The notes under the pieces are model-generated. The model was not told where the DNA came from. It saw only the letters and a list, made by a program, of their open reading frames with translations, and searched no databases. The position numbers were made by a program, and so were the translations under genes. From positions 186,001 to 250,000 of the forward strand of contig CATOTS010000004.1 in NCBI GenBank assembly GCA_951813625.1: DNA of 64,000 bases. The letters are read 5' to 3'. Positions 1-64,000 of the stretch are shown one piece after another; within the stretch, counting starts at the first letter, position 1, and each line of letters starts with the position of its first letter. This DNA is from an uncultured Caldilineaceae bacterium (GTDB lineage: Bacteria > Chloroflexota > Anaerolineae > Caldilineales > Caldilineaceae).

Positions 1-1407
1 CCGCCGCGCGATCGGGGCCGTCCGCGGTTGCCGGTCGACCGTATTTTCAGCCAGCCGGGCTTTGGTACGATCGTAACGGGCACGCTCAGCGACGGAGGAT
101 TTGGCGTCGGAGAGGCGGTCGAAGTTTTGCCCGACGGGCCATCGGGGCGTGTGCGGGCGCTGCAGAGCCACAAGCAGAGCATCGACCGGGCGTTTCCGGG
201 CAGCCGGGTGGCGATGAATCTGAGCGGGGTGGCGACGGACCAGATCCGGCGCGGCCAGGTGGTTGTTGCGCCGGGAAGCGCGCGGGCGACGCGGCTGCTG
301 GATGTCTCCTTTCGCCTACTGGCCGAGGCGCCCAAGCCACTGCGGCACAACCTGGCGGTGGATTTCTTCAGCGGGGCGGCTGAGACGCCGGCGAATGCGC
401 GTCTACTGGCGACCGAGGAGTTGCTGCCGGGCGACGAGGGTTGGCTGCAGCTGCGATTGGAGCGGCCGGTGCTCGTGGCGGCCGGGGACCGGTTCATATT
501 GCGTCAGCCGTCGCCGAGCGCAACCCTTGGCGGCGGTGAGATTCTCGATCCGCACCCGCGCCGCCGTTACCGACGCTTCGATCCCTCGGTGGCGGATAAG
601 CTGGAGACGCTTGCGCTGGGCAGTCCGGATGAGATTGTGTTACAGAGCCTGGAACGGGAGCCGCTTCTCTCTGAACAGGAGCTGATCGCGGCGAGCGGGC
701 TGGACAAGGCGGTTGCGGGCGAGGCGATCAGCCAGCTGCTGGATGAAGGGCTGGCGAAAGCGTTGGATGGGCGGCGGGTGCTGATCAGCGGATCGGCCTA
801 TCAGCGGGTGGTTGCGGAGATGCAGCAAATACTCGGTCAGTTTCACCTTCAAAGTCCCTTGCGCCAGGGGATGGCGCGCGGCGAGGTGCGCAGCCGTCTG
901 CGGGTTGTGGGCGCGGCGGGCGTGCGGAAGGAGCTGCCGCAGCGGGTATTTGGCGACCTGGTGATGCAGGCGGATGCGGATGGATTGGTGGCTGGTGACG
1001 AGAACACAGTGCGGCTGCCGTCGCACACGGTCCGATACTCGTCCGGCCAGCAGCAGGCGGTTGATCGGGCGCTGCGCGCCTACGCGGCGGCGCCGTACAG
1101 TCCGCCGAATGCCATTGATACGCTCAAGTTGCTGAACGGTGAAGAAGAGCTGCTTGAGTCGTTGGTGGAACGCGGTGTGCTGGCGCGGCTGCCGGGCTCA
1201 GTCTATTTTCGTGACGAGGACTTTGTCGCGGCCGCGGAGAAGATCATCGCGCAGGCGCGTGCAGAAGGGAGGATCACGCTTGCCGACGTGCGTGATTTAC
1301 TGGCTACGAGCCGCAAATACGCGCAGGCGCTGCTGGAGGAGTTGGACTCGCGGCGGGTGACGCGTCGCGTGGGGGATGAGCGAGTGCTGTTGGGAGGAGA
1401 ACAGTGA
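1..1407 (+). CDS. selB: Selenocysteine-specific elongation factor SelB, 5' end outside window
   Basis: This is the C-terminal part of SelB, the GTPase that delivers Sec-tRNA to the ribosome at recoded UGA codons. The frame is open from the first base, so the GTPase domain lies upstream of the window. The visible part opens with a translation-factor beta-barrel (FSQPGFGTIVTGTL), followed by the SelB-specific chain of winged-helix domains that bind the SECIS RNA. The end (RDLLATSRKYAQALLEELD, then RRVGDERVLL) is the family's typical last winged helix. The TTG at 28 is internal. A degraded copy of the last ~55 codons lies at 3324-3470. Neither selA, selC nor a selenoprotein is visible here. Confidence 0.93.
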   Translation, partial: PPRDRGRPRLPVDRIFSQPGFGTIVTGTLSDGGFGVGEAVEVLPDGPSGRVRALQSHKQSIDRAFPGSRVAMNLSGVATDQIRRGQVVVAPGSARATRLLDVSFRLLAEAPKPLRHNLAVDFFSGAAETPANARLLATEELLPGDEGWLQLRLERPVLVAAGDRFILRQPSPSATLGGGEILDPHPRRRYRRFDPSVADKLETLALGSPDEIVLQSLEREPLLSEQELIAASGLDKAVAGEAISQLLDEGLAKALDGRRVLISGSAYQRVVAEMQQILGQFHLQSPLRQGMARGEVRSRLRVVGAAGVRKELPQRVFGDLVMQADADGLVAGDENTVRLPSHTVRYSSGQQQAVDRALRAYAAAPYSPPNAIDTLKLLNGEEELLESLVERGVLARLPGSVYFRDEDFVAAAEKIIAQARAEGRITLADVRDLLATSRKYAQALLEELDSRRVTRRVGDERVLLGGEQ

Positions 1408-1440
1408 GCGGTATGGCGTATCGCCGGCTTGGGCCAGCCG
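1239..1440 (+). repeat. Direct repeat copy 1: selB 3' end plus start of an aldo/keto reductase
   Basis: About 200 bp, colinear with 3324-3525. It covers the last winged helix of selB, its stop codon and a relic of a reductase start: GTG at 1405, then AYRRLG, matching EYRRLG of the gene at 3489. The relic loses the reductase frame after about a dozen codons. The two copies flank the sugar dehydrogenase gene. In this copy the selB part is intact and the reductase part is dead. Confidence 0.7.
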
Positions 1441-1560
1441 CGCCCTGCGCGGGTTCGTGCAGGTGGTCCGGCAGCAAGTGCGCGGCGGAATCGCGGCAGT
1501 GGGGCGCCGGGATCTGCGTTGTCTAAAGGAATCATTGTGCGGCTTCTGGAGGAATGAGCT

Positions 1561-3129
1561 TTGGTTTTTCTGAGGTTCACCGTTGCAATGGTAGCCGTAT
1601 GCATGGTCTCGTGCAATTCCGTCGAGTCCACTGCAGGCGCCCAGGCAGTCGCAGTGCCAGAGGTACACTGGCTGAACGTTTCACGGGAAGGCTCCATTGA
1701 GGTGTCGGCCACAGAGGGTCTTAGGCATTTCGCGTTTGACGGTGACATTGATACATGGTGGTCGGCTGACGACTTTGCCCCGCAATGGCTCGAGATTAGT
1801 TTTGGCGGGTTGCAGCTGGTGGAGAAGATTGAGCTGATCGTAAGCCAGGTGAGGCCCGGTCCTGCCAAGCATAAGATCCGCTTGGAAAGAGCTGGTCAGG
1901 TCGTGGCCTGGCACCGCTTTGATGTCGATCTAGCGGTCGACGGCAAAGTCTTCTCGCTGAGACTAGATCCTGCCCTGCAAATCGACAAAGTGCGGATTCT
2001 GACCACTCGACACGAGGGTTGGGTTGCATGGCGTGAAGTTCGCATACTGTCCAGATCTGCAAAGCCGGTGCTTGCGACGTATCTGTCGAATCCCATCTAT
2101 CTGACTCACGCCGGGGATGGCAGCGGCCGCCTGTTCGTAATCGAAAAGGAGGGGCGCATCCGCATTGTCAGAGATAATGTGCTTGTCGAAACGCCTTTCC
2201 TGGATATTTCGGGACGCGTTTCGGCGGTACATGAGCGGGGTCTCTTGGGTGTTGCCTTTCCGCCTTCCTATGCAACCCGGGGGCGATTCTATGTAAACTA
2301 TACGGATACAAATGGAGACACGGTCATCAGCCGTTTTGGTACGAGCGTCAACCCGGAGATGGCCGACCCCGGTAGCGAGGAGGTTATACTAACTTTCAAG
2401 CAAAACAACGCCGGCCACAATGGCGGGACGCTCAAGTTCGGCCCGCGGGATGGCTACCTTTACGTTGCCAGCGGGGACGGCGGCACTACCGACATGTCTG
2501 AGGGATTTCGTTATTCTCAACAGCCCGGTTCGCTGCTTGGCAAGATTCTGCGCATCGATGTTGAGTCGGGGGAAGATCCTTATGCGATTCCACCCGACAA
2601 TCCGTATGTTTCGACACCTGGCTATGCCCCCGAGATTTGGGCGCTGGGGCTGCGGAACCCCTGGGGTATTGGCTTTGACGAAGAGACCGGCGCTCTCTTT
2701 ATCCCCGATCCAGGCTGGGAAACGAGTGAGGAGATCAATTTTCAGCCGGCGGCCAGTCCTGGTGGAGAGAACTACGGCTGGCCCTACTGGGAAGGACATT
2801 TTCGGACGGAAGGGGTAGAGGGAATCGTCAAAGAGGCCGTTTGGCCTGTTGGTGTCTATGGCAGAGAGGGGGGATGCGCCATTGTTGGCGGCGCCGTGCA
2901 CCAAGGTGCGTTTATCTACAGCGACTTTTGCACGGGGAAGGTCTGGTCACTCCGACGGCAAGGAGAGGGGGGATGGGAAAGCATCTATCTGCTTTCCATT
3001 GGCCGGCCGGTCAGCAGCATAGGCGCCGACGAGGCGGGCAATGTGTACGCGACAGGTTTCGCGGACGGCAACATATATTTGTTACTTTCGGCGCCGCCAC
3101 CGGGCGGACTACAAGGGAAGCAAGAATAA
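1561..3129 (+). CDS. Lipoprotein with discoidin-like domain and PQQ-type soluble sugar dehydrogenase domain
   Basis: Probable exported lipoprotein of 522 aa. A short hydrophobic leader ends in a lipobox-like VSC at about residue 18. Residues ~40-160 resemble an F5/8 type C (discoidin) carbohydrate-binding fold (FDGDIDTWWSADD). Residues ~165-515 are a GSDH/YliI-like beta-propeller that would oxidise aldose sugars with PQQ (HAGDGSGRLFVIEKEG, GLLGVAFPP, NNAGHNGGTLKFGP, GENYGWPYWEG). The start is TTG 1561, chosen because GGAGGA sits 7 nt upstream; ATG 1588 would remove most of the leader. Its GC content is visibly lower than that of selB and the reductase, and it lies between two copies of a ~200-bp direct repeat, so it looks acquired. 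No PQQ synthesis genes are seen. Confidence 0.85.
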   Translation: MVFLRFTVAMVAVCMVSCNSVESTAGAQAVAVPEVHWLNVSREGSIEVSATEGLRHFAFDGDIDTWWSADDFAPQWLEISFGGLQLVEKIELIVSQVRPGPAKHKIRLERAGQVVAWHRFDVDLAVDGKVFSLRLDPALQIDKVRILTTRHEGWVAWREVRILSRSAKPVLATYLSNPIYLTHAGDGSGRLFVIEKEGRIRIVRDNVLVETPFLDISGRVSAVHERGLLGVAFPPSYATRGRFYVNYTDTNGDTVISRFGTSVNPEMADPGSEEVILTFKQNNAGHNGGTLKFGPRDGYLYVASGDGGTTDMSEGFRYSQQPGSLLGKILRIDVESGEDPYAIPPDNPYVSTPGYAPEIWALGLRNPWGIGFDEETGALFIPDPGWETSEEINFQPAASPGGENYGWPYWEGHFRTEGVEGIVKEAVWPVGVYGREGGCAIVGGAVHQGAFIYSDFCTGKVWSLRRQGEGGWESIYLLSIGRPVSSIGADEAGNVYATGFADGNIYLLLSAPPPGGLQGKQE

Positions 3130-3323
3130 TCTGCTGAGCACGCGGATTGATGGCTCGAAGTCTCAAATTGGCGATCGACCGCGGAGGGCATTTGAACGTT
3201 TGAGAAGTTACCGCCGGCGCTGCAACAACCCCCAATTGAAACACGCCTAATGTCGGGGACGGATCTGCACTCTGCCGAGTCGCCCGAGCCATTTTCGCCC
3301 GCTTACGAATCAATTGTCACGGG

Positions 3324-3525
3324 GAAGTTCATCGTCCAGGCGCGGGCAGAAGGCAGTGTCGCGCTGGACGACGTGCGCGATCTGCTGTCTATAACCAGCA
3401 TATATGCCAAGACGCAGCTGGAGGAACTGGATTCGCGCCGTGTCAACGGACGTATTGGCGATGGATGAGGGATGTGAGGAGCCGACAGATGGGGGAAATG
3501 GAATATCGCCGGCTGGGGCGGACCG
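3324..3525 (+). repeat. Direct repeat copy 2: decayed selB 3' end running into the intact aldo/keto reductase
   Basis: Colinear with 1239-1440. The selB-like part still reads QARAEG, DVRDLL and LEELDSRRV, but SRKYA has become TSIYA and the frame ends early at 3466-3468. The right part is the real start of the reductase. About 190 bp upstream (3130-3323) I see no gene. Confidence 0.7.
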
Positions 3526-4469
3526 GTCTCAAAGTCTCGCCGCTGTGTTTGGGGTCGATGCAGTTCGGTTGGACGGCTGATGAGGAGACGAGTTTTGCGG
3601 TGATGGACGCGTTTGCCGCGGCGGGCGGAAATTTCATCGACAGCGCGGACATCTACAGCCGCTGGGTGGAAGGGAACGGGGGCGGCGTCAGCGAGGAGGT
3701 GATCGGGCGCTGGATGCGTTCGCGCGGCAACCGGGGGCAGATGGTCATTGCCACGAAGGTGCGGGGGCAGATGGGGCCGGGGCCGAACGACCAGGGGCTG
3801 GGCCGGAAGCATATCGTTGAGGCCTGCGAGGCCTCGCTTCGCCGCCTGCAGACGGATGTGATCGACCTGTACCAGGCGCACTATTTCGACGCGGAGACGC
3901 CGATGGAAGAGACGCTGGATGCGTTCGACGGACTGGTGCGGCAGGGCAAGGTGCGCTATATCGGCTGCAGCAATTATCCGGTATGGCGGCTGATGGAGGC
4001 GCTGTGGACGAGCGACAGGCAGGGTCTGGCATCCTACTGTTCGCTGCAGCCGCACTACAACCTGGCGCACCGGGCGGAGTTTGAGGTGGAGCTGGCGGAG
4101 GTCTGTCAGGCTTACGGGCTTGGGGTCATTGCCTACAGTCCGCTGGCGGGCGGTTTTCTGACGGGAAAATACAGTCGTGAGAGTGCGGCGGGCGGTGTGC
4201 GGGCCGAGAGCGTGCGGGCCGAGAGCGTGCGCAATCGGTATTTCAATGAGGCCGGCTGGAGGGTCCTGGATGCGGTGCGGGCGGTTGCAGCCGAACTGAG
4301 TGCTACGCCGCTGGCGGTCTCGCTGGCGTGGCTGCTGGCAAGGCCGGGGATGACGTCGCCGATAGTCGGCGCCAATACGGTGGAGCAGCTGCAGGGCAGT
4401 TTGGCGGCGCTCGATCTGCGGTTGGAGCCTGAGCATGTGGAGGCGCTGGACGGGGCTTCGGCTTGGTAG
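3489..4469 (+). CDS. Aldo/keto reductase
   Basis: NAD(P)H-dependent oxidoreductase of the aldo/keto reductase superfamily, 326 aa, a cytosolic (beta/alpha)8 barrel acting on aldehydes or ketones of unknown identity. The catalytic tetrad can be followed: D and Y in [13 protein letters not shown] in VIATKVRGQ and H in YQAHYFD. The C-terminal region ([12 protein letters not shown]) is the cofactor-binding end. Start ATG 3489 has a GAGGAG 7 nt upstream; in-frame ATGs at 3465 and 3498 are less well placed. A 15-bp tandem duplication near 4200-4230 gives [10 protein letters not shown] in the protein. Upstream DNA is a decayed selB end, so this gene was probably once directly downstream of selB. Confidence 0.88.
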
Positions 4470-4471
4470 CG

Positions 4472-4497
4472 CCTGCCGCGGCGGGTCTGGTGTTTTT
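4472..4497 (+). terminator. Possible weak terminator between convergent genes
   Basis: A 5-bp GC stem (CCTGC, loop CGCG, GCGGG) is followed after six bases by TTTTT. It lies directly after the reductase stop and before the convergent helicase stop. The stem is short and the T-run distant, so this is a weak call. Confidence 0.3.
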
Positions 4498-4503
4498 GGG
4501 AAC

Positions 4504-7500
4504 TCAGATCAGCCGCAGCTGCCGGTCTTCGGCTTTGGGGCGGGAGCGGCGGGGTTTTGCTTGCCGCACCTCCTGGAGGGCGGCTGCGATGTCGGTCACA
4601 AAGGAGGAGATGCGGTTCTCCATCGGCTGGCCGAAAAGGAAGCGCCGACCGGCGTGGGCCAGGAACAGGCGGCGCTGGGCGCGTGTCATGCCCACGTAGA
4701 AGAGGCGCCGTTCTTCCTCGACGTCAGTGTCGCGATTGGCAGGCAGATAGGGCAGGAGCCCCTCTTCGCAGCCGACGATGAAGACAACGGGGAATTCCAA
4801 CCCTTTTGCGGCGTGCAGGCTCATGAGGGTCACGCGATCGGCGCGCTGGTCGAAGTGGTCGGTCTCACTTTGGAGGGCCATCGTTGTGAGGAAATCCTGC
4901 ATGCGGTTGCGGAAAGGTGCGGCGCGGCGCTTGATGCGGTCGATGCGGGCCAGTTCGGCGTCACTGTACTTGGCGCCGCGTAGTCTTGCCCAACCGGGCG
5001 CGGCGGCCTGAATGCGCTCGGCGACCTGCGCCGAGGCATTTTCAACCAGGTCCTCGACCAAATCGACGACAGTTCTCTCCGTTAACGCCCTCTTCGATCC
5101 CTGCATAATCCTGTCCCAGTGGACAGGATTTTCCTGTGTCTGCGTCAAGAATAGCAGGGCCATGATTTCACGAACGGGCTTTTGTTCGGTGAGGGAGGTC
5201 CCGCCTATCGTTTCGTAGGGGATGCCGGAGCGGTCGAAGGCCTCTTCGAGCAGTCTGGCCTGGGCGTTGAGGCGGTAGAGAACGGCGAAGTCGCCGAATG
5301 TCCTGTCTTCGGAAGGTCCGCTCTCGTCCAGCCGGCCGGAGTCGAGCGAGAAGTAGCTGGTCCCGCCGACCATCTGCTCGATCTGGTGGACGACAAACTC
5401 AGCTTCGGCCCTGTCGGTGGGGGCGCGGTAGACGTCCAGCTTGATCTTGTCGGCAAAAATGCCGATCAGCTCGGCGGCCTGGTGGTCGGGGTTGCGTGAG
5501 ATCACCTGGGCGGCGGCGTCCAGAATCGCCTGCGCTGAGCGGTAGTTGCGCTCCAGATTGAGGCGTTGCGCGCCGGGGAAGTCTTCGGCGAAGGAGAGAA
5601 AGAAGCGATGATCGGCGCCGCGGAAGCCGTAGATCGCCTGGTCGGGGTCGCCGATGACGCAGAGATTTGCGTCTGGGCCGGCGAGTATTCGGAGCAGCTT
5701 GTATTGGGCGGCGTTCACGTCCTGATATTCGTCGACCGAGATCCAACGGTAGCGTGCATGCAGCGTCTGCAAGGTTGACGGGTCGGTCTCGAGAAGCTGG
5801 ACGGCCCGCAGGACCAGGTCGTCGAAATCGAGAGCGCCGGCCGCGGTCAGCGCGGCATGGTATCGTTGCCAGACTTCCTCGTCGAGTGACGGCGCGGCGT
5901 CGGACGGATTGTCGTTTTCCAAGCCATTCTTGCGCGCCGAAATGCCGTCCAGCGCCGAGCGCAATTCCCTGGCGGAGAGCTCGGGGCAGGCGCGATTGAG
6001 CAGCCGGCGCCGGTCCTCTTCGTCGAGGATTGTGAAGGCGGGCGAGATCCCGATTGTTGCGCCATAATCATGGAGCAGCTCGGTCGCCAAGCGGTGGAAC
6101 GTGGCGACGGTTACGGGGGCAGCGCGCTCTTCGCCCAGGAGCTGCTGCAGGCGTTCCCGCATTTCTTCGGCGGCGCGATTGGTGAAGGTCAGCGCGAGGA
6201 TAGACGATGGCGGTGCGTTGAGATTCTGGATCAGGTGGGCGATGCGCACGGTCAGGGTGCGCGTCTTGCCGGTGCCGGGCCCGGCGACGATGGCCAGCGG
6301 CGATTCGGTGTGGGTGGCCGCGGCGCGCTGCTCGTCGTTTAGCTGTTGGAGCCAGTTGTCCAGCGGCTGGGTCCCGGCGAGATCGAGTCCGAGCGTGTAC
6401 TGGCCTGTCTCCTCCATGGTAAAGGTGACGGGCGGGATTTTCGGATCTACCGGGGTCGCGGCCGGTTTGGCGGGCTGCGTGGGAGGAGCCGGTCTCTCTG
6501 TTTCCTTGGTCGCTTGCCGGGGAGCCGGCTCGTCGGCGAATATGCCGATCTGGAACGATGAGAGGCGGTCGGCCTCGTCGGCGAACATGCGAATCACGCC
6601 GTATTCTCCGTCGTAGCCGCTCTGGGTGTGGACCTCGCCGGCTCTCATCCGCCGGATGCCTTCCGCCAGCTGCGGTGTGCCGGCAGCGCCGATATCTTCC
6701 AGCGGGAGATCGCGCAGAATCGTCAGCTCGGGTCCCAGCCGGCCCAAAAGGCGCAGATACTCGGTCTGCACGCGCTTGGAATTGGGGCCGACGTTCAGGA
6801 TCTCGCTCAGCGCTTCGGGCAGGGGGATGAGGCTGGCGAAGGGGGCGGCCGAAGGCGGATGGAAGCCGTGGTCGCGGTCGGCCAGCTCGGCGACGCGGTG
6901 GTATACGCCGACGGTGACCGGCTTGCCGCAGGTTGGGCAAAGGCCCTGATTGGCGACCGTCGCGACCGGATCCCAGCAGATCCCGCATTTGCGATGGCCG
7001 TCAAGGTGGTATTTGCCCTCCTCGGGGAAGAACTCGACGGTCCCCAGGAATTGGGATGGATCGCGGCTGCGCAGGGCGTCGAAGAGGGCGTCGTAGCTGA
7101 GTTCGGTGTCGAAGAGGGTCGCTTCGCGGGCGAGCTTTGGCGGCGAGTGCGCGTCGGAATTGGAGATCAGCGTGTACTTATCCAGCCAGGAGACGCGCCA
7201 GTTCATTGGTGGGTCCGAGGAGAGGCCGGTTTCAACGGCGAAGATGTGGGACGAGAGATCGCCGAAGCATTCCTCGAGCGAATCAAAGCCTGACTTGGAG
7301 CCGAGGAGCGAGAACCAGGGCGTCCAGATGTGTGCCGGGATCAGATGGCAGCGGTCGTCGACCTCGAGCACAATTTCTAGCAGGTCGCGGCTGTCCAGCC
7401 CCAGGATTGGCCGCCCGTCGGAGCGGATGTTGCCGATTTTCTCCAATTCAGCCTGGAGGCGGGCGGTGGCCTCGACCGACGGGGCAAAGACGATGTTGTG

Positions 7501-7821
7501 AACTTTGCGGGTCCGGTCAAACTTCTTGTAGATGTTGCTGATTTCGCCGCCGATGAGGAAGCGGACAGTGCCGCGGCAGGCGGCGGGCACCTCGTCGGCG
7601 AGCGCGGCCGCGTAGTCCGACTTGAGTTTGAACAGCCCGTCTTCGGCCGGCTCCAGCTTCTCCTGAAGTTCCTGCAGCCAGCCTGGGTGGGCGATGTCTC
7701 CCGTGGCGACGACCTGGACGCCCTTGAGCTGGGCCCATTTCCACAGGTGTTCAAAGGTCAGGTTTTTGCTTGTGGCGCGCGAGTAGTGGGAGTGTAGATG
7801 GATGTCGGCGACGAGCTTCAT
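4504..7821 (-). CDS. PHP-domain / UvrD-type helicase fusion protein
   Basis: A 1105-aa fusion. Residues ~1-270 form a PHP-type metal-dependent phosphoesterase module (DIHLHSHYSR, HLIPAHIWTPW, SNSDAHSPPKL). Residues ~280-300 carry two CxxC pairs of a zinc ribbon (CGICWDP, CPTCGKP). After a helix-hairpin-helix-like stretch and a linker rich in P, A, K and T (~440-480), residues ~485-1080 are a superfamily 1A helicase of the UvrD/PcrA kind: Walker A GPGTGKT near 513, DEYQD near 692, GDPDQAIYGFRG, and LHAAKGLEF near 1000. It probably unwinds or processes DNA in repair, with the PHP module possibly acting as a nuclease. The start overlaps the nitroreductase stop as ATGA. The exact substrate is unknown. 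Confidence 0.9.
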   Translation of the reverse strand: MKLVADIHLHSHYSRATSKNLTFEHLWKWAQLKGVQVVATGDIAHPGWLQELQEKLEPAEDGLFKLKSDYAAALADEVPAACRGTVRFLIGGEISNIYKKFDRTRKVHNIVFAPSVEATARLQAELEKIGNIRSDGRPILGLDSRDLLEIVLEVDDRCHLIPAHIWTPWFSLLGSKSGFDSLEECFGDLSSHIFAVETGLSSDPPMNWRVSWLDKYTLISNSDAHSPPKLAREATLFDTELSYDALFDALRSRDPSQFLGTVEFFPEEGKYHLDGHRKCGICWDPVATVANQGLCPTCGKPVTVGVYHRVAELADRDHGFHPPSAAPFASLIPLPEALSEILNVGPNSKRVQTEYLRLLGRLGPELTILRDLPLEDIGAAGTPQLAEGIRRMRAGEVHTQSGYDGEYGVIRMFADEADRLSSFQIGIFADEPAPRQATKETERPAPPTQPAKPAATPVDPKIPPVTFTMEETGQYTLGLDLAGTQPLDNWLQQLNDEQRAAATHTESPLAIVAGPGTGKTRTLTVRIAHLIQNLNAPPSSILALTFTNRAAEEMRERLQQLLGEERAAPVTVATFHRLATELLHDYGATIGISPAFTILDEEDRRRLLNRACPELSARELRSALDGISARKNGLENDNPSDAAPSLDEEVWQRYHAALTAAGALDFDDLVLRAVQLLETDPSTLQTLHARYRWISVDEYQDVNAAQYKLLRILAGPDANLCVIGDPDQAIYGFRGADHRFFLSFAEDFPGAQRLNLERNYRSAQAILDAAAQVISRNPDHQAAELIGIFADKIKLDVYRAPTDRAEAEFVVHQIEQMVGGTSYFSLDSGRLDESGPSEDRTFGDFAVLYRLNAQARLLEEAFDRSGIPYETIGGTSLTEQKPVREIMALLFLTQTQENPVHWDRIMQGSKRALTERTVVDLVEDLVENASAQVAERIQAAAPGWARLRGAKYSDAELARIDRIKRRAAPFRNRMQDFLTTMALQSETDHFDQRADRVTLMSLHAAKGLEFPVVFIVGCEEGLLPYLPANRDTDVEEERRLFYVGMTRAQRRLFLAHAGRRFLFGQPMENRISSFVTDIAAALQEVRQAKPRRSRPKAEDRQLRLI

Positions 7822-8483
7822 CGGGTCTGCCAGCTGTCCCAGTAGGTCTTGTCGCGCATTGGCTTGCGTTTGGCGGATCGGAAGTCATCGCCCTTGAAAT
7901 AGGCCACGGGCAGGAGCGCGGCCTGTGAGACGCCGTCGGGGATACCGAGCAATTCGGCGATTTCGCGTTCGTGCTGCAGGTGCAGGGTTGTCCAGGCGGC
8001 GCCGAGTCCGCGGGCGCGGAGCGCCATCATCAGTGACCAGGCGGCGGGCAGGATCGAGCCGTAGAGGCCGGCCTGCGATGCGGGCGCGGGGTCGTCCGGG
8101 CGTCCTTCGATGCAGGGGATGACGAGGACGGGGACGTTTTGCAGGTTGTCGGCGAGGTATTGGGCCGAGCTGATGACGCGCTGCATCTGCTTTTGGGCCG
8201 CGGTCAGGTCGGGTCCTGAAGCGACTTGCCGGGTGGCGTTGTAGCCGTACCAGGCCTGGCGGTAGTATTCGGCGATGCGCTGTTTCTTCTCCTGGTCGGT
8301 GACGACGACAAAATGCCATCCCTGGCGGTTGCTCCCGGTGGGCGCCTGACCTGCGATCTCCAGGCAGCGCTCGATGACCTCGCGTTCGACTGGGCGGTCG
8401 AGGTCGAGCCGCTTGCGTACAGAGCGGGTGGTGGTCAAGAGATGGTCGAGGACCGCCAGGTTTTCTGGTGTTGCCAGGTTCAT
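7818..8483 (-). CDS. Nitroreductase family flavoprotein
   Basis: FMN-dependent oxidoreductase of the nitroreductase family, 221 aa, usual length. The FMN-binding N-terminal motif is present (TTRSVRKRLDLDRPV, then QAPTGSNRQGWHFVVVTD), as are the dimer-interface region and the typical end (AALLPVAYFKGDDF). Likely reduces nitroaromatics, quinones or a flavin-linked substrate in the cytoplasm. It is translationally coupled on both sides: ATG 8483 overlaps the Uma2 stop and its own TGA overlaps the helicase start. Confidence 0.88.
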   Translation of the reverse strand: MNLATPENLAVLDHLLTTTRSVRKRLDLDRPVEREVIERCLEIAGQAPTGSNRQGWHFVVVTDQEKKQRIAEYYRQAWYGYNATRQVASGPDLTAAQKQMQRVISSAQYLADNLQNVPVLVIPCIEGRPDDPAPASQAGLYGSILPAAWSLMMALRARGLGAAWTTLHLQHEREIAELLGIPDGVSQAALLPVAYFKGDDFRSAKRKPMRDKTYWDSWQTR

Positions 8484-9211
8484 TTGGTCTCCTTACGCAA
8501 GGTTTCAAGCGCATCGCAGAAAGACTTGTGCTCCGCTGACGCAAGCCCCTTTTGCAGTGCCTCCAAGACGCGGGCAATCTCTCCTTCAAGCAGCGCATCC
8601 GGCAGGAGCCACAGGCCGGGGAAATTCTCGCTCTTGAGCAGGCCGCTTTCGTCGGGTTGCAGTTCTTTGTAGACGCCTTCGCGCAGTATGAACCAGATGA
8701 CGCGCTTCTCATAGGCCAAATAGACGATGTATTCGGCCACATCGCTGCGGGCGTAGACGCGTTTTTTCTGATTCAGATCGTAGCTGGCGCTGCTGGCGGC
8801 CACTTCGACGACCAGTTCGGGCGTGCCTTCGAGGTAGCCTTCCTCCCCGATTCTGGTGCTGCCGCCGTATTCCGGCAGCAGAAAGAGTAGGGCGTCCGGC
8901 TGAAGTTCGTTTTCGTGGTCAAGGCGTAGTGTGGCGGTGTCACTGCCCTCCACACCGGGTGTTGCGGCGCTGTACAAGTTGAGCCAGCCGATGGTGTGAA
9001 AGTGTGGCTTGCCATGTTCGCGGTGCCGGGTGGGGGATGGCACGTAGACGACTCCTTCGATGAGTTCGGCCTTCTTGATCTCGGGATGGGCCGCGTAGAT
9101 ACGCTCGAACTCTGCGCGTGTGAGGCGGTCGCCGCTGTTCAGGGGCGGCGGGGGTGGAGTTTTGTGGGCGGCAGCCGTCGGTTTGCTGCGTGCGAGGGTG
9201 GATAGGGCCAT
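8480..9211 (-). CDS. Uma2-family (DUF820) putative endonuclease
   Basis: Member of the Uma2/DUF820 family, a PD-(D/E)xK-like fold common in cyanobacteria and Chloroflexota; biological role unknown. Visible family features: LTRAEFERIYAAHPEIKKAELIEG, QPDALLFLLP (catalytic D), ELVVEVA (E) and LNQKKRVYARSDVAEYIV (K). The length, 243 aa, is slightly above family average because of a C-terminal helix. Start ATG 9211 is chosen over the upstream in-frame start at 9256 since GGAG precedes it at good spacing. It is the first gene of a three-gene unit with the nitroreductase and helicase, joined by 4-nt overlaps. Confidence 0.82.
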   Translation of the reverse strand: MALSTLARSKPTAAAHKTPPPPPLNSGDRLTRAEFERIYAAHPEIKKAELIEGVVYVPSPTRHREHGKPHFHTIGWLNLYSAATPGVEGSDTATLRLDHENELQPDALLFLLPEYGGSTRIGEEGYLEGTPELVVEVAASSASYDLNQKKRVYARSDVAEYIVYLAYEKRVIWFILREGVYKELQPDESGLLKSENFPGLWLLPDALLEGEIARVLEALQKGLASAEHKSFCDALETLRKETK

Positions 9212-9281
9212 GGCTGATCTCCTTGCCCTGTTGCGGGCGCGTCGTGCTGCGCGCAATTATACCCGATCCGAATGGGCGGTT

Positions 9282-10052
9282 TCAATCCTTCCACTGGCGG
9301 TCCATGATCGAGTAGCCGCCGTCTACTATGAGCATTGTGCCGGTGACGAATTCGGCGGCGTCGGAGGCGAGGAAGATGGCGCCGCCGGCGAGGTCGTCGG
9401 CTGTGCCGAGCCTCCGAGCGGGCGTTTTGTGGCGGATTTCCTCTCCCAGCGGCCCGTCGAGCAGGTCGCGGTTGATGTCGGTCTTGTGCCAGCCGGGCAG
9501 GAGGGCGTTGACCTGGATGTTGTGGACGGCAAGCTCGACTGCGAGCCCGCGGGTGAGGCCGAGGAGGCCGGCTTTGGCGGCGGCGTAGTTGGTGACGTTG
9601 GGGGGCCCCAAGATGGAGTACATGGAGCCGATGTTGATGATTTTGCCGCCGTTGCCGGCGTTTACCATGGCTTTGGACGCGGCCTTGGCGCAGTAGAAGC
9701 CGCCGTTGAGGTGAGTGTCGATGACGGCGTGCCAGTCGTCGGTTTCCATGTCGAGGATGTCGGTGCGGCGGGCGATGCCGGCGTTGTTGACAAGGATGTC
9801 AAACCTGCCGTGACGTTCGGCGATGCCGGCGATGGCCTGGTCGACCGCTTCTTCGTCGCGCACGTCGAGGGAGATGACTTCGTGGCCGTCGCCGAGCTCC
9901 TGGGCAACGGCGGCGTTCTTTTCCGGGTTGCGGCCGCTGGCGATGACGGTGGCGCCCATTGCCTTGAATCCCAGAGCGATGGAGCGGCCGATGCCGCCGT
10001 TGCCGCCGGTTACAAGTGCGACCCTGCCCTGCAATGAAAAAGAGATCTGCAT
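9282..10052 (-). CDS. SDR-family oxidoreductase (KduD-like)
   Basis: Classical short-chain dehydrogenase/reductase, 256 aa. NAD(P)-binding TGGNGGIG at residues ~16-23, the NNAG motif, catalytic S in INIGSMYS and YxxxK (YAAAK) are all present, with the usual end IVDGGYS. Overall sequence resembles 2-deoxy-D-gluconate 3-dehydrogenase-like enzymes (KduD), but substrate cannot be assigned. AGGAGG lies 7 nt before ATG 10052. It is divergent from the repeat element at 10223 and may be transcribed on its own. Confidence 0.87.
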   Translation of the reverse strand: MQISFSLQGRVALVTGGNGGIGRSIALGFKAMGATVIASGRNPEKNAAVAQELGDGHEVISLDVRDEEAVDQAIAGIAERHGRFDILVNNAGIARRTDILDMETDDWHAVIDTHLNGGFYCAKAASKAMVNAGNGGKIINIGSMYSILGPPNVTNYAAAKAGLLGLTRGLAVELAVHNIQVNALLPGWHKTDINRDLLDGPLGEEIRHKTPARRLGTADDLAGGAIFLASDAAEFVTGTMLIVDGGYSIMDRQWKD

Positions 10053-10481
10053 GCCACTCCTCCTGGGGTTGTGCGTGAAGGTGAAAGGGGGCGCCGGGCG
10101 AATGTGCGGTGGGAATGCGGCGCGTGTGTCGGCAGTCAGCTGGTAATCAAAAGATCCTCCTGACGGCTTGCTGCTATTTTCGGGGAAGGGAAAGAGATAT
10201 GCAAGGCTGGGGATTGGTCGGAGTGCATCCCACTTCCGGGACGGGGATCGTTTGGCGTGGAATTCAAACTGCGTGGGTCAGGGGGTAGGGGTCAGGGGTC
10301 AGAAACTGCAGGGGTCGGCGCCTGTCGGTTGGGCGCGCGAGCGGCTGGCGAGGCGCACATACGGCGCACAGGCGCGCGGCGCGTTGGCGACGCGATGGAA
10401 TCCTGCAGGCACGGTGGCGGGGCGCTGGGCCGCAGGTTGCGCGGGGCTGCATTAGAACCCACACCCGGCGGGTAGTGGGGT

Positions 10482-10543
10482 GTCAGGGGGGCGTTGCGGG
10501 GGGAGTCCCCCCGGCACAAGGGAGGGCCGCAGGCCCGACCGTC
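10482..10543 (+). repeat. Double-hairpin module, copy 1
   Basis: About 60 bp from GTCAGGGGGGCG to GGCCCGACCGTC. Hairpin one is GGGGGG-AGT-CCCCCC; hairpin two is GGGCC-GCA-GGCCC. Four further copies lie at 10759, 41559, 41729 and 54792, always inside the inverted-repeat elements. Confidence 0.8.
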
Positions 10544-10758
10544 AAACTGCGGGGGTCAGGGGGTAGGGGTCAGGGGTCAGGAACTGCAGGGGCGGCGCCT
10601 GTCGGTTGAGCGCGCGAGCGGCAGGCGAGGCGCACATACGGCGCACAGGCGCGCGGCGCGTTGGCGACGCGATGGAATCCTGCAGGCACGGTGGCGGGGC
10701 GCTGGGCCGCAGGTTGCGCGGGGCTGCATTAGAACCCACACCCGGCGGGTAGTGGGGT

Positions 10759-10819
10759 GTCAGGGGGGCGTTGCGGGGGGAGTCCCCCCGCACAAGGGAG
10801 GGCCGCAGGCCCGACCGTC
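10759..10819 (+). repeat. Double-hairpin module, copy 2
   Basis: Nearly identical to the copy at 10482-10543, which has one additional G after the C-run. Followed directly by CAGAACTGCAAATG, a tail shared in part with the copies at 41559 and 54792. Confidence 0.8.
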
Positions 10820-10933
10820 CAGAACTGCAAATGTCAGTTGCCTGGAACTGACGGGGACGGTGGGCGGTGGACCGGCAATGACTTCGCGGCAACCTGAGGC
10901 ATAGGAAGATGTGCCCCGGTTTTGGGACGGCAC

Positions 10934-11313
10934 CCGATTGGTTGGGAGCTAACGCTGAGAGAGAGGAAAGTTTACGAAACGGCGGGCTTCGAGATGGGTG
11001 GATGTCGATTGGCAGGGTTATGTGGCGGAAGCCAGGTAGTACCGATTTCGGGAGAAATCGAAACTTGTATTCAGACTCACAGAGAGGCCGTCTGCGGCGG
11101 CTTTCAATGCAGGAAGGAGTACCTGAATTGCGAGCTTTGGTCTCGCATCCCTGGACGGTGGTGGAACCTGACGGGAGAGCAGTGCATCAAAGAGCAATAC
11201 ATCAGTTTGTGGAGCGGCCGCTGAAACAAAGAGGCCACTAGCGGACAGGCTGCCAGGCCTGGCGCCGCACGTTTTCACTCAAGGAAGAGTGCCGTCCAAA
11301 GGGGGGCGACCAG
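10934..11313. other. Non-coding stretch upstream of the lipoprotein gene
   Basis: No open frame here has protein-like composition. Bases ~10965-11010 (GAAAGTTTACG, GGCGGGCTTCGAGATGGGTGG) resemble ~13089-13135 upstream of the gene at 13193, which suggests the leader of this gene group was duplicated as well. The last bases carry the GGGGGG ribosome-binding stretch of the lipoprotein. Confidence 0.4.
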
Positions 11314-12021
11314 ATGACGAAGCAGATCCTTACGACGCTTGCAGCGATCCTACTGCTGTCGGGCTGTACAGCCGATCCGGCAGCTCTTGCGCTTAACCCC
11401 ACGCCCGTTTCTGAAACTCCTGACCAGCCGTGCGAACCCAACCGGGAAGCGGTATTTGTGGCGTACCACGGCTCCGGCAGCGAAATTGCCATTTACTGCG
11501 GCGAGCACCCGGTGGAAGACAGCTGGCTGCTCAATTGGGCGGAAGAAGCCATCACACGTGATGACAGCGGAGAATTGGCGGAAGCTCTTGGCAAGAACGG
11601 AACATCGATCGAAGTGACGACGTTCTATATGGAACTCTTCCTGGCGGCGGACCGGGCATGCATTGAGAACAGGGGAGAATTGGCGGCACTGATTGAATCC
11701 TATGCCGGAGAGTTCAAGAGTCGTCCAAATGTCGACTTTCCGCTGCTATCGGCTGCCTATCTGCTTTCGTCAGAAATTGTGGTACCGGGTCGTCACAACG
11801 GTTCGGCGCTGCAGGAATCACTTTCCGAATCGCTCCGAGTGGACTGCAGCGACAAGGTGTCCTCATTCTCGGACATCCCGGACCCGCCCCCGCTGTGCAT
11901 CACGCACTCTTCTGGTGGAGAAAGCCTATGTTTCAATGAGGGGTCCAATGTGAGTTTGGGCCCGACGTTTGGGCAGTGGAGCTCCGAATCGTTTCCAGCT
12001 GCCTGGGCAGAATCGAGTTAG
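11314..12021 (+). CDS. Predicted lipoprotein of unknown function
   Basis: 235 aa with a clear lipoprotein signal: MTKQ, a hydrophobic core, lipobox LSGC at residues ~15-18. The mature part is acidic and proline-poor except for a short linker, with four or more cysteines (EPNRE, YCGEHP, DRACIENRG, RVDCSDK, LCITHSS, LCFNEG) that could pair outside the membrane. I do not recognise a domain. ATG 11314 follows GGGGGG at 7 nt. Base composition is lower in GC than the flanking core genes, as in the two membrane protein genes downstream, so the three may have arrived together. Confidence 0.65.
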   Translation: MTKQILTTLAAILLLSGCTADPAALALNPTPVSETPDQPCEPNREAVFVAYHGSGSEIAIYCGEHPVEDSWLLNWAEEAITRDDSGELAEALGKNGTSIEVTTFYMELFLAADRACIENRGELAALIESYAGEFKSRPNVDFPLLSAAYLLSSEIVVPGRHNGSALQESLSESLRVDCSDKVSSFSDIPDPPPLCITHSSGGESLCFNEGSNVSLGPTFGQWSSESFPAAWAESS

Positions 12022-12167
12022 AGGTTATGGGCGTCGCGCTGGCGGAAGGTTACGAACTTCGAACGCTGGCATAAAGGCAAAGCCGATTTGCCGGCGGGTT
12101 CGAGAGCGGCGCGGCGCCTATAACCGAGTCGATTGCGATTTCTGTCCGCACGACTGGAGCGTAGAAA

Positions 12168-13025
12168 GTGCATTACTTCAGGCCGATCAATGAAGTGGAG
12201 CCAGGTCTTGCAGCGGTTCTGCGGGGCATCATGTGGCTCCTGTTTGTTGCGCTACTGCTGGGCATCTACGGCGACTGGCTGCTGCAGATTATCGACCCGC
12301 CGATGACAGGGTTGGCGGGCAGGGTCATCACAGTTGTGACTCCTTTTGTGTACCTATTTCTCCTGGCGCCGGTTCTATTGTCCTATGGGGGTCAGATTTC
12401 GTTTCTTGCGTTCTGGTGTGTGGGTCTTGTGACCTGTACATGGCTCTGGCTGGTCTCTCAGAGTGGGTGGATGGCGAGGGCGATATCGCTCATGCCGCTG
12501 GGACTGCTCCTGATAGCTCCAATCGCAGTGACAAGAATGTATGAGCACGCGCCGCTGCCTTCTCTCGGGCTTGGGCCGGGCGAGGAAGTGATCTGGGTTT
12601 CGCGGCCGCGGGGGAGGCTGGGTCTCGCCATCAGACGCGCCCGATACGAGCTTGACACATATCATTATGATGATGAGTACAACCTACATGGCTGGAGTGA
12701 AGGCGGGCGGCTCTTTTACAGCTCCTTTGGGCCGTTTGGCCGGAGAACCCTGTGGGTGTACGACCCGGCGGCCGGCGACAAAGCACGGCGGACCGGCTCG
12801 CTGCCGGACGGGTTTGCGCCGGCGACGGATGTCAGCCAGGTCGATTTGCGACATCCCGGCAGTCGATTGAGGCCAAGACAACCGATGGGACAAGGCAAGA
12901 CCTCCTGGAATCCGCGAGCGATTGAGCAGTCCACGTCGGCGGACGGAACGATGCGGGCGCTCGTCATCAATGACGCTTCCGTGCTACATTACGAGGTAGT
13001 CGTTGTTCGGCGAATCAATCCGTGA
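12168..13025 (+). CDS. Membrane protein of unknown family, paralog 1
   Basis: 285 aa. The N-terminal half holds about four transmembrane helices (LLFVALLLGIYGDWLL, VVTPFVYLFLLAPVLL, FLAFWCVGLVTCTWLWLV, ISLMPLGLLLIAPIAV). The C-terminal ~150 residues are soluble, with a conserved-looking pattern (IRRARYELD, HGWSEGGRLFYSS, SADGTMRALVINDASVLHYEVVVVRR). The product at 13193 repeats the same plan and motifs, so they are tandem paralogs. I cannot name the family. The soluble half resembles a sensor or surface-binding module more than an enzyme; no catalytic motif is visible. Confidence 0.7.
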   Translation: MHYFRPINEVEPGLAAVLRGIMWLLFVALLLGIYGDWLLQIIDPPMTGLAGRVITVVTPFVYLFLLAPVLLSYGGQISFLAFWCVGLVTCTWLWLVSQSGWMARAISLMPLGLLLIAPIAVTRMYEHAPLPSLGLGPGEEVIWVSRPRGRLGLAIRRARYELDTYHYDDEYNLHGWSEGGRLFYSSFGPFGRRTLWVYDPAAGDKARRTGSLPDGFAPATDVSQVDLRHPGSRLRPRQPMGQGKTSWNPRAIEQSTSADGTMRALVINDASVLHYEVVVVRRINP

Positions 13026-13192
13026 TCGACCCCGTACTATAGAAGAGGACGGCCGGCTTGGCGTTGCGCTCTTTTTTGACAGCACGGGAAAGTTACTGGT
13101 GGGTGCAAAGGAAGGCGGGCTTCGGCTGGATGGATGCTTCGCGAGGTTGATGTCCCGGATGGGTCTGCCAAGTCTGACGGGAGGGAAGGAAG

Positions 13193-14038
13193 ATGGAGCG
13201 CTTCAAACGGCCCAGACGGAACAGGGCGGGCCAGTCAACCACTCTTGTGGTCATTATGTGGGTCCTCTTCTTGCCTCTGATTCTGGGCGTCTATGGCGAC
13301 TGGGTTTTGCAGAACTATGTGGAGACGATGCCGTTTTGGATGGAGAGAGTCCTTTCCCTGCTGGGTCCGCTGCTGGCCGTTTTCTTCCTTATTCCGACAC
13401 TGGTCTTCTTTGCAGGTCAGACTTCCTTTCTGGTCTTTTGGGGTGTTGGGCTGGTGCTTTGCGCCTTGCTCTGGGTTTTCGCGCAGCGGGGCCGGGCGGC
13501 GCGAGCAGTTTCGGCTGTGCCTTTGTGTCTGATTGTAGTCGCGCCGCTGGCAGTCCCGGCCATGTATGGCCGTTACAATACGCTGGAGGTCTTCGAGGCG
13601 CCGCCGGGGAATGAGGTCGATTGGCTTACGCAGCCGCGGAGCTTTTTGGAAGGCGCGATCCGACGCGCTCAATATGAGTTGGACGATTTCTATGGTCGCT
13701 GTCAATACAGGCTGCTCGGCTGGAGCGGGGAAAGCGTGCTCTACTATTCTACAGAGGACGCGCCTTGGGGATCATGCAATGGCGGTGATTATTGGATGTA
13801 TGATGCGGCGGGCGGGGGTGGGCCGGTTCGGATCGATGGACCGCCTGGCGCCTTTGTATCTTCGACGGAGGTCAGTCCGGGGCCGGAGCATCCGAGCGGT
13901 GACACGAGCATAACCGGATGGAGAGGGCGGCTGGTCGAGGAGTCGGTTGCCCCGGACGGGTCAATGAGGGCGGCGGTGATCCAGGACTGGTCGCCGCTTC
14001 ATTTTGAGGTGGTCGTGCTGCGGCGGGCTGAACAGTGA
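13193..14038 (+). CDS. Membrane protein of unknown family, paralog 2
   Basis: 281 aa, same architecture as the gene at 12168: a basic N-terminus, about four transmembrane helices (MWVLFLPLILGVYGDWVL onward) and a soluble C-terminal domain. Shared landmarks with paralog 1 are LGVYGDW/LGIYGDW, GQTSFLVFW/GQISFLAFW, IRRAQYELD/IRRARYELD, LGWSGES/HGWSEGG, and PDGSMRAAVIQDWSPLHFEVVVLRR near the end. ATG 13193 follows AGGGAAGGAAG. The 168 bp before it hold no gene but resemble the DNA upstream of 11314. Function unknown. Confidence 0.72.
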   Translation: MERFKRPRRNRAGQSTTLVVIMWVLFLPLILGVYGDWVLQNYVETMPFWMERVLSLLGPLLAVFFLIPTLVFFAGQTSFLVFWGVGLVLCALLWVFAQRGRAARAVSAVPLCLIVVAPLAVPAMYGRYNTLEVFEAPPGNEVDWLTQPRSFLEGAIRRAQYELDDFYGRCQYRLLGWSGESVLYYSTEDAPWGSCNGGDYWMYDAAGGGGPVRIDGPPGAFVSSTEVSPGPEHPSGDTSITGWRGRLVEESVAPDGSMRAAVIQDWSPLHFEVVVLRRAEQ

Positions 14039-14187
14039 CTGATTCGGAGAATATTTTGGGTCGTATTGAGAATGCTCAGCGATTTCAGCTTGAACAGGAA
14101 TTGACAAGGCACTCTTTGCGTGATATTCTCGCTTCAATTAGGATCTTGCAGAGGGAAACCGCTTCCAAACCAGGATGATTTGACAGC

Positions 14188-14418
14188 GTGAGCGATCAAA
14201 GACCTGACGAAGTCATGACGATTGCCGATCTGATTTGCAGCGAGGACGAGTCGCTGTTGCCGATCAGCCTTTTGGATGGGCCGAGCGCGGCGGAGATCCT
14301 GTTGTCGAGCAACCTGCGCTATGAGTGGCGCGGGTTTTCTTTTGGCAACTTCTGGTTTGGCTATTATTTTGGCGTGAACCAACCGTCTCCGCTGGTTGAG
14401 GAGCGTTGGGCTGTGTAA
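14188..14418 (+). CDS. Small hypothetical protein
   Basis: A 76-aa frame (GTG 14188; ATG 14215 is an alternative) with protein-like composition: acidic N-terminus, then FSFGNFWFGYYFGVNQ. It has no recognisable domain. Its stop is followed 26 bp later by a strong intrinsic terminator, which shows that something upstream on this strand is transcribed. The antisense frame at 14134-14439 is less plausible. The 150 bp between 14038 and 14188 hold no other gene. Confidence 0.35.
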   Translation: MSDQRPDEVMTIADLICSEDESLLPISLLDGPSAAEILLSSNLRYEWRGFSFGNFWFGYYFGVNQPSPLVEERWAV

Positions 14419-14443
14419 GAGCAGCTGACGTAAAGACACTCAA

Positions 14444-14473
14444 AGCGTGGAGACGAACTCCACGCTTTTTTTG
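14444..14473 (+). terminator. Rho-independent terminator
   Basis: A perfect 9-bp stem (AGCGTGGAG / CTCCACGCT), 5-nt loop ACGAA, followed by seven T. It closes the lower-GC island and isolates it from the aromatic operon that begins at 14605. Confidence 0.85.
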
Positions 14474-14604
14474 TTGGCATTCGGGCGGGCAAAGGGACAA
14501 GGTCTGCCTGCGGCTGTCGGGTGAGGGAGTGTGGATGTGGGGGCAAGTTCGCAGCGTTAGCAGCGCCCATGGGCGAGTCCCCGGGGCGAGAGTTGGGGGG
14601 AGCC

Positions 14605-15039
14605 GTGATCTGTCGAGGGATACGGGGTGCGACGACGGTTGAAGAGGACACGCCTGCTGCTATCTTGCGGGGCACGCGTGAACTCCTGGCGCTGATGATA
14701 CGTCTTAACGGGATAGAGTCGGCTGATGTGTGCAGCGCCATTTTTACGACGACGCGTGATATTGTGAGCCAGTATCCGGCGCTGGCGGCGCGCCAGCTGG
14801 GGTGGATGGACGTGCCGCTGCTTTGCGGGCACGAGATGGAGGTGCCCAATAGCGTGCCGATGTGTGTGCGGATCATGGTCCACTGGAACACCGACAGGTC
14901 GCAGAAAGAGATACACCATGTCTATCTGAAGGAGGCCCAGAGCCTGCGTCCCGACCAGAGCCTGGCATCAGAGATCGATATGGACGAGCTCAACCGCTGG
15001 ATTGAAAAGCAGCTGGCCAACTTATCTGAGGGCGTCTGA
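14605..15039 (+). CDS. aroH: Chorismate mutase, AroH type
   Basis: Converts chorismate to prephenate at the head of the Phe/Tyr branch. It is the trimeric AroH class (as in Bacillus), not Aro[10 protein letters not shown] at the start gives the first active-site Arg, HEMEVP the Glu, and [10 protein letters not shown] the second Arg. The end ([11 protein letters not shown]) matches the family. Start GTG 14605 is preferred because GGGGAG lies 5 nt upstream and family homology begins at once; the frame is open further up (ATG 14569). The resulting 144 aa is slightly long for AroH. It leads a plus-strand run of nine aromatic genes. Confidence 0.88.
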
Positions 15040-15113
15040 GCGGCGGCACGGAAAGCGGTGATGGGCTGAGTGGGATGGTGGGTATACGCAGAAAGCAAGA
15101 TTGGAGCAGTCCA

Positions 15114-15971
15114 ATGAGAGTTGTCGCATTTCAGGGAGAGAACGGCGCCTACTCCGAGGAGGCGATCCGCCAGGAGTACGGGGTCGAAGTAGAGACGTTG
15201 CCCTGCCGGACGTTTGAGGACATTTTTGCGGCGCTTGACGAGGAGCGGGCCACAGCCGGGGCGGTGCCGGTGGAGAACTCGCTGGCGGGCAGCATAAACA
15301 AGGCGTACGACCTGCTGCTCGACCACGACTTTCGCGTGCAAGGGGAGATTCTGCTGCGCGTGCAGCACAACCTGTTGACGCTTCCGGGCAACGGGGAGAA
15401 GATCGAGCAGGTGCGCAGCCATCCGCAGGCGCTGGCGCAGTGCGAAGGGTTTCTGAACCGCCAAGGATACGAGGCGATTCCCTGGTACGACACAGCGGGC
15501 AGCGCCAAGGAGCTGGCTGAGAAGCCGGAGCCGAACGTGGGCGTGATTGCAAGCGAACTGGCCGGCGAGATCTACGGGCTTGAGGTTGTTCAAAGCGGCG
15601 TCGAGGATTTGCACTACAACTTTACGCGTTTCTTCATCGTCGGCCAGGGGGACGCGGAACCCACGCCAAACGCCAAGACTTCGCTCGTCTTTGCCACGCC
15701 GCACAGACCCGGGGCGCTCTACTCCTGTCTCGGGGAGTTCGCCGAGCGCGACATTAACCTGGCGAAGTTGGAGAGCCGCCCGCGCCGCAACCGCCCGTGG
15801 GAATATGTCTTTTACCTGGATTTCATGGGCCACTGGCAGGAGCCGGATTGCAGCGCCGCGGTTCTCGGGCTGCTGAATCGCGCGGCGTTTGTCAAGATGC
15901 TGGGCAGCTATCCGGCGGCGGCGCAGCCGACCCAGGAACAGTATGCGCAGGAGGCGAACCTGCAGATTTAG
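15114..15971 (+). CDS. pheA: Prephenate dehydratase
   Basis: Dehydrates and decarboxylates prephenate to phenylpyruvate. 285 aa, monofunctional. The catalytic domain starts [13 protein letters not shown], with ENSLAGSI in the first half and [10 protein letters not shown] at its end; the allosteric ACT domain follows ([22 protein letters not shown], then the ESRP motif that binds Phe), so feedback inhibition by phenylalanine is expected. Start ATG 15114 matches the family N-terminus and has GGAG upstream; the frame extends back to 15075 without homology. Chorismate mutase is supplied by the separate aroH gene upstream. Confidence 0.95.
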
Positions 15972-16086
15972 GCTTGATGCTGCGCTGGTTCGGGGTACCG
16001 GGAACAGAAACAGACGGCCCCTGAACTTTCAAGAGAAATTCGCTCACACTTCGCTCAACTCAAGGACAATCGATCAGGAGAATGAG

Positions 16087-17163
16087 ATGGTCGTCGTAAT
16101 GAAATCAAACGCCACCGCCGTTGAAATTGAGAATGTCATCCAGCGCGCCGAGGCGCTCGGCGCGCAGACACAGCCGATCTATGGCCTGGATCATACAGTT
16201 ATCGCCCTGATTGGCGATCTGACCCAGGTCCGCCGGGAGACGTTTGACGCGATGGGGGGCGTTTTGAAGACCGTCCGCATCCAGGACCCTTACAAGCTGG
16301 CGAGCCGGGAGACCCATCCCGAGGGCACGGTTATCGAAGTGGGCGGGCTCCGTTTTGGCGGAGACGAGGTCGTTGTCATGGCCGGGCCCTGCAGCGTCGA
16401 GAGCCGTGCGCAGATAATCGAGACGGCGATGGCGGTGAAGGAGGCGGGCGCGAGCGTGCTGCGCGGCGGCGCGTTCAAGCCGCGGACCAGTCCATACAGC
16501 TTTCAGGGCCTGGGTGAAGAGGGACTGAAGTATCTGGCCGAGGCGAGAGAGATCACCGGATTGCCGGTGATTTCGGAAGTGATGACGATTGAGACGATCG
16601 ACATGGTGGCCGAATACGTCGATATTTTGCAGATCGGTGCGCGCAACATGCAGAACTATGGTTTGCTGCAGGCGGTTGGGAAGGTGCAGCGGCCGGTCAT
16701 GCTCAAGCGGGGGATCAGCGGCGAGATAAACGAGCTTCTGATGTGCGCCGAGTACATATTGAGCAACGGTAACATGGAGGTGATGTTGTGCGAGCGCGGC
16801 ATTCGCACCTACGAGACGGCAACGCGCAACACATTCGATCTGAATGCCATTCCGGTATTGAAGCGGGCCTCGCATCTGCCGGTCGTCGCCGATCCTGCGC
16901 ATGGGACCGGGGACTGGGAGCTGGTCCCGCCGATGTCGCTGGCGGCGGTGGTCGCGGGCGCGGATGCGCTGATTCTCGAGGTGCATCCCGATCCTGAAGC
17001 GGCCATGAGCGACGGCGATCAGAGCCTGAAGCCGGAACGGTTCGTCGAGTTGATGGGCGGGCTGCGAAAGGTCGCCGAGGCGGTTGGGCGGACAATAGCG
17101 GCGCCGGCGGGCGAGGAGGAGTTGCCTGTCGAAGCCGATGAGAGGCGCGCAGTCCTGGCCTGA
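16087..17163 (+). CDS. aroF: 3-deoxy-7-phosphoheptulonate synthase (DAHP synthase), copy 1
   Basis: First shikimate step: condenses PEP with erythrose 4-phosphate. 358 aa, type I-beta with an N-terminal ferredoxin-like (ACT-like) domain (~1-70) and the TIM-barrel core ([70 protein letters not shown]). Compared with the Thermotoga enzyme, the loop that binds tyrosine reads TQPIYG where copy 2 and Thermotoga have H-x-S, so feedback may differ. A 20-residue tail follows the usual end. ATG 16087 has AGGAG at 6 nt. Copy 2 follows 101 bp downstream. Confidence 0.94.
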
Positions 17164-17164
17164 C

Positions 17165-17201
17165 AAAGCGTACAGTAAGGAGGGGAAGGCGGTTACGCTT
17201 T
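17165..17201 (+). other. Stem-loop between the two DAHP synthase genes
   Basis: An 8-bp perfect inverted repeat (AAAGCGTA / TACGCTTT) encloses a 21-nt purine-rich loop that contains AAGGAGGGG. There is no T-run after it, so it is not a standard terminator; it could protect or process the transcript. Evidence is only the symmetry. Confidence 0.35.
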
Positions 17202-17264
17202 CCTGCCGAATTCATCCTACATTGATATTTCAACCGCACAATTGTATCAGGAAAGGATCTATCA

Positions 17265-18281
17265 ATGATTGTCGTAATGAAGCAGCACGCAGCGCCGGAA
17301 GAGGTGGAAGGGGTCGTCAAGCGCGTCGAGGAACTTGGCTATAAGGTGCATCTCAGCCGGGGTGAGGCGCGCACAGTCGTTGGTATCATAGGCGCCGACG
17401 ACTATCTGATCCAGCAGGATACGTTTGATGTGCTGGATGGCGTGGAGAAGACGGTGCGCATCATGCAGCCCTACAAGTATGCGAGCCGTGACTTCGTTCC
17501 GTCGTCGACAGCGATTCCGGTCAACGGCATCAGCATCGGCGGCGAGAGGATCGTCGTGATGGCGGGGCCCTGCAGCGTCGAGAGCCGCGAGCAGATTCTG
17601 GAGACTGCCCATGCGGTCAAAGAGGCGGGCGGTTCGGTGCTGCGCGGGGGCGCGTTCAAGCCGCGCAGCAGCCCCTACAGTTTCCAGGGTCTGGGTGAAG
17701 AGGGGCTCAAGTATCTGGCCGAGGCACGCGAGCAGACCGGTCTGCCGGTGATCACCGAGGTGATGAGTTCTGAGGACATCGAGCTGGTTGGTGACTACAC
17801 GGACATTTTCCAGATTGGGGCGCGCAACAACCAGAATTACCCGCTTCTGAAGGCGGTCGGCAAGACGAACAAGCCGGTCTTTCTTAAGCGGGGGATCAGC
17901 GGCACGATCCAGGAGCTGCTGATGGGGGCCGAGTACATATTGAGCAACGGCAACATGCAGGTGATGGTCTGCGAGCGGGGCATCCGCACGTACGAGACTG
18001 CCACGCGCAACACGTTCGACATCAACGCGATTCCGGTGTTGAAGCAGTTGACGCATTTGCCGGTTGTGGCCGACCCCGCGCACGGAACAGGACAGTGGGA
18101 GTACGTGAGCCCGATTGCCAAGGCCTCGGTGGCTGCCGGCGCCGATGCCCTGATGATCGAAGTGCATCCCAACCCGTCGAAGGCCTGGAGCGACGGCGCG
18201 CAGAGTCTTACCTTTCAGCGATTCGGAAACTTGATGAAGGAGTTGCGCACAGTTGCGGTTGCGATTGGGAGAGATATTTGA
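17265..18281 (+). CDS. aroF: 3-deoxy-7-phosphoheptulonate synthase (DAHP synthase), copy 2
   Basis: Second type I-beta DAHP synthase, 338 aa, a tandem paralog of the gene at 16087 with the same core motifs ([50 protein letters not shown]). The N-terminal ACT-like domain keeps the [16 protein letters not shown] stretch, close to the tyrosine-binding region of the Thermotoga maritima enzyme, so this copy is the likelier feedback-inhibited form. AGGAAAGG precedes ATG 17265. Confidence 0.95.
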
Positions 18282-18357
18282 GTGGCAGTTTCCCGTTCTC
18301 GGTTTTCCGCCGCCCAATTGCAGTGGCTGCGGAGTCTCGTAAACGCAGAAACGGACT

Positions 18358-19257
18358 ATGAAATCTCTGTCTGATTGCAGCGTCACCGTGATTGGGCTCG
18401 GCCTGATGGGGGCGAGCTTGTGCATGGACCTGAAGCGGCGGAACCTGTGCCGCGAGGTGCGCGGCGTCACGCGCAGTATCAGCACGATTCTGCGCTCCTT
18501 CGAGGAGAACGCGGTCGACCTGGCCACGACCGACCTCGGTTCGGGCGTCGCGGGCGCGGACATCGTCATACTTTCGACGCCGGTGCGGGCGGTCGTCTCG
18601 ATACTTGAGCGGCTGGGTCCGATGCTGTGGCCGGGAACAGTGGTCATGGACATGGGCAGCACCAAGGCCGAGATCTGCGCGGCGATGGAGGGCCTGCCGC
18701 CGAGGATACAGCCGATCGGCGGTCATCCGATGACGGGCAAAGAGACGGCGGGTTACGCGGCAGCCGAGAGCGGTCTTTACGAGCAGGCGCCGTGGGTGCT
18801 TACGCCGCTTGCGCGCACGAGGCAGGAGACCGTCTCACTTGCGACCGAGCTGGTCCGGGCGGTCGGGGCCTTTCCGGTTGTGATTGAGCCGGTCCGCCAT
18901 GATCGGCTGGTGGCCGCCATCAGCCATCTGCCGTACATGGTTGCCAGCGCGCTGGTGCATACGGTGGCTGACGGCGCGGCGGCGGACAGCACCGTCTGGG
19001 AGCTGGCAGCGGGCGGTTTCCGCGACACCAGCCGTGTGGCGGCCAGCGATACGCAGATGTTTCTCGATATTCTCATGACCAATCGCGGCGCGGTCCTGGC
19101 GCAGTTGGATTCGTTGGACGGCCATCTGAATGAGCTGCGGACGCTGCTGGCGGACGGCGACGAAGAGTCGTTGCGTGAAAAGCTGGCCTGCTCGCAGTCG
19201 GTGCGAGCGGCTTGGCAACAGAAGAAAGCGTTGCCGGCAACACAGGCGGGCAGCTGA
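18358..19257 (+). CDS. tyrA: Prephenate dehydrogenase
   Basis: NAD(P)-dependent oxidative decarboxylation of prephenate to 4-hydroxyphenylpyruvate. 299 aa. An N-terminal Rossmann fold (VIGLGLMGASL), then the family motifs GGHPMTGKE (substrate/catalytic His region) and HDRLVAAISHLPYMVASAL. There is no ACT domain, so feedback control by tyrosine is not obvious. The start at ATG 18358 lacks a good Shine-Dalgarno sequence; the gene may depend on translation of aroF 77 bp upstream. Confidence 0.93.
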   Translation: MKSLSDCSVTVIGLGLMGASLCMDLKRRNLCREVRGVTRSISTILRSFEENAVDLATTDLGSGVAGADIVILSTPVRAVVSILERLGPMLWPGTVVMDMGSTKAEICAAMEGLPPRIQPIGGHPMTGKETAGYAAAESGLYEQAPWVLTPLARTRQETVSLATELVRAVGAFPVVIEPVRHDRLVAAISHLPYMVASALVHTVADGAAADSTVWELAAGGFRDTSRVAASDTQMFLDILMTNRGAVLAQLDSLDGHLNELRTLLADGDEESLREKLACSQSVRAAWQQKKALPATQAGS

Positions 19258-19390
19258 GAGCGCACTATTCGGAGGCGACTGACGGCCGCCGGGTTCCCAG
19301 CAGGGCCGCGTGGAGGGTTTCAGCGCGTTCGGAGACCATTCCAACGAGACGAAATTCACCCCTTCAGTTTCCCAAGGCAGATATTTACCT

Positions 19391-20722
19391 ATGGCAGACA
19401 TTTTGAAGATCAGCAATAGCGGCCCACTTGCTGGCCGCTGCACCGTTCCGGGTGACAAGTCGATCAGCCATCGAGCGGTGATCTTCAGCTCGCTGGCGGA
19501 GGGGCGGTCCTACATTCGCAACTTTCTGGACGGGCATGATTGCCGCGCGACGATGAATATCATGCGGGCGATGGGCGTGGATATCGACGAGATCAGCCCG
19601 ACGCAACTGGAGATTGAGGGCGTCGGCGTTGACGGTCTGCGGGAGCCGGAGGGCGTGTTGGATTGCGACAACAGCGGCACGACGATGCGCTTGCTGGCGG
19701 GGCTGCTATCCGGCCAGGAGTTTGTAAGCGTTCTCAGCGGGACGGCACAGATCCGCAGACGTCCGATGGCCCGCATCGTTGAACCGTTGCGCTCGATGGG
19801 CGCGCAGGTATTTGGGCGCCAGGGCGGAAAGTACGCGCCGCTGACAATTGTACCCAGCCGGTTGGAAGCGATTGAATACGAGATGCCGATCGCCAGCGCG
19901 CAGGTGAAGAGCTGCATTCTGCTGGCAGGATTATATGCGCATGGGCTGACGGTCGTCCACCAGCCGGGGCCAGCCCGCGATCATACCGAGCGAATGCTTA
20001 TTTCGATGGGCGCGCCGGTCTCGGCGCTCGGCAACACGACGCACAGTGAGCGGCCCCAGTCGCCGCTCAAACCGATGAGTCTGTTTGTTCCGGGGGACAT
20101 CTCGTCGGCTGCCTTTCTGCTTGTGGCGGCGTCGGCAATTCCCGACAGCAACCTGACGATCCTCGACGTTGGCATCAATGCCACGCGCACGGGCATCGTG
20201 GACGCGCTGTCGGAGATGGGCGCCAGCATTCGGCGCAGAGAGCGGCCGCACCAGGGGGGAGAGCCGGTCGCGGACCTGATTGTCAGCGGCGGCGGTCTGC
20301 AGGGGCTGGAGTTCGGCGGTGGGCAGCTCGTGACGATGATCGACGAGCTGCCAGTCCTGGCGGTAGCCGCTACGCAGGCTGAGGGCCGCACGGTGGTACG
20401 CGATGCCCAGGAGCTGCGGGTAAAGGAGACCGACCGGATCGCCACGACCGTTTCCGAACTCAAGAAGCTGGGGGCACAGATCCAGGAGACCCCTGACGGA
20501 TTTGTCGTTGACGGGCCGACGCCGCTGAAGGGCAACAGGGTGGACAGCCACGGCGATCACCGGTTGGCGATGGCGCTGGCGGTCGCCGGTCTCATTGCCG
20601 ACGGCGAAACGACGATTCGCAACGCGCAGGTTACGGCGGACAGCTTCCCAGGTTTTGAGACCACATTGCGCGCCCTGGATGTGGAGGTGCAGGAGTTGGA
20701 TAGGGCAAGCGAAGATGAGTGA
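19391..20722 (+). CDS. aroA: 3-phosphoshikimate 1-carboxyvinyltransferase (EPSP synthase)
   Basis: Transfers enolpyruvate from PEP to shikimate 3-phosphate. 443 aa. Hallmarks: PGDKSISHRAVIFSSLAEG at the N-terminus, CDNSGTTMRLL, QVKSCILLAGLYA, VPGDISSAAFLL, the catalytic TDRI-containing ELRVKETDRI, and GDHRLAMALAVAG. The N-terminal sequence resembles the Bacillus-type (class II) enzymes. ATG 19391 is chosen because family homology begins there; an in-frame start at 19310 adds 27 unrelated residues. The last 8 nt overlap aroE (ATGAGTGA), so the two are translationally coupled. Confidence 0.95.
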   Translation: MADILKISNSGPLAGRCTVPGDKSISHRAVIFSSLAEGRSYIRNFLDGHDCRATMNIMRAMGVDIDEISPTQLEIEGVGVDGLREPEGVLDCDNSGTTMRLLAGLLSGQEFVSVLSGTAQIRRRPMARIVEPLRSMGAQVFGRQGGKYAPLTIVPSRLEAIEYEMPIASAQVKSCILLAGLYAHGLTVVHQPGPARDHTERMLISMGAPVSALGNTTHSERPQSPLKPMSLFVPGDISSAAFLLVAASAIPDSNLTILDVGINATRTGIVDALSEMGASIRRRERPHQGGEPVADLIVSGGGLQGLEFGGGQLVTMIDELPVLAVAATQAEGRTVVRDAQELRVKETDRIATTVSELKKLGAQIQETPDGFVVDGPTPLKGNRVDSHGDHRLAMALAVAGLIADGETTIRNAQVTADSFPGFETTLRALDVEVQELDRASEDE

Positions 20723-21626
20723 GCCGCAGAAAGACATTGTCGACTCGGACCCATTTCCGATCGACATAAACGCCACGACCACCCTTGTCGGTCTGTTCGG
20801 CTGGCCGGTGACCCATTCGATCAGCCCGCAGATGCACAACGCCGCGTTTGTGGCGCGTCAGATGAACTGGCGATACGTTGCGTTCGGCGTTCCGCCCGAG
20901 CGGGTAAGGGAAGCTGTGGCGGCCCTGCCGGCTCTGGGTCTGCGGGGTGTCAATGTAACTGTGCCGCATAAGCAGGCGGTGATGCCCCATTTGCATCACT
21001 GGACCGCGGCGGCCGAGGCGATTGGCGCGGTCAACACGATAGTGGTTGGTGAGGACGGGCAGCTTACGGGGGACAACACGGACTCGGCCGGATTCATCGC
21101 CGACCTGCGTGCGCACGAGGTCGATCCCGGTGGAAAGCGCAGCCTGATCATCGGCGCTGGCGGTTCTGCGAGGGCGGTCGTCTACGGGTTGGCCGAGGCG
21201 GGCGTACAGAGCGTAAGGATTCTCAACAGAACTGTTGCCAAGGCAGTCGAACTGGCGGCGACGATGCAGAGCTATTTCCCTGAGATCCGGATCGAGGGCG
21301 GGTCGTTTCCCGACGGGGTAGCCGCCGGGGCAGAAAGCGCCGATCTGATCGTCAACTGCACTTCGCTGGGCATGGACCCGCACGTTGAGGGGCTTCCGTG
21401 GGAGGAGGATGTCGAGTTTCGCGAAGATCAGATCGTCTATGACCTGGTCTACATACCGGCGATGACGCGCCTGCTGCAGCTGGCATCGACCGACGGGGCC
21501 AAGGCGATCGGCGGCCAGGGGATGCTCGTTTACCAGGGGGCGATTGCGTGGGAAAAGTGGACCGGCGAAGGGGCGCCCGTCGCGGTGATGCAGCGGGCGA
21601 TCAATATCATTTTTGAGCGCAGATGA
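20715..21626 (+). CDS. aroE: Shikimate dehydrogenase
   Basis: NADPH-dependent reduction of 3-dehydroshikimate. 303 aa, somewhat longer than usual because of a ~22-residue N-terminal extension. Visible: [17 protein letters not shown] (substrate site), GVNVTVPHK with the catalytic Lys, GDNTDSAGF with the catalytic Asp, [17 protein letters not shown] (dinucleotide binding), LNRT, and the C-terminal [17 protein letters not shown]. It starts inside aroA. Expected to work with the aroB and aroQ products encoded in the minus-strand block. Confidence 0.95.
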
Positions 21627-21669
21627 CGTTACGCGGCCCGTCGGTCGCGATACGCACAGTGAGGAACCG

Positions 21670-22920
<1,251 letters not shown>

Positions 22921-22946
22921 CGCCGGGTTTGGGCGCGAGGTGAAAG

Positions 22947-23756
22947 ATGAGCGGTGTCGAACGAATAGAGCAGCTTTTTGGAGAGCTGAAACGGTCGGGC
23001 AGCGCGGCGTTCATGCCCTATCATGCGATGGGTTATCCGACGCGGCAGCAGTCTCTCGACGTAATTGCAGCGCTGGCCGAGGCGGGAGCGGACCTGTTCG
23101 AGATTGGGATTCCGCACAGCGACCCGCTGGCGGACGGTCCTACGGTGCAGACGGCCACGTATGCGGCGCTGGTGGGCGGCACGACGGTGGCCGATTGTTT
23201 GCAAATGGTGCGCGAGCTGCGCGCGCGCGGTGTGGAGCAGCCGTTCTGCGCGATGAGCTATTACAATCCAGTTCTGGCGTTCGGCGAGGAGCGGTTCGCA
23301 CAGGCGGCGGCGGACGCGGGGGTTGACGGGTTGATTGTGCCCGATCTTCCGCCGGGCGAGTCGGAACTGCTGGAGCCGGCCTGCAGGGCGGCCGGACTGG
23401 CGACAATTTACATGCTGGCCCCGACCAGTACGGAGGAGCGGATCAAGTCGGTGGCGCGCCATGCGACCGGATTCATTTATCTTGTGAGCGTAACCGGGAT
23501 TACCGGCGCGCGTGACGAGCTGCCGCCGGGTTTGCAGGGCTTTGTCGAGAGGGTGCGACGCCACACGGACCTGCCCCTCGCGGTCGGATTCGGTATCAGC
23601 ACCGGTCCGCAGGCCGCGCGCGTGGCGGAGATCGCCGAGGGGGTGATTGTGGGTTCGGCGCTGGTCAAGGCGGCCGGTTCAGCCGATTGGGTCAGCGAGG
23701 TGCCCACCCTGGCGAGGCAACTGGCGGAGGGCAGCCACAGGTTGGCGGTGGACTGA
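22947..23756 (+). CDS. trpA: Tryptophan synthase alpha chain
   Basis: Releases indole from indole-3-glycerol phosphate and channels it to TrpB. 269 aa, TIM barrel. Catalytic Glu and Asp are in [43 protein letters not shown] and [15 protein letters not shown] are typical. The phosphate-binding GFGIS is present. The gene is 26 bp after trpB and ends the plus-strand aromatic run, 23 bp from the convergent regulator gene. Confidence 0.95.
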
Positions 23757-23779
23757 AATGTGGCTGGCAGCGGCCTGAA

Positions 23780-25435
23780 CTATTGAACGCGATTGTGCAT
23801 GACCGGGCGCAGCTTGAGCCCGAGCTGGAGCGAAAAGCGGGCGTCGGCGTCGTTCAGGTCGAGCCCTGTGATGCCGGAGATGCGCTGCAGGCGGTAGGTG
23901 AGGGTGTTGCGGTGGATGTGCAGGGCGGTCGCGGTCTGGCTGAGGTTGCCGTGGCAGGCGAAGAAGGCCTCTAGCGTCTCGACCAGCTCGGCGTTGTGGT
24001 TTTGGTCGTGGGCAATCAGGGGCTCGACAGTTTTGCGATAGAAGCGGGCGGCTTCGCCGCTTCCTCCCAGCCCGGTCAAAAGCTGATAGAGTCCCAGGTC
24101 TCCGAAGTAGGTGACCGGCGACGCCTGCCATGAATTCCCCATGCGCCAGCTTTCGCGCGCCTGCTCGAGGCTGCGCAGCCAGTCTCGCACCGAGGCCGCC
24201 GGGCGCCCGATTCCGATCACGAGTTTGGCTCTGTTAAAGAGTGAGGTGAAGTGCTCAACCAGCTGGTTGGCGGTTGCCTTGAACTCGCGGCCGCTGCCGG
24301 CGTTGTCTGACGGCCAGAAAAGGAGTGCGGCCTCCGGGCGAACAGAGAGAAGGACGGGATCCTGTTGGCCCTCCAGATAGTACCGCAGGGCGTTGGGCCA
24401 GTCCTGGATGCCGTCGGCCTGGACCAGCCAGGCCGAGTGCGGCCGGGTCAGGTCGAATCCCAGCGACAGGCCGCGCTGAATCCAGGCCTCCTCGTCGGCG
24501 ATTTCGGTGGCGAGCAGCTCATCGAGAAAGACGGCGCGCATTTTTTCCTCGACGGCGCCGACCGCCTGCTCGCGGCTCCAGGCCAGCGCGGCTGCGCCAG
24601 CGCCCTGGATTACCGCCAAGCGCTCGACGGTTGAGACTTCCGGGCGCGGACTTCCGTTTGAACGCAGCAGGAGGCAGTAGCCCTCGATTCGTTCGGCTAC
24701 AATGACCGGGCTGACCACGAGCTGGCGGAAGCGCTGGTTGCCTTCGACATGGAGGATGCCGGTCAGTTCGGTGTTCTCGGACATTTCGGCGCCGAATTCG
24801 GCGGCCAGCCAACTGCGCAGGGTGGTGCGGCTGGGCAGGGAGGCCAGAACGCGGCGCTTGTGCTGTTCGGTCAGGGCCTCGAGACCGGCGGATGCGATCG
24901 GGGCGCCTTCATCTTTGAGGAAGAGAACGGGCTGTTCGGAGAAGCGGGCCAGCAGGTCGGCCATGGTCTCCAGGCCGCCGCCGTCGAGCTCGATTTGGGT
25001 CAGTTCGCGCTGCAGGTCGGCGGCCTTGGCGGCGAGGTAGCCGCCGCGGTCTACGATGAGACGGATGACGGTGCGCTCGACAGACTGCAGCGGTTCGGAG
25101 TCGGCGAGGGCGATCAAGGGGATCTGGCTTTGCCTGGCGACGGCGACTGCGTCTTCGGGCACGTCACCGAGCACGCCGACGGCGGCGATCTGGGCCTGGT
25201 GCAGGCTGTTGACGACGCGATCGAGGCGCACCTGGGGATCGATCTGGCGCAGGTCGTCGATATCGATGAGCGCCAGCTCTTCGCCTTCGAGGTTTGAGAA
25301 AGCGGGCGGGCTGGGGCGGAGGCTGCAGGCCCAGCTGACGGGTCGGTCGAGCAGTTGTTCGCCGAAGAGGATGCGGGATCCGTCGGGCAGGGCCAGACGG
25401 TAGATCTCTTCAAGAGTGGTGGCGTCGCGGTACAT
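23780..25435 (-). CDS. PucR-family transcriptional regulator
   Basis: 551-aa regulator. The N-terminal ~150 residues correspond to the PucR ligand-sensing domain (DLRQIDPQVRLDRVVNSLHQAQIAAVGVLG region), the middle to a GGDEF-like CdaR module, and the last ~65 residues to the HTH_30 DNA-binding domain (GNLSQTATALHIHRNTLTYRLQRI). Family members respond to purine or sugar-acid catabolites. Convergent with trpA and upstream of a membrane protein gene on the other side; its target is not evident, and there is no reason from sequence to tie it to aromatic synthesis. Confidence 0.88.
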   Translation of the reverse strand: MYRDATTLEEIYRLALPDGSRILFGEQLLDRPVSWACSLRPSPPAFSNLEGEELALIDIDDLRQIDPQVRLDRVVNSLHQAQIAAVGVLGDVPEDAVAVARQSQIPLIALADSEPLQSVERTVIRLIVDRGGYLAAKAADLQRELTQIELDGGGLETMADLLARFSEQPVLFLKDEGAPIASAGLEALTEQHKRRVLASLPSRTTLRSWLAAEFGAEMSENTELTGILHVEGNQRFRQLVVSPVIVAERIEGYCLLLRSNGSPRPEVSTVERLAVIQGAGAAALAWSREQAVGAVEEKMRAVFLDELLATEIADEEAWIQRGLSLGFDLTRPHSAWLVQADGIQDWPNALRYYLEGQQDPVLLSVRPEAALLFWPSDNAGSGREFKATANQLVEHFTSLFNRAKLVIGIGRPAASVRDWLRSLEQARESWRMGNSWQASPVTYFGDLGLYQLLTGLGGSGEAARFYRKTVEPLIAHDQNHNAELVETLEAFFACHGNLSQTATALHIHRNTLTYRLQRISGITGLDLNDADARFSLQLGLKLRPVMHNRVQ

Positions 25436-25603
25436 GATCCAAGCCAGCCTGGGCGTACGGCGCTGCGTGCTGCTTGGCAGCGGGCGGTTGGGTCTGTGTC
25501 AACGGGTACAGAATTGAATCAGCGGGCGCTGCAACCCGCCCGCTGAACCGGTCGATTCGATGCACTTGTGGCGCGGGGGGCGCCCGGTGCTGCAAAACTG
25601 CGG

Positions 25604-26149
25604 CTACTTGCTCCAGGCGCTCAGTGCCCAGCCGACGGAGGCGCCCCACACGGCCCAGAACAGAATCGCGGCGATTGTGGGCCAGCTTGTTGGATTCTGG
25701 CCGGCGGCGATGAATGCGACGATGTAGCCAAGAATCAGTCCGATGATGCTGGCGAGGAGCAGCTTGCCTATCGACTGGTTCGGGCTCATCGCGCCGACTA
25801 CGATCGGCCAAAGGATCGCGGTCAGGAGGCTTACGACAAGGCCGACGACGACGAAGCCGAAGTCCTCGGTGAAGACGCCCGGCAGAACGACGCCGATGAT
25901 GAAGAAGATGTGGCCGATCAGGCCGGCGATGACGGGCCGCCAGTTCTGACCGAGGGCGCCGCGGGCGAAGTCGTAGCCGACGATGGGGGCGGCGCCGATT
26001 GCGATGCCCAGAAGGCCTCCCAGCACGGGTACGCCCTGCAGCAGCGCCATGAGCAGTGCAACTACGGCGGCGGCCACGGCTGCGAAGAGGGGCGCTTTCC
26101 AGCGTTCGGTGTTAGTCTGAGCGACGCTCGCGGCAGTAAGAAGTGTCAT
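25604..26149 (-). CDS. Multi-pass membrane protein of unknown function
   Basis: 181 aa with about five transmembrane helices, rich in G, A, V and I: AAVAAAVVALLMALLQG, VLGGLLGIAIGAA, VIAGLIGHIFFIIGVVL, FVVVGLVVSLLTAILWPIVV, LLASIIGLILGYIVAFI and a final helix. No enzymatic motif or transporter signature. GAGG lies 6 nt before ATG 26149. It stands 168 bp from the PucR gene; the gap holds nothing recognisable. Confidence 0.65.
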   Translation of the reverse strand: MTLLTAASVAQTNTERWKAPLFAAVAAAVVALLMALLQGVPVLGGLLGIAIGAAPIVGYDFARGALGQNWRPVIAGLIGHIFFIIGVVLPGVFTEDFGFVVVGLVVSLLTAILWPIVVGAMSPNQSIGKLLLASIIGLILGYIVAFIAAGQNPTSWPTIAAILFWAVWGASVGWALSAWSK

Positions 26150-26266
26150 CTTGGGACCTCCCCGTTCGGGTCGTATCTTCTGTTTCTGTATGACGCCTCC
26201 ACCTTAAGGGGGAGGGATCTTGATGTTCGCGCCAACCGCCCATCAAGGGGCCGGCAACGGGATGCG

Positions 26267-26728
26267 CTACTGTTCGCCGGGCAGCCGTTCCCACTTCTCG
26301 GCGGACCAGCCGCTGACAATGAGATATAGCCGCGGCATCCGGTCCCGGCACAGGACCAGGACGAGGTCGTTCTCCTCGGTCGCCGCGATGTCATCGAGCC
26401 AGATTCCCTGGCTGACTAACTGTTGCATTATTTTACCAGTCCGCTGCCAGCCGTGCAAGGGTTCGCTTTCGGGATCTGGGAAAACGGTTGTTCCGTAGAG
26501 CGTCAGCAGCGTGTTGTTCTCGAGATAGAGGTCGAGATCGAAGAGGGCGCGCGTCTCCGGGCCCGGGCTTTCCGTTGTTTCGTCGGTAATTGATTCTTCC
26601 CAGAGCGCGAGCCCCACCACTTTTTCGCCGGCGACGGTCTCGACGAGGGCCGCGTACTGCTCGTCGTCCAGCTGGAGATGGAGGGCGGGCTGGGCCAAGC
26701 CGTTGTCGTTTGCCGAAGTTTCGCTCAT
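26267..26728 (-). CDS. Hypothetical soluble protein
   Basis: 153 aa, acidic, without transmembrane segments or signal. The sequence alternates hydrophobic and charged positions as in a small alpha/beta domain (LHLQLDDEQYAALVETVAGE, LYLENNTLLTLYGTTVFPDPE, DDIAATEENDLVLVLCRDR, YLIVSGWSAEKWERLPGEQ). I do not recognise the family. ATG 26728 is preferred over a TTG two codons upstream. It lies between the membrane protein and the M23 peptidase on the same strand. Confidence 0.55.
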   Translation of the reverse strand: MSETSANDNGLAQPALHLQLDDEQYAALVETVAGEKVVGLALWEESITDETTESPGPETRALFDLDLYLENNTLLTLYGTTVFPDPESEPLHGWQRTGKIMQQLVSQGIWLDDIAATEENDLVLVLCRDRMPRLYLIVSGWSAEKWERLPGEQ

Positions 26729-26790
26729 TTTCAACAGGGTCGCCGCAAGTGGGGTGCGCCGGACGAAAGGTTCGCCGGGGCACCGGTTGG

Positions 26791-27819
26791 TTATTCTCGT
26801 TCCGGTCCGATCACGATCATGCGGGTGGGAATTGTTACTGGCTCGGTGAAAAACTGGCCGCCGGCTTCAAAGTGGCTGAACTGGACCGGCAGGCCCTGGT
26901 CGATGAAGAGATTGGGTCCGTTCATGGCGTGAAAGTGAAGGTGGGGTCCCGGTGAGTTGCCGCTGTTGCCGACGCGTCCGAGCAGCGCGCCGCGCCGGAC
27001 CATTTGGCCGTCGTTGACCTGCAGACTGGCCTGTTGCAGATGGGCGTAGTAGCTAAACTCGCCGTTGGCGTGGCTTATGGCGACGGCGTTGCCGAGCAGG
27101 CGGCGCATATCGCCGCGCATCATGGCCTGGTCGGGGATGGCGCCGGGTGCCATGTCGGGCATATCGAAACTGAGGTATGCCACTTTGCCGCCGGCGGCGG
27201 CGTAGACCGGCTGATTCCAGCTGAAGTGGTCGGAAAGCGCGCGCCCGTCGCCCTGATGTGTGCGGCCTTCCCGGCCCAGCTTCACGAAGTCAAGGGCGAA
27301 GGGCTGGCTGTAGACCTCGGTCTTGTGAAGGTCGCTCCAGTCGCCGCCCTGAACGGTCCACCACGCGCCAGCAAGCGGAAAGTAGAGGTCGGTCTGCTGT
27401 TCGTGATAGGCGACGGGGGCCTGGCAGTGCGCCTGGAGACGCTCTTCGTCGTTGCCGGCCGCGGCCGTGTCAAGCTGCCGGGCGACCGCGGTAACTTCCA
27501 CGTGCGAGAGGCGTTCATGCGCATGGAGGAGGAATTGGAGGCTGCGGACGGCCAGGCCAGTGTTGGCGGCGATGGTCAGATCGGCCTCGCCGGTGCGGTC
27601 ACGGACGACGCGGGCGGACCAGCGTTGCTCGAAGAGCAGTTGATGGCCGCGATAGCCCTGGAAGACGAGTCCCTGCAGCCTGGCATCGCCGTCGTATGCG
27701 GTGATTCCGAGGTCGAAAGCGACCTCCTGAACGGGTCCGATGTTGGGGAACGGCAGCCGGTCGTAGAGGCCTGCCACTATTGTCTGGGGGCGCATCTCCA
27801 GCGAGAGTCGGGTTGGCAA
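26791..27819 (-). CDS. M23-family peptidase domain protein
   Basis: 342 aa. Residues ~190-300 carry an M23 (LytM-like) zinc metallopeptidase fold: HQGDG in the first ligand region, the [15 protein letters not shown] strand, [39 protein letters not shown] with the HxH ligand pair near residue 295. M23 enzymes cut peptidoglycan cross-links outside the cell, yet this protein has no signal peptide. The N-terminal ~180 residues (beta-rich) are unassigned. The start is a TTG at 27819; ATG 27795 is an alternative. Confidence 0.75.
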
Positions 27820-27968
27820 GGTCGGTTCTATCCTGTGGTCATGGCGCTACTGGACGGCGTCACGGCGTGAATGCTCGTCACCTGGCTTCCGGGCCCAATA
27901 CACGCGACTCGGAATGCAATTGCATACCGGCGTCCCGGTGCTGGCGCGGGGCCGCGGGGACCAATCGC

Positions 27969-29309
27969 CTACTTTCCGTTGGCTTCATTGATGAGGGTCG
28001 CGGCCTGCAGAACGGCCTCCTGCGGCGTGGCGGCGCGGTCGAGCGCCTGGGCGATCATTTCTTCGGCATAGCTCCAGACCTCGTCCAGTTCGGCGCGGTG
28101 GGGAAGGGGCAGGGCGGTGGCGGCCTGGAACGAGAAGCCGGTCAAGAGCGCGTCGCCGCCGAGGTCGGCGTCCTTGTGTGCGGGCAGACGGCCGGCGATC
28201 TGTGCCAGCCGCGAGGCGCTCTCTGCGCTGGTTATGTATCGCGCCAGCGCCATGGCGTGCTCCTGCCGCTCGGCGGGGACAGCCGCATTGAGGAAGACGC
28301 CGTCTGCGCCCAACCAGGGACGAGCGGGACCGTTCGGTCCATCCGGTAGCGGCGCGACGCCGAGGTCTGCGCCGAATCGCTGGCGCAGCTCGTTGATACT
28401 CCACGGTCCGTCGACGAACAGGGCGAACTCCTCCTTCTTGAAGCGGTCCATCAGCATTCCGTAGTCGAGGGCTGTGAAGATGCCGGGCGTCTCCTGGGCG
28501 CGCAGGAGCCAGTCGAGGAAATCGGCGGTCCCGGACGACTGGTCGAGGACGACGCGGCCATTCTCGGCGAAGAGGGCGCCGCCGTAGGCGGGAATGGCCC
28601 AGAAGAGGTGGTAGAAGTTGGTGTAGATGCCGATTCCCTGGGAGGGCGAGGCCTGCGCCAGGTCGATGATGTCGTCGGTGTTGGCCGGCAGGGCCTCAGC
28701 GGCCAGCAGGCGCCGGTTGAAGTAGAGGGCTACAAGCTCGTAGTGTGTGGGCAGGCCGTAGAGCCGGCCATGCCAGGAGAGGTTTTCGACGGCTGCAGGG
28801 ATGTATTGGGCGCGTTCCTGGGCGGGGACCCAGGTGTCCAGGGCCAGGAGGAGGTCATCCGCTGCGAGCTGGCGCAGCCACCAGCCGGGGCCCATGAGCA
28901 GGTCGGGTCCGCCGCCGGCCCTGGCGGCCTCGGTGTAGGCCTGGGCGAGCTCGCCGTAGGCGACGAAGTTCGACTGCACCCGGATGTCGGGCCGGCCCTG
29001 CTGGAAGCGGGTCAGGATTTGGGTCAAGGCGTCGGCCTCGCTGCCGGTCCAACTGTGCCACAGCTCGATTGTTGTTGCGGCCGATGCGCGTGCGGGCTGC
29101 GATGCTTCGGGGGTGCTGACGGCGGTTGGCGTTGCCGTGGCGGCGGCTGTGGGAACGAATTCGACGGCTGGATCGAGGTCGGGCGCGGCGGCCGGTGTCG
29201 CAGCCGGCCAGCCGTCGGGCCAGCGAGAGGAGATTACCAGGACGGCCGAGACGGCCAGCACGTTGAGTAGGGCGAGCGTCCAGAAGAGACGCCAACGGAA
29301 ACGGGACAT
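27969..29309 (-). CDS. Extracellular solute-binding protein, family 1 (sugar ABC type), orphan
   Basis: 446 aa. One N-terminal membrane anchor (FWTLALLNVLAVSAVLVI) is followed by a ~50-residue A/T/P linker and a family 1 binding protein domain starting TIELWHSWTGSEADALTQIL, with LYGLPTHYELVALYFN, FALFVDGPWSINEL and the usual C-terminal helices. Family members bind maltose-like or other oligosaccharides for ABC import. No cysteine lipobox is present, so it is an anchored rather than lipidated protein. No permease or ATPase is adjacent, so its transporter must be elsewhere, or it could be read through from aroQ 108 bp upstream. Confidence 0.85.
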   Translation of the reverse strand: MSRFRWRLFWTLALLNVLAVSAVLVISSRWPDGWPAATPAAAPDLDPAVEFVPTAAATATPTAVSTPEASQPARASAATTIELWHSWTGSEADALTQILTRFQQGRPDIRVQSNFVAYGELAQAYTEAARAGGGPDLLMGPGWWLRQLAADDLLLALDTWVPAQERAQYIPAAVENLSWHGRLYGLPTHYELVALYFNRRLLAAEALPANTDDIIDLAQASPSQGIGIYTNFYHLFWAIPAYGGALFAENGRVVLDQSSGTADFLDWLLRAQETPGIFTALDYGMLMDRFKKEEFALFVDGPWSINELRQRFGADLGVAPLPDGPNGPARPWLGADGVFLNAAVPAERQEHAMALARYITSAESASRLAQIAGRLPAHKDADLGGDALLTGFSFQAATALPLPHRAELDEVWSYAEEMIAQALDRAATPQEAVLQAATLINEANGK

Positions 29310-29417
29310 CAGTGGCGAAGGGGGTGTTGCGCGCTCTCGCTGCGCGCGCAGGGTGGTTTGGCTTCGGTATTCATTCGCGTCGCTTCAGCGCAGCACGGTC
29401 AAGAATGCAGGCTGCGC

Positions 29418-29864
29418 TCAATCGTTCTGTTTCTCGTTCAGGTGTGCCAGCAGCCCCTGCAGTCCAAGCAGGTAGCTACGCCAGCCAAAGCCGCTGATCT
29501 GGCCGACACAGACGGGCGCGATGACCGAGCGGTGGCGGAACTCTTCGCGGCTGTGGACATTGCTCAGGTGGACCTCGACGGCGGGCAGGGCAACGCCGGA
29601 TATGGCATCGCGGAGGGCATAGGAGTAGTGGGTGAAGGCGCCGGGATTGAGCAGCAGACCGTCGGCCCATGCGCGGGCGCCGTGTATTTCATCGATTAAG
29701 GCGCCTTCGCTGTTGCTCTGAACGGTGCGGATTTCGTTTTCGGGGCCGGCCGCGTCGACCAGCTCGCGGTCGATCGTTTCGAGGGTAACATGGCCGTAGA
29801 TCGACCGTTCGCGCGTGCCGAGCAGATTCAGATTGGGGCCGTGCAGGACAAGGATTTTGGCCAT
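29418..29864 (-). CDS. aroQ: 3-dehydroquinate dehydratase, type II
   Basis: Dehydrates 3-dehydroquinate to 3-dehydroshikimate. 148 aa, the small dodecameric type II enzyme. [13 protein letters not shown] holds the N-terminal active-site region with the flexible-lid Arg, [16 protein letters not shown] the Asn that anchors the substrate, and [17 protein letters not shown] the catalytic His and lid contacts. ATG 29864 matches the family start; the frame is open to 29891. It follows the aroKB fusion and is the last recognisable aromatic gene of the T-box operon. Confidence 0.95.
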
Positions 29865-29948
29865 GGGTCGCTCTCGTGTTGGCTGTGGCAATTCAGTTAC
29901 GCCGCTGCGGCGGATTTGCCAGCCGCTGCGGTCCGGTCAACTCAGCGT

Positions 29949-31574
29949 CTAAGTCAGCACGGACGCCAGCGCCGCGCGTACAAATTCGGCGCCGGGGTCG
30001 TCGATGATGACGACATCTCCGATCGCCTGGGGGATGATGAAGCGCAGCATCTTTCCCTGGCGCTTCTTGTCCTGGAACATCATTGCGTAGACTTCGTCCA
30101 GGTCGAGGCCGCCGGCCGATGTGGGCAGGCCCAGCCTTTCGAGACAGTTTTCGATGCGGTCGGCGGTCGGCTGGTCGCACCGTTCCAGGGCCACGGCCAT
30201 GCGGGCGGCGGCGATGGTTCCGACGGCAACGGCCTCGCCGTGGCGCAGGCGGTAGCCGCTGACCTGCTCGATGGCGTGGCCGAAGGTGTGGCCCAGGTTG
30301 AGGGTTGCCCGCCGGCCGCGCTCGAACGGGTCTTCGATCACGACTTCGACCTTGACGCGGACGGCGTCGGCGATCATCTGGGTCAGATTGGTGGGGCCTT
30401 CTTTTTCCAACTGGCGGAAGAGTTCGGGGGCTCCCAGGATCCCGTGTTTTACGATTTCGGCCAGGCCGGCGCGGAACTCGGCCGCGGGCAGTTCGGCCAG
30501 GACGTCGGGATCGATGATAACGACCGCGGGCTGTTTGAAGGCGCCGACGAGGTTTTTGCCCTGGGGCAGGTCGACGCCGGTCTTGCCGCCGACCGAGGCG
30601 TCGACCATCGATAGTAAGGAGGTGGGGATCTGCACAAAGGGCGCGCCGCGCAGGTAGGTGGCGGCGGCGAATCCGGCCATGTCGCCGACGACGCCGCCGC
30701 CGAGGCCGATGATGGGGCTGCGGCGGTCGAGCCCGGCGGTGACGAACTGGTCGTAGAGGCCCTGAACGGTTGCGAGCGTTTTGTGCGCTTCGCCTTCGGG
30801 AACGGTGCAGAGGACGGGCGCGTAGCCCTCCTGTCTGAGGCTATCGCTCAGGGTCTCGGCGTAGTGGGCGGCGATATCGGCGTTGGTGACGATCGCGGCC
30901 TGGCCCTTTGCCAGGTTTCGATTGGCGAGAAGGCGGCCTGATTGCGCCAGTATGCCCTCGCCGAGGCAGATGTGATAGTGGCCTTCGGGCGTTGGGACGG
31001 TGATGCGCGTCATTCCGGCGAATTCGTTGTTGCCGGCCAGCGTGTCGAAGACGCGTTCGGCGACTGCGGCGGCTTCGACGCCGTCGGTCGGCACGTGCAG
31101 GGGAATTCGTGCGTAGGCCTCGCGACGGCTGAGCAGAAGACTCTCGATGTTGCGTCTTTTTTCGGCGCGGTCGCCGGGCAGAAGGGGCCGATCTTCGAAG
31201 GCCTCGACCCTCTCCAGCACGGTGTCGGCGCCGGCGGTCAGACAGACGACTGGACCGCTTTCGGCAAGGGATTGCCGGTTCTGGTCGTTTACCAGGGCGC
31301 CGCCGCCGGTCGCGATCACGAGGCCGGTCTCGTTGGCCAGCTGCTGGCAGAGGCGGGCCTCGGCCTGGCGGAAGACCTCCTCGCCATCGTCGGCGAAGAC
31401 CTCGGCGATGGTCTTGCCCAGTTCGGCCTCGAGGTTCTCGTCCATATCAACGAGGCGGCGGCCAAGGCGCTCGGCGAGGATCCGCCCGACGGTGGTCTTG
31501 CCGGTTCCCATGAATCCGGTAATCGTCAGGTTGGAGTCGTCGGCTATCGGGGTATCGTGAGATTGCATCGTCAT
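29949..31574 (-). CDS. aroKB: Bifunctional shikimate kinase / 3-dehydroquinate synthase
   Basis: 541-aa fusion of two nonconsecutive pathway enzymes. Residues ~15-180 are shikimate kinase: Walker A GFMGTGKTTVGR, DMDENLE, ATGGGALV, and RRNIESLLLSRREAYA. From ~190 on comes 3-dehydroquinate synthase: VPEGEAHKTL, GLGGGVVGDMAGFAAATYLRG, PTSLLSMVDASVGGKTG, EIVKHGIL, NLGHTFGHAIE and HGEAVAVG, which include the NAD- and zinc-binding residues. No stop or frame change occurs at the junction, so this is a genuine fusion. It lies between aroC and aroQ. Confidence 0.94.
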   Translation of the reverse strand: MTMQSHDTPIADDSNLTITGFMGTGKTTVGRILAERLGRRLVDMDENLEAELGKTIAEVFADDGEEVFRQAEARLCQQLANETGLVIATGGGALVNDQNRQSLAESGPVVCLTAGADTVLERVEAFEDRPLLPGDRAEKRRNIESLLLSRREAYARIPLHVPTDGVEAAAVAERVFDTLAGNNEFAGMTRITVPTPEGHYHICLGEGILAQSGRLLANRNLAKGQAAIVTNADIAAHYAETLSDSLRQEGYAPVLCTVPEGEAHKTLATVQGLYDQFVTAGLDRRSPIIGLGGGVVGDMAGFAAATYLRGAPFVQIPTSLLSMVDASVGGKTGVDLPQGKNLVGAFKQPAVVIIDPDVLAELPAAEFRAGLAEIVKHGILGAPELFRQLEKEGPTNLTQMIADAVRVKVEVVIEDPFERGRRATLNLGHTFGHAIEQVSGYRLRHGEAVAVGTIAAARMAVALERCDQPTADRIENCLERLGLPTSAGGLDLDEVYAMMFQDKKRQGKMLRFIIPQAIGDVVIIDDPGAEFVRAALASVLT

Positions 31575-31613
31575 GAGAGTGTGTGCGATTGCAAGTTTAT
31601 TTCCGGGTCGGAT

Positions 31614-32864
31614 TCAGAAGAGCGTGAACTGCGATGCGTCGATGCGTCCGGCCTGGTGCATGAGAACGGCATTCATGAGCTCAATGGCCAGGCGGGATTC
31701 GAGCGTCACGCCGGCGCGCACGCCAACACAGGGGTCGTGGCGCCCCTTATCGAGGGCAAAGTCGATCTCCTCGAGGTTCTTGCGGACCGATTGCTGGGCT
31801 TTCTGGATTGTCGAAGTGGGCTTGAATCCGACACGGCAGACCAGGGGGGAACCGGTGGTCATGCCGCCGATCAGACCGCCGTGGCTGTTGGCCTGGTAGC
31901 CGCGGCGGCGAATCGGGTCGTTGTTCTGGCTGCCCTTGCGGGGGATGACGCCTACGCCGTCGCCCACTTCGCAGGACTGAACTGCGTTCAGCCCGCCGAG
32001 GGCGCCCATCAGGCGCAGTTTGAGGCTTTGGTAGAGCGGCTCGCCGACCAGAGACGGCGGATTTACTGCCACTACTTCGACGGCGGCGCCGAGTGAATCG
32101 CCCTCGATGCGGGTGCGTTTGATCAGTTGCCCGGCCTCCTGGGCGAACTCGGCGTCGAGAGAGCGAATCTCGGCTTCGTCCAACCTGGTTTCGACCGCGC
32201 CGATCGCATCGGCTTCGATCGTTTGCGATTCCTGCTGCTGCATCACGTTCTGGAAGTGTTGCGCCAGGCTCAGATCGGTCTGCAGGGGGCCGACCTGCGA
32301 GATCGAAGAGATGATTTGCGTGCCGAAGCGTTCTCGCAGAAAGATGCGGGCGATGGACCCGCCGATCACGTCTGAGATTGTGGAGCGGTAGCTGGAGCGG
32401 CCGCCGCCGCGTATGTCGACGAAGCCATGCGACTTATGATATTTGACTAGGTCGGTGTGGCCGGGGCGCACTTCGCCGCGCGGACCGGCGAACTGGTCGT
32501 AGTGGCGTGAACGCTGCGACGTGGAGAGCACGAGCGCGGCGATCGGCTCGCCGGTTGTGAATCCTTCGGCGTAGCTCTCGGTCGCGGAGCCGGACTCGCC
32601 GCCGACTGCGATCGCCGGACCTGAAAGGAGACGATCGATTTCTCCTTCGGCGTAGAGGCCGGAGAGCAGGACCACCCTGTCGGCCTCCTGGCGCGGCGTG
32701 CCGTGGCGGTTGCTGCCGGGGCGGCGGCGGTCAAGAAAAAATTGCACGTCTTCCCGGCGGAGGCGCAGTCCGGCCGGACAGCCGAAGACGATGGTGGTTA
32801 CACCGGGGCCGTGTGACTCTCCGGCGCCGGCGACTGCGAAGAGGGGGCCTCCCAAGATTTCCAT
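31614..32864 (-). CDS. aroC: Chorismate synthase
   Basis: Last common step, EPSP to chorismate, using reduced FMN. 416 aa, a little longer than usual. GESHGPGVTTIVFG at the N-terminus and the RHDPCVGVRAGV region near the C-terminus are clear signatures, as are RPGHTDLVKYHK and NSHGGLIGGMTTGSP. The central signature reads GGGRSSYRSTISD where most enzymes have GGGRSSARETA, a noticeable departure at the FMN/substrate loop. 11 bp after trpF and 39 bp before aroKB. Confidence 0.92.
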   Translation of the reverse strand: MEILGGPLFAVAGAGESHGPGVTTIVFGCPAGLRLRREDVQFFLDRRRPGSNRHGTPRQEADRVVLLSGLYAEGEIDRLLSGPAIAVGGESGSATESYAEGFTTGEPIAALVLSTSQRSRHYDQFAGPRGEVRPGHTDLVKYHKSHGFVDIRGGGRSSYRSTISDVIGGSIARIFLRERFGTQIISSISQVGPLQTDLSLAQHFQNVMQQQESQTIEADAIGAVETRLDEAEIRSLDAEFAQEAGQLIKRTRIEGDSLGAAVEVVAVNPPSLVGEPLYQSLKLRLMGALGGLNAVQSCEVGDGVGVIPRKGSQNNDPIRRRGYQANSHGGLIGGMTTGSPLVCRVGFKPTSTIQKAQQSVRKNLEEIDFALDKGRHDPCVGVRAGVTLESRLAIELMNAVLMHQAGRIDASQFTLF

Positions 32865-32875
32865 GCTTCAACCCC

Positions 32876-33580
32876 TCACAGGTCTCTGCCGCGGTTGGCC
32901 TGCGGCGCCCGCGTTTTGGCTGCGGCAATGAATGCCCGGACTTTGGCGGCATCTTTGCGTCCGGGTCCGATTTCAACGCCGCTGCTGACGTCAACGGCCC
33001 AGGGCTGTACGGCGTCGACGGCGGCGGCGACGTTGTGAGGCGCCAGTCCGCCGGCGAGGACGAGGCGCGGGCAGGTGCGAGCGAGTTCGGCGGCTGCCTG
33101 CCAGTCGGCGCGTTTGCCGGTGCCGCCGTACTCGTTGGGGTCGTAGGCGTCGACGAGAAGCTGGGGGCCGTCAGCGGGGCCGAGGTCGGCGTACCACTCG
33201 GCATCGAGGCTGGCTTGGGCGGCGCTGGTCGGCCGCAGGGCTTTGAAGCCGCGTCCCCGGAGCAGTTCGACGACTGCGGGCGGCTCGTCGCCGTGCAGCT
33301 GGGCGTAGTCAATGTTGGCGCGCAGCAGCGTCTCTTCGACCGCGTTGACCGTTTCGTTGACGAAGACGCCGATGAAGCGCGGTGTGCGATGCGGCGTCGC
33401 GTGCTGGGGGTCTGCGGAGGCATTGCCGGCCAGTGCGACGGTGATCTCGGCTGCCCGTTCGGGCGCGATGTAGCGGGGCGACTTGCTGAAGAAGATGAAG
33501 CCCAGGAAGTCGGCGCCGGCGCGGGCGGCGCAGAGGGCGTCTTCCAAATTGGTAATGCCGCAGATCTTTACTCGCGTCAT
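32876..33580 (-). CDS. trpF: Phosphoribosylanthranilate isomerase
   Basis: Amadori isomerisation of phosphoribosylanthranilate in tryptophan synthesis. 234 aa, TIM barrel. VKICGITNLEDA holds the catalytic Cys; GFIFFSKSPRYI, AQLHGDE, the catalytic Asp in LLVDAYDP, LAGGLAPHNV and VDVSSGVE with the phosphate-binding end are present. A ~15-residue insertion precedes RFIGVFVN. It is separated from trpC by a DUF554 gene. Confidence 0.94.
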   Translation of the reverse strand: MTRVKICGITNLEDALCAARAGADFLGFIFFSKSPRYIAPERAAEITVALAGNASADPQHATPHRTPRFIGVFVNETVNAVEETLLRANIDYAQLHGDEPPAVVELLRGRGFKALRPTSAAQASLDAEWYADLGPADGPQLLVDAYDPNEYGGTGKRADWQAAAELARTCPRLVLAGGLAPHNVAAAVDAVQPWAVDVSSGVEIGPGRKDAAKVRAFIAAAKTRAPQANRGRDL

Positions 33581-33650
33581 TGTTCTCCCCGTCTACTAAG
33601 ATTGTCTACAAGAATTTCTTTCGCCGCAGGCCGGCGCAAACGGCGGGCAT

Positions 33651-34382
33651 TCAGACTCCGGCCGCGGCAATGCCCTGGACCCAAACGATCAGCGGTGCGA
33701 TGGCGATGCTGGGCAGCAGGTTGGCGACCCTGATCCTCTTTACTTCGAGCAATGACAGTCCGATGCCGAGGATGACCACGCCACCGGTCGCTGTCAGTTC
33801 GATCACCCAGGGCGTCTGGCGGGACACGTCGCCCAGGCCGCCGCCGAGCGCCATTGCGGCGGCGGATAAACCGCCCTGCACGACGGCGACAGTGCCGACG
33901 CTGAGGAGAACGCCCGGCCCCAGGCTGGCGGCGAAAGGGATGGCTGCGAAGCCGTCCAGAGCGCTTTTGACGGCGAGCAGGTCGTAGTTGCCGAGCAGGC
34001 CATCCTGGATGCTGCCCAGGATCGTCATGGGGCCGACACAGAAGATGAGGCTGGAGGTTACGAATGCCCGCGTTACGTTCCAGCCGGCCACCCTGCCCTG
34101 CCCCAGACGCGTGCCCCAGCGGGCTTCGGCCTGGGCGCCCAGCCAGTCGAGGCCGTCGGAAATCCGCATCAACTCGCCGAGGACGCCGCCGACCACGACA
34201 CTGAACAGGGGGATGAGGAGGTTGGCAGTCCCGCTTGCCATCATCACGCCGATGACCAGCACCATCAGTCCCAGCCCGTGCATGACGGTTTCCTGCACCT
34301 TCGCCGGCATGCGGTTGCCCAAGAGGGTCCCGATTGAGCCGCCGACCAGGACGGTAATGATGTTGAGAACTGTACCTGTCAT
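33651..34382 (-). CDS. DUF554-family membrane protein
   Basis: 243 aa, about seven transmembrane segments. GTVLNIITVLVGGSIGTLLGNRMP at the start and the glycine-rich helices that follow match DUF554 (YdfK-like) proteins; function in the family is unknown, transport being a guess. It lies inside the trp operon between trpC and trpF, 48 bp and 70 bp from each. Whether it has a role in tryptophan metabolism or is a passenger cannot be told from the sequence. Confidence 0.82.
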   Translation of the reverse strand: MTGTVLNIITVLVGGSIGTLLGNRMPAKVQETVMHGLGLMVLVIGVMMASGTANLLIPLFSVVVGGVLGELMRISDGLDWLGAQAEARWGTRLGQGRVAGWNVTRAFVTSSLIFCVGPMTILGSIQDGLLGNYDLLAVKSALDGFAAIPFAASLGPGVLLSVGTVAVVQGGLSAAAMALGGGLGDVSRQTPWVIELTATGGVVILGIGLSLLEVKRIRVANLLPSIAIAPLIVWVQGIAAAGV

Positions 34383-34430
34383 AGAGAATGCAGTCCGGGC
34401 ATGGGCCAGTAGATTTCGGGAATCTGTGGG

Positions 34431-35279
34431 TCAGCGCCTCCCTGCGCAGACAAATTCGCGCACCTGTCCGCCGCGTTCGGCCTGGGGCAGCTTGCAGAAG
34501 CTCTCGCCGACGAGAATGGCGTCGCAGCCCATCTCGGCCATGCGCTTGACGTCTTCCGGGTTGCGGATGCCGCTCTCGCCGACCAGGATCTTGTCGGCGG
34601 GGACGCGTTCGCGCAGCCGGGCGGTTGTCTCGATGTCGACGGCGAAAGTCTTGAGATCGCGGTTGTTGACGCCGATTATCTGAGCGTCCACTTCGAGCGC
34701 GCGCTCGACTTCGGCTTCGTCGTGGACTTCGACGAGCGCGGCCATGCCGAGCCGATTTGTGAGACGGAGCAGCTCGCGCAGCTCGGCTTTCCCGAGCACG
34801 GCCACGATCAGGAGCAGGGCATCGGCGCCGGCCGCGCGGGCCTCGTAGACCTGGTACGGGTGATAGATAAACTCTTTGCGCAGGAGCGGCGTGGGCAGCC
34901 CGCCGGCGTGCAGATGTTGCCTGATTTCGGTCAGGTAGGAGAGCTGTCCCTGGAAAAAGCGGGCGTCGGTCAGGCAGGAGATTGCGGCGGCGCCGCTGGC
35001 AGCGAATGTCCGGGCAATCGCGGTTGGCGACCAGTCGTGGGCGATGAGTCCCTTGGAGGGGCTGGCGCGTTTGACCTCGGCGATGAGACTGGCGCCGGCT
35101 TCGGCTGTGAGCGCGGCGGCGAGGTCCAGCGGCGGTTCGGCGACGGCGGCGAGCGCTTTGAGCTGCTCGAGGGGCGTCTCCTCCATCAGCCGCTGCACTT
35201 CCTGCCGCTTCCAGGACATGATCTTGTCGAGGACCTGTCCTTTGTGTTTGCTTATCTCCAACTGCGAGAATTTGGCCAT
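34431..35279 (-). CDS. trpC: Indole-3-glycerol phosphate synthase
   Basis: Ring closure of carboxyphenylaminodeoxyribulose phosphate to indole-3-glycerol phosphate. 282 aa. ILDKI-like VLDKIMSWKRQEV at the N-terminus, catalytic Lys in AEVKRASPSKG, LLRKEFIYHPYQVYEARAAGADALLLIVA, GVNNRDLKTF, and the phosphate-binding ILVGESGI are all present. Monofunctional, not fused to trpF. Four bases follow the trpD stop. Confidence 0.95.
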   Translation of the reverse strand: MAKFSQLEISKHKGQVLDKIMSWKRQEVQRLMEETPLEQLKALAAVAEPPLDLAAALTAEAGASLIAEVKRASPSKGLIAHDWSPTAIARTFAASGAAAISCLTDARFFQGQLSYLTEIRQHLHAGGLPTPLLRKEFIYHPYQVYEARAAGADALLLIVAVLGKAELRELLRLTNRLGMAALVEVHDEAEVERALEVDAQIIGVNNRDLKTFAVDIETTARLRERVPADKILVGESGIRNPEDVKRMAEMGCDAILVGESFCKLPQAERGGQVREFVCAGRR

Positions 35280-35283
35280 TGGG

Positions 35284-36333
35284 TCAGTGTCCGCCGCTCA
35301 AACTCCGGGTCTTTTGGATGAATCTGTCGAGCAGGTCGTTGGCGGCGCCGCTGTCGATAGACTGGGCGGCGGCGTCAAGGCCGGTCTGCCAGTTGCCGCT
35401 GACGGTCGCGAGGGCGGCGGCCGCGTTCAATAGTACCACATCGCGCTTGGGGCCGCGCAGTTCGCCGCTGAGTATTCCACGGGTGATGGCGGCGTTGACG
35501 GCGGCATCTCCGCCTTTCAGCTCGTCCAAGGGCGCGCCGGGCAGTCCGAGGTCGGCTGCCGAGAGTTCGCCTTCGTGGACGGCGCCGTCGCGCAGCTGGC
35601 TGTAGCGGTTGACGCCGCTCGTGGTTAGCTCGTCGACAGCGCGTCCGTCGTCGGTCGTGCCGTGGACGACGAAGGCGGCGGTGCACCCCATCTGGCCGAG
35701 CACCTGGGCCATCGGCGTCGTCAGGTTGGGGCTGGGCACGCCGATGACCTGATGGGTGGCGTTGGCGGGATTGGTCAGCGGGCCGAGTATGTTGAAGACG
35801 GTGCGGGTGGCCAACTCACGGCGGGGGCCGATGGCGAACTTCATGGCCGGGTGGTAGAGAGGCGCGAAGAGAAAGCCGATGCCGACTTCTTCGATGCAGG
35901 CTGCCACCTGTTCTGGACCGAGGCCGAGCTCGACGCCCAGTTCTTCGAGGACATCGGCGCTGCCGCACTGGCTGCTGGCGGAGCGGTTGCCGTGCTTTGC
36001 GACTTTTTCCCCGGCGCCGGCGACAACAAAGGCGACGGTGGTGCTGATGTTGAAGGTCCCAGTCTGGTCGCCGCCGGTGCCGCAGGTGTCGAGCAGGCGC
36101 TGGCCGTTGAGGGCGGGGCGCACCTGAACGGCGACGCGCTTCATGGCGCGGGCGCAGCCGGTGATCTCGGCGACGCTTTCTCCTTTCTGGCGCAGGGCGG
36201 CCAGAAAGGCGCCGATCTGGGCGTCGGTGGCCTCGCCGCCCATGATCTGTGTCATGGCTGCGTCGGCTGCGTCGGCGCTGAGGTCTTGTCCGGCGAACAC
36301 GGTCTCCAATGCCTCATGAAGGGGTGATGCCAT
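35284..36333 (-). CDS. trpD: Anthranilate phosphoribosyltransferase
   Basis: Couples anthranilate to PRPP. 349 aa. The PRPP loop is CGTGGDQTGTFNISTTVAFV, followed by KHGNRSASSQCGSADVLEELG and the anthranilate site HPAMKFAIGPRRELATRTVFNILGPLTNPA. GVNRYSQLRDG occurs later in the chain. Complete at both ends and coupled to trpC by a 4-bp gap. 58 bp separate it from the upstream phosphotransferase gene. Confidence 0.95.
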   Translation of the reverse strand: MASPLHEALETVFAGQDLSADAADAAMTQIMGGEATDAQIGAFLAALRQKGESVAEITGCARAMKRVAVQVRPALNGQRLLDTCGTGGDQTGTFNISTTVAFVVAGAGEKVAKHGNRSASSQCGSADVLEELGVELGLGPEQVAACIEEVGIGFLFAPLYHPAMKFAIGPRRELATRTVFNILGPLTNPANATHQVIGVPSPNLTTPMAQVLGQMGCTAAFVVHGTTDDGRAVDELTTSGVNRYSQLRDGAVHEGELSAADLGLPGAPLDELKGGDAAVNAAITRGILSGELRGPKRDVVLLNAAAALATVSGNWQTGLDAAAQSIDSGAANDLLDRFIQKTRSLSGGH

Positions 36334-36391
36334 CGGTATTCCTCCTCTTGCCCCGAAGGGATTGTGCGATATCTTTGCCGCACGGAGGCGC

Positions 36392-37483
36392 TCAGCCGGC
36401 CGTGGGAGCAGTCGAATGCAGTGCTGTCACTTGAACGTTCACTATCCGTTCCATCTCGGCGGCGAGCAGGTTCGAGTCTGCCTCACCCAGCGGTGGGAGC
36501 TCCCAAATTTTCAGCGAGCTGCGCACGGCGGCTGTCAATGCGCTGACGAGAAAGGCGCCGTAGGGGGAAGCGGAGCTGTCCGAAGCCGGGTTTTGCGCGG
36601 CGGCGGCTGGAATTTCTCCTTGCCGGACGCCATCGAGCAGAAAGGTCACCGCCTGTAAGTTGAAGAGCCGCAGGTAGAGCTCTGCTCGCTCGGGAAGGCT
36701 TGGGTCCGCCGGGTAAGCGCCGTACTGTTCCCACCAGGTCTCGCGGGCGTGCCTGGCCCAGTCGTTTCCTTCGTAGAAGAGGAAACGGGCGACCTCCTGG
36801 GCCGGGTCGCCAAGGCCGAAGAATTCCCAGTCGACGAGCATAACCCGGTCGGTGTCGAAGAGGGCGTTCTGGGCGGCCAGCTCGCCGTGGACCGGGGTAG
36901 GCGGCGTCTCACCCAACTGGCGCAGGGCGCCGTCCAACGTCCGGTGGGCGGCCGACCACAGCGCGGCCAGAGTTTCGCCCAGGAGCGGGGCAGGGCATTG
37001 CTCGATCCAGGACCGGAGGGGCGCCTCGCCCGCCTGCCAGATCTGCCAGAAGGTTAGCAGGTTGAACGGGTGTGGGCTGAAGCGCTGCACTGCGCCTGGA
37101 TCGGCGCGGTGGATGCGGGCGACCGTTTCAGCGAGCGCGGCCCTGTGTTGGGACACGGTTAACTGAACCGGTTCCCCGGCGGCCCAGCTGTAGACCAGAA
37201 TTTGGCGCGGCAGGCCGTGGGGATAGCGATCGTACCAGAGGGGCTCCGGCGCCAGACCGGCGGCGGCGAACTGTTCGTGGCCGCTGAACTGGCGGCGGCT
37301 GCGGGCCTGGCCGGCGTCGGTGAACATTTTGACGACCGCGTCGAGTCCCACGCCGGTGCGTACGCGCCAGAGCAGGTTGTCGCGCCCCTGCCAGTGGTCC
37401 ACGATCGACACATGCTGATTGCGAAAGCGGCTGGAGGGTGCGTCGGTGAGATAGTCTTGAATGGCCTGCGTCCAATCGATCAT
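36392..37483 (-). CDS. Aminoglycoside/choline-kinase-like phosphotransferase
   Basis: 363 aa of the APH/choline kinase (protein kinase-like) fold. The N-lobe includes NLLWRVRTGVGLDAVVKMF with the ATP-binding Lys. The catalytic loop reads HGELAAQNALF, where HGDLHxxN is usual: the catalytic Asp is a Glu here and the following His is missing. VMLVDWEFFGLGDPAQEVARF supplies the metal-binding Asp. Substrate unknown. It sits between trpG and trpD, 14 bp after the trpG region, and would be expressed with the tryptophan genes. Activity is uncertain given the loop change. Confidence 0.75.
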   Translation of the reverse strand: MIDWTQAIQDYLTDAPSSRFRNQHVSIVDHWQGRDNLLWRVRTGVGLDAVVKMFTDAGQARSRRQFSGHEQFAAAGLAPEPLWYDRYPHGLPRQILVYSWAAGEPVQLTVSQHRAALAETVARIHRADPGAVQRFSPHPFNLLTFWQIWQAGEAPLRSWIEQCPAPLLGETLAALWSAAHRTLDGALRQLGETPPTPVHGELAAQNALFDTDRVMLVDWEFFGLGDPAQEVARFLFYEGNDWARHARETWWEQYGAYPADPSLPERAELYLRLFNLQAVTFLLDGVRQGEIPAAAAQNPASDSSASPYGAFLVSALTAAVRSSLKIWELPPLGEADSNLLAAEMERIVNVQVTALHSTAPTAG

Positions 37484-37497
37484 GTCTATGCCGACGT

Positions 37498-38094
37498 TCA
37501 GATGCTCAGAAAATTTCGCAGCAGGTCGTGCCCGTACTGGGTCAGGATGCTTTCAGGGTGGAACTGGACGCCGAAGATCGGCTTGGTGCGATGTTGCACG
37601 CCCATCAACTCGCCCTCGGCCGTGTGTGCGGTCGCAACCAAATCGGGCGGCAGCGGCTCCTCTACGATGAGGCTATGGTAGCGGGTCGCGGTAAAGGGGC
37701 TGGGGATGCCTTGGAAGAGAGCGCCGCCGTTGTGGTGGATCGGGCTGACCTTGCCATGCATCAGCCTGGGCGCGCGTATGACGGCGCCGCCGTGGACATG
37801 CCCGATGCACTGCTGCCCGAGACAGACGCCGAGGATGGGGGTTTGTTCGCCGAGATGGCGAATGACGTCGTTGCTGACGCCGCTGTCTTCCTGTGGCGTT
37901 CCGGGCCCGGGGCTGATGATGACGCGGCTTGGCTGCTGTTCCATCAGCTCTTCGACCTCGATGGCGTCGTTGCGCCAGACGTGGATGCGGTTGGCCTCCT
38001 CGCCACCCGGCAAGGGGGTCTCGCGCACGATTTCACCCAGAAACTGAACCAGATTGTACGTGAAACTGTCGTAATTGTCGATGACCGCGATCAT
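37498..38094 (-). CDS. trpG: Anthranilate synthase component II (glutamine amidotransferase)
   Basis: Provides ammonia from glutamine for TrpE. 198 aa. IDNYDSFTYNLVQFLGE at the start, SPGPGTPQEDSG, the nucleophile Cys in GVCLGQQCIG and the His-Glu pair in FGVQFHPESILT form the class I amidotransferase triad. Possibly shared with p-aminobenzoate synthesis; no pabA/B is in the window. Located between trpS and the phosphotransferase gene. Confidence 0.94.
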   Translation of the reverse strand: MIAVIDNYDSFTYNLVQFLGEIVRETPLPGGEEANRIHVWRNDAIEVEELMEQQPSRVIISPGPGTPQEDSGVSNDVIRHLGEQTPILGVCLGQQCIGHVHGGAVIRAPRLMHGKVSPIHHNGGALFQGIPSPFTATRYHSLIVEEPLPPDLVATAHTAEGELMGVQHRTKPIFGVQFHPESILTQYGHDLLRNFLSI

Positions 38095-38120
38095 AGCCCG
38101 ATCCTTTCCAAGCCTCGTTT

Positions 38121-39176
38121 CTAGGCTTTTGCAAGCCTCTTTTGGCGGCGTTCGTTGGCGCGGCGAATGCGGTTCCAGACACCGGTCAGTCCCATTGCCT
38201 TTTTCATCTCCATGAGCGTATGCCGCGCCTGTTCCTGCGCGCGCTGGGTGCCTTCATAGATGAGCTGGTCGGTGTATCCCGTCTGCTCGGCGTAGTAGGC
38301 GCGGCGCTCTCTGATCGGTTCGAGGAAGGCTTCGAGCGCGTTGTAGAGTTTGGTCTTTACCTCCACGTCGCCGACGGCGCCTTCGCGATAGCGGCTCTTG
38401 AGGTCATCCACTTCGGCCTTGTCGGGGTTGAAGGTTTCGTGGTAGCTGAAAACCGGATTGCCCTCGACGGTGCCGGGGATGTCGGCGCGGATACGGTTGG
38501 GGTCGGTATACATGCTCATGACACTTTTTCTGACGGAAGCAGAGTCGTCGCTGAGCAGAATTGCGTTGCCGAGGCTCTTGCTCATTTTGGCCTGGCCGTC
38601 GGTGCCGACGAGGGTGCCGCCGACGATGTAGGCGTCCGGCAGTGGGAAGACTTCGGCGTAGGCGTTGTTGAAGCGGCGGGCGATCTGGCGGCTGATCTCG
38701 ATGTGGGACTCGTTGTCTTTGCCGACGGGCACGAGGTGTGCGCGCGGCATGAGGATGTCGGCGGCCTGGAGGACGGGATAGCCGAGCAGGTTGTAGGGCA
38801 TCTGGTCCATGCCGGCGGCGGCTGCCATGTCCTTGATGGTGGGCAGCTGCTGCAGGCGCTCAACGGTAACCATGCCGCTGAGGATGAGGTGCATTTCGTA
38901 GATTTCGTGCACGGCAGACTGGAGGTAGAAGGAGGTCTTTTCGGGGTCGATGCCGATGGCGAGGTGATCGAGCACGATGTCGCGGGCGTTCTGGCCGATC
39001 TGGGCGACGTCCTCTTTGGTCGGCTTGGTGGTCAGCATATGCAGGTCGGCGATGATGAAGAAGCATTCGTACTCTTCCTGGAATGCGAGGCGGTACTGCA
39101 GGCTGCCGACGTAGTGGCCGAGATGCAGTTTGCCTGTGGGGCGGTCGCCGGTGAGGATACGTTTTTTCTGTGTCAT
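38121..39176 (-). CDS. trpS: Tryptophanyl-tRNA synthetase
   Basis: Class I synthetase charging tRNA-Trp. 351 aa. HLGHYVGSLQ is the HIGH-type signature, MPYNLLGYPVLQAADIL and GKDNESHIEISRQIA shape the active site, and AKMSKSLGNAI is the KMSKS loop. It follows trpE by 54 bp behind the T-box leader. Placing the synthetase under control of its own uncharged tRNA links charging capacity and tryptophan synthesis in one transcript. Confidence 0.95.
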   Translation of the reverse strand: MTQKKRILTGDRPTGKLHLGHYVGSLQYRLAFQEEYECFFIIADLHMLTTKPTKEDVAQIGQNARDIVLDHLAIGIDPEKTSFYLQSAVHEIYEMHLILSGMVTVERLQQLPTIKDMAAAAGMDQMPYNLLGYPVLQAADILMPRAHLVPVGKDNESHIEISRQIARRFNNAYAEVFPLPDAYIVGGTLVGTDGQAKMSKSLGNAILLSDDSASVRKSVMSMYTDPNRIRADIPGTVEGNPVFSYHETFNPDKAEVDDLKSRYREGAVGDVEVKTKLYNALEAFLEPIRERRAYYAEQTGYTDQLIYEGTQRAQEQARHTLMEMKKAMGLTGVWNRIRRANERRQKRLAKA

Positions 39177-39230
39177 CGTTTACTCCCGGGAGTGCAAAGT
39201 CTGGGATTGTGTAGAATTCTGGCGCATGCT

Positions 39231-40772
39231 TCAGTTTCCAAATCCTTCCTCGGCACGCTGCACGGCTGCTGAGAGGGCCTTGGCTTTATTCAGGGTCTCG
39301 TGCCATTCGTAGGTGGGGTCGCTGTCGGCGACGATGCCGCCGCCGGCCTGGAGATGGCAGGTGTTGCCCTGCATGACGATAGTGCGGATGGCGATGCAGG
39401 TGTCCATGGTGCCGTCGTAGTCGATGTAGCCGACGGCGCCGGCGTAGAGACCGCGGCGGAGGCCTTCGAGCTCTTCGATAATTTCCATCGCCCGCACTTT
39501 GGGGGCGCCGCTGACGGTGCCGGCGGGGAAGGTAGCCTTGAGCAGGCTGATGGCATCGTGGCCGGGGGCGAGATTACCCTGTACGTCGCTGACGATGTGC
39601 ATTACGTGGCTGTAGCGTTCGATCACCATCATTTCGGGCACGTGGACGGTGCCGTACTCGCATACGCGTCCCAGGTCGTTGCGACCGAGGTCGACCAGCA
39701 TCACGTGTTCGGCGCGCTCCTTGGGGTCGTTGAGGAGCCCTTCGGCGAGCGCGTCGTCTTCGGCCGCCGTCTGGCCGCGCCAGCGGGTGCCGGCGATGGG
39801 ATGGAGAAAGGCGCGGCCGTCTTCGAGCCTGACGTGCATTTCCGGGCTGGAGCCGATAATCCAGAGCGGTTCGCTGCTGCCGGAGGTTTCGGTGAGTCCG
39901 GCCATGTCGTTGAACTCCAGAAAGTACATGTAGGGCGAAGGGTTGAGCATGCGCAGGGCGCGGTAGATGGCGAAGGGCTCGGCGTCGGTTGTGCGGCTGA
40001 GGCGCTGGCTGGGAACGACCTGGAAGATGTCGCCGGCGGCGATGTACTCTTTGGCGCGCCGCACAGTTTTTTCGTACTCGTCCTGGGTGAAGTTGCTGTG
40101 CCAATCGACGCGGCTGTCTACGGGTGGGTTCTTCGGGTGGGCGAAGGGCTGGCGCAGGTCGCTGACGATAGCGTCGATGCGGGCGACTGCATCGTCATAG
40201 GCAGCTCTGATTTCCTGGCCGGTTGGCGCGCTCTTCGCCGCGATGCGCATGTTGGCGATGACGAGCAGCTTGTGCTGGACGTGATCGAAGACGACCAGGT
40301 TGTCGCTGAAGAGCAACAGCATGTCGGGGATTTCCAGCTTGCGCTGTGCGGTCTGCGGCAGGCACTCGATGAAACGAACGGTGTCGTAGCCGAAGTAGCC
40401 GACGGCGCCGCCGGAGAAACGGGGCAGTCCCGGGACCTCGACGGGCCGGCGCTCGGCCAGCAGGCTGCGGACGGCGGCGAAGGGGTCGCCCTGGCGCCGT
40501 TCCAGCTCGGCGCCGTCGCCCGTACCGACGACGAGCTGGTCTCCGCGGGCGCAAAGCGTCAGTGGGGGCCGCACGCCGAGAAAGCTGTAGCGGCCGACCT
40601 GCTCCCCCTTCTCGACGGACTCGAGCAGGAAGGAAGGGCCGCCGTTTCGCAGCTTGAGGTAGACCGAAACGGGTGTTTCGAGATCGGCGGGCAGCTCGCG
40701 GAAGACGGGGATTGTATTGCCGCAGGCCGCCAACTCCTTTACTTCCTCCAGCGTGGGGCTGTAGGTTGCCAT
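39231..40772 (-). CDS. trpE: Anthranilate synthase component I
   Basis: Makes anthranilate from chorismate with TrpG. 513 aa. The N-terminal tryptophan-binding motif LLES is present (SFLLESVEKGEQVGRYSFLG), so feedback inhibition is expected. The catalytic half contains GDIFQVVPSQRL, PIAGTRWRG, ERAEHVMLVDLGRNDLGR, FPAGTVSGAPKVRAMEII and the final QAGGGIVADSDP. Start ATG 40772 has AGGGAG at 6 nt; the frame open up to 40964 runs into the T-box terminator and is not coding. First gene of the T-box operon. Confidence 0.96.
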   Translation of the reverse strand: MATYSPTLEEVKELAACGNTIPVFRELPADLETPVSVYLKLRNGGPSFLLESVEKGEQVGRYSFLGVRPPLTLCARGDQLVVGTGDGAELERRQGDPFAAVRSLLAERRPVEVPGLPRFSGGAVGYFGYDTVRFIECLPQTAQRKLEIPDMLLLFSDNLVVFDHVQHKLLVIANMRIAAKSAPTGQEIRAAYDDAVARIDAIVSDLRQPFAHPKNPPVDSRVDWHSNFTQDEYEKTVRRAKEYIAAGDIFQVVPSQRLSRTTDAEPFAIYRALRMLNPSPYMYFLEFNDMAGLTETSGSSEPLWIIGSSPEMHVRLEDGRAFLHPIAGTRWRGQTAAEDDALAEGLLNDPKERAEHVMLVDLGRNDLGRVCEYGTVHVPEMMVIERYSHVMHIVSDVQGNLAPGHDAISLLKATFPAGTVSGAPKVRAMEIIEELEGLRRGLYAGAVGYIDYDGTMDTCIAIRTIVMQGNTCHLQAGGGIVADSDPTYEWHETLNKAKALSAAVQRAEEGFGN

Positions 40773-41234
40773 CGTTACTCCCTTTCTGACTGTATTGCGG
40801 CGGGGCGCCGCCCGAAAAAGAACGTCCCCCAGCGCGGCATTTCTGCCAACGCTGGGGGACGAGGTCTCTCGGGACGCCCGCGGTGCCACCCCTGTTAGAC
40901 CGGCATTTGCCAGGAACAAAAAATCCCCTGCATGAAACGCAAGGGAAGCCTGCACCAGTCTCACTCATCGCGGCCAGTCAGTCCTGGGGACTTGGTCACT
41001 GGCTGGGCCGCAGCGCCCTGATAACGGTGGCGTCTCCGGGTCCGACTACTGAGTGACCTGTGCTTTGCTGTCAGTTCTTGGAACTTGCACAGATTGATGC
41101 GGTCACTGTTCGCCGGCCGACTCCCCGGCCCATTCGCGCCCTGCGCTGTTGCCCCGTTTCCACCGTTCCGGGGCTCTCTGGAACCCGCTCTGGGCGCTAC
41201 TCTTCCGGTTCGCGGTCTTTCGTGTTCGATTGTA
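40773..41234 (-). promoter_or_regulatory. T-box leader with tryptophan specifier, upstream of trpE
   Basis: Reading the minus strand: stem I shows the AGTAG loop-E motif (41202-41198) followed by GCGCCC (41197-41192), the AG-bulge/distal-loop pattern AGAGAGCCCCGG ... GGTGGAAACGGGG, and a returning GGGCGC (41141-41136) that leads to GAA and the specifier TGG (41132-41130), the Trp codon. CGTTATCAGG near 41010 is the usual stretch before stem III. The T-box itself, AGGGGTGGCACCGCGGG, is at 40893-40877; its TGGC bulge would pair with an acceptor end GCCA, matching G73 of tRNA-Trp. A terminator hairpin follows at 40861. Uncharged tRNA-Trp should stabilise the antiterminator and let trpE and its operon be transcribed. 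Confidence 0.93.
40814..40861 (-). terminator. T-box regulated terminator
   Basis: On the minus strand a perfect 12-bp stem CGTCCCCCAGCG / CGCTGGGGGACG encloses a 15-nt loop and is followed by TTCTTTTTC. It lies between the T-box motif and the trpE ribosome-binding site, where attenuation by premature termination would act. Confidence 0.92.
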
Positions 41235-41241
41235 GGGGCGC

Positions 41242-41270
41242 AGTATACGCAGTTCCAGCGACGATGTCAA
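41242..41270 (-). promoter_or_regulatory. Sigma-70-type promoter of the trp operon
   Basis: On the minus strand TTGACA (41270-41265), 17-bp spacer, TATACT (41247-41242): a -35 box identical to consensus and a -10 box with five of six matches. Transcription would begin near 41235, about 460 nt before trpE. The left end of the inverted-repeat element at 41289 is only 18 bp upstream of the -35 box. Confidence 0.85.
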
Positions 41271-41558
41271 ATGCCGCCTCGTCCGTGGGTGCAGCCCGCA
41301 TTTGGGGTGGGATTCGTGTGGCGGGGAATTTTTGGCAAGGTGCTTGGAATCGTCTACCAGCCTTTTGGGGGCACAGGGCAGGCACAAGGCCTGCCCCTAC
41401 CGCGGCGGCAGCATTCGCTGATTTGGGGCGGCGCGTTGGGCCGCAGGCCCGACCGTCTGGAAGGGCCGGGACTTGGAACTCGAACGGAAAGGTCAAGGGC
41501 AAGGGCTTGATCCACGAGTCTGCGCGAATGTCCACGAAGAGCGGCAACTGTTGGTTGT

Positions 41559-41617
41559 GTCAGGGGGGCGTTGCGGGGGAGTCCCCCCGCACAAGGGAGG
41601 GCCGCAGGCCCGACCGT
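41559..41617 (+). repeat. Double-hairpin module, copy 3
   Basis: Same as the module at 10482 with one G fewer in the first stem (GGGGG-AGT-CCCCCC). Preceded by GGTTGTGT, as is copy 4. Confidence 0.8.
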
Positions 41618-41728
41618 CCAGAACAGCATTGGCCAAGGGTCGGTGGCCAGTTGCCGGCGGCGTCAAGGGCAAGGGCTTGATCCACGAAATTGCGCGAATC
41701 TCCACGAAGAGCGGCAACTGCGGGTTGT

Positions 41729-41789
41729 GTCAGGGGGGCGTTGCGGGGGGAGTCCCCCCGCACAAGGGAGGGCCGCAGGCCCGACCGTC
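41729..41789 (+). repeat. Double-hairpin module, copy 4
   Basis: Full-length copy with stem GGGGGG-AGT-CCCCCC and second hairpin GGGCC-GCA-GGCCC. A partial copy of the second hairpin region alone (GGGCCGCAGGCCCGACCGTC) occurs at 41438-41457. Confidence 0.8.
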
Positions 41790-41920
41790 CAACAGGATGC
41801 GGGCAGGCGTATTTCGCCGCTCTGCCAGAGCATGGAGCGTGGGCCGGTCATGACTTGGTTGCTACCCGAGGTATGGGAATTTGTACCCCAATTTTGGACG
41901 GCACGCCTCCTTGGTAGTCG

Positions 41921-41949
41921 TCGACACGGCGATGCAGTTCAAGTATACT
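41921..41949 (+). promoter_or_regulatory. Sigma-70-type promoter of the amidohydrolase gene
   Basis: TCGACA (41921-41926), 17-bp spacer, TATACT (41944-41949). It starts 17 bp beyond the right end of element A and would give a ~85-nt leader before ATG 42040. Element A is thus framed by two outward-facing promoters. Confidence 0.7.
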
Positions 41950-42039
41950 CTGCTTGACGGGGCAAACCGCGCCGGGCAGCGGGCAATTTGCGATAGGCTG
42001 GTTTAACAGGCGCCCACACGATTCAGGGAGGTCGAGGCA

Positions 42040-42765
42040 ATGAAGCGTATCGACTTTGAGTACTACTGGACGGAGGACCAAGACGTAAATGGGACGGTCT
42101 ACGGCGTCAAGGAGATCCTGGAGGACGCCGATATGGGCGGCATTGACCACGTCGTTCTGATTGCCGGGCCCATCCCGAATCCGAACAACAGCGGTCTGGC
42201 GGAATTTGTGGAGGACGAGCCGCGTCTCATTGGCTGCTGTCAGATCAACCCGCTGCACGGGGCGCCTGCGGTCGAGGAGCTGGAGACGGCGGCGACGGTG
42301 TGGGGCATGCCGATTCTCAAGCTGATGTCGGTTGCGTGCAATTATGAGATATTCGGCCAGGCGCCGCTGCCGGTGCTGGACAAGGCGCGCGAACTGGAGC
42401 TGGTGGTGAACATCCATTCGGGCGCGCGGTACAGCACGCCGGCGCAGGTGGGACTTGTGGCCGCGCGCTATCCTGAGCTGCCGATCATTATGGAGCACAT
42501 GGGCTACCGCGACGGTGTCAGCGAGGCGCTCGAGGTGGCGAAGGTGTTTCCCAATGTGTATCTCGGCACCAACACGGTCGCTGAACCTCTTTTCATAATG
42601 CGGGCTGTGCAGGAACTCGGGCCTGAGCGGATCTGTTTCGCATCGAACGGCCCGGGCGTGCCGATGGATTTCGCGGTCGAGTCGATTCTCCGACTGGGCC
42701 TGGGGGAGGAGGCGGAGGGGTTGGTGCTTGGCGGCAACCTGGCGCGCCTTCTGGATATGGAGTGA
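42040..42765 (+). CDS. Amidohydrolase-family TIM-barrel protein
   Basis: 241 aa of the amidohydrolase 2 group. FEYYWTEDQD at the start occupies the place of the usual HxH strand but lacks both His. LIGCCQINPLHG, LVVNIHSGARYSTP and the IIMEHMGYRDG strand (His) follow, then FASNGPGVP where SDxP is common. Loss of the N-terminal HxH and the final Asp makes metal use doubtful; decarboxylase- or lactonase-like members vary in this way. GGGAGG precedes ATG 42040. Stop overlaps the next frame by 4 nt (GTGA). Confidence 0.75.
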   Translation: MKRIDFEYYWTEDQDVNGTVYGVKEILEDADMGGIDHVVLIAGPIPNPNNSGLAEFVEDEPRLIGCCQINPLHGAPAVEELETAATVWGMPILKLMSVACNYEIFGQAPLPVLDKARELELVVNIHSGARYSTPAQVGLVAARYPELPIIMEHMGYRDGVSEALEVAKVFPNVYLGTNTVAEPLFIMRAVQELGPERICFASNGPGVPMDFAVESILRLGLGEEAEGLVLGGNLARLLDME

Positions 42766-43752
42766 ACGTGGAAGTCTCGATGAATCCGGCAGGCTACGAT
42801 CAGATCGGGGCGCTCGGAGAGCTGGGCGACATTCTGACGCGGTCGGTGCGCCACCTGGCGAGGATGCCCAAGGAGAGGCTGTTCCGAGATTTCAGTGCCG
42901 ACCCGGACGGCTGGGCCTATGGCGGCGACTATGTTGGCAGGTGGCTGGACGGCATGGCGTATTACCACCGCATGCCGCAATTTCGGGGGCTTGAATCCGG
43001 CATCAGCGATGTGGTTGAGCGGTTGATCGCCTTCCCGTCTCCGAACGGCTTTTTCGGTCGACATTACACTCAGTCGGAGTATGGGGGCACTTTACAGATT
43101 GCCAATGCTCTGCTGGAGACGCACCAGACGTACGGAGATCCGGCCGCGCTGGCGTCGGCGGCGCGGGCGGAGGCGTTCTTCATGGCCAATGTCTCGCCAA
43201 GGGACAGGGCCAAAGTTCGTCCCAAAGAGAACAACACGTAGGATCCGCCCGCGTGGGGCCATTCGCGCATCCGCCCTGATACGCCGGCGCCGATGAATCA
43301 GGGCTATCGCTGCTTCCTTTCGCTCGATGTATTTCCGCGATACTTCAACCTGACCGGAGACCGGCGCGCGCGCGGTCTGGCTGGAGGTTCGGTCGCCCGG
43401 CAGTGACGTTGCGGTGGGGTCGGGGCGCTGGCGCGATGTCGGCGTCATCAGCGGAGACGGCAACATCACTTTTTTGGATAGCTCGCTCAAGGCCGGCGGC
43501 GGCCATGTGCCTTTGCGAACCGTCTATTGGGGACGCGAGCGGCCATGGTTAAGACTTCTGGCTGGCGGCAGTGTCGAAGCGGTGATCAGCGATGGCGCAG
43601 GGGAGAAAAAATCGGTGCTCTTCGAGAAGCTGGCGGCGATGGGCAACGAAGTTGAGGACCCGGACTACGACAAGACGGGGATCGGGACGGTCCAGCTCAA
43701 GCCGGCCCCCTTTCGCATCTGGCTGCCAGTCGGTCCGCGGGCTGTCGCATAG
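42762..43752 (+). pseudogene. Broken gene, possibly a six-hairpin glycosidase (GH127/DUF1680-like)
   Basis: The first 159 codons are open (GTG 42762) and read like the N-terminus of an (alpha/alpha)6 glycosidase: GGDYVGRWLDGMAYYHRMPQF, VERLIAFPSPNGFFGR, SEYGGTLQIANALLETHQTYGDP. The frame then stops at 43239-43241. Between 43242 and 43353 all frames have stops. From 43354 a 133-codon frame with protein-like content (WLEVRSPGSDV, GDGNITFLDSSL, LRTVYWGRERPW) runs to 43752. A full-length enzyme would need ~600 residues, so an internal deletion plus further decay is likely. Family assignment is tentative. Confidence 0.5.
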
Positions 43753-43772
43753 CGGAGGGTCCGGGTCCGCCG

Positions 43773-44267
43773 TCAACTGTGCTCGCGGGGCGGCGGCTGC
43801 GCGTCATGCCGGTGATTGTCTTCCTCAAAGGGTGTGGGCATGTGGACGAGGGCGACGCCGGCCTCCTGCAGGAAGCGGCGGCTGTTGTCGTCGGGGTATT
43901 GTCCGGCATAGACAACGCGTTGGATGCCGGCGTTGATGATCATTTTGGCGCAGGTGAGGCAGGGCTGGTGGGTGACGTAGATCATGCTGCCGTCGGTGCC
44001 GACGCCGTGGAGGGCGGCCTGGATGATGGCGTTCTGCTCGGCGTGGAGGGGGCGGACGCAGTGGCCGTCGATGAGCATATGGCCGACGTCGTCGCAGTGG
44101 GGCAGGCCGGTGGGTGCGCCGTTGTAGCCGGTGGCGAGGATGCGCCGGCGGCGGACGATGACGGCGCCGACATGGGCGCGGTCGCAGGTGCTGCGCGAGG
44201 CGACGGTGAAGGCGATCTGAAGAAAGTAGTGGTCCCACGAAGGGCGAGCGGCTTGGTTTGATGTCAT
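43773..44267 (-). CDS. dCMP deaminase / ComE-type cytidine deaminase
   Basis: Zinc-dependent deaminase, 164 aa. SWDHYFLQIAFTVASRSTCDRAHVGAVIVR starts the fold; HAEQNAI provides the His ligand and catalytic Glu, PCLTCAK the two Cys ligands. GYNGAPTGLPHC is typical of dCMP deaminases, which feed dUMP for thymidylate synthesis. The C-terminal ~20 residues are His/Pro-rich and outside the domain. Same strand as the membrane protein upstream, 19 bp away. Confidence 0.9.
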   Translation of the reverse strand: MTSNQAARPSWDHYFLQIAFTVASRSTCDRAHVGAVIVRRRRILATGYNGAPTGLPHCDDVGHMLIDGHCVRPLHAEQNAIIQAALHGVGTDGSMIYVTHQPCLTCAKMIINAGIQRVVYAGQYPDDNSRRFLQEAGVALVHMPTPFEEDNHRHDAQPPPREHS

Positions 44268-44286
44268 GCAGGGTCTTGCCGGCGGA

Positions 44287-45045
44287 TCAGTCCAGGCGGC
44301 GGGTTGCTCCGATGGGGACGTTCACCTGTCCGTTGGGGGACGGCTCGGGGGCGGGCAGGGGCGGCTTCTCTTCTTCCTCTTCCTCTTCGGCGTGCGTGTC
44401 GTGGAGCAGGTCGGCGAGGATTTTAAGCGAGTCCGACTCGGTGTCGGAGGCGAGGATGACCGTTTCGTTCAAGGTGCGCTCGCGGCTGAAACGGCCTTTT
44501 TTGGGGATGTGAATCTCGTGCTCGACGGCGACGCATGGTTGCGTCTTGCGCCCGTAGGAAACGGTGCCGTAACGGACATTGCGGACCGACCTGGGGAAGA
44601 AGAATACGTACCACATTCCCACATCTTTTTCGGGCCACTGCGCCAAGAGGGACAGTTTGGGTTGTACGAGGCAGATTACGGCGTGTTCGCGGGTTGCAAA
44701 GGTACGGAAGTAGCCCTGCAACCAGGTGAAGCGTTCGTTCTTGCCCTCTACGGTGAAGTAGCCGGTGGCGTGGATGGGCACTTTGTCGGAGGGGACCAGC
44801 GCCTGGGGGGAGATTTGCGGCAGCGGTGTCGCGTGGAACCGGACGTAGTCGCGGCTGCGCCAGTGGCGGCGGAGCCAGAAGAATCCTGCCAAGAGGAGCG
44901 CGCATATAACTGCTGTCAGCCATTGGCCCGGGATAAGCCCGAGGGCGCCCAAGGCGCCGATAGAGATGAAGAGGATGTTCACCCAGCGGCTCACGGGGGC
45001 GCCGGCCAGCAACATGCGGTCTACGTGGTAGATTAGGCGGGACAC
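44287..45045 (-). CDS. Membrane protein of unknown function with acidic tail
   Basis: 252 aa. Two transmembrane helices near the N-terminus (WVNILFISIGALGALGLIPG, WLTAVICALLLAGFFWL) are followed by a beta-rich soluble domain (~75-200: VRFHATPLPQISPQAL, HATGYFTVEGKNERFTWLQG, YVFFFPRSVRNVRYGTVSYG) and an acidic, proline-rich tail with seven consecutive Glu. The organisation resembles bacterial PH-like membrane-anchored proteins, but I cannot name a family. It lies between ftsH and the deaminase; 126 bp separate it from the ftsH end. Confidence 0.6.
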   Translation of the reverse strand: MSRLIYHVDRMLLAGAPVSRWVNILFISIGALGALGLIPGQWLTAVICALLLAGFFWLRRHWRSRDYVRFHATPLPQISPQALVPSDKVPIHATGYFTVEGKNERFTWLQGYFRTFATREHAVICLVQPKLSLLAQWPEKDVGMWYVFFFPRSVRNVRYGTVSYGRKTQPCVAVEHEIHIPKKGRFSRERTLNETVILASDTESDSLKILADLLHDTHAEEEEEEEKPPLPAPEPSPNGQVNVPIGATRRLD

Positions 45046-45171
45046 GATTCGGTCCGAAGCTCCCGGCTACTGGTAGAAGGCGGCTGATGATTCGAGAAGA
45101 CCCCGCCCTGTGGGGCGAGGCCAGGCGCACGCGCCGTAGGGCTAGCTTGGTTTCGGCTTGGCTCGATCCAC

Positions 45172-47136
<1,965 letters not shown>

Positions 47137-47299
47137 AGTTCCTCTTGCACCCCGGGAGGGTAAGAACTGTAGGATGGTGCGCGGAGCCTGGAGGATTTTG
47201 TGGCAGGAGCAGCCCCGCCGCGTCCCTCACGCACTCATGACAGATCCGACCTCACTTCCCGCATAGGCAGTCTGCTCAGAACCGTTTCTGCTGATCGAG

Positions 47300-47328
47300 A
47301 GTCTAGCATAACGATTGCCCAAGGTCAA
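47300..47328 (-). promoter_or_regulatory. Sigma-70-type promoter of ftsH
   Basis: Minus strand TTGACC (47328-47323), 17-bp spacer, TAGACT (47305-47300). It gives a leader of about 155 nt before ATG 47136. The rest of the 275-bp gap to the phosphoesterase gene shows nothing I can identify. Confidence 0.65.
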
Positions 47329-47411
47329 ACAAAACGGGAATCGTCGGTACCCGCTTGCTTTACACACATTCTATGCGTTTTCGGGGGTGATGCAGTAAGG
47401 CAGCTTCCCGC

Positions 47412-48269
47412 TCACGCGGGGCGCAGGGTAAAGATGGTAATTTCGGGGCGGCAGTTGAATCGGTAGGGGAGGGGCCAGACGCCCAGGCCCCGGTTCGTAT
47501 AGAGTTGATGGTTACCGACCCGGTAATGGCCGATCGGATAGCGGTGGGCCATGTAGGGCAAGATGTGGGCGCGGCTGAGCGCGCCGGCGCGGTCGGGCCG
47601 CCGGGAGGGGAGCCGCACCTGTCCTCCGTGGCTGTGGCCGCTCAGTTGCAGGGCGATTGGGGCGCCGATTGCGTGGATGTTGTCGATGTAGTCGGGCTCG
47701 TGGCAGAGCAGCAGGTTGGTGTTGCCAGATGGCGCAGCGCGCAGCGCGGCTTCAGGTTGCGGGTTGCCGGACCAGGCGTCGTCGATGCCGGCGACGGTGA
47801 GGCCGGCGGCCGCTTCGACGCTTTCGTTCAGCAGGAGACGAACCGGCGTTTCGGCCAGGGCGGCGCCTACGGCGGCGCGGTCGCTCCAGAGGTCGTGATT
47901 GCCGTAAACGGCGAAGGCGGGCGCTTCGAGCCTGCGGAGAGGATCGATCATTCCGGTGGCAAAGGCGGGATCGCGGCCGACGAAGTCTCCTGTCAGCACG
48001 GCCAGGTCGGGCCGGAGGCGGTTGACTTGCGTGACGGCGTCCAGCAGTTTGGCGGGGGCGGTGAAGCGGCTGAGATGGATGTCGGACAGCTGGGCGATGC
48101 GGAGGCCGGACAGCGATTCGGCGAGGTGCGGAAGCCTTAGCGTAACCGGTACAGTCTCCACCCAACTGGGCTCGACCGTACGGACGTAGGCGAAGCCGGC
48201 TGCGCCGGTCGATGCGCCGGCGGCGATCAGCTGCAGGAAGCGGCGCCGGGTCAGCCCAAGTTGCGGCAT
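47412..48269 (-). CDS. Tat-exported metallophosphoesterase
   Basis: 285 aa of the calcineurin-like phosphoesterase family. The N-terminus carries a twin-arginine motif (TRRRFLQLI) and a hydrophobic segment, so it is folded before export. The metal-site blocks are intact: QLSDIHLS, LTGDFVGRD, YGNHD, CHEPDY (with His) and SGHSHGGQ. Closest in pattern to YkuE/YaeI-like UDP-diacylglucosamine-type or phospholipid phosphoesterases; the substrate is not determined. Confidence 0.88.
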   Translation of the reverse strand: MPQLGLTRRRFLQLIAAGASTGAAGFAYVRTVEPSWVETVPVTLRLPHLAESLSGLRIAQLSDIHLSRFTAPAKLLDAVTQVNRLRPDLAVLTGDFVGRDPAFATGMIDPLRRLEAPAFAVYGNHDLWSDRAAVGAALAETPVRLLLNESVEAAAGLTVAGIDDAWSGNPQPEAALRAAPSGNTNLLLCHEPDYIDNIHAIGAPIALQLSGHSHGGQVRLPSRRPDRAGALSRAHILPYMAHRYPIGHYRVGNHQLYTNRGLGVWPLPYRFNCRPEITIFTLRPA

Positions 48270-48344
48270 CGGCCGTTTTCCCGGGACTGAGTGCGGCTGT
48301 TCACGGGGCGGCGTCGGCAGTCTGTGCCAACAGCAAAGGGGCGG

Positions 48345-49295
48345 CTATCCCTTGATCCCGGAAACGACGATGCCTTGAATGTAATAGCGTTGTGCAAAGA
48401 AGAAGAGGAGGAGCGGCGGCACCATGGCCACCAACGAGGCTGCCATCACCAGATTCCACAGTGGACGCGCGGCGGGACTGGCGACGCTCCTGAAGAAATG
48501 CAATCCGATGGAGATCGTATATTTGTCCATCGAGCTGAGGTAGATGAGCGGCCCCATGAAGTCGTTCCAGCTGGCCATGAAGGAAAAGATCGCCACGGCG
48601 CCAAGGGCCGGTTTGATCATGGGCAGGATGATGCGCCAATAGACGCCCAGCCAGCTGCAGCCGTCGATGCGGGCGGCGTCATCGTAGTCGGAGGGGATGC
48701 TGTTGATGAATTGACGGAGGAGGAAGATAAAAAAGGCGCCGCCGCCGAACCAGACGGGCAGGGCGAGGGGCCAGTATGTGTCGAGTGTATTGAGGTTCTT
48801 GAAGATAATGTAGAGTGGGATCATCGTCACATGCCCGGGCACCATCATCGTCGTCAACATGGTGATAAAGAGCACGTTACGACCCGGGAAGCGGAGGCGG
48901 GCGAAGCCGTAAGCGGCCAGAGAGGCTGTCAGAAGCCGTCCGACCAGGACCCAGAAGGTTACATAGGCTGTGTTCCACATGAATCCCAAAAAGCTCCAAC
49001 CTTGCCCGGCGCGCGAACCCTCTGCATCGGGGCGTTCGCCGGTAAGGACGATGGCGTAGTTCTGCCAAAGCGGTTCTTCGGGAATCCATGTTGGCGGGAT
49101 CTGGAAGATTTCCCAATCGGGTTTGAGGGAGGAAGAAAGCATCCAGAAGAAGGGGATGAGAACTGCGAACCCGCCGCCAATGAGCGCGACGTGGATCACC
49201 AGTTTGGTAATTGTGCGAACTTTCCTGGCGATTGAATTTTGCCTGCGGGCGGCTGCGAATGCGGTCCCAGTGCCCTCGGCAGTCGTTTCGGTCAT
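48345..49295 (-). CDS. Carbohydrate ABC transporter permease (MalG type)
   Basis: 316 aa, six predicted transmembrane helices. The EAA loop (DAARIDGCSWLGVYWRIILPMIKPA) contacts the ATPase. The final helices and the end MVPPLLLFFFAQRYYIQGIVVSGIKG are typical of MalG/LacG permeases. ATG 49295 is preferred, since GGAGAG precedes it and the longer frame overlaps the upstream permease. It pairs with the MalF-type gene at 49312. No ATPase is adjacent; such systems often share one. The cognate binding protein could be the one at 61847. Confidence 0.9.
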   Translation of the reverse strand: MTETTAEGTGTAFAAARRQNSIARKVRTITKLVIHVALIGGGFAVLIPFFWMLSSSLKPDWEIFQIPPTWIPEEPLWQNYAIVLTGERPDAEGSRAGQGWSFLGFMWNTAYVTFWVLVGRLLTASLAAYGFARLRFPGRNVLFITMLTTMMVPGHVTMIPLYIIFKNLNTLDTYWPLALPVWFGGGAFFIFLLRQFINSIPSDYDDAARIDGCSWLGVYWRIILPMIKPALGAVAIFSFMASWNDFMGPLIYLSSMDKYTISIGLHFFRSVASPAARPLWNLVMAASLVAMVPPLLLFFFAQRYYIQGIVVSGIKG

Positions 49296-49311
49296 GGCGA
49301 CGCTCTCCTCA

Positions 49312-50259
49312 TCACCTGACTTGTCCCTCATAGTGGACCCAGCGGCCTGAACTGCGGAAGGCGACCAGCGTCAGCACAAGGATGATTACGGCCAGCATCC
49401 AGGCCAGGGCGGATGCGTACCCCATCTTCAGGAATTCGAATGCGTTGAGATAGATGCCGAGCACAAAGAAGTAGGTTGCGTTGGCCGGCCCTCCCTTTGT
49501 CATGATGAAGGCGCTGGTGAAGACCTGGAAGGAGCCGATGATGCCCATGACGAGATTGAAGAATATGACGGGGGAGATCATGGGCAGGGTGACGAACCAG
49601 AGCTTGGGCCAGGGGCCGGCGCCGTCGATCATGGCGGCGTCGTAGAGCTCGGTCGGCACGCCCTGGAGGGCGGCCAGGTAGAGGACCATGCCGCCGCCGA
49701 TGCCCCAGATGCTCATGAGGATGAAGGCCGGCAGCGCCCACTGCCGATCAAAGAGCCAGGCCGGGCCCGGGATCCCGACCAGTTCCAGGAGGCGGTTGAT
49801 GACGCCGGCTTCCGGATTGAGCAGCAGGAGCCACATCATTGCGACCGCCGCGCCGGATACAACGGCAGGGGTATAGAAGACCGTGCGGTAAAAGGAGAGC
49901 CCGCCCACATCCTGGTTGAGAAGCAGTGCCAGTCCAAGCCCCAGTACCAGTCCGAGGGCGACTGCGCCCACGGAGTAGATCGCCGTGACCTTCAGGCTGT
50001 GCCAGACGAGCGGATCGTTGAACAGCATCTTGTTCCAATTCTTGAGGCCGACCCACTTGGGGTCTGTAAGAACATCGAACTTGGTCAGGCTGAGATAGAG
50101 GGACGTGAGCAACGGCCCCAGTTCAAAGGCGACAAAACCGATGAACCAGGGTGCGATGGCAATGTATCCGACCATTGCCTCGCGGCGGGCGAGGAGGCCC
50201 ATGCCGAAACGCCTGGTCCCGGCAGCAGAGACTTGACGGTCCGCAGCAAGTGTATTCAT
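49312..50259 (-). CDS. Carbohydrate ABC transporter permease (MalF type)
   Basis: 315 aa, six transmembrane helices. The EAA loop is ELYDAAMIDGAGPWPKLWFVTLPMISPV, and FFVLGIYLNAFEFLKMGYASALAWML is the last conserved part. Forms the heterodimeric channel with the permease at 48345, 16 bp downstream. A 104-bp gap upstream holds a short duplication of the end of the next gene. Confidence 0.9.
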   Translation of the reverse strand: MNTLAADRQVSAAGTRRFGMGLLARREAMVGYIAIAPWFIGFVAFELGPLLTSLYLSLTKFDVLTDPKWVGLKNWNKMLFNDPLVWHSLKVTAIYSVGAVALGLVLGLGLALLLNQDVGGLSFYRTVFYTPAVVSGAAVAMMWLLLLNPEAGVINRLLELVGIPGPAWLFDRQWALPAFILMSIWGIGGGMVLYLAALQGVPTELYDAAMIDGAGPWPKLWFVTLPMISPVIFFNLVMGIIGSFQVFTSAFIMTKGGPANATYFFVLGIYLNAFEFLKMGYASALAWMLAVIILVLTLVAFRSSGRWVHYEGQVR

Positions 50260-50336
50260 TGTCCTGCCAACTCCTCCAGACCTGGCTGAGTTGCCTCCGC
50301 CGCCGGGGCGGAATCAGCCGGTGGACGCTATTGTCT

Positions 50337-50385
50337 GGTCGATGCTAAATCTTAAGGTCGATGCTAATTCTCAAGGTCGATGCGG
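50337..50385. repeat. 19-bp tandem duplication across a stop codon
   Basis: Units 50337-50355 and 50356-50374 (GGTCGATGCTAA followed by a variable end), then a third partial GGTCGATGCGG. The stop codon of the dehydrogenase gene (CTA on plus at 50364-50366) lies in the middle unit, so the last codons are repeated downstream of the gene. Confidence 0.8.
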
Positions 50386-51353
50386 TATAACGGCTCCAGG
50401 CCAGCGGCAATGCGGTCTACGTTGTCGGCGGCGCACTGGGCGCGTTTGCGCGAGGTGCCGTCGGTGACGCCGGCTGTATGGGGGGTGGCGATGACGTTGG
50501 GCAGGCCGAAGAAGGGCGAGGTGATGTCAGGCGGTTCCTGGCTGTAGGCGTCGATGCCGGCGCCGCCTATTTTGCCGTCGAGCAGGGCCTGGGTGAGCGC
50601 CTCCTCATCGATCAGGGCGCCGCGGGCGACGTTGATGATGTGGGCGGTCGGTTTCATCAGGTCCAACATACGGGCGTCGATGATGTGTTGGGTCTCGCTG
50701 TTGAGATGCAGGTGCAGGGACAGAATGTCGGATTCGGCCACCACTTTTTCGAGATCGTCGGGCGTGCCGACGAAGGAGAGACCGAACTCTTCGCGCTCGG
50801 CCGCGCTCACTTCGCGGATGTCGATTGCCAAGATTTCCATACCGAACGGCTTGGCGCGCCGGGCCAGCTCGATCCCGCTTGCGCCGAAGCCGATGAGCCC
50901 GAGCTTGACGCCTTCCAATTCGAGCGCCATCGGTTCGTAGAGCTGGCCATCGTCGAGCACCGCGCGCGCGACCGGGTATTGGCGCGTCAGCATCAGAATG
51001 AACATCATGGCGCATTCGGCCAGCGCGACCGCGCTGAACTGGCCGGGGCAGTTGGCGACGGGGATGCCCGTGGTTTTCCAGTATTCGAGGTCGAAGTGGT
51101 CGAATCCGGTGCCGAGGATTTGCCAGAGCCGGGCGTCGGTGGCGGCGTCGACCATCTCGCGCGTGCCTGCCGAACCGCCGTGGTCGATAACGGCGTCGAT
51201 ACCTTTGAACTGGGGCGCGATCGGCTGATCGTAGTCGAGAATTTGGATGTTGTGGCGTTCTTCGACTGCTTTCACCACATCGGTTCCCCACGGGTTGAAC
51301 ATCGATTGTTTGACCGGGTGGGGCAGAAAGAGGACATTCAGTCGTTCGGGCAT
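50364..51353 (-). CDS. D-isomer-specific 2-hydroxyacid dehydrogenase
   Basis: 329 aa, NAD(P)-dependent enzyme of the phosphoglycerate dehydrogenase/glyoxylate reductase family. NAD-binding GLIGFGASGIELARRA, the catalytic Arg in NVARGALIDEEAL, Glu in AYSQEPPDI and His in ATPHTAGVTDG are all in place. No ACT domain, so it is not a SerA with serine feedback; a sugar-acid or glyoxylate role is likelier in this catabolic region. Its 3' end is duplicated (see 50337). Confidence 0.87.
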   Translation of the reverse strand: MPERLNVLFLPHPVKQSMFNPWGTDVVKAVEERHNIQILDYDQPIAPQFKGIDAVIDHGGSAGTREMVDAATDARLWQILGTGFDHFDLEYWKTTGIPVANCPGQFSAVALAECAMMFILMLTRQYPVARAVLDDGQLYEPMALELEGVKLGLIGFGASGIELARRAKPFGMEILAIDIREVSAAEREEFGLSFVGTPDDLEKVVAESDILSLHLHLNSETQHIIDARMLDLMKPTAHIINVARGALIDEEALTQALLDGKIGGAGIDAYSQEPPDITSPFFGLPNVIATPHTAGVTDGTSRKRAQCAADNVDRIAAGLEPLYRIDLEN

Positions 51354-51454
51354 TGTTGTTCCTTAGGTTGCTGAAGCTGCCGGTTGAGGTTCATTTTGGG
51401 AAGGGCTTGCCTGTCCCCGCGTTGCGCAGCGGATCTGAGACGGCGCCCTACCTT

Positions 51455-51482
51455 AAATTCATATTGTGAAATTCATATTGTG
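51455..51482. repeat. 14-bp tandem duplication across a stop codon
   Basis: AAATTCATATTGTG occurs at 51455-51468 and again at 51469-51482. The second unit contains the stop of the SDR gene (TCA on plus at 51473-51475), the first lies just downstream of it. Confidence 0.85.
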
Positions 51483-52222
51483 GTGTAACCCCCGTCGGCT
51501 ACGAGTACCGAGCCGGTCACGAAGGATGCATCGTCGCTGGCGAGGAAGAGCAGCGCCTGGGCAACCTCGACCGGCTCTGCGAAGCGCCGCATCAGGTTGG
51601 CTTCGCGGTAGGGCGCAAGTTTTTCCTCCGGGATGGTCAAGGTCAGGGGCGTGTTCATCGAGCCGGGGCAGACGGCGTTGACGCGGATATTGTCGGGCGC
51701 ATGGTCAACGGCCATCGAGCGCACAAGGCCAATGACACCGTGCTTGCTGGCGTTGTAGGAGGCCTGCAGACCGTTGCCGACGAGGCCGGAGAGGGAGGAG
51801 ATGCAGATGATGTTGCCTCCGTCCTGTTGGCGCATCTGGGCCACCGCGTACTTTGAGCACAGGAACATGCTCTTCAGGTTTGTATCGAGGACGAGGTCCC
51901 ACTCATTTTCGGTGGTGTCGACGACGTCCTTGTTGATCTGAAAGCCGACGTTGTTGACGAGAATATCGAGCTTTCCGAAGGTCTCAACCGTTGTGCGGGT
52001 AAGGCATTCGGCATCGGAAGCTTTGCGCACGTCCATTTCGACAAGGACGGCCTCACCGCCCTGTGCTTTGATGCGGTCGACCGTCTCCTGTCCTGCGGGC
52101 GCGTCGATCTCTGCGACCACGATTTGGGCGCCTTCGGCGGCGAAAAGGGTGGCAGTCGCCTGGCCGAGGCCCATGCCGGCGCCGGTGATGGCGGCAACTT
52201 TGCCCTGCAATCGATCTGGCAT
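51473..52222 (-). CDS. SDR-family oxidoreductase
   Basis: 249 aa, complete classical SDR: TGAGMGLG for cofactor, NNVG, catalytic Ser in ICISSLSG, YNASK, and VADGGYTTI at the end. Its middle and 3' half closely resemble those of the SDR at 58824 ([24 protein letters not shown] versus [24 protein letters not shown]; also NTPL/NTPM and [18 protein letters not shown]), so the two are paralogs acting on related substrates. The substrate is unknown. Confidence 0.87.
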   Translation of the reverse strand: MPDRLQGKVAAITGAGMGLGQATATLFAAEGAQIVVAEIDAPAGQETVDRIKAQGGEAVLVEMDVRKASDAECLTRTTVETFGKLDILVNNVGFQINKDVVDTTENEWDLVLDTNLKSMFLCSKYAVAQMRQQDGGNIICISSLSGLVGNGLQASYNASKHGVIGLVRSMAVDHAPDNIRVNAVCPGSMNTPLTLTIPEEKLAPYREANLMRRFAEPVEVAQALLFLASDDASFVTGSVLVADGGYTTI

Positions 52223-52243
52223 CGCGGTTGCACCTTGGTCAGG

Positions 52244-52299
52244 AGGGCTCGGTCAGTAGGGCTCGGTCAGTAGCGCTCGGTCAGTAGGGCTCGGTCAAT
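52244..52299. repeat. Four 14-bp tandem units across a stop codon
   Basis: AGGGCTCGGTCAGT in four units (52244, 52258, 52272, 52286), with one or two substitutions. The last unit contains the stop of the SDR at 52295 (TCA at 52295-52297); the other three fill the gap to the next gene. Confidence 0.88.
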
Positions 52300-53092
52300 A
52301 GGGCAGAAGGCCGCCGCTGACATTGTAGGTCTGGCCGGCCATATAGCTGGCGTCTGCGGAGGCGAGGAAGGCGACGACGTTGGCGACATCTTCGGGCTGT
52401 TGGATGCGTCCCAGGGGCACGCCGGCGACGGCCTGCGCTTTGACGGAGCCGACCGGAACGCCCTGCATGGCGGCGACCTCGCGGTCGATCAGGTCCCACA
52501 TGGGGGTATCGACGATGCCGGCGCAGACACAGTTGACGAGGATGCCGTGTTCGGCGAGCTCGAGCCCCATCTGCTTGGTGACGGCGACGACGGCGTGTTT
52601 GCTGGCGGCGTAGGCGCCGAGGGGCACGGCTTTGCCGGGCGCGATTTTGCCGGCGCCGGAGGCGTTGTTGATGATGCGCCCGCCGCTCCCCTGCTCGATC
52701 ATACGGCGGGCCGCGGCCTGCGAGCAGAGCAGCACGCCTTTGGCGTTCACGTTCATCATCGCGTCCCAGGTCGCTTCGTCGGTATCCAGGAGGGGCGCGA
52801 CGGCGCCGATGCCGGCGTTGTTGACGAGGATGTTCAGGCTCCCCCAGCGCTCGATGGTCCGGCGGACCATGCCGTCGGCCGCCTGCTTGCTGGTCACATC
52901 GACGGCGAGGGCCAGAGACTCGCCGCCTTCTTCCTGGATCTCGTTGACGACGCTGGCGGCGGTCGCTTCGTCGAGGTCTGCGACTGTTACGCGGCAGCCC
53001 TCGCGGGCCAGACGACGGGCGATCGCGCGGCCGATGCCGCGGCCGGCGCCGGTGACGATGGCTACCTGTTCTTCGAGTTCATAGCGGGGCAT
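52295..53092 (-). CDS. SDR-family oxidoreductase
   Basis: 265 aa. TGAGRGIG near residue 16, NNAG, Ser in INNASGAGK, YAASK and the end GGLLPY. The segment PMWDLIDREVAAMQGVPVGSVKA after the active site is the substrate-binding insertion found in sorbitol/acetoin-type SDRs, though substrate is not certain. Gene order suggests expression with the VOC and PhyH genes upstream and the second SDR downstream. Its stop codon lies in a tandem repeat. Confidence 0.87.
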   Translation of the reverse strand: MPRYELEEQVAIVTGAGRGIGRAIARRLAREGCRVTVADLDEATAASVVNEIQEEGGESLALAVDVTSKQAADGMVRRTIERWGSLNILVNNAGIGAVAPLLDTDEATWDAMMNVNAKGVLLCSQAAARRMIEQGSGGRIINNASGAGKIAPGKAVPLGAYAASKHAVVAVTKQMGLELAEHGILVNCVCAGIVDTPMWDLIDREVAAMQGVPVGSVKAQAVAGVPLGRIQQPEDVANVVAFLASADASYMAGQTYNVSGGLLPY

Positions 53093-53132
53093 GCTCTACT
53101 CCCCCTACAGATTTCTGTGGCCGCTGAACAGA

Positions 53133-53606
53133 TTAATGTTCTCCGTTCTTGGTCTCGTAAGGAACCTGCATCAGCTCCAGGATGTAGCCGTCGGGGTCTT
53201 CGAAGAAGACGACGTGGACGATTGCCCAGCCCAGATCGAAGCTGACCGGCTCCGACACGAATTTGACGCCTTCGGCTTGCATCTCCTTGTAGGCCTGCGC
53301 CAGGTCGGGCACGCCGAAGCAGATGTGCGAATGGCCGACGTCTCCCAGCTTGCCGTCGGAGACCTTGCCGTGGGGCTGCACGTATTCCTGCAGGTCGAGC
53401 AGCATGCCGGGCGTTTCGGGGGCCTGCAGGCGGACGACCTGCATGATCACTTCATCCTTGCCGGCCATTTTGGAGATGGTCTCGCCTTCAAGCCGGTGAC
53501 TTTCGATCTCTTCCATTCCGAGCAAGTCTTTGTAGAAGGCGAGCGAGCGCTCCATGTCGCTCACTGTTACCGAGACATGGTCCATCACGTTTACTGAGCT
53601 GATCAC
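53133..53606 (-). CDS. VOC-family (glyoxalase/dioxygenase superfamily) protein
   Basis: 157 aa with two beta-alpha-beta-beta-beta modules. MDHVSVTVSDMERSLAFYKDLLG opens the first (His ligand), HSHICFGVPDLAQAYKEMQAEG the second, and DPDGYILELMQVPYE ends with the Glu ligand. These metal enzymes include glyoxalases, epimerases and ring-cleavage dioxygenases; this one cannot be placed. Start GTG 53606 is chosen because GGGAGG lies 9 nt upstream; a TTG at 53615 would leave no space. Confidence 0.82.
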   Translation of the reverse strand: MISSVNVMDHVSVTVSDMERSLAFYKDLLGMEEIESHRLEGETISKMAGKDEVIMQVVRLQAPETPGMLLDLQEYVQPHGKVSDGKLGDVGHSHICFGVPDLAQAYKEMQAEGVKFVSEPVSFDLGWAIVHVVFFEDPDGYILELMQVPYETKNGEH

Positions 53607-53621
53607 CGTTGACAACCTCCC

Positions 53622-54401
53622 TTAGGTTTCGGTCTCGAGGACATCCATTTCAGCCAGGCGGCGGATCCAGCGCTGGTGGCGGGGCGTATCGATCGAGCGC
53701 CAGTAGGGGCCGTACATCTTGCGGCCGGCCTGCGCGAAGGCCCGGTGATTTCCCCTCATTTGTTGCTGGATTGCGGTCTCGGCCGCGGGCGTATCGGGGT
53801 CCTCGTAGTAGACGACGACGCCCTGGCGGCGGCTCCTGGCTCCGCCGAAGGCGGCGTGCCACAGGGCAACGTTGAACGCCAGGACATCGCCGGGCTGCGA
53901 CTCAAAGGCGTAGGCCGGCACGTCCGATTGCGCCAGGTTGTAGGTGGTCTCCGGTTCGCGGCTGATTTGGCTGTGGAAAGGGTCGCGATGGGATCCGGGG
54001 ATCACGCGCAGCGCGCCGCTGTCGGCGGTCAGGGGGTCGGGATAGATACAGAACTTGACGGCGGTGTAGTCCAGCGAACCGGTATCGGCGTGCCAGAGCG
54101 TATCATCGACGTGGTAGTTTCCGTCAACGGCAATGGCGAGCACATCCTTTCCCAGAAGTTGCTCAGCCACGTCGGCGAAACGGGGATCGTCGGCCAGGCC
54201 GGCGATGAAGGGTGATTTTTCCTCCATCAAAGAGGCGTAGTGGCGGGTCTTGCCGTCGTGCTTGCCGTCTTCGAGCCAGGAATCGAGCCCCGCGTTGAAC
54301 TCGCGGCTGTACTGTGCAATCTCCGCGGGCGACAGATACTGGCGGAAGACAAGAAAACCGAAATCGCGGAACAGTCTGAGTTGTTGTTCTGACAGTTTCA
54401 T
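53622..54401 (-). CDS. Phytanoyl-CoA dioxygenase (PhyH) family oxygenase
   Basis: 259 aa, Fe(II)/2-oxoglutarate-dependent. FRDFGFLVFRQYLSPAEIAQY at the start, the iron ligands H and D in LWHADTGSLDY, the distal His in VALWHAAFGG, and an Arg in SRRQGVVVYYED for 2-oxoglutarate. Members hydroxylate fatty acyl-CoA, ectoine or small metabolites; the substrate is unknown. 15 bp upstream of the VOC gene, so cotranscribed. Upstream lies the repeat element B. Confidence 0.85.
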   Translation of the reverse strand: MKLSEQQLRLFRDFGFLVFRQYLSPAEIAQYSREFNAGLDSWLEDGKHDGKTRHYASLMEEKSPFIAGLADDPRFADVAEQLLGKDVLAIAVDGNYHVDDTLWHADTGSLDYTAVKFCIYPDPLTADSGALRVIPGSHRDPFHSQISREPETTYNLAQSDVPAYAFESQPGDVLAFNVALWHAAFGGARSRRQGVVVYYEDPDTPAAETAIQQQMRGNHRAFAQAGRKMYGPYWRSIDTPRHQRWIRRLAEMDVLETET

Positions 54402-54607
54402 TTTGACGCTTTCGTTGGCTGGTTGGACGGGTGATATTTGACACGCGCGTGAGGCAGTTTAGCCATCCGGGCTCGCTTGGTACTGGTAACGTGCGGGGTA
54501 CTGCGTCCCTTGCGGCGAAGCCTGCGGGAAAAGGAGGCAGGAGCCTGCCAACTCGCTTGAGTATAGCACCCCGCTTCGCGGCACGTCAAGCGAAAAATCG
54601 CCATCGG

Positions 54608-54977
54608 GTGCAGCCCACTTTCGGGGTGGGAATCGTCTACCAGTTTGGGGGGCCACAGGCCAGGTGCATAGCCTGGCCCTTCCGCGCGCGCGGCGTTCGC
54701 CGAATCGGGGGCGGCGCGTTGGGCCGCAGGTAGCGCCGGGCCGCAGGTAGCGCCGGGCCGCATTGACCCCACAACCGGCGGGGGGAGAACATCAGGGGGG
54801 CGTTGCGGGGGGAGTCCCCCCGCACAAGGGAGGGCCGCAGGCCCGACCGTCCAGAACTGCAGTTGCCAGTTGCCAGTGGCCGGTTGCCTGGAACTGCCGG
54901 GAGGGGTGGACTGTGGACTTGCCATGACTCCGCGGCTGCCCGATGTATAGGAATACCCTCCCAATTTTGGACTGCAC
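54608..54977. mobile_element. Terminal-inverted-repeat element, copy B (~370 bp, no transposase gene)
   Basis: Shortest copy. Left end GTGCAGCCCACTTTCGGGGT at 54608; right end CCCAATTTTGGACTGCAC finishing at 54977. It shares GGAATCGTCTACCAG and GGCGGCGCGTTGGGCCGCAGG with copy A, has GCCGCAGGTAGCGCCGG twice in tandem, and one double-hairpin module. The segment before the right end (CATGACTCCGCGGCTGCCCG) matches the other two copies. The rest of the gap 54402-55131 holds no gene; 55040-55085 has an inverted CTGCCGCACGCCGCTAGCGGCGTGCAGG stem. Confidence 0.62.
54792..54851 (+). repeat. Double-hairpin module, copy 5
   Basis: Begins TCAGGGGGGCGTTGCGG and ends GGCCCGACCGTC, with both hairpins intact. 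Followed by CAGAACTGCAGTTGCCAG, similar to the tail of copies 2 and 3. Confidence 0.8.
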
Positions 54978-55131
54978 CCCCGCCTTCAATAAGCAGGTGA
55001 TTGGCGCTCGCAGGCTCCCCCGCGTGCGGCCGAAACGATCCGACAGCGATACCTGCCGCACGCCGCTAGCGGCGTGCAGGCCTTACTTATCGGGCTCCGG
55101 ATGCGAGTTGATTCGCTAAGTGCGCCGCGTC

Positions 55132-55581
55132 TCAGTGCTCGTACTCTTCCATCAGCTCGACGAGGTTGCCGTCGGGGTCGTAGCAGAAGCAGACGCTGAC
55201 GGAGCCTTCGGTGAGCTCGAAGTTGACGGGCCCCGAAATGAACTCAACGCCCTGGGCGCGCAGTGCGTCCACTGATGCGGGCAGGTCCTCGACAGTCAGG
55301 GCGAAGTGGCAGGAGCCGATGGAACCCATGGGCGTGATGTGCTTGTTCCCCGGCGGCTCGAAGAATTCGAGCAGGTCGAGCAGGATGTGGGGCGTGTCCG
55401 GGGCGGCCAGGCGCGTCGACTGGGCGCGGGCGCCGTCGGTTCCTCCGGCCTCGTCACACTTTTCGCCTTCCAACTGGTGCTGCTCGACCTGTCTGAGACC
55501 CAGCTTGCCGACATAGAATTCCAGGGACTTTTCGGTGTCGCTGACGGTAACGGCGAGGTGATCGACTGCTTTGACCTTCAT
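55132..55581 (-). CDS. VOC-family protein
   Basis: 149 aa. VDHLAVTVSDTEKSLEFYVGKLG (His ligand), then GSCHFALTVEDLPASVDALRAQG and DPDGNLVELMEEYEH (Glu ligand). Same superfamily as the genes at 53133, 60579 and 61213, but diverged from all. It lies downstream of the Rbs-type ABC permease by 36 bp and would be the last gene of that unit. Confidence 0.82.
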   Translation of the reverse strand: MKVKAVDHLAVTVSDTEKSLEFYVGKLGLRQVEQHQLEGEKCDEAGGTDGARAQSTRLAAPDTPHILLDLLEFFEPPGNKHITPMGSIGSCHFALTVEDLPASVDALRAQGVEFISGPVNFELTEGSVSVCFCYDPDGNLVELMEEYEH

Positions 55582-55617
55582 GTCGTGAATCTCCCTTTAG
55601 CAATTGATGTTGGTTGA

Positions 55618-56670
55618 TCAGATATGGCTACCCGCGGGTGTGCCGGGTTCGCTGCGGCTGCGTTCCTGCATTGCCAGCTGTGTGCGGCGGCGCTGGCGTT
55701 GTTCGTGTGTGATCTGGTCCAACCCGACGGCGACGATAAGGGCAACGCCCTTGACGACTTCGGTCCAGAAGGGATTGACGCCGAGGGAAACCAGCCCGCT
55801 GTTGATGACGCCCAGGAGCGCGACGGCGAGCATGACGCCGAGGATGTTGCCTTCGCCGCCGGTAAACCTGACGCCGCCGAGAATGACGGCTGTAATAACG
55901 TCGAACTCAAAGCCGACACCGAAGCTCGGCGACGCGGTCCCGTAGCGGCTGGCGGCCAGGACCGCTGAAAGGCCGACGATGAGGCCGTTGATGGCGAATG
56001 CGCCGAGCACGAGATTGCGTACGCGGATGCCGGCGGCCTCGCTTGCCTCGCGGTTGCCGCCGATGGCGTAGAAATAGCGGCCGAAGGTCGTTTTGGAGAG
56101 GACGAAGTGGATGACGAGCGCCAGGCCGAAGAGCAGCCAGACCGGCATGGGGACATCGAAGGGGCGCGCCTGTCCCAGTATCGTGAAGGGATCGGGTACG
56201 CCGCGCACTGCTGCGCCGTTGGTCGTCAACAAAATGACGCCGCGCAGCGCGGTCAGGCTGCCGAGGGTGATGATGATCGGCGAAAGCTTCACGCGCCATA
56301 CCATTGCGCCGTTCAGCAAGCCGAGCGCGCCGGCGAAGAGGATGCCGGCGAGGAGGGCCAGCGGCGCGGGCACAATCTTGGCCAGCATGGCTGCGACGAC
56401 CGCGGTCAGCCCGTACATGGCGCCGATGGAGAGGTCGACGTTGCCGCTGATGATCAGCATGGCGGTGCCCAAGGCGAGGATGCCGATGAAGGACATCTGC
56501 AGGGCAACGACAACGAAGTTGGCAAAGCTGAAGTATCTGGGGCTGAAGATTGCCAGGATGAGCAGGGCCAGCAACAGCGCCAGGGCCAATCCGACGTTGC
56601 GGCCGCTGCCCTGGAACATGCCGGTCAGACGCGATTTCGAAATGGAGTCAGCCATTTGCGTCGATTTCAC
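55618..56670 (-). CDS. Sugar ABC transporter permease (RbsC type)
   Basis: 350 aa, about nine transmembrane helices. MLIISGNVDLSIGAMYGLTAVVAAML is the family's signature stretch, and GGVRFTGGEGNILGVMLAVALLGVINSGLVSLG the late motif. Forms the membrane part of a ribose/xylose/galactofuranose-like importer with the genes at 56667 and 57620. The start is a GTG overlapping the ATPase stop (GTGA); ATG 56655 is an alternative. The last ~20 residues are basic and cytoplasmic. Confidence 0.92.
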   Translation of the reverse strand: MKSTQMADSISKSRLTGMFQGSGRNVGLALALLLALLILAIFSPRYFSFANFVVVALQMSFIGILALGTAMLIISGNVDLSIGAMYGLTAVVAAMLAKIVPAPLALLAGILFAGALGLLNGAMVWRVKLSPIIITLGSLTALRGVILLTTNGAAVRGVPDPFTILGQARPFDVPMPVWLLFGLALVIHFVLSKTTFGRYFYAIGGNREASEAAGIRVRNLVLGAFAINGLIVGLSAVLAASRYGTASPSFGVGFEFDVITAVILGGVRFTGGEGNILGVMLAVALLGVINSGLVSLGVNPFWTEVVKGVALIVAVGLDQITHEQRQRRRTQLAMQERSRSEPGTPAGSHI

Positions 56671-57425
56671 CTCTGGAACGACAGGCCCATCATGCAGGCG
56701 ACGATTTCCTCGCGACCGGTGCTGGCCAGGGGGCTGTCGAGCGTGGTCTGTCCCTGTCTCAAGGCGACAACCCGGTCGGCGACGGCGAAGACGTCGTCCA
56801 GATTGTGGCTGATGATGATGACGGCGACGCCCTGGCCGGCCACTCGCTGGATGAGATCGAGGGCGGCCTTTGTCTGGCGGACGCCGAGCGCGGCGGTGGG
56901 CTCGTCGAACATGATCAGGCGGTTGGCCTTGACCAGGGCGCGGGCGATGGCCACGGCCTGGCGCTGGCCGCCGGAGAGACTTCGTACCGGGATGGCGTAG
57001 TCGTCGAGAGAGGCCCCCACCTCGCCGATGCGGCGCTGCGCCTCGGCCAGCGCCTGCTTTTCGTCGATGACGCGCAGCGGTCCGATGCGGAAGCGCAGCG
57101 GTTCCTGACCGAGCATTACGTTGGCGGCGGCGCCGAGATTGTCGGCGAGGGAGAGATGCTGATAGACGGTCTCGATTCCCAGGTCACGCGCGTGCCCGGG
57201 ATTGAGGTTCTCGACCTTTTCGTCACCGATCCAGATTTCGCCGTCATCGGGCGGATAGATGCCGCTCAGGATCTTGACGAATGTGCTCTTGCCGGCGCCG
57301 TTGTCGCCGACCAGGGCTACGATTTCGCCGGGATGCAGATCGATCGAAAAGTTGTCGAGCGCTTGCACGCCGCCGAAGTACTTGGTGATGCCAACACAGT
57401 GGACCAGCGCATCTTTTTCGGTCAT
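56667..57425 (-). CDS. Sugar ABC transporter ATP-binding protein, single-domain RbsA type
   Basis: 252 aa. Walker A GDNGAGKS, Q-loop in VYQHLSL, signature LSGGQRQAVAIARAL, Walker B LIMFDEPTAALG and the switch His in IIISHNLDDV. RbsA and XylG are usually ~500 aa with two nucleotide-binding domains; this protein has only the first, so it must act as a homodimer, as FrcA-type ATPases do. Located between the binding protein and the permease of the same system. Confidence 0.92.
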   Translation of the reverse strand: MTEKDALVHCVGITKYFGGVQALDNFSIDLHPGEIVALVGDNGAGKSTFVKILSGIYPPDDGEIWIGDEKVENLNPGHARDLGIETVYQHLSLADNLGAAANVMLGQEPLRFRIGPLRVIDEKQALAEAQRRIGEVGASLDDYAIPVRSLSGGQRQAVAIARALVKANRLIMFDEPTAALGVRQTKAALDLIQRVAGQGVAVIIISHNLDDVFAVADRVVALRQGQTTLDSPLASTGREEIVACMMGLSFQR

Positions 57426-57619
57426 CGACCGCTCCCGAAGTCGAACGCAACAGTTGAAGTACGGCGGACAGGCGCAGGGCGGAGCTTCACCGGCTGCGTG
57501 GGCTTACGCGACAGCCCCGCGCGGTATGTCGGCAGGGCTGCCGCGACCAGAGACAGGGCTCTGGGAACTCTCCATGCGCGCGATGCAGGCGAGGGAGAGT
57601 GGTTCTTCAGTCCGACTTG

Positions 57620-58750
57620 CTACTGCGACGGCGTCATCAGCGGTTCGTCGCTGTAGCGCATCACGTTGGGATCGTCGTAAAGGTGCTGAAAGTCTGGGTC
57701 CTGCGGTCCGACGACGATCTTCTGTACCTCTTCCAAGTTTTCAGCCGTTACCAGCAAACCCCTTTGGACACGCGTCGGCGGCACATCTTCGCCGCGCAGG
57801 CAGCGTTGCATATCGCGCATCCACTGGGTCGAGCTGTAGGGGAAGAGGTAAGACCAGGTGGCCTGGTAGATGCCGCCCTTGGCGATCTCGTCGAGCACAA
57901 GGTTGGTGCCGTCGGCGCTGCCGACAAAGAATTCATTGGGATCGTCTTTGCCGGCTTCCTTGGCCGCGGTGTAGGCGCCGAACCCGGGGTCATCGCCGAA
58001 GCCGAGCAGGACTTTTATGTCGGGGTGGGCTTGCAACAGGTTGGCGGCGCCGGCCGAACCCAACTCAATCGTGTTGGCCTCCACCTGACCGGCGATGACG
58101 GCGTTGTCGGCATTTTCCAGTACGCCGTCGATCAGACCCTGGGTGCGTTCCATCAGCAGCGGGTCGGCGCGATTGCCCAGAATCCCGACCTGAACTTCGT
58201 CGGCGTCGCCGTAGTTTTCGGCGATCCACTCGGCGGCGAATTTGCCGACGTGGTAGCCGCTGAAGTGCTGGTCCAGAACCACGTTCTGGGTGGCGCCGGT
58301 GATGGGCGAGGCACTGTGGTTGAACATGCAGATGCCCTGCTCGATCGCGCGCGCCACCAGGTCGTCCATGCCTTCCGGCGTCAGAACGAGGAAGAAGATG
58401 CCGTCATACTCCTGGGCGACAAAGGCCTCGATGTCGCCGAACTGTTTGACCGCGTCGGCGTTGGCATCGACGATCACGAGGTCGATGTCGTTTTCGGGCT
58501 TCTCGGCCTCGCGCTGCATGTCGGCATAGAACTCGACCAGAATCTCAACCTGAATCGGGCTGGAGAGCCCCACCTTTTTGTCCGCGAGCGTCTGCATCTC
58601 TTCGGCGGCCGGTTCGGCGGGCGGTGCGGGCATGACACAGGCAGCCAGCGCCAGGGCCAGAATCAGGAGCAGCGGCCAGAGAAAACTCCCTGGCAGTGCC
58701 CGGCAGGAGCGCGCGTTCTCATCGGTCCGAAACAAAAGGTTGTGTCGCAT
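57620..58750 (-). CDS. Sugar ABC transporter substrate-binding lipoprotein (RbsB/XylF class)
   Basis: 376 aa. Signal sequence with hydrophobic core (LWPLLLILALALAAC) and lipobox LAAC. The periplasmic-binding-protein fold of the RbsB class follows: KVGLSSPIQVEILVEFYADMQREAEK, DGIFFLVLTPEGMDDLVARAIEQGI, GYHVGKFAAEWIAENYGD, LGFGDDPGFGAYTAAKEAG. Sugar identity is not determinable. AGAGGATC precedes ATG 58750. A 194-bp gap separates it from the ATPase gene and shows nothing clear. Confidence 0.9.
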   Translation of the reverse strand: MRHNLLFRTDENARSCRALPGSFLWPLLLILALALAACVMPAPPAEPAAEEMQTLADKKVGLSSPIQVEILVEFYADMQREAEKPENDIDLVIVDANADAVKQFGDIEAFVAQEYDGIFFLVLTPEGMDDLVARAIEQGICMFNHSASPITGATQNVVLDQHFSGYHVGKFAAEWIAENYGDADEVQVGILGNRADPLLMERTQGLIDGVLENADNAVIAGQVEANTIELGSAGAANLLQAHPDIKVLLGFGDDPGFGAYTAAKEAGKDDPNEFFVGSADGTNLVLDEIAKGGIYQATWSYLFPYSSTQWMRDMQRCLRGEDVPPTRVQRGLLVTAENLEEVQKIVVGPQDPDFQHLYDDPNVMRYSDEPLMTPSQ

Positions 58751-58823
58751 GATCCTCTCCTTTGGGTTTGAAAAAAGCGATTCACTCTTGCCGCTCGGTC
58801 AGACACCTCCGGTCGTTTGCGCT

Positions 58824-59642
58824 TCAGTCAAAGTTGTCGCCGCCCCTGTTGAGATACCTGGCCGCGCCTTCGCGCAGCTGCCGGGCGGAAGGTTGAATTG
58901 CGGTCGCGCCGCCGTCGACCATCAGCACGGCGGCGGTAATAAAGGAGGCCTCATCGCTGGCCAAAAAGAGGATGGCGTTGGCTACTTCGGCGGGCTCGGC
59001 GAAGCGGGAAAACATGGTCATGGCGGCGTAGGGGGCGACGTTTTCGGCGGGCGTGCGCGCCATCATGGGCGTGTTCATGCCGGTGGGGCAGACGACGTTG
59101 GCGCGGATGCCGTCTTCGCCGCAGTCCTGGGCCAGGCAGCGTGCGAGGCCGATGACGCCGTGTTTTGAGGTGTTGTAGTCGGCCTGCATCTCGTTCGCCA
59201 CCACGCCCGACATAGAGGAGACGAAGACGACGCTGCCACCGCCCTGACGGCGCATGGCTGGGATGACGTATTTGGTGCAGAGGAAGGGGCCTTTAAGGTT
59301 GATGCGCATGACGCGGTCCCATTCCTCTTCGCTGATATCGGCGATATTTTTGCCGCTGCCGAAGGTCGCGGCGTTGTTGACGAGGATGTCGATGCGACTG
59401 TAATGGGCCAGGGTAGTCGCGGCCAGCTGCTCGGCGCCGGCGAGGTGGCTGAGGTCGCCGACGAAGGCAACGGCTTCGCCGCCCTCGTCCTTGATGGCGT
59501 CGACCGTGTCGCGGGCGGTCTCTTGGTTCAGGTCGGCGACGACGACTTTGGCGCCTTCGGCTGCGAACAGGAGCGCGGTCGTACGGCCAAGCCCCTGCCC
59601 GGCGCCGGTGACAATCGCCGATTTGCCTGCCAGTCTGCCCAT
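58824..59642 (-). CDS. SDR-family oxidoreductase
   Basis: 272 aa. [12 protein letters not shown], catalytic Ser in [13 protein letters not shown] and the final MVDGGATAI, then a ~20-residue tail. A paralog of the SDR at 51473. Its position directly upstream of the Rbs-type binding protein suggests it oxidises the imported sugar or its derivative. Confidence 0.87.
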
Positions 59643-59689
59643 CGGTTCGCCCTTTCTGTCTGGGAGCGGCCGCGCGGCCGGGGCTACGC

Positions 59690-60481
59690 TCAGTTTTTGG
59701 CGGGCAGGTGAATCGAGTCACCCACCAGCAGGACCTTAATATCGAAGTCGCGCTGTTGCCGGTAGTAGAGCTCGAAGAGTTTGCCGATGTCGCCGGTGTG
59801 GTTGCGCCAGAATTCCCAGTGGAAGGGCAGGAGCGTATTGGGGCCGAGTTTCTCGGCTACTTCGAGAAGCTCCTCGACCTCCATGTACCAGGTGCGACCG
59901 AAGGCGAGCAGGGCGAGGTCGAGGTCGTGCGTTGCCCCGATTTCACCCATCGCCGGTCCGTCCCAGGTGTCGCCAGAGACGAACAGCTTTCTTCCGCCAG
60001 ATGAGAAGACGAATGTCACTGCGTGCGGCTCGTTGGGGTCGTAGGAAGGGTAGACCTGGATTACAACGTCGCGGAACTGGATGGTGTCGCCGGGCGCGAC
60101 CTGGCGGATGCGCTCGTCGGCGATGCCGAATTCGCGCATCAGTTTGGCCGAGGATTGCGGCGCAATGCAGAAGGCGTCGGTATTGTTGACGATGGGAACG
60201 AGGGTGCCGTCGTGGCAGTGGTCGACGTGATCGTGCGTGGAGATGATGATGTCGGCGAGGCCGACTTCATCCGGCTTGATCGGAATGGCGGTCGCGCGGT
60301 AGGCGTCGGGCACGGAATCGTCGGGCGTGCCGTAGGAGTAGGGATCGATCCAGATCAATGTCTCAGGCGTGCGGTAGGCGAAACTCGGCCCGCCCAGCGC
60401 CCAGAATAGGATGCCGTCGTCGATCGTTCTCCCCTCGATTTCGTCCAGAAAAGTTTTAGGCCAGTATGCTACGTCTCGCAT
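59690..60481 (-). CDS. MBL-fold metallohydrolase, UlaG-like
   Basis: 263 aa. The metal-binding motif is [12 protein letters not shown] (HxHxDH), with [13 protein letters not shown] giving the bridging Asp and PFHWEFW a further His. UlaG is the L-ascorbate-6-phosphate lactonase, and similar proteins open sugar lactones; that is a plausible but unproven role here, after an SDR has made a lactone. 48 bp from the SDR gene downstream. Confidence 0.83.
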
Positions 60482-60578
60482 AAGCGATCCTTTGCCTGAT
60501 TGGGCCGCGCCGCGCCAACGCGGGCGGGCGCGGGGATTCGCGAACGGGTTCCGGCGGTCCGGACTCTATGGCGCCGGT

Positions 60579-61088
60579 TCAGACCGTGCTCCAACTGTAG
60601 TCGTGCGGCTCCTGGACGCCGGTGCCGACTTCGTTGAGTTCCAACAGGTTGCCGTCGGGGTCGTAGAAGAAAAGGACGTGCCATTCGCCCTCGCCGGAGA
60701 AGCGGACCGGCGGCGAGACGATCTCCACGCCTGCGGCCTTGAGCCGTTCATAGGTGGCGGGCACGTCTTCGACGCCGAAGCAGAAGTGCGCGCTCGGCAC
60801 GTGGTGGATCGGATTGCGCCCGGTTGGGCTCTCCGGGTTGATCCACTCGATCAGGTCGAAAGTGAACCCGTGCTCGGAACTGCGGGTGTGGCCGTTGACG
60901 CCTCCGGGCGGGCGCAGCCGGTACTCGCGCATATGCACGTTGTCGATCCTCGTCATTTCGTCGATCGGCCCGCCGTCGTGCTCTTCGGGCGAGACGACCT
61001 CCAACCCCAGAATGTCGCGATAGAATTTGAGCGACGCTTCCAGGTCGCTGACCATGATTGCGACATGATCCATCGTTATTTTGGCCAT
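60579..61088 (-). CDS. VOC-family protein, tandem paralog 1
   Basis: 169 aa. TMDHVAIMVSDLEASLKFYRDILG (His ligand), SAHFCFGVEDVPATYERLKAAG (second His), DPDGNLLELNEVG (Glu). The last ~80 residues are practically identical to those of the protein at 61213, while the first ~90 differ at many positions. Substrate unknown; may be an epimerase or lyase of the adjacent sugar pathway. Confidence 0.85.
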   Translation of the reverse strand: MAKITMDHVAIMVSDLEASLKFYRDILGLEVVSPEEHDGGPIDEMTRIDNVHMREYRLRPPGGVNGHTRSSEHGFTFDLIEWINPESPTGRNPIHHVPSAHFCFGVEDVPATYERLKAAGVEIVSPPVRFSGEGEWHVLFFYDPDGNLLELNEVGTGVQEPHDYSWSTV

Positions 61089-61212
61089 CGTTTTCTCCTT
61101 TTCCGGGTACGCGGCCGTTCCCTTGTAGAGCGAAAATATGTATTACTTGCTTCGACTACGGCGGGGCGGAATGCCCTGCGCGGCCGAGTTTATTGCTTCC
61201 CGACGGTCCAGA

Positions 61213-61722
61213 TCAGGCGGTGCTCCAGGTGTAGTCGTGCGGCTCCTGTACGCCGGTGCCGACCTCGTTGAGCTCGAGCAGATTGCCGTCCGGGTCGTAG
61301 AAGAAGAGGACGTGCCATTCGCCCTCGCCGGAAAAGCGGACCGGCGGCGAGACGATTTCGACGCCTGCGGCCTTGAGCCGCTCATAGGTTGCGGGCACAT
61401 CCTCGACGCCGAAACAGAAATGAGCGCTCGGCACATGGTGGATCGGACGCCGGCCTGTCGGGCTCTTGGGGCTGACCCACTCGATCAGGTCGAAGGTGAA
61501 GCCGAAGTCTGTGCCAGGCGTGTGGCCGTTGACACCGCCGGGCGTGCGCATGCGATATTCGCGCACGTGGGTGTCCTTCATCGCCGTCATTTCGTCGACG
61601 GGCCCGCCGCCGTGCTCCTCCGGCGTCACGACCTCGAGGCCGAGGATGTCGCGGTAGAACTTGAGAGACCTGTCGAGGTCGCTGACCATGACGGCGACGT
61701 GATCCATCGTAATTCGGCCCAT
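61213..61722 (-). CDS. VOC-family protein, tandem paralog 2
   Basis: 169 aa, duplicate of the gene at 60579, 124 bp upstream of it. Metal ligands are conserved (MDHVAVMVSD, SAHFCFGV, NLLELNE). Differences are concentrated in residues ~20-90 (for example MKDTHVREYRMRTPGG against IDNVHMREYRLRPPGG), which may alter specificity. An upstream terminator at 61789 suggests transcription starts between it and this gene. Confidence 0.85.
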   Translation of the reverse strand: MGRITMDHVAVMVSDLDRSLKFYRDILGLEVVTPEEHGGGPVDEMTAMKDTHVREYRMRTPGGVNGHTPGTDFGFTFDLIEWVSPKSPTGRRPIHHVPSAHFCFGVEDVPATYERLKAAGVEIVSPPVRFSGEGEWHVLFFYDPDGNLLELNEVGTGVQEPHDYTWSTA

Positions 61723-61788
61723 GGTATGTCTCCTCAGCGTGACCGTGCTCCTGCCCGTGTATGAGGGTCAAGGAATCTATTTCTTATG

Positions 61789-61817
61789 AAAAAGGGGGAG
61801 GCAGAGAGCCTCCCCCT
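61789..61817 (-). terminator. Rho-independent terminator after the sugar-binding protein gene
   Basis: On the minus strand AGGGGGAGGC / GCCTCCCCCT, a perfect 10-bp stem with a 5-nt loop, followed by TTTT. It ends transcription from the gene at 61847 before the VOC genes. Confidence 0.92.
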
Positions 61818-61846
61818 GCGTTGGAATCAGACTTGGCGCGCGGACC

Positions 61847-63169
61847 TTATTCTTCGGCCTGGATTGCGTTGATCTTGGCGACCATGTTGTCGGTCGCCTC
61901 ATCGATCGAGCTGTCGCCCAGGAGCAACAGTTCGAGTTCTTCGGTGAAGGCGCGCTGCACCTCGGTCGGCTTCGAGCCCCAGTGTTCGGGCACGAACGTA
62001 TCGCCGTACTCGAACGGCTTGGTCATGAACTCAAGCTGGACCGGATCTTCGACGAATTTGGAGGCGTTTTCGGCGAACTTGTAGGGGACGGGGATCAACT
62101 TGATCATCGCGGTTATGGCGGCTTCGTCCCAGACGTAGAAGGAGATGAAGTCCCAGGCCTCGTCGATGTAAGGGGTGTTGGCGGGCATCGAGAAGGGATG
62201 GGACTGGCCGGTGCTGATGCGCTTGCCGCCGGGCATAATGGGCCATAGCGCCATCGACGCGCTCATGGTGTAGTCCTGCGTGTTGGGTCCCCAGGAGTCC
62301 CAGTCGGTGAGAACTGCGGCCAGCATGGCGATTTTGTCGCTGGCGAAGATTCGTTCGCCGAGCAGCTCCTGCTCAGCCGGCTTGGGTGAGATGCCCGACT
62401 CCAGCAGCCAGTCGACCGAATAGGCAAAGACTTCGCGCGCCTCATCGGAATTGAGCAGGCATTGGGTCTCGTCTTCGTTGAACAGTGAGCCGCCGTTGGA
62501 CATGATCAGGTCGAGGTAGACCATGTTCGGCGGTGTTGCCGCGCCCCAGATGTCGGGCGGGCTGGCGATCGCCTTGGCGGCGGCGTCCATCTCGGCCATG
62601 TCCCAGTCGGCATAGCGGGGCAGCTCGACGCCGGCCTCTTCAAACAGCCGGATATTGTAGGCGAGGCCGCGCGGCACTGCGCCGTGCGCAGGCACGCCGT
62701 AGGCGGTGCCCTCCCAGCCGGCCCAGACCCAGGGGCTGCCGACCAGTCCGTCCACATCGGAGCCGTCGCGTTCGATCAGGCTGTCAACGGCTGCGAAGAC
62801 ATCGCGTTGTACGAGCATTGGGAAGAAGGGCGCCTGCACCCACAGAACCTCTGGCACTGTGCCGCCGGCGAACTGGGTCAGCAGTTTTTCGGCGTAACCG
62901 CTCCAGGGGCTGACCGCCATCTCGACCTGTGTTTCGTGCGACTCGTTGTAAAGGTCGAGAACTTCGCCGAAAATGTCGGCCCAGGACATAAACCTGATGG
63001 TGACGGCCTCCTGCATGGCGGAATCGTCGGCCATATCGTCGCCGGCCGCGCTGTCGTCTGCTCCGCCGGGCGCGCATGCGGCGAGGAGGGCGCCTCCGGT
63101 TGCCACCGACATACCTTTCAAGAAGGCGCGCCGGCTCGGTCGAGTCGCGTCATTTTGCATCGTGCTCAT
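61847..63169 (-). CDS. Extracellular solute-binding protein, family 1, Tat/lipobox signal
   Basis: 440 aa. The N-terminus has a twin-arginine motif (SRRAFLKGM), a hydrophobic stretch and lipobox LLAACAPGG, so it is likely a Tat-exported lipoprotein. The family 1 binding domain starts VTIRFMSWADIFGEVLDLYNESH and contains LTQFAGGTVPEVLWVQAPFFP, YGVPAHGAVPRGLAYN, and WDFISFYVWDE. It could serve the MalF/MalG-type permeases at 48345-50259. ATG 63169 has GGGAGGA upstream; the frame extends to 63310 without signal features. Confidence 0.9.
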   Translation of the reverse strand: MSTMQNDATRPSRRAFLKGMSVATGGALLAACAPGGADDSAAGDDMADDSAMQEAVTIRFMSWADIFGEVLDLYNESHETQVEMAVSPWSGYAEKLLTQFAGGTVPEVLWVQAPFFPMLVQRDVFAAVDSLIERDGSDVDGLVGSPWVWAGWEGTAYGVPAHGAVPRGLAYNIRLFEEAGVELPRYADWDMAEMDAAAKAIASPPDIWGAATPPNMVYLDLIMSNGGSLFNEDETQCLLNSDEAREVFAYSVDWLLESGISPKPAEQELLGERIFASDKIAMLAAVLTDWDSWGPNTQDYTMSASMALWPIMPGGKRISTGQSHPFSMPANTPYIDEAWDFISFYVWDEAAITAMIKLIPVPYKFAENASKFVEDPVQLEFMTKPFEYGDTFVPEHWGSKPTEVQRAFTEELELLLLGDSSIDEATDNMVAKINAIQAEE

Positions 63170-63508
63170 TGGACTTCTTCCTCCCGGTTGAATTGATGGA
63201 TCCGAATCGTTGATGCGATCGATACGCTGGATCTTTTGAGGCCCGCGGAACTGACTATCGTCTGCGCAGGTGAAAAGGCTGCCCGGGCGGGCGATCGGCT
63301 GCCAAGGCATGTACTTAGCGAGTTTCGGGCGTCTTGTTTGCGGGGCTTGTCTCTCTGTGCAATGAGCGGCATCCGAATAGTTCGATAATCACGTCCTAAC
63401 CCGATTTGCATTCCATGCCTGACGCCGCCTGATGGATGGCTGCGTACAATGGACTCCGGGGATTGCCGCCTGCCGGCGCCTTGAAAGTTGGCGGCACTTT
63501 TGGGCGAC

Positions 63509-63536
63509 ACTATACCATAGCTGAAACGGTCTTCAA
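63509..63536 (-). promoter_or_regulatory. Possible promoter of the binding protein gene
   Basis: Minus strand TTGAAG (63536-63531), 16-bp spacer, TATAGT (63514-63509). It would give a ~335-nt leader before ATG 63169. I see no riboswitch in that leader, and the rest of the gap (63170-63597) contains no credible gene. Confidence 0.5.
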
Positions 63537-63597
63537 ACAGCGCGAAATTGGCCCTGGATCGGGCGTAGGAGGCTGTCCAGGGATTCTCGGCGCAGCC

Positions 63598-64000
63598 TCA
63601 AATCAGAGGTTTTCTATGATTCCGATTCAGGTTGGCGACGTTGATGCGCATCGCTTCTTCGCGCGAGCCGCTCGGGGGCAAAAAGTGGGTGGCGACCGAC
63701 AGGATTGCGTCGCTGCGGCGGTCGCGCAGGCTGCGCAGAATCGCGGGGTAGTCGACGTCGCCTTCGCCGAGTGGGCAGTAGTCAAAGTCGAGTTGGAGGC
63801 CGTCGTTCACGCGCAGATCTTTGATGTGAAGCCCGTGCAGATAGGGGTGGATGTTGAGGAAACCGGCGGTGGCGACGTCGGCTTCGCCGCTGTTGAGGTT
63901 GTCGGACGGGCCCCACATCACTTTGAGGCGGGGTGAGTTGAGCGCTTCAGCGAGGCGGCGGAAGTTGGCGGTCGTGTTGGTGTAGTTCCAGGGCATCATC
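63598..64000 (-). CDS. Sugar phosphate isomerase/epimerase-like TIM-barrel protein, 5' end outside window
   Basis: Only the C-terminal ~134 codons are present. LKVMWGPSDNLNSGE, LNIHPYLHGLHIKDLRVNDG and LGEGDVDYPAILRSLRDRRSDAILSVATHF are typical of xylose isomerase-like (AP endonuclease 2) barrels, in which the H-x-K-D strand and the late Glu or His coordinate a metal. Such enzymes often interconvert keto-sugars next to sugar ABC transporters. Stop TCA at 63598-63600 on plus. Confidence 0.78.
   Translation of the reverse strand, partial: MMPWNYTNTTANFRRLAEALNSPRLKVMWGPSDNLNSGEADVATAGFLNIHPYLHGLHIKDLRVNDGLQLDFDYCPLGEGDVDYPAILRSLRDRRSDAILSVATHFLPPSGSREEAMRINVANLNRNHRKPLI

Follow-up and report, generated by a model that had tools for sequence, protein, structure and literature searches.

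A tryptophan T-box leader with a second terminator-like hairpin in stem III, upstream of a trp-aro operon of a Caldilineaceae bacterium

The leader found upstream of trpE on the minus strand of the window, which is the whole 64,000-nucleotide stretch of DNA that was analysed, is probably a single class I T-box that responds to tRNA-Trp and in which transcription meets two checkpoints, one after the other. In addition to the regular terminator (T2), a hairpin with a directly adjoining uridine tract (T1) was observed inside stem III, upstream of the antiterminator. We found no description of a terminator in a T-box stem III in the openly searchable literature, taken without subscription papers and preprints, and T1 is apparently a previously undescribed element.

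The T-box leader and its parts

The covariance model RF00230, searched with an E-value threshold, was found to match positions 41222-40852 of the minus strand, from stem I to the antiterminator, over its full length (model positions 1-219 of 219) with 79.0 bits and an E-value of 2.5e-17. The initial annotation had proposed a full T-box leader here and a covariance-model search to check it, and the proposal is borne out, though with a score below the gathering score of 93 bits. At that threshold an Rfam scan of the whole 64-kb window gave no match at all, and default annotation would therefore overlook this T-box. The long insertions and the high G+C of the leader are consistent with the shortfall. 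The other T-boxes of this genome, upstream of serS (74 bits) and ileS (92.9 bits), were also observed to score below 93. The Rfam gathering score thus misses GC-rich T-boxes of the Chloroflexota, as it does three of three in this genome.

All of the expected parts were located on the minus strand. A putative sigma-70-type promoter, recognised by its match to the consensus at 11 of 12 positions, is found at 41242-41270 (TTGACA-17 nt-TATACT). The model alignment places the AGUAG motif of stem I at 41201-41197 and the Trp specifier codon UGG at 41132-41130, in register within GAA-UGG-G-CC. The stem IIA/B region reads CCGUUAUC, and the T-box sequence AGGGGUGGCACCGCGGG occupies 40877-40893 with its bulge UGGC at 40888-40885. 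The only tRNA-Trp found in the genome (anticodon CCA, G000:C42:57356-57428, minus strand), which ARAGORN confirmed, has G73 as its discriminator and does not encode the CCA end, and the UGGC bulge is complementary to such a tRNA end. T2 is found at 40815-40861, where a hairpin (40861-40823; dG -34.7 kcal/mol) is followed by UUCUUUUU, and its terminator score d is 41. A T-box that controls transcription requires an overlap between antiterminator and terminator. This overlap is provided here by CUCGUCCCC, the 3' strand of the antiterminator, which is also part of the 5' arm of T2 so that the two structures are mutually exclusive. The folding of the leader was furthermore found to be better than that of shuffled sequences (z = -3.6). 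The near-consensus promoter, AGTAG motif, TGG specifier, strong terminator and G73 discriminator that had been read or predicted from the letters are thereby all recovered. So is their agreement on one amino acid, as the specifier UGG, the UGGC/G73 pairing and the genes trpE, trpS, trpG, trpD, trpC and trpF all point to tryptophan. A tandem T-box was rejected because the leader holds one aptamer only; a single model match and a single T-box sequence were found in it, and no second aptamer.

Several other T-boxes were met in the survey. The serS T-box of the same genome (L022, G000:C15:91700-92400) has a UGGU bulge whereas its tRNA-Ser(GCU) has G73, and the discriminator pair would therefore be a G-U wobble. 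UGGC is found at the serS bulge in several relatives, and the same C to U change occurs in one trpE T-box (L063). T-boxes with a UGGA bulge were observed upstream of M20-family peptidase genes in Caldilineaceae and relatives (L143, L159 and L167, and probably also L265, L267, L270, L279 and L282). An Ile-type T-box (L021, G000:C14:28800-30100) is followed by a short gene with the appearance of an AlaX-like alanyl-tRNA editing gene and then by ileS.

The operon and its genomic context

Eleven genes on the minus strand, from trpE to aroQ, follow the leader in one direction and are spaced 4 to 70 nt apart. These are trpE (39231-40772; TIGR00564 over the cut-off), trpS (38121-39176), trpG (37498-38094; TIGR00566 over the cut-off), an APH-family kinase gene (36392-37483; PF01636), trpD (35284-36333; TIGR01245), trpC (34431-35279; NF001377), a gene for a DUF554 membrane protein (33651-34382; PF04474), trpF (32876-33580), aroC (31614-32864; TIGR00033), an aroK-aroB fusion (29949-31574) and aroQ (29418-29891; TIGR01088). 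An operon of twelve genes had been claimed in the initial annotation; the eleven are well supported, and a gene for an ABC solute-binding protein (27969-29309, minus strand), which begins after a gap of 108 nt, is a possible but uncertain last member. Of the six shikimate/chorismate functions claimed with it, four are present (aroC, aroK, aroB and aroQ), and a count of six requires the inclusion of trpE and trpG. The second gene, trpS, had not been mentioned there, and neither had T1. As this trpS is the only one in the genome and lies inside the operon, the switch would also control the enzyme by which its own tRNA ligand is charged.

The gene order was found to be the same within the genus (L059, L061 and L063-L069), and the order trpE-trpS-trpG-trpD-trpC is retained in more distant Caldilineales. 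The relatives of TrpE with 83-93% identity are from Caldilineaceae genomes (Chloroflexota) assembled from metagenomes. The APH-family kinase and the DUF554 protein, which have no known role in tryptophan synthesis, lie between the trp genes in most of the genus genomes that were checked. The genes trpB and trpA lie outside the T-box transcript, on the plus strand at 21613-23756, and no T-box of their own was found in the genome. Together with aroA and aroE they form a separate plus-strand cluster (19310-23756) that is convergent with the minus-strand genes.

A terminator-like hairpin in stem III

T1 is nested in stem III. Its hairpin, UCCCUUGC-GUUUCA-UGCAGGGGA, was located by a terminator scan at 40924-40946 of the minus strand (d = 30; dG -13.6 kcal/mol), and a tract of six uridines (40918-40923) stands directly 3' of it. 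The hairpin is present in both the minimum free energy and the centroid folds of the whole leader. It is enclosed by the outer helix of stem III (40897-40961), in which AGACUGG (40961-40955) pairs with CCGGUCU (40903-40897), followed by AA. On the 5' side of this helix lies the purine string GAGUG (40962-40966), which fits the RRRxG definition of PMC7583486; in T-boxes a purine string 5' and an AA 3' of stem III form the discriminator motif (PMC7583486).

The sequence features of an intrinsic terminator are present in T1, which has a GC-rich hairpin, a uridine tract directly after it and a positive score. Among 60 distinct T1 elements the d'Aubenton-Carafa score d was above zero in 90%, with a median of 19 (30 here) against a median of 39 for the T2 of the same leaders. 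The tails of T1 and T2 were often observed to be identical (TTTTTTGTT). No antiterminator belonging to T1 itself was identified.

Conservation and trp specificity of T1

Among the trpE leaders of relatives, 51 have a recognisable T-box, and 41 of these were found to carry T1 in the same position. The stems vary widely (for example CCCUUGC, GCCCAUCG, ACGCGC and CCCGUUG), while the hairpin, the directly adjoining uridine tract and the UCA of the loop are retained. T1 also occurs in trpB2 and trpS leaders in other families of the class, and the T1-positive T-boxes of the survey are spread over many families. As judged from these leaders, T1 is a recurrent feature, across the class, of most of the Anaerolineae trp T-boxes sampled.

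The element was observed to be specific to trp genes within the survey. It is present in 25 of 42 trp T-boxes (trpE, trpB2 and trpS) and in none of 54 others, which include ileS-, valS- and serS-type leaders and those of M20 peptidases (Fisher p 3e-12, with shared ancestry uncorrected). Leaders L246-L260 were left out of this comparison because a T tract was part of the pattern by which they had been found. A search of 400 Chloroflexota genomes with a pattern that combines the purine string, the uridine tract and the T-box gave matches in 21, of which 20 belong to the same class and one to another; the reversed pattern, used as a control, gave none.

By the criteria used, T1 is absent from 10 of the 51 trpE leaders with a T-box and from 17 of the 42 surveyed trp T-boxes, and it is therefore not essential for control by tryptophan. 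Some of these leaders truly have no T1; others come close but were scored as negative, as their tract is shorter or interrupted (L093, L177, L215 and L258).

Pairing between the T1 loop and the purine string

The loop of T1 contains a segment of the form GYYUCAC that is complementary to GUGAGRC, which runs from the last part of the purine string into the first part of stem III. In this leader the two segments are GUUUCAU (40932-40938) and GUGAGAC (40958-40964), both on the minus strand. The core GUGA:UCAY is nearly invariant across the leaders. Compensated variants were observed in L171 (GAGA:UCUC) and L189 (GUGG:CCAC). In L089, L091, L097 and L179 the A-U of the sixth pair is replaced by G-C. 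Compensation is only partial in L178, and the fifth position is mismatched in many leaders. When the loops were re-dealt among the 35 distinct combinations, the observed count was reached in 225 of 10000 trials (p about 0.02). A comparison with shuffled loops gave 5.55 against 4.24 +/- 0.13, a difference that mostly reflects the invariant UCA. Taken together, the sequences offer modest evidence for covariation between the purine string and the loop.

The equilibrium fold of the growing transcript gives the pairing of loop and purine string a predicted probability of 0.16-0.38 just before the 3' arm of T1 is transcribed. Once the hairpin is complete, T1 is predicted to replace this pairing with a probability of 0.99.

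Proposed mechanism and alternative readings

The response at T2 would be that of established T-box biology, with which all parts of this leader fit. Stem I would read the anticodon of tRNA-Trp through UGG, and the 3' GCCA of an uncharged tRNA would pair with the UGGC bulge and hold the antiterminator, so that RNA polymerase could read through T2 and transcribe the operon from trpE and trpS onwards. With a charged tRNA, T2 would form and transcription would stop. T1 would be completed before the antiterminator is transcribed and may therefore act as an earlier checkpoint at stem III, either as a leaky terminator or as a pause, stabilised by the hairpin, during which tRNA-Trp could dock. The ability of its loop to pair with the upstream GUGAG would link T1 to the part of the leader that later contacts the tRNA end. 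An effect of T1 on elongation is a proposal, and any dependence of T1 on the tRNA would be conjectural. A T1 that always worked would silence the operon, and T1 should therefore be leaky, conditional or only a pause.

In the first alternative, T1 is a hairpin pause assisted by NusG or NusA that holds the polymerase until tRNA-Trp docks, with no release of the transcript. This is quite possible, although we lean against it. There is an earlier proposal that polymerase pauses at stem III, and NusG-dependent pausing of 30-60 s in vitro is given for glyQS in PMC6197855, which cites Grundy and Henkin 2004. Furthermore, according to PMC12288461, pro-pausing NusG is widespread, its pause signature is a hairpin with TTNTTT, and a pause signal resembles a terminator signal. 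The T1 tail TTTTTTGTT contains TTNTTT. Against a pause, five to seven uninterrupted uridines stand directly 3' of a GC-rich stem and the classical terminator score is passed by nine-tenths of the T1 elements. The frequent identity of the T1 tail with the T2 tail of the same leader also speaks for a terminator, and several T1 tails, for example TTTTTCAT, do not fit TTNTTT.

A more elaborate form of the checkpoint model, which we regard as speculative and rather doubtful, would make the trp T-boxes of the Anaerolineae two-gate switches. T1 would be a real terminator whose formation differs between a free purine string and one held in the tRNA-bound discriminator; the first gate would sense docking and the second aminoacylation, and the arrangement would replace the tandem T-boxes of the Bacillota.

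T1 might also be a mere structural form of stem III, with the uridine tract as a bulge that has no effect on RNA polymerase. T1 lies inside the outer helix of stem III, with which it can coexist, and stem III is known to be variable among T-boxes (PMC7583486). We consider this reading unlikely. T1 is absent from all 54 non-trp T-boxes. The stems, moreover, change freely while the hairpin and the uridine tract are kept, which fits a terminator or a pause signal better than a bulge.

It is very improbable that T1 is an independent attenuator under the control of a leader peptide or a TRAP-like protein, even though TRAP control of the B. subtilis trp genes is a precedent and AUGAGUGAG just 5' of T1 can be read as a start codon. 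The GAGUG there is accounted for as the purine string of the T-box. Leader-peptide attenuation was rejected because the frame from this AUG holds no Trp codon and the start is not conserved, as L064 has UUG instead.

That an ordinary Trp T-box carries T1 as a chance hairpin can hardly be correct. Such elements do turn up in about 2% of random 150-nt windows drawn from these contigs (32 of 1500), but chance is already contradicted by conservation: T1 recurs in the same position in 41 trpE leaders, as well as in the trpB2 and trpS leaders of many families, and its loop always has UCA or a compensated variant.

Comparison with known systems

The Trp T-box on trpE is in itself already known from the Chloroflexota and ordinary. 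Trp T-boxes upstream of trpE and of a trpB-like gene were published in 2008 for Dehalococcoides (PMC2494555), a member of the Chloroflexi, and T-box matches were found in all 100 of the relatives that we searched. The surprise that the initial annotation expressed at a T-box outside the Firmicutes was thus overstated. With the known class I, Trp-specific T-box leader of RF00230, as reported for this phylum from Dehalococcoides (PMC2494555), the present one shares the AGUAG of stem I, UGG, the stem IIA/B region CCGUUAUC, GAGUG, UGGC, the overlap of terminator and antiterminator, the trpE gene and the phylum. The present leader differs in that its stem III contains a terminator-like hairpin, which has a uridine tract and whose loop can pair with the purine string, and in that trpS and four shikimate functions belong to the same transcript.

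Tandem complete T-boxes on trp operons have been reported only from the Bacillota (PMC12452182). The likeness to these lies in two successive terminators ahead of a trp operon, the first of which is terminator-like in our leader. Two successive terminators should tighten the control of a costly amino acid. The tandems have one complete T-box for each terminator, whereas here a single T-box contains both. If T1 terminates, one aptamer would serve two stop sites, a layout that we did not find in the searchable papers. It would then be a different answer from that of the Bacillota tandems to the need to keep costly tryptophan synthesis off.

In T-boxes, which serve as models for RNA-based switching, the role of stem III in transcription is not settled. 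As with the glyQS T-box of B. subtilis (cited in PMC6197855), we propose that something happens to transcription at stem III while the antiterminator has yet to be made. In contrast to glyQS, the stem III described here has a full hairpin and uridine tract, conserved across the class and found, among the T-boxes sampled, in those of trp genes only. The trp leader of B. subtilis (cited in PMC12288461) likewise has a hairpin and a uridine tract before the trp genes, and its pause and termination sites overlap; control there is by the TRAP protein, whereas here it would be by a T-box. A stem III hairpin that is specific to trp and recurs across a class makes the idea of a pause or checkpoint at this position directly testable on one short template.
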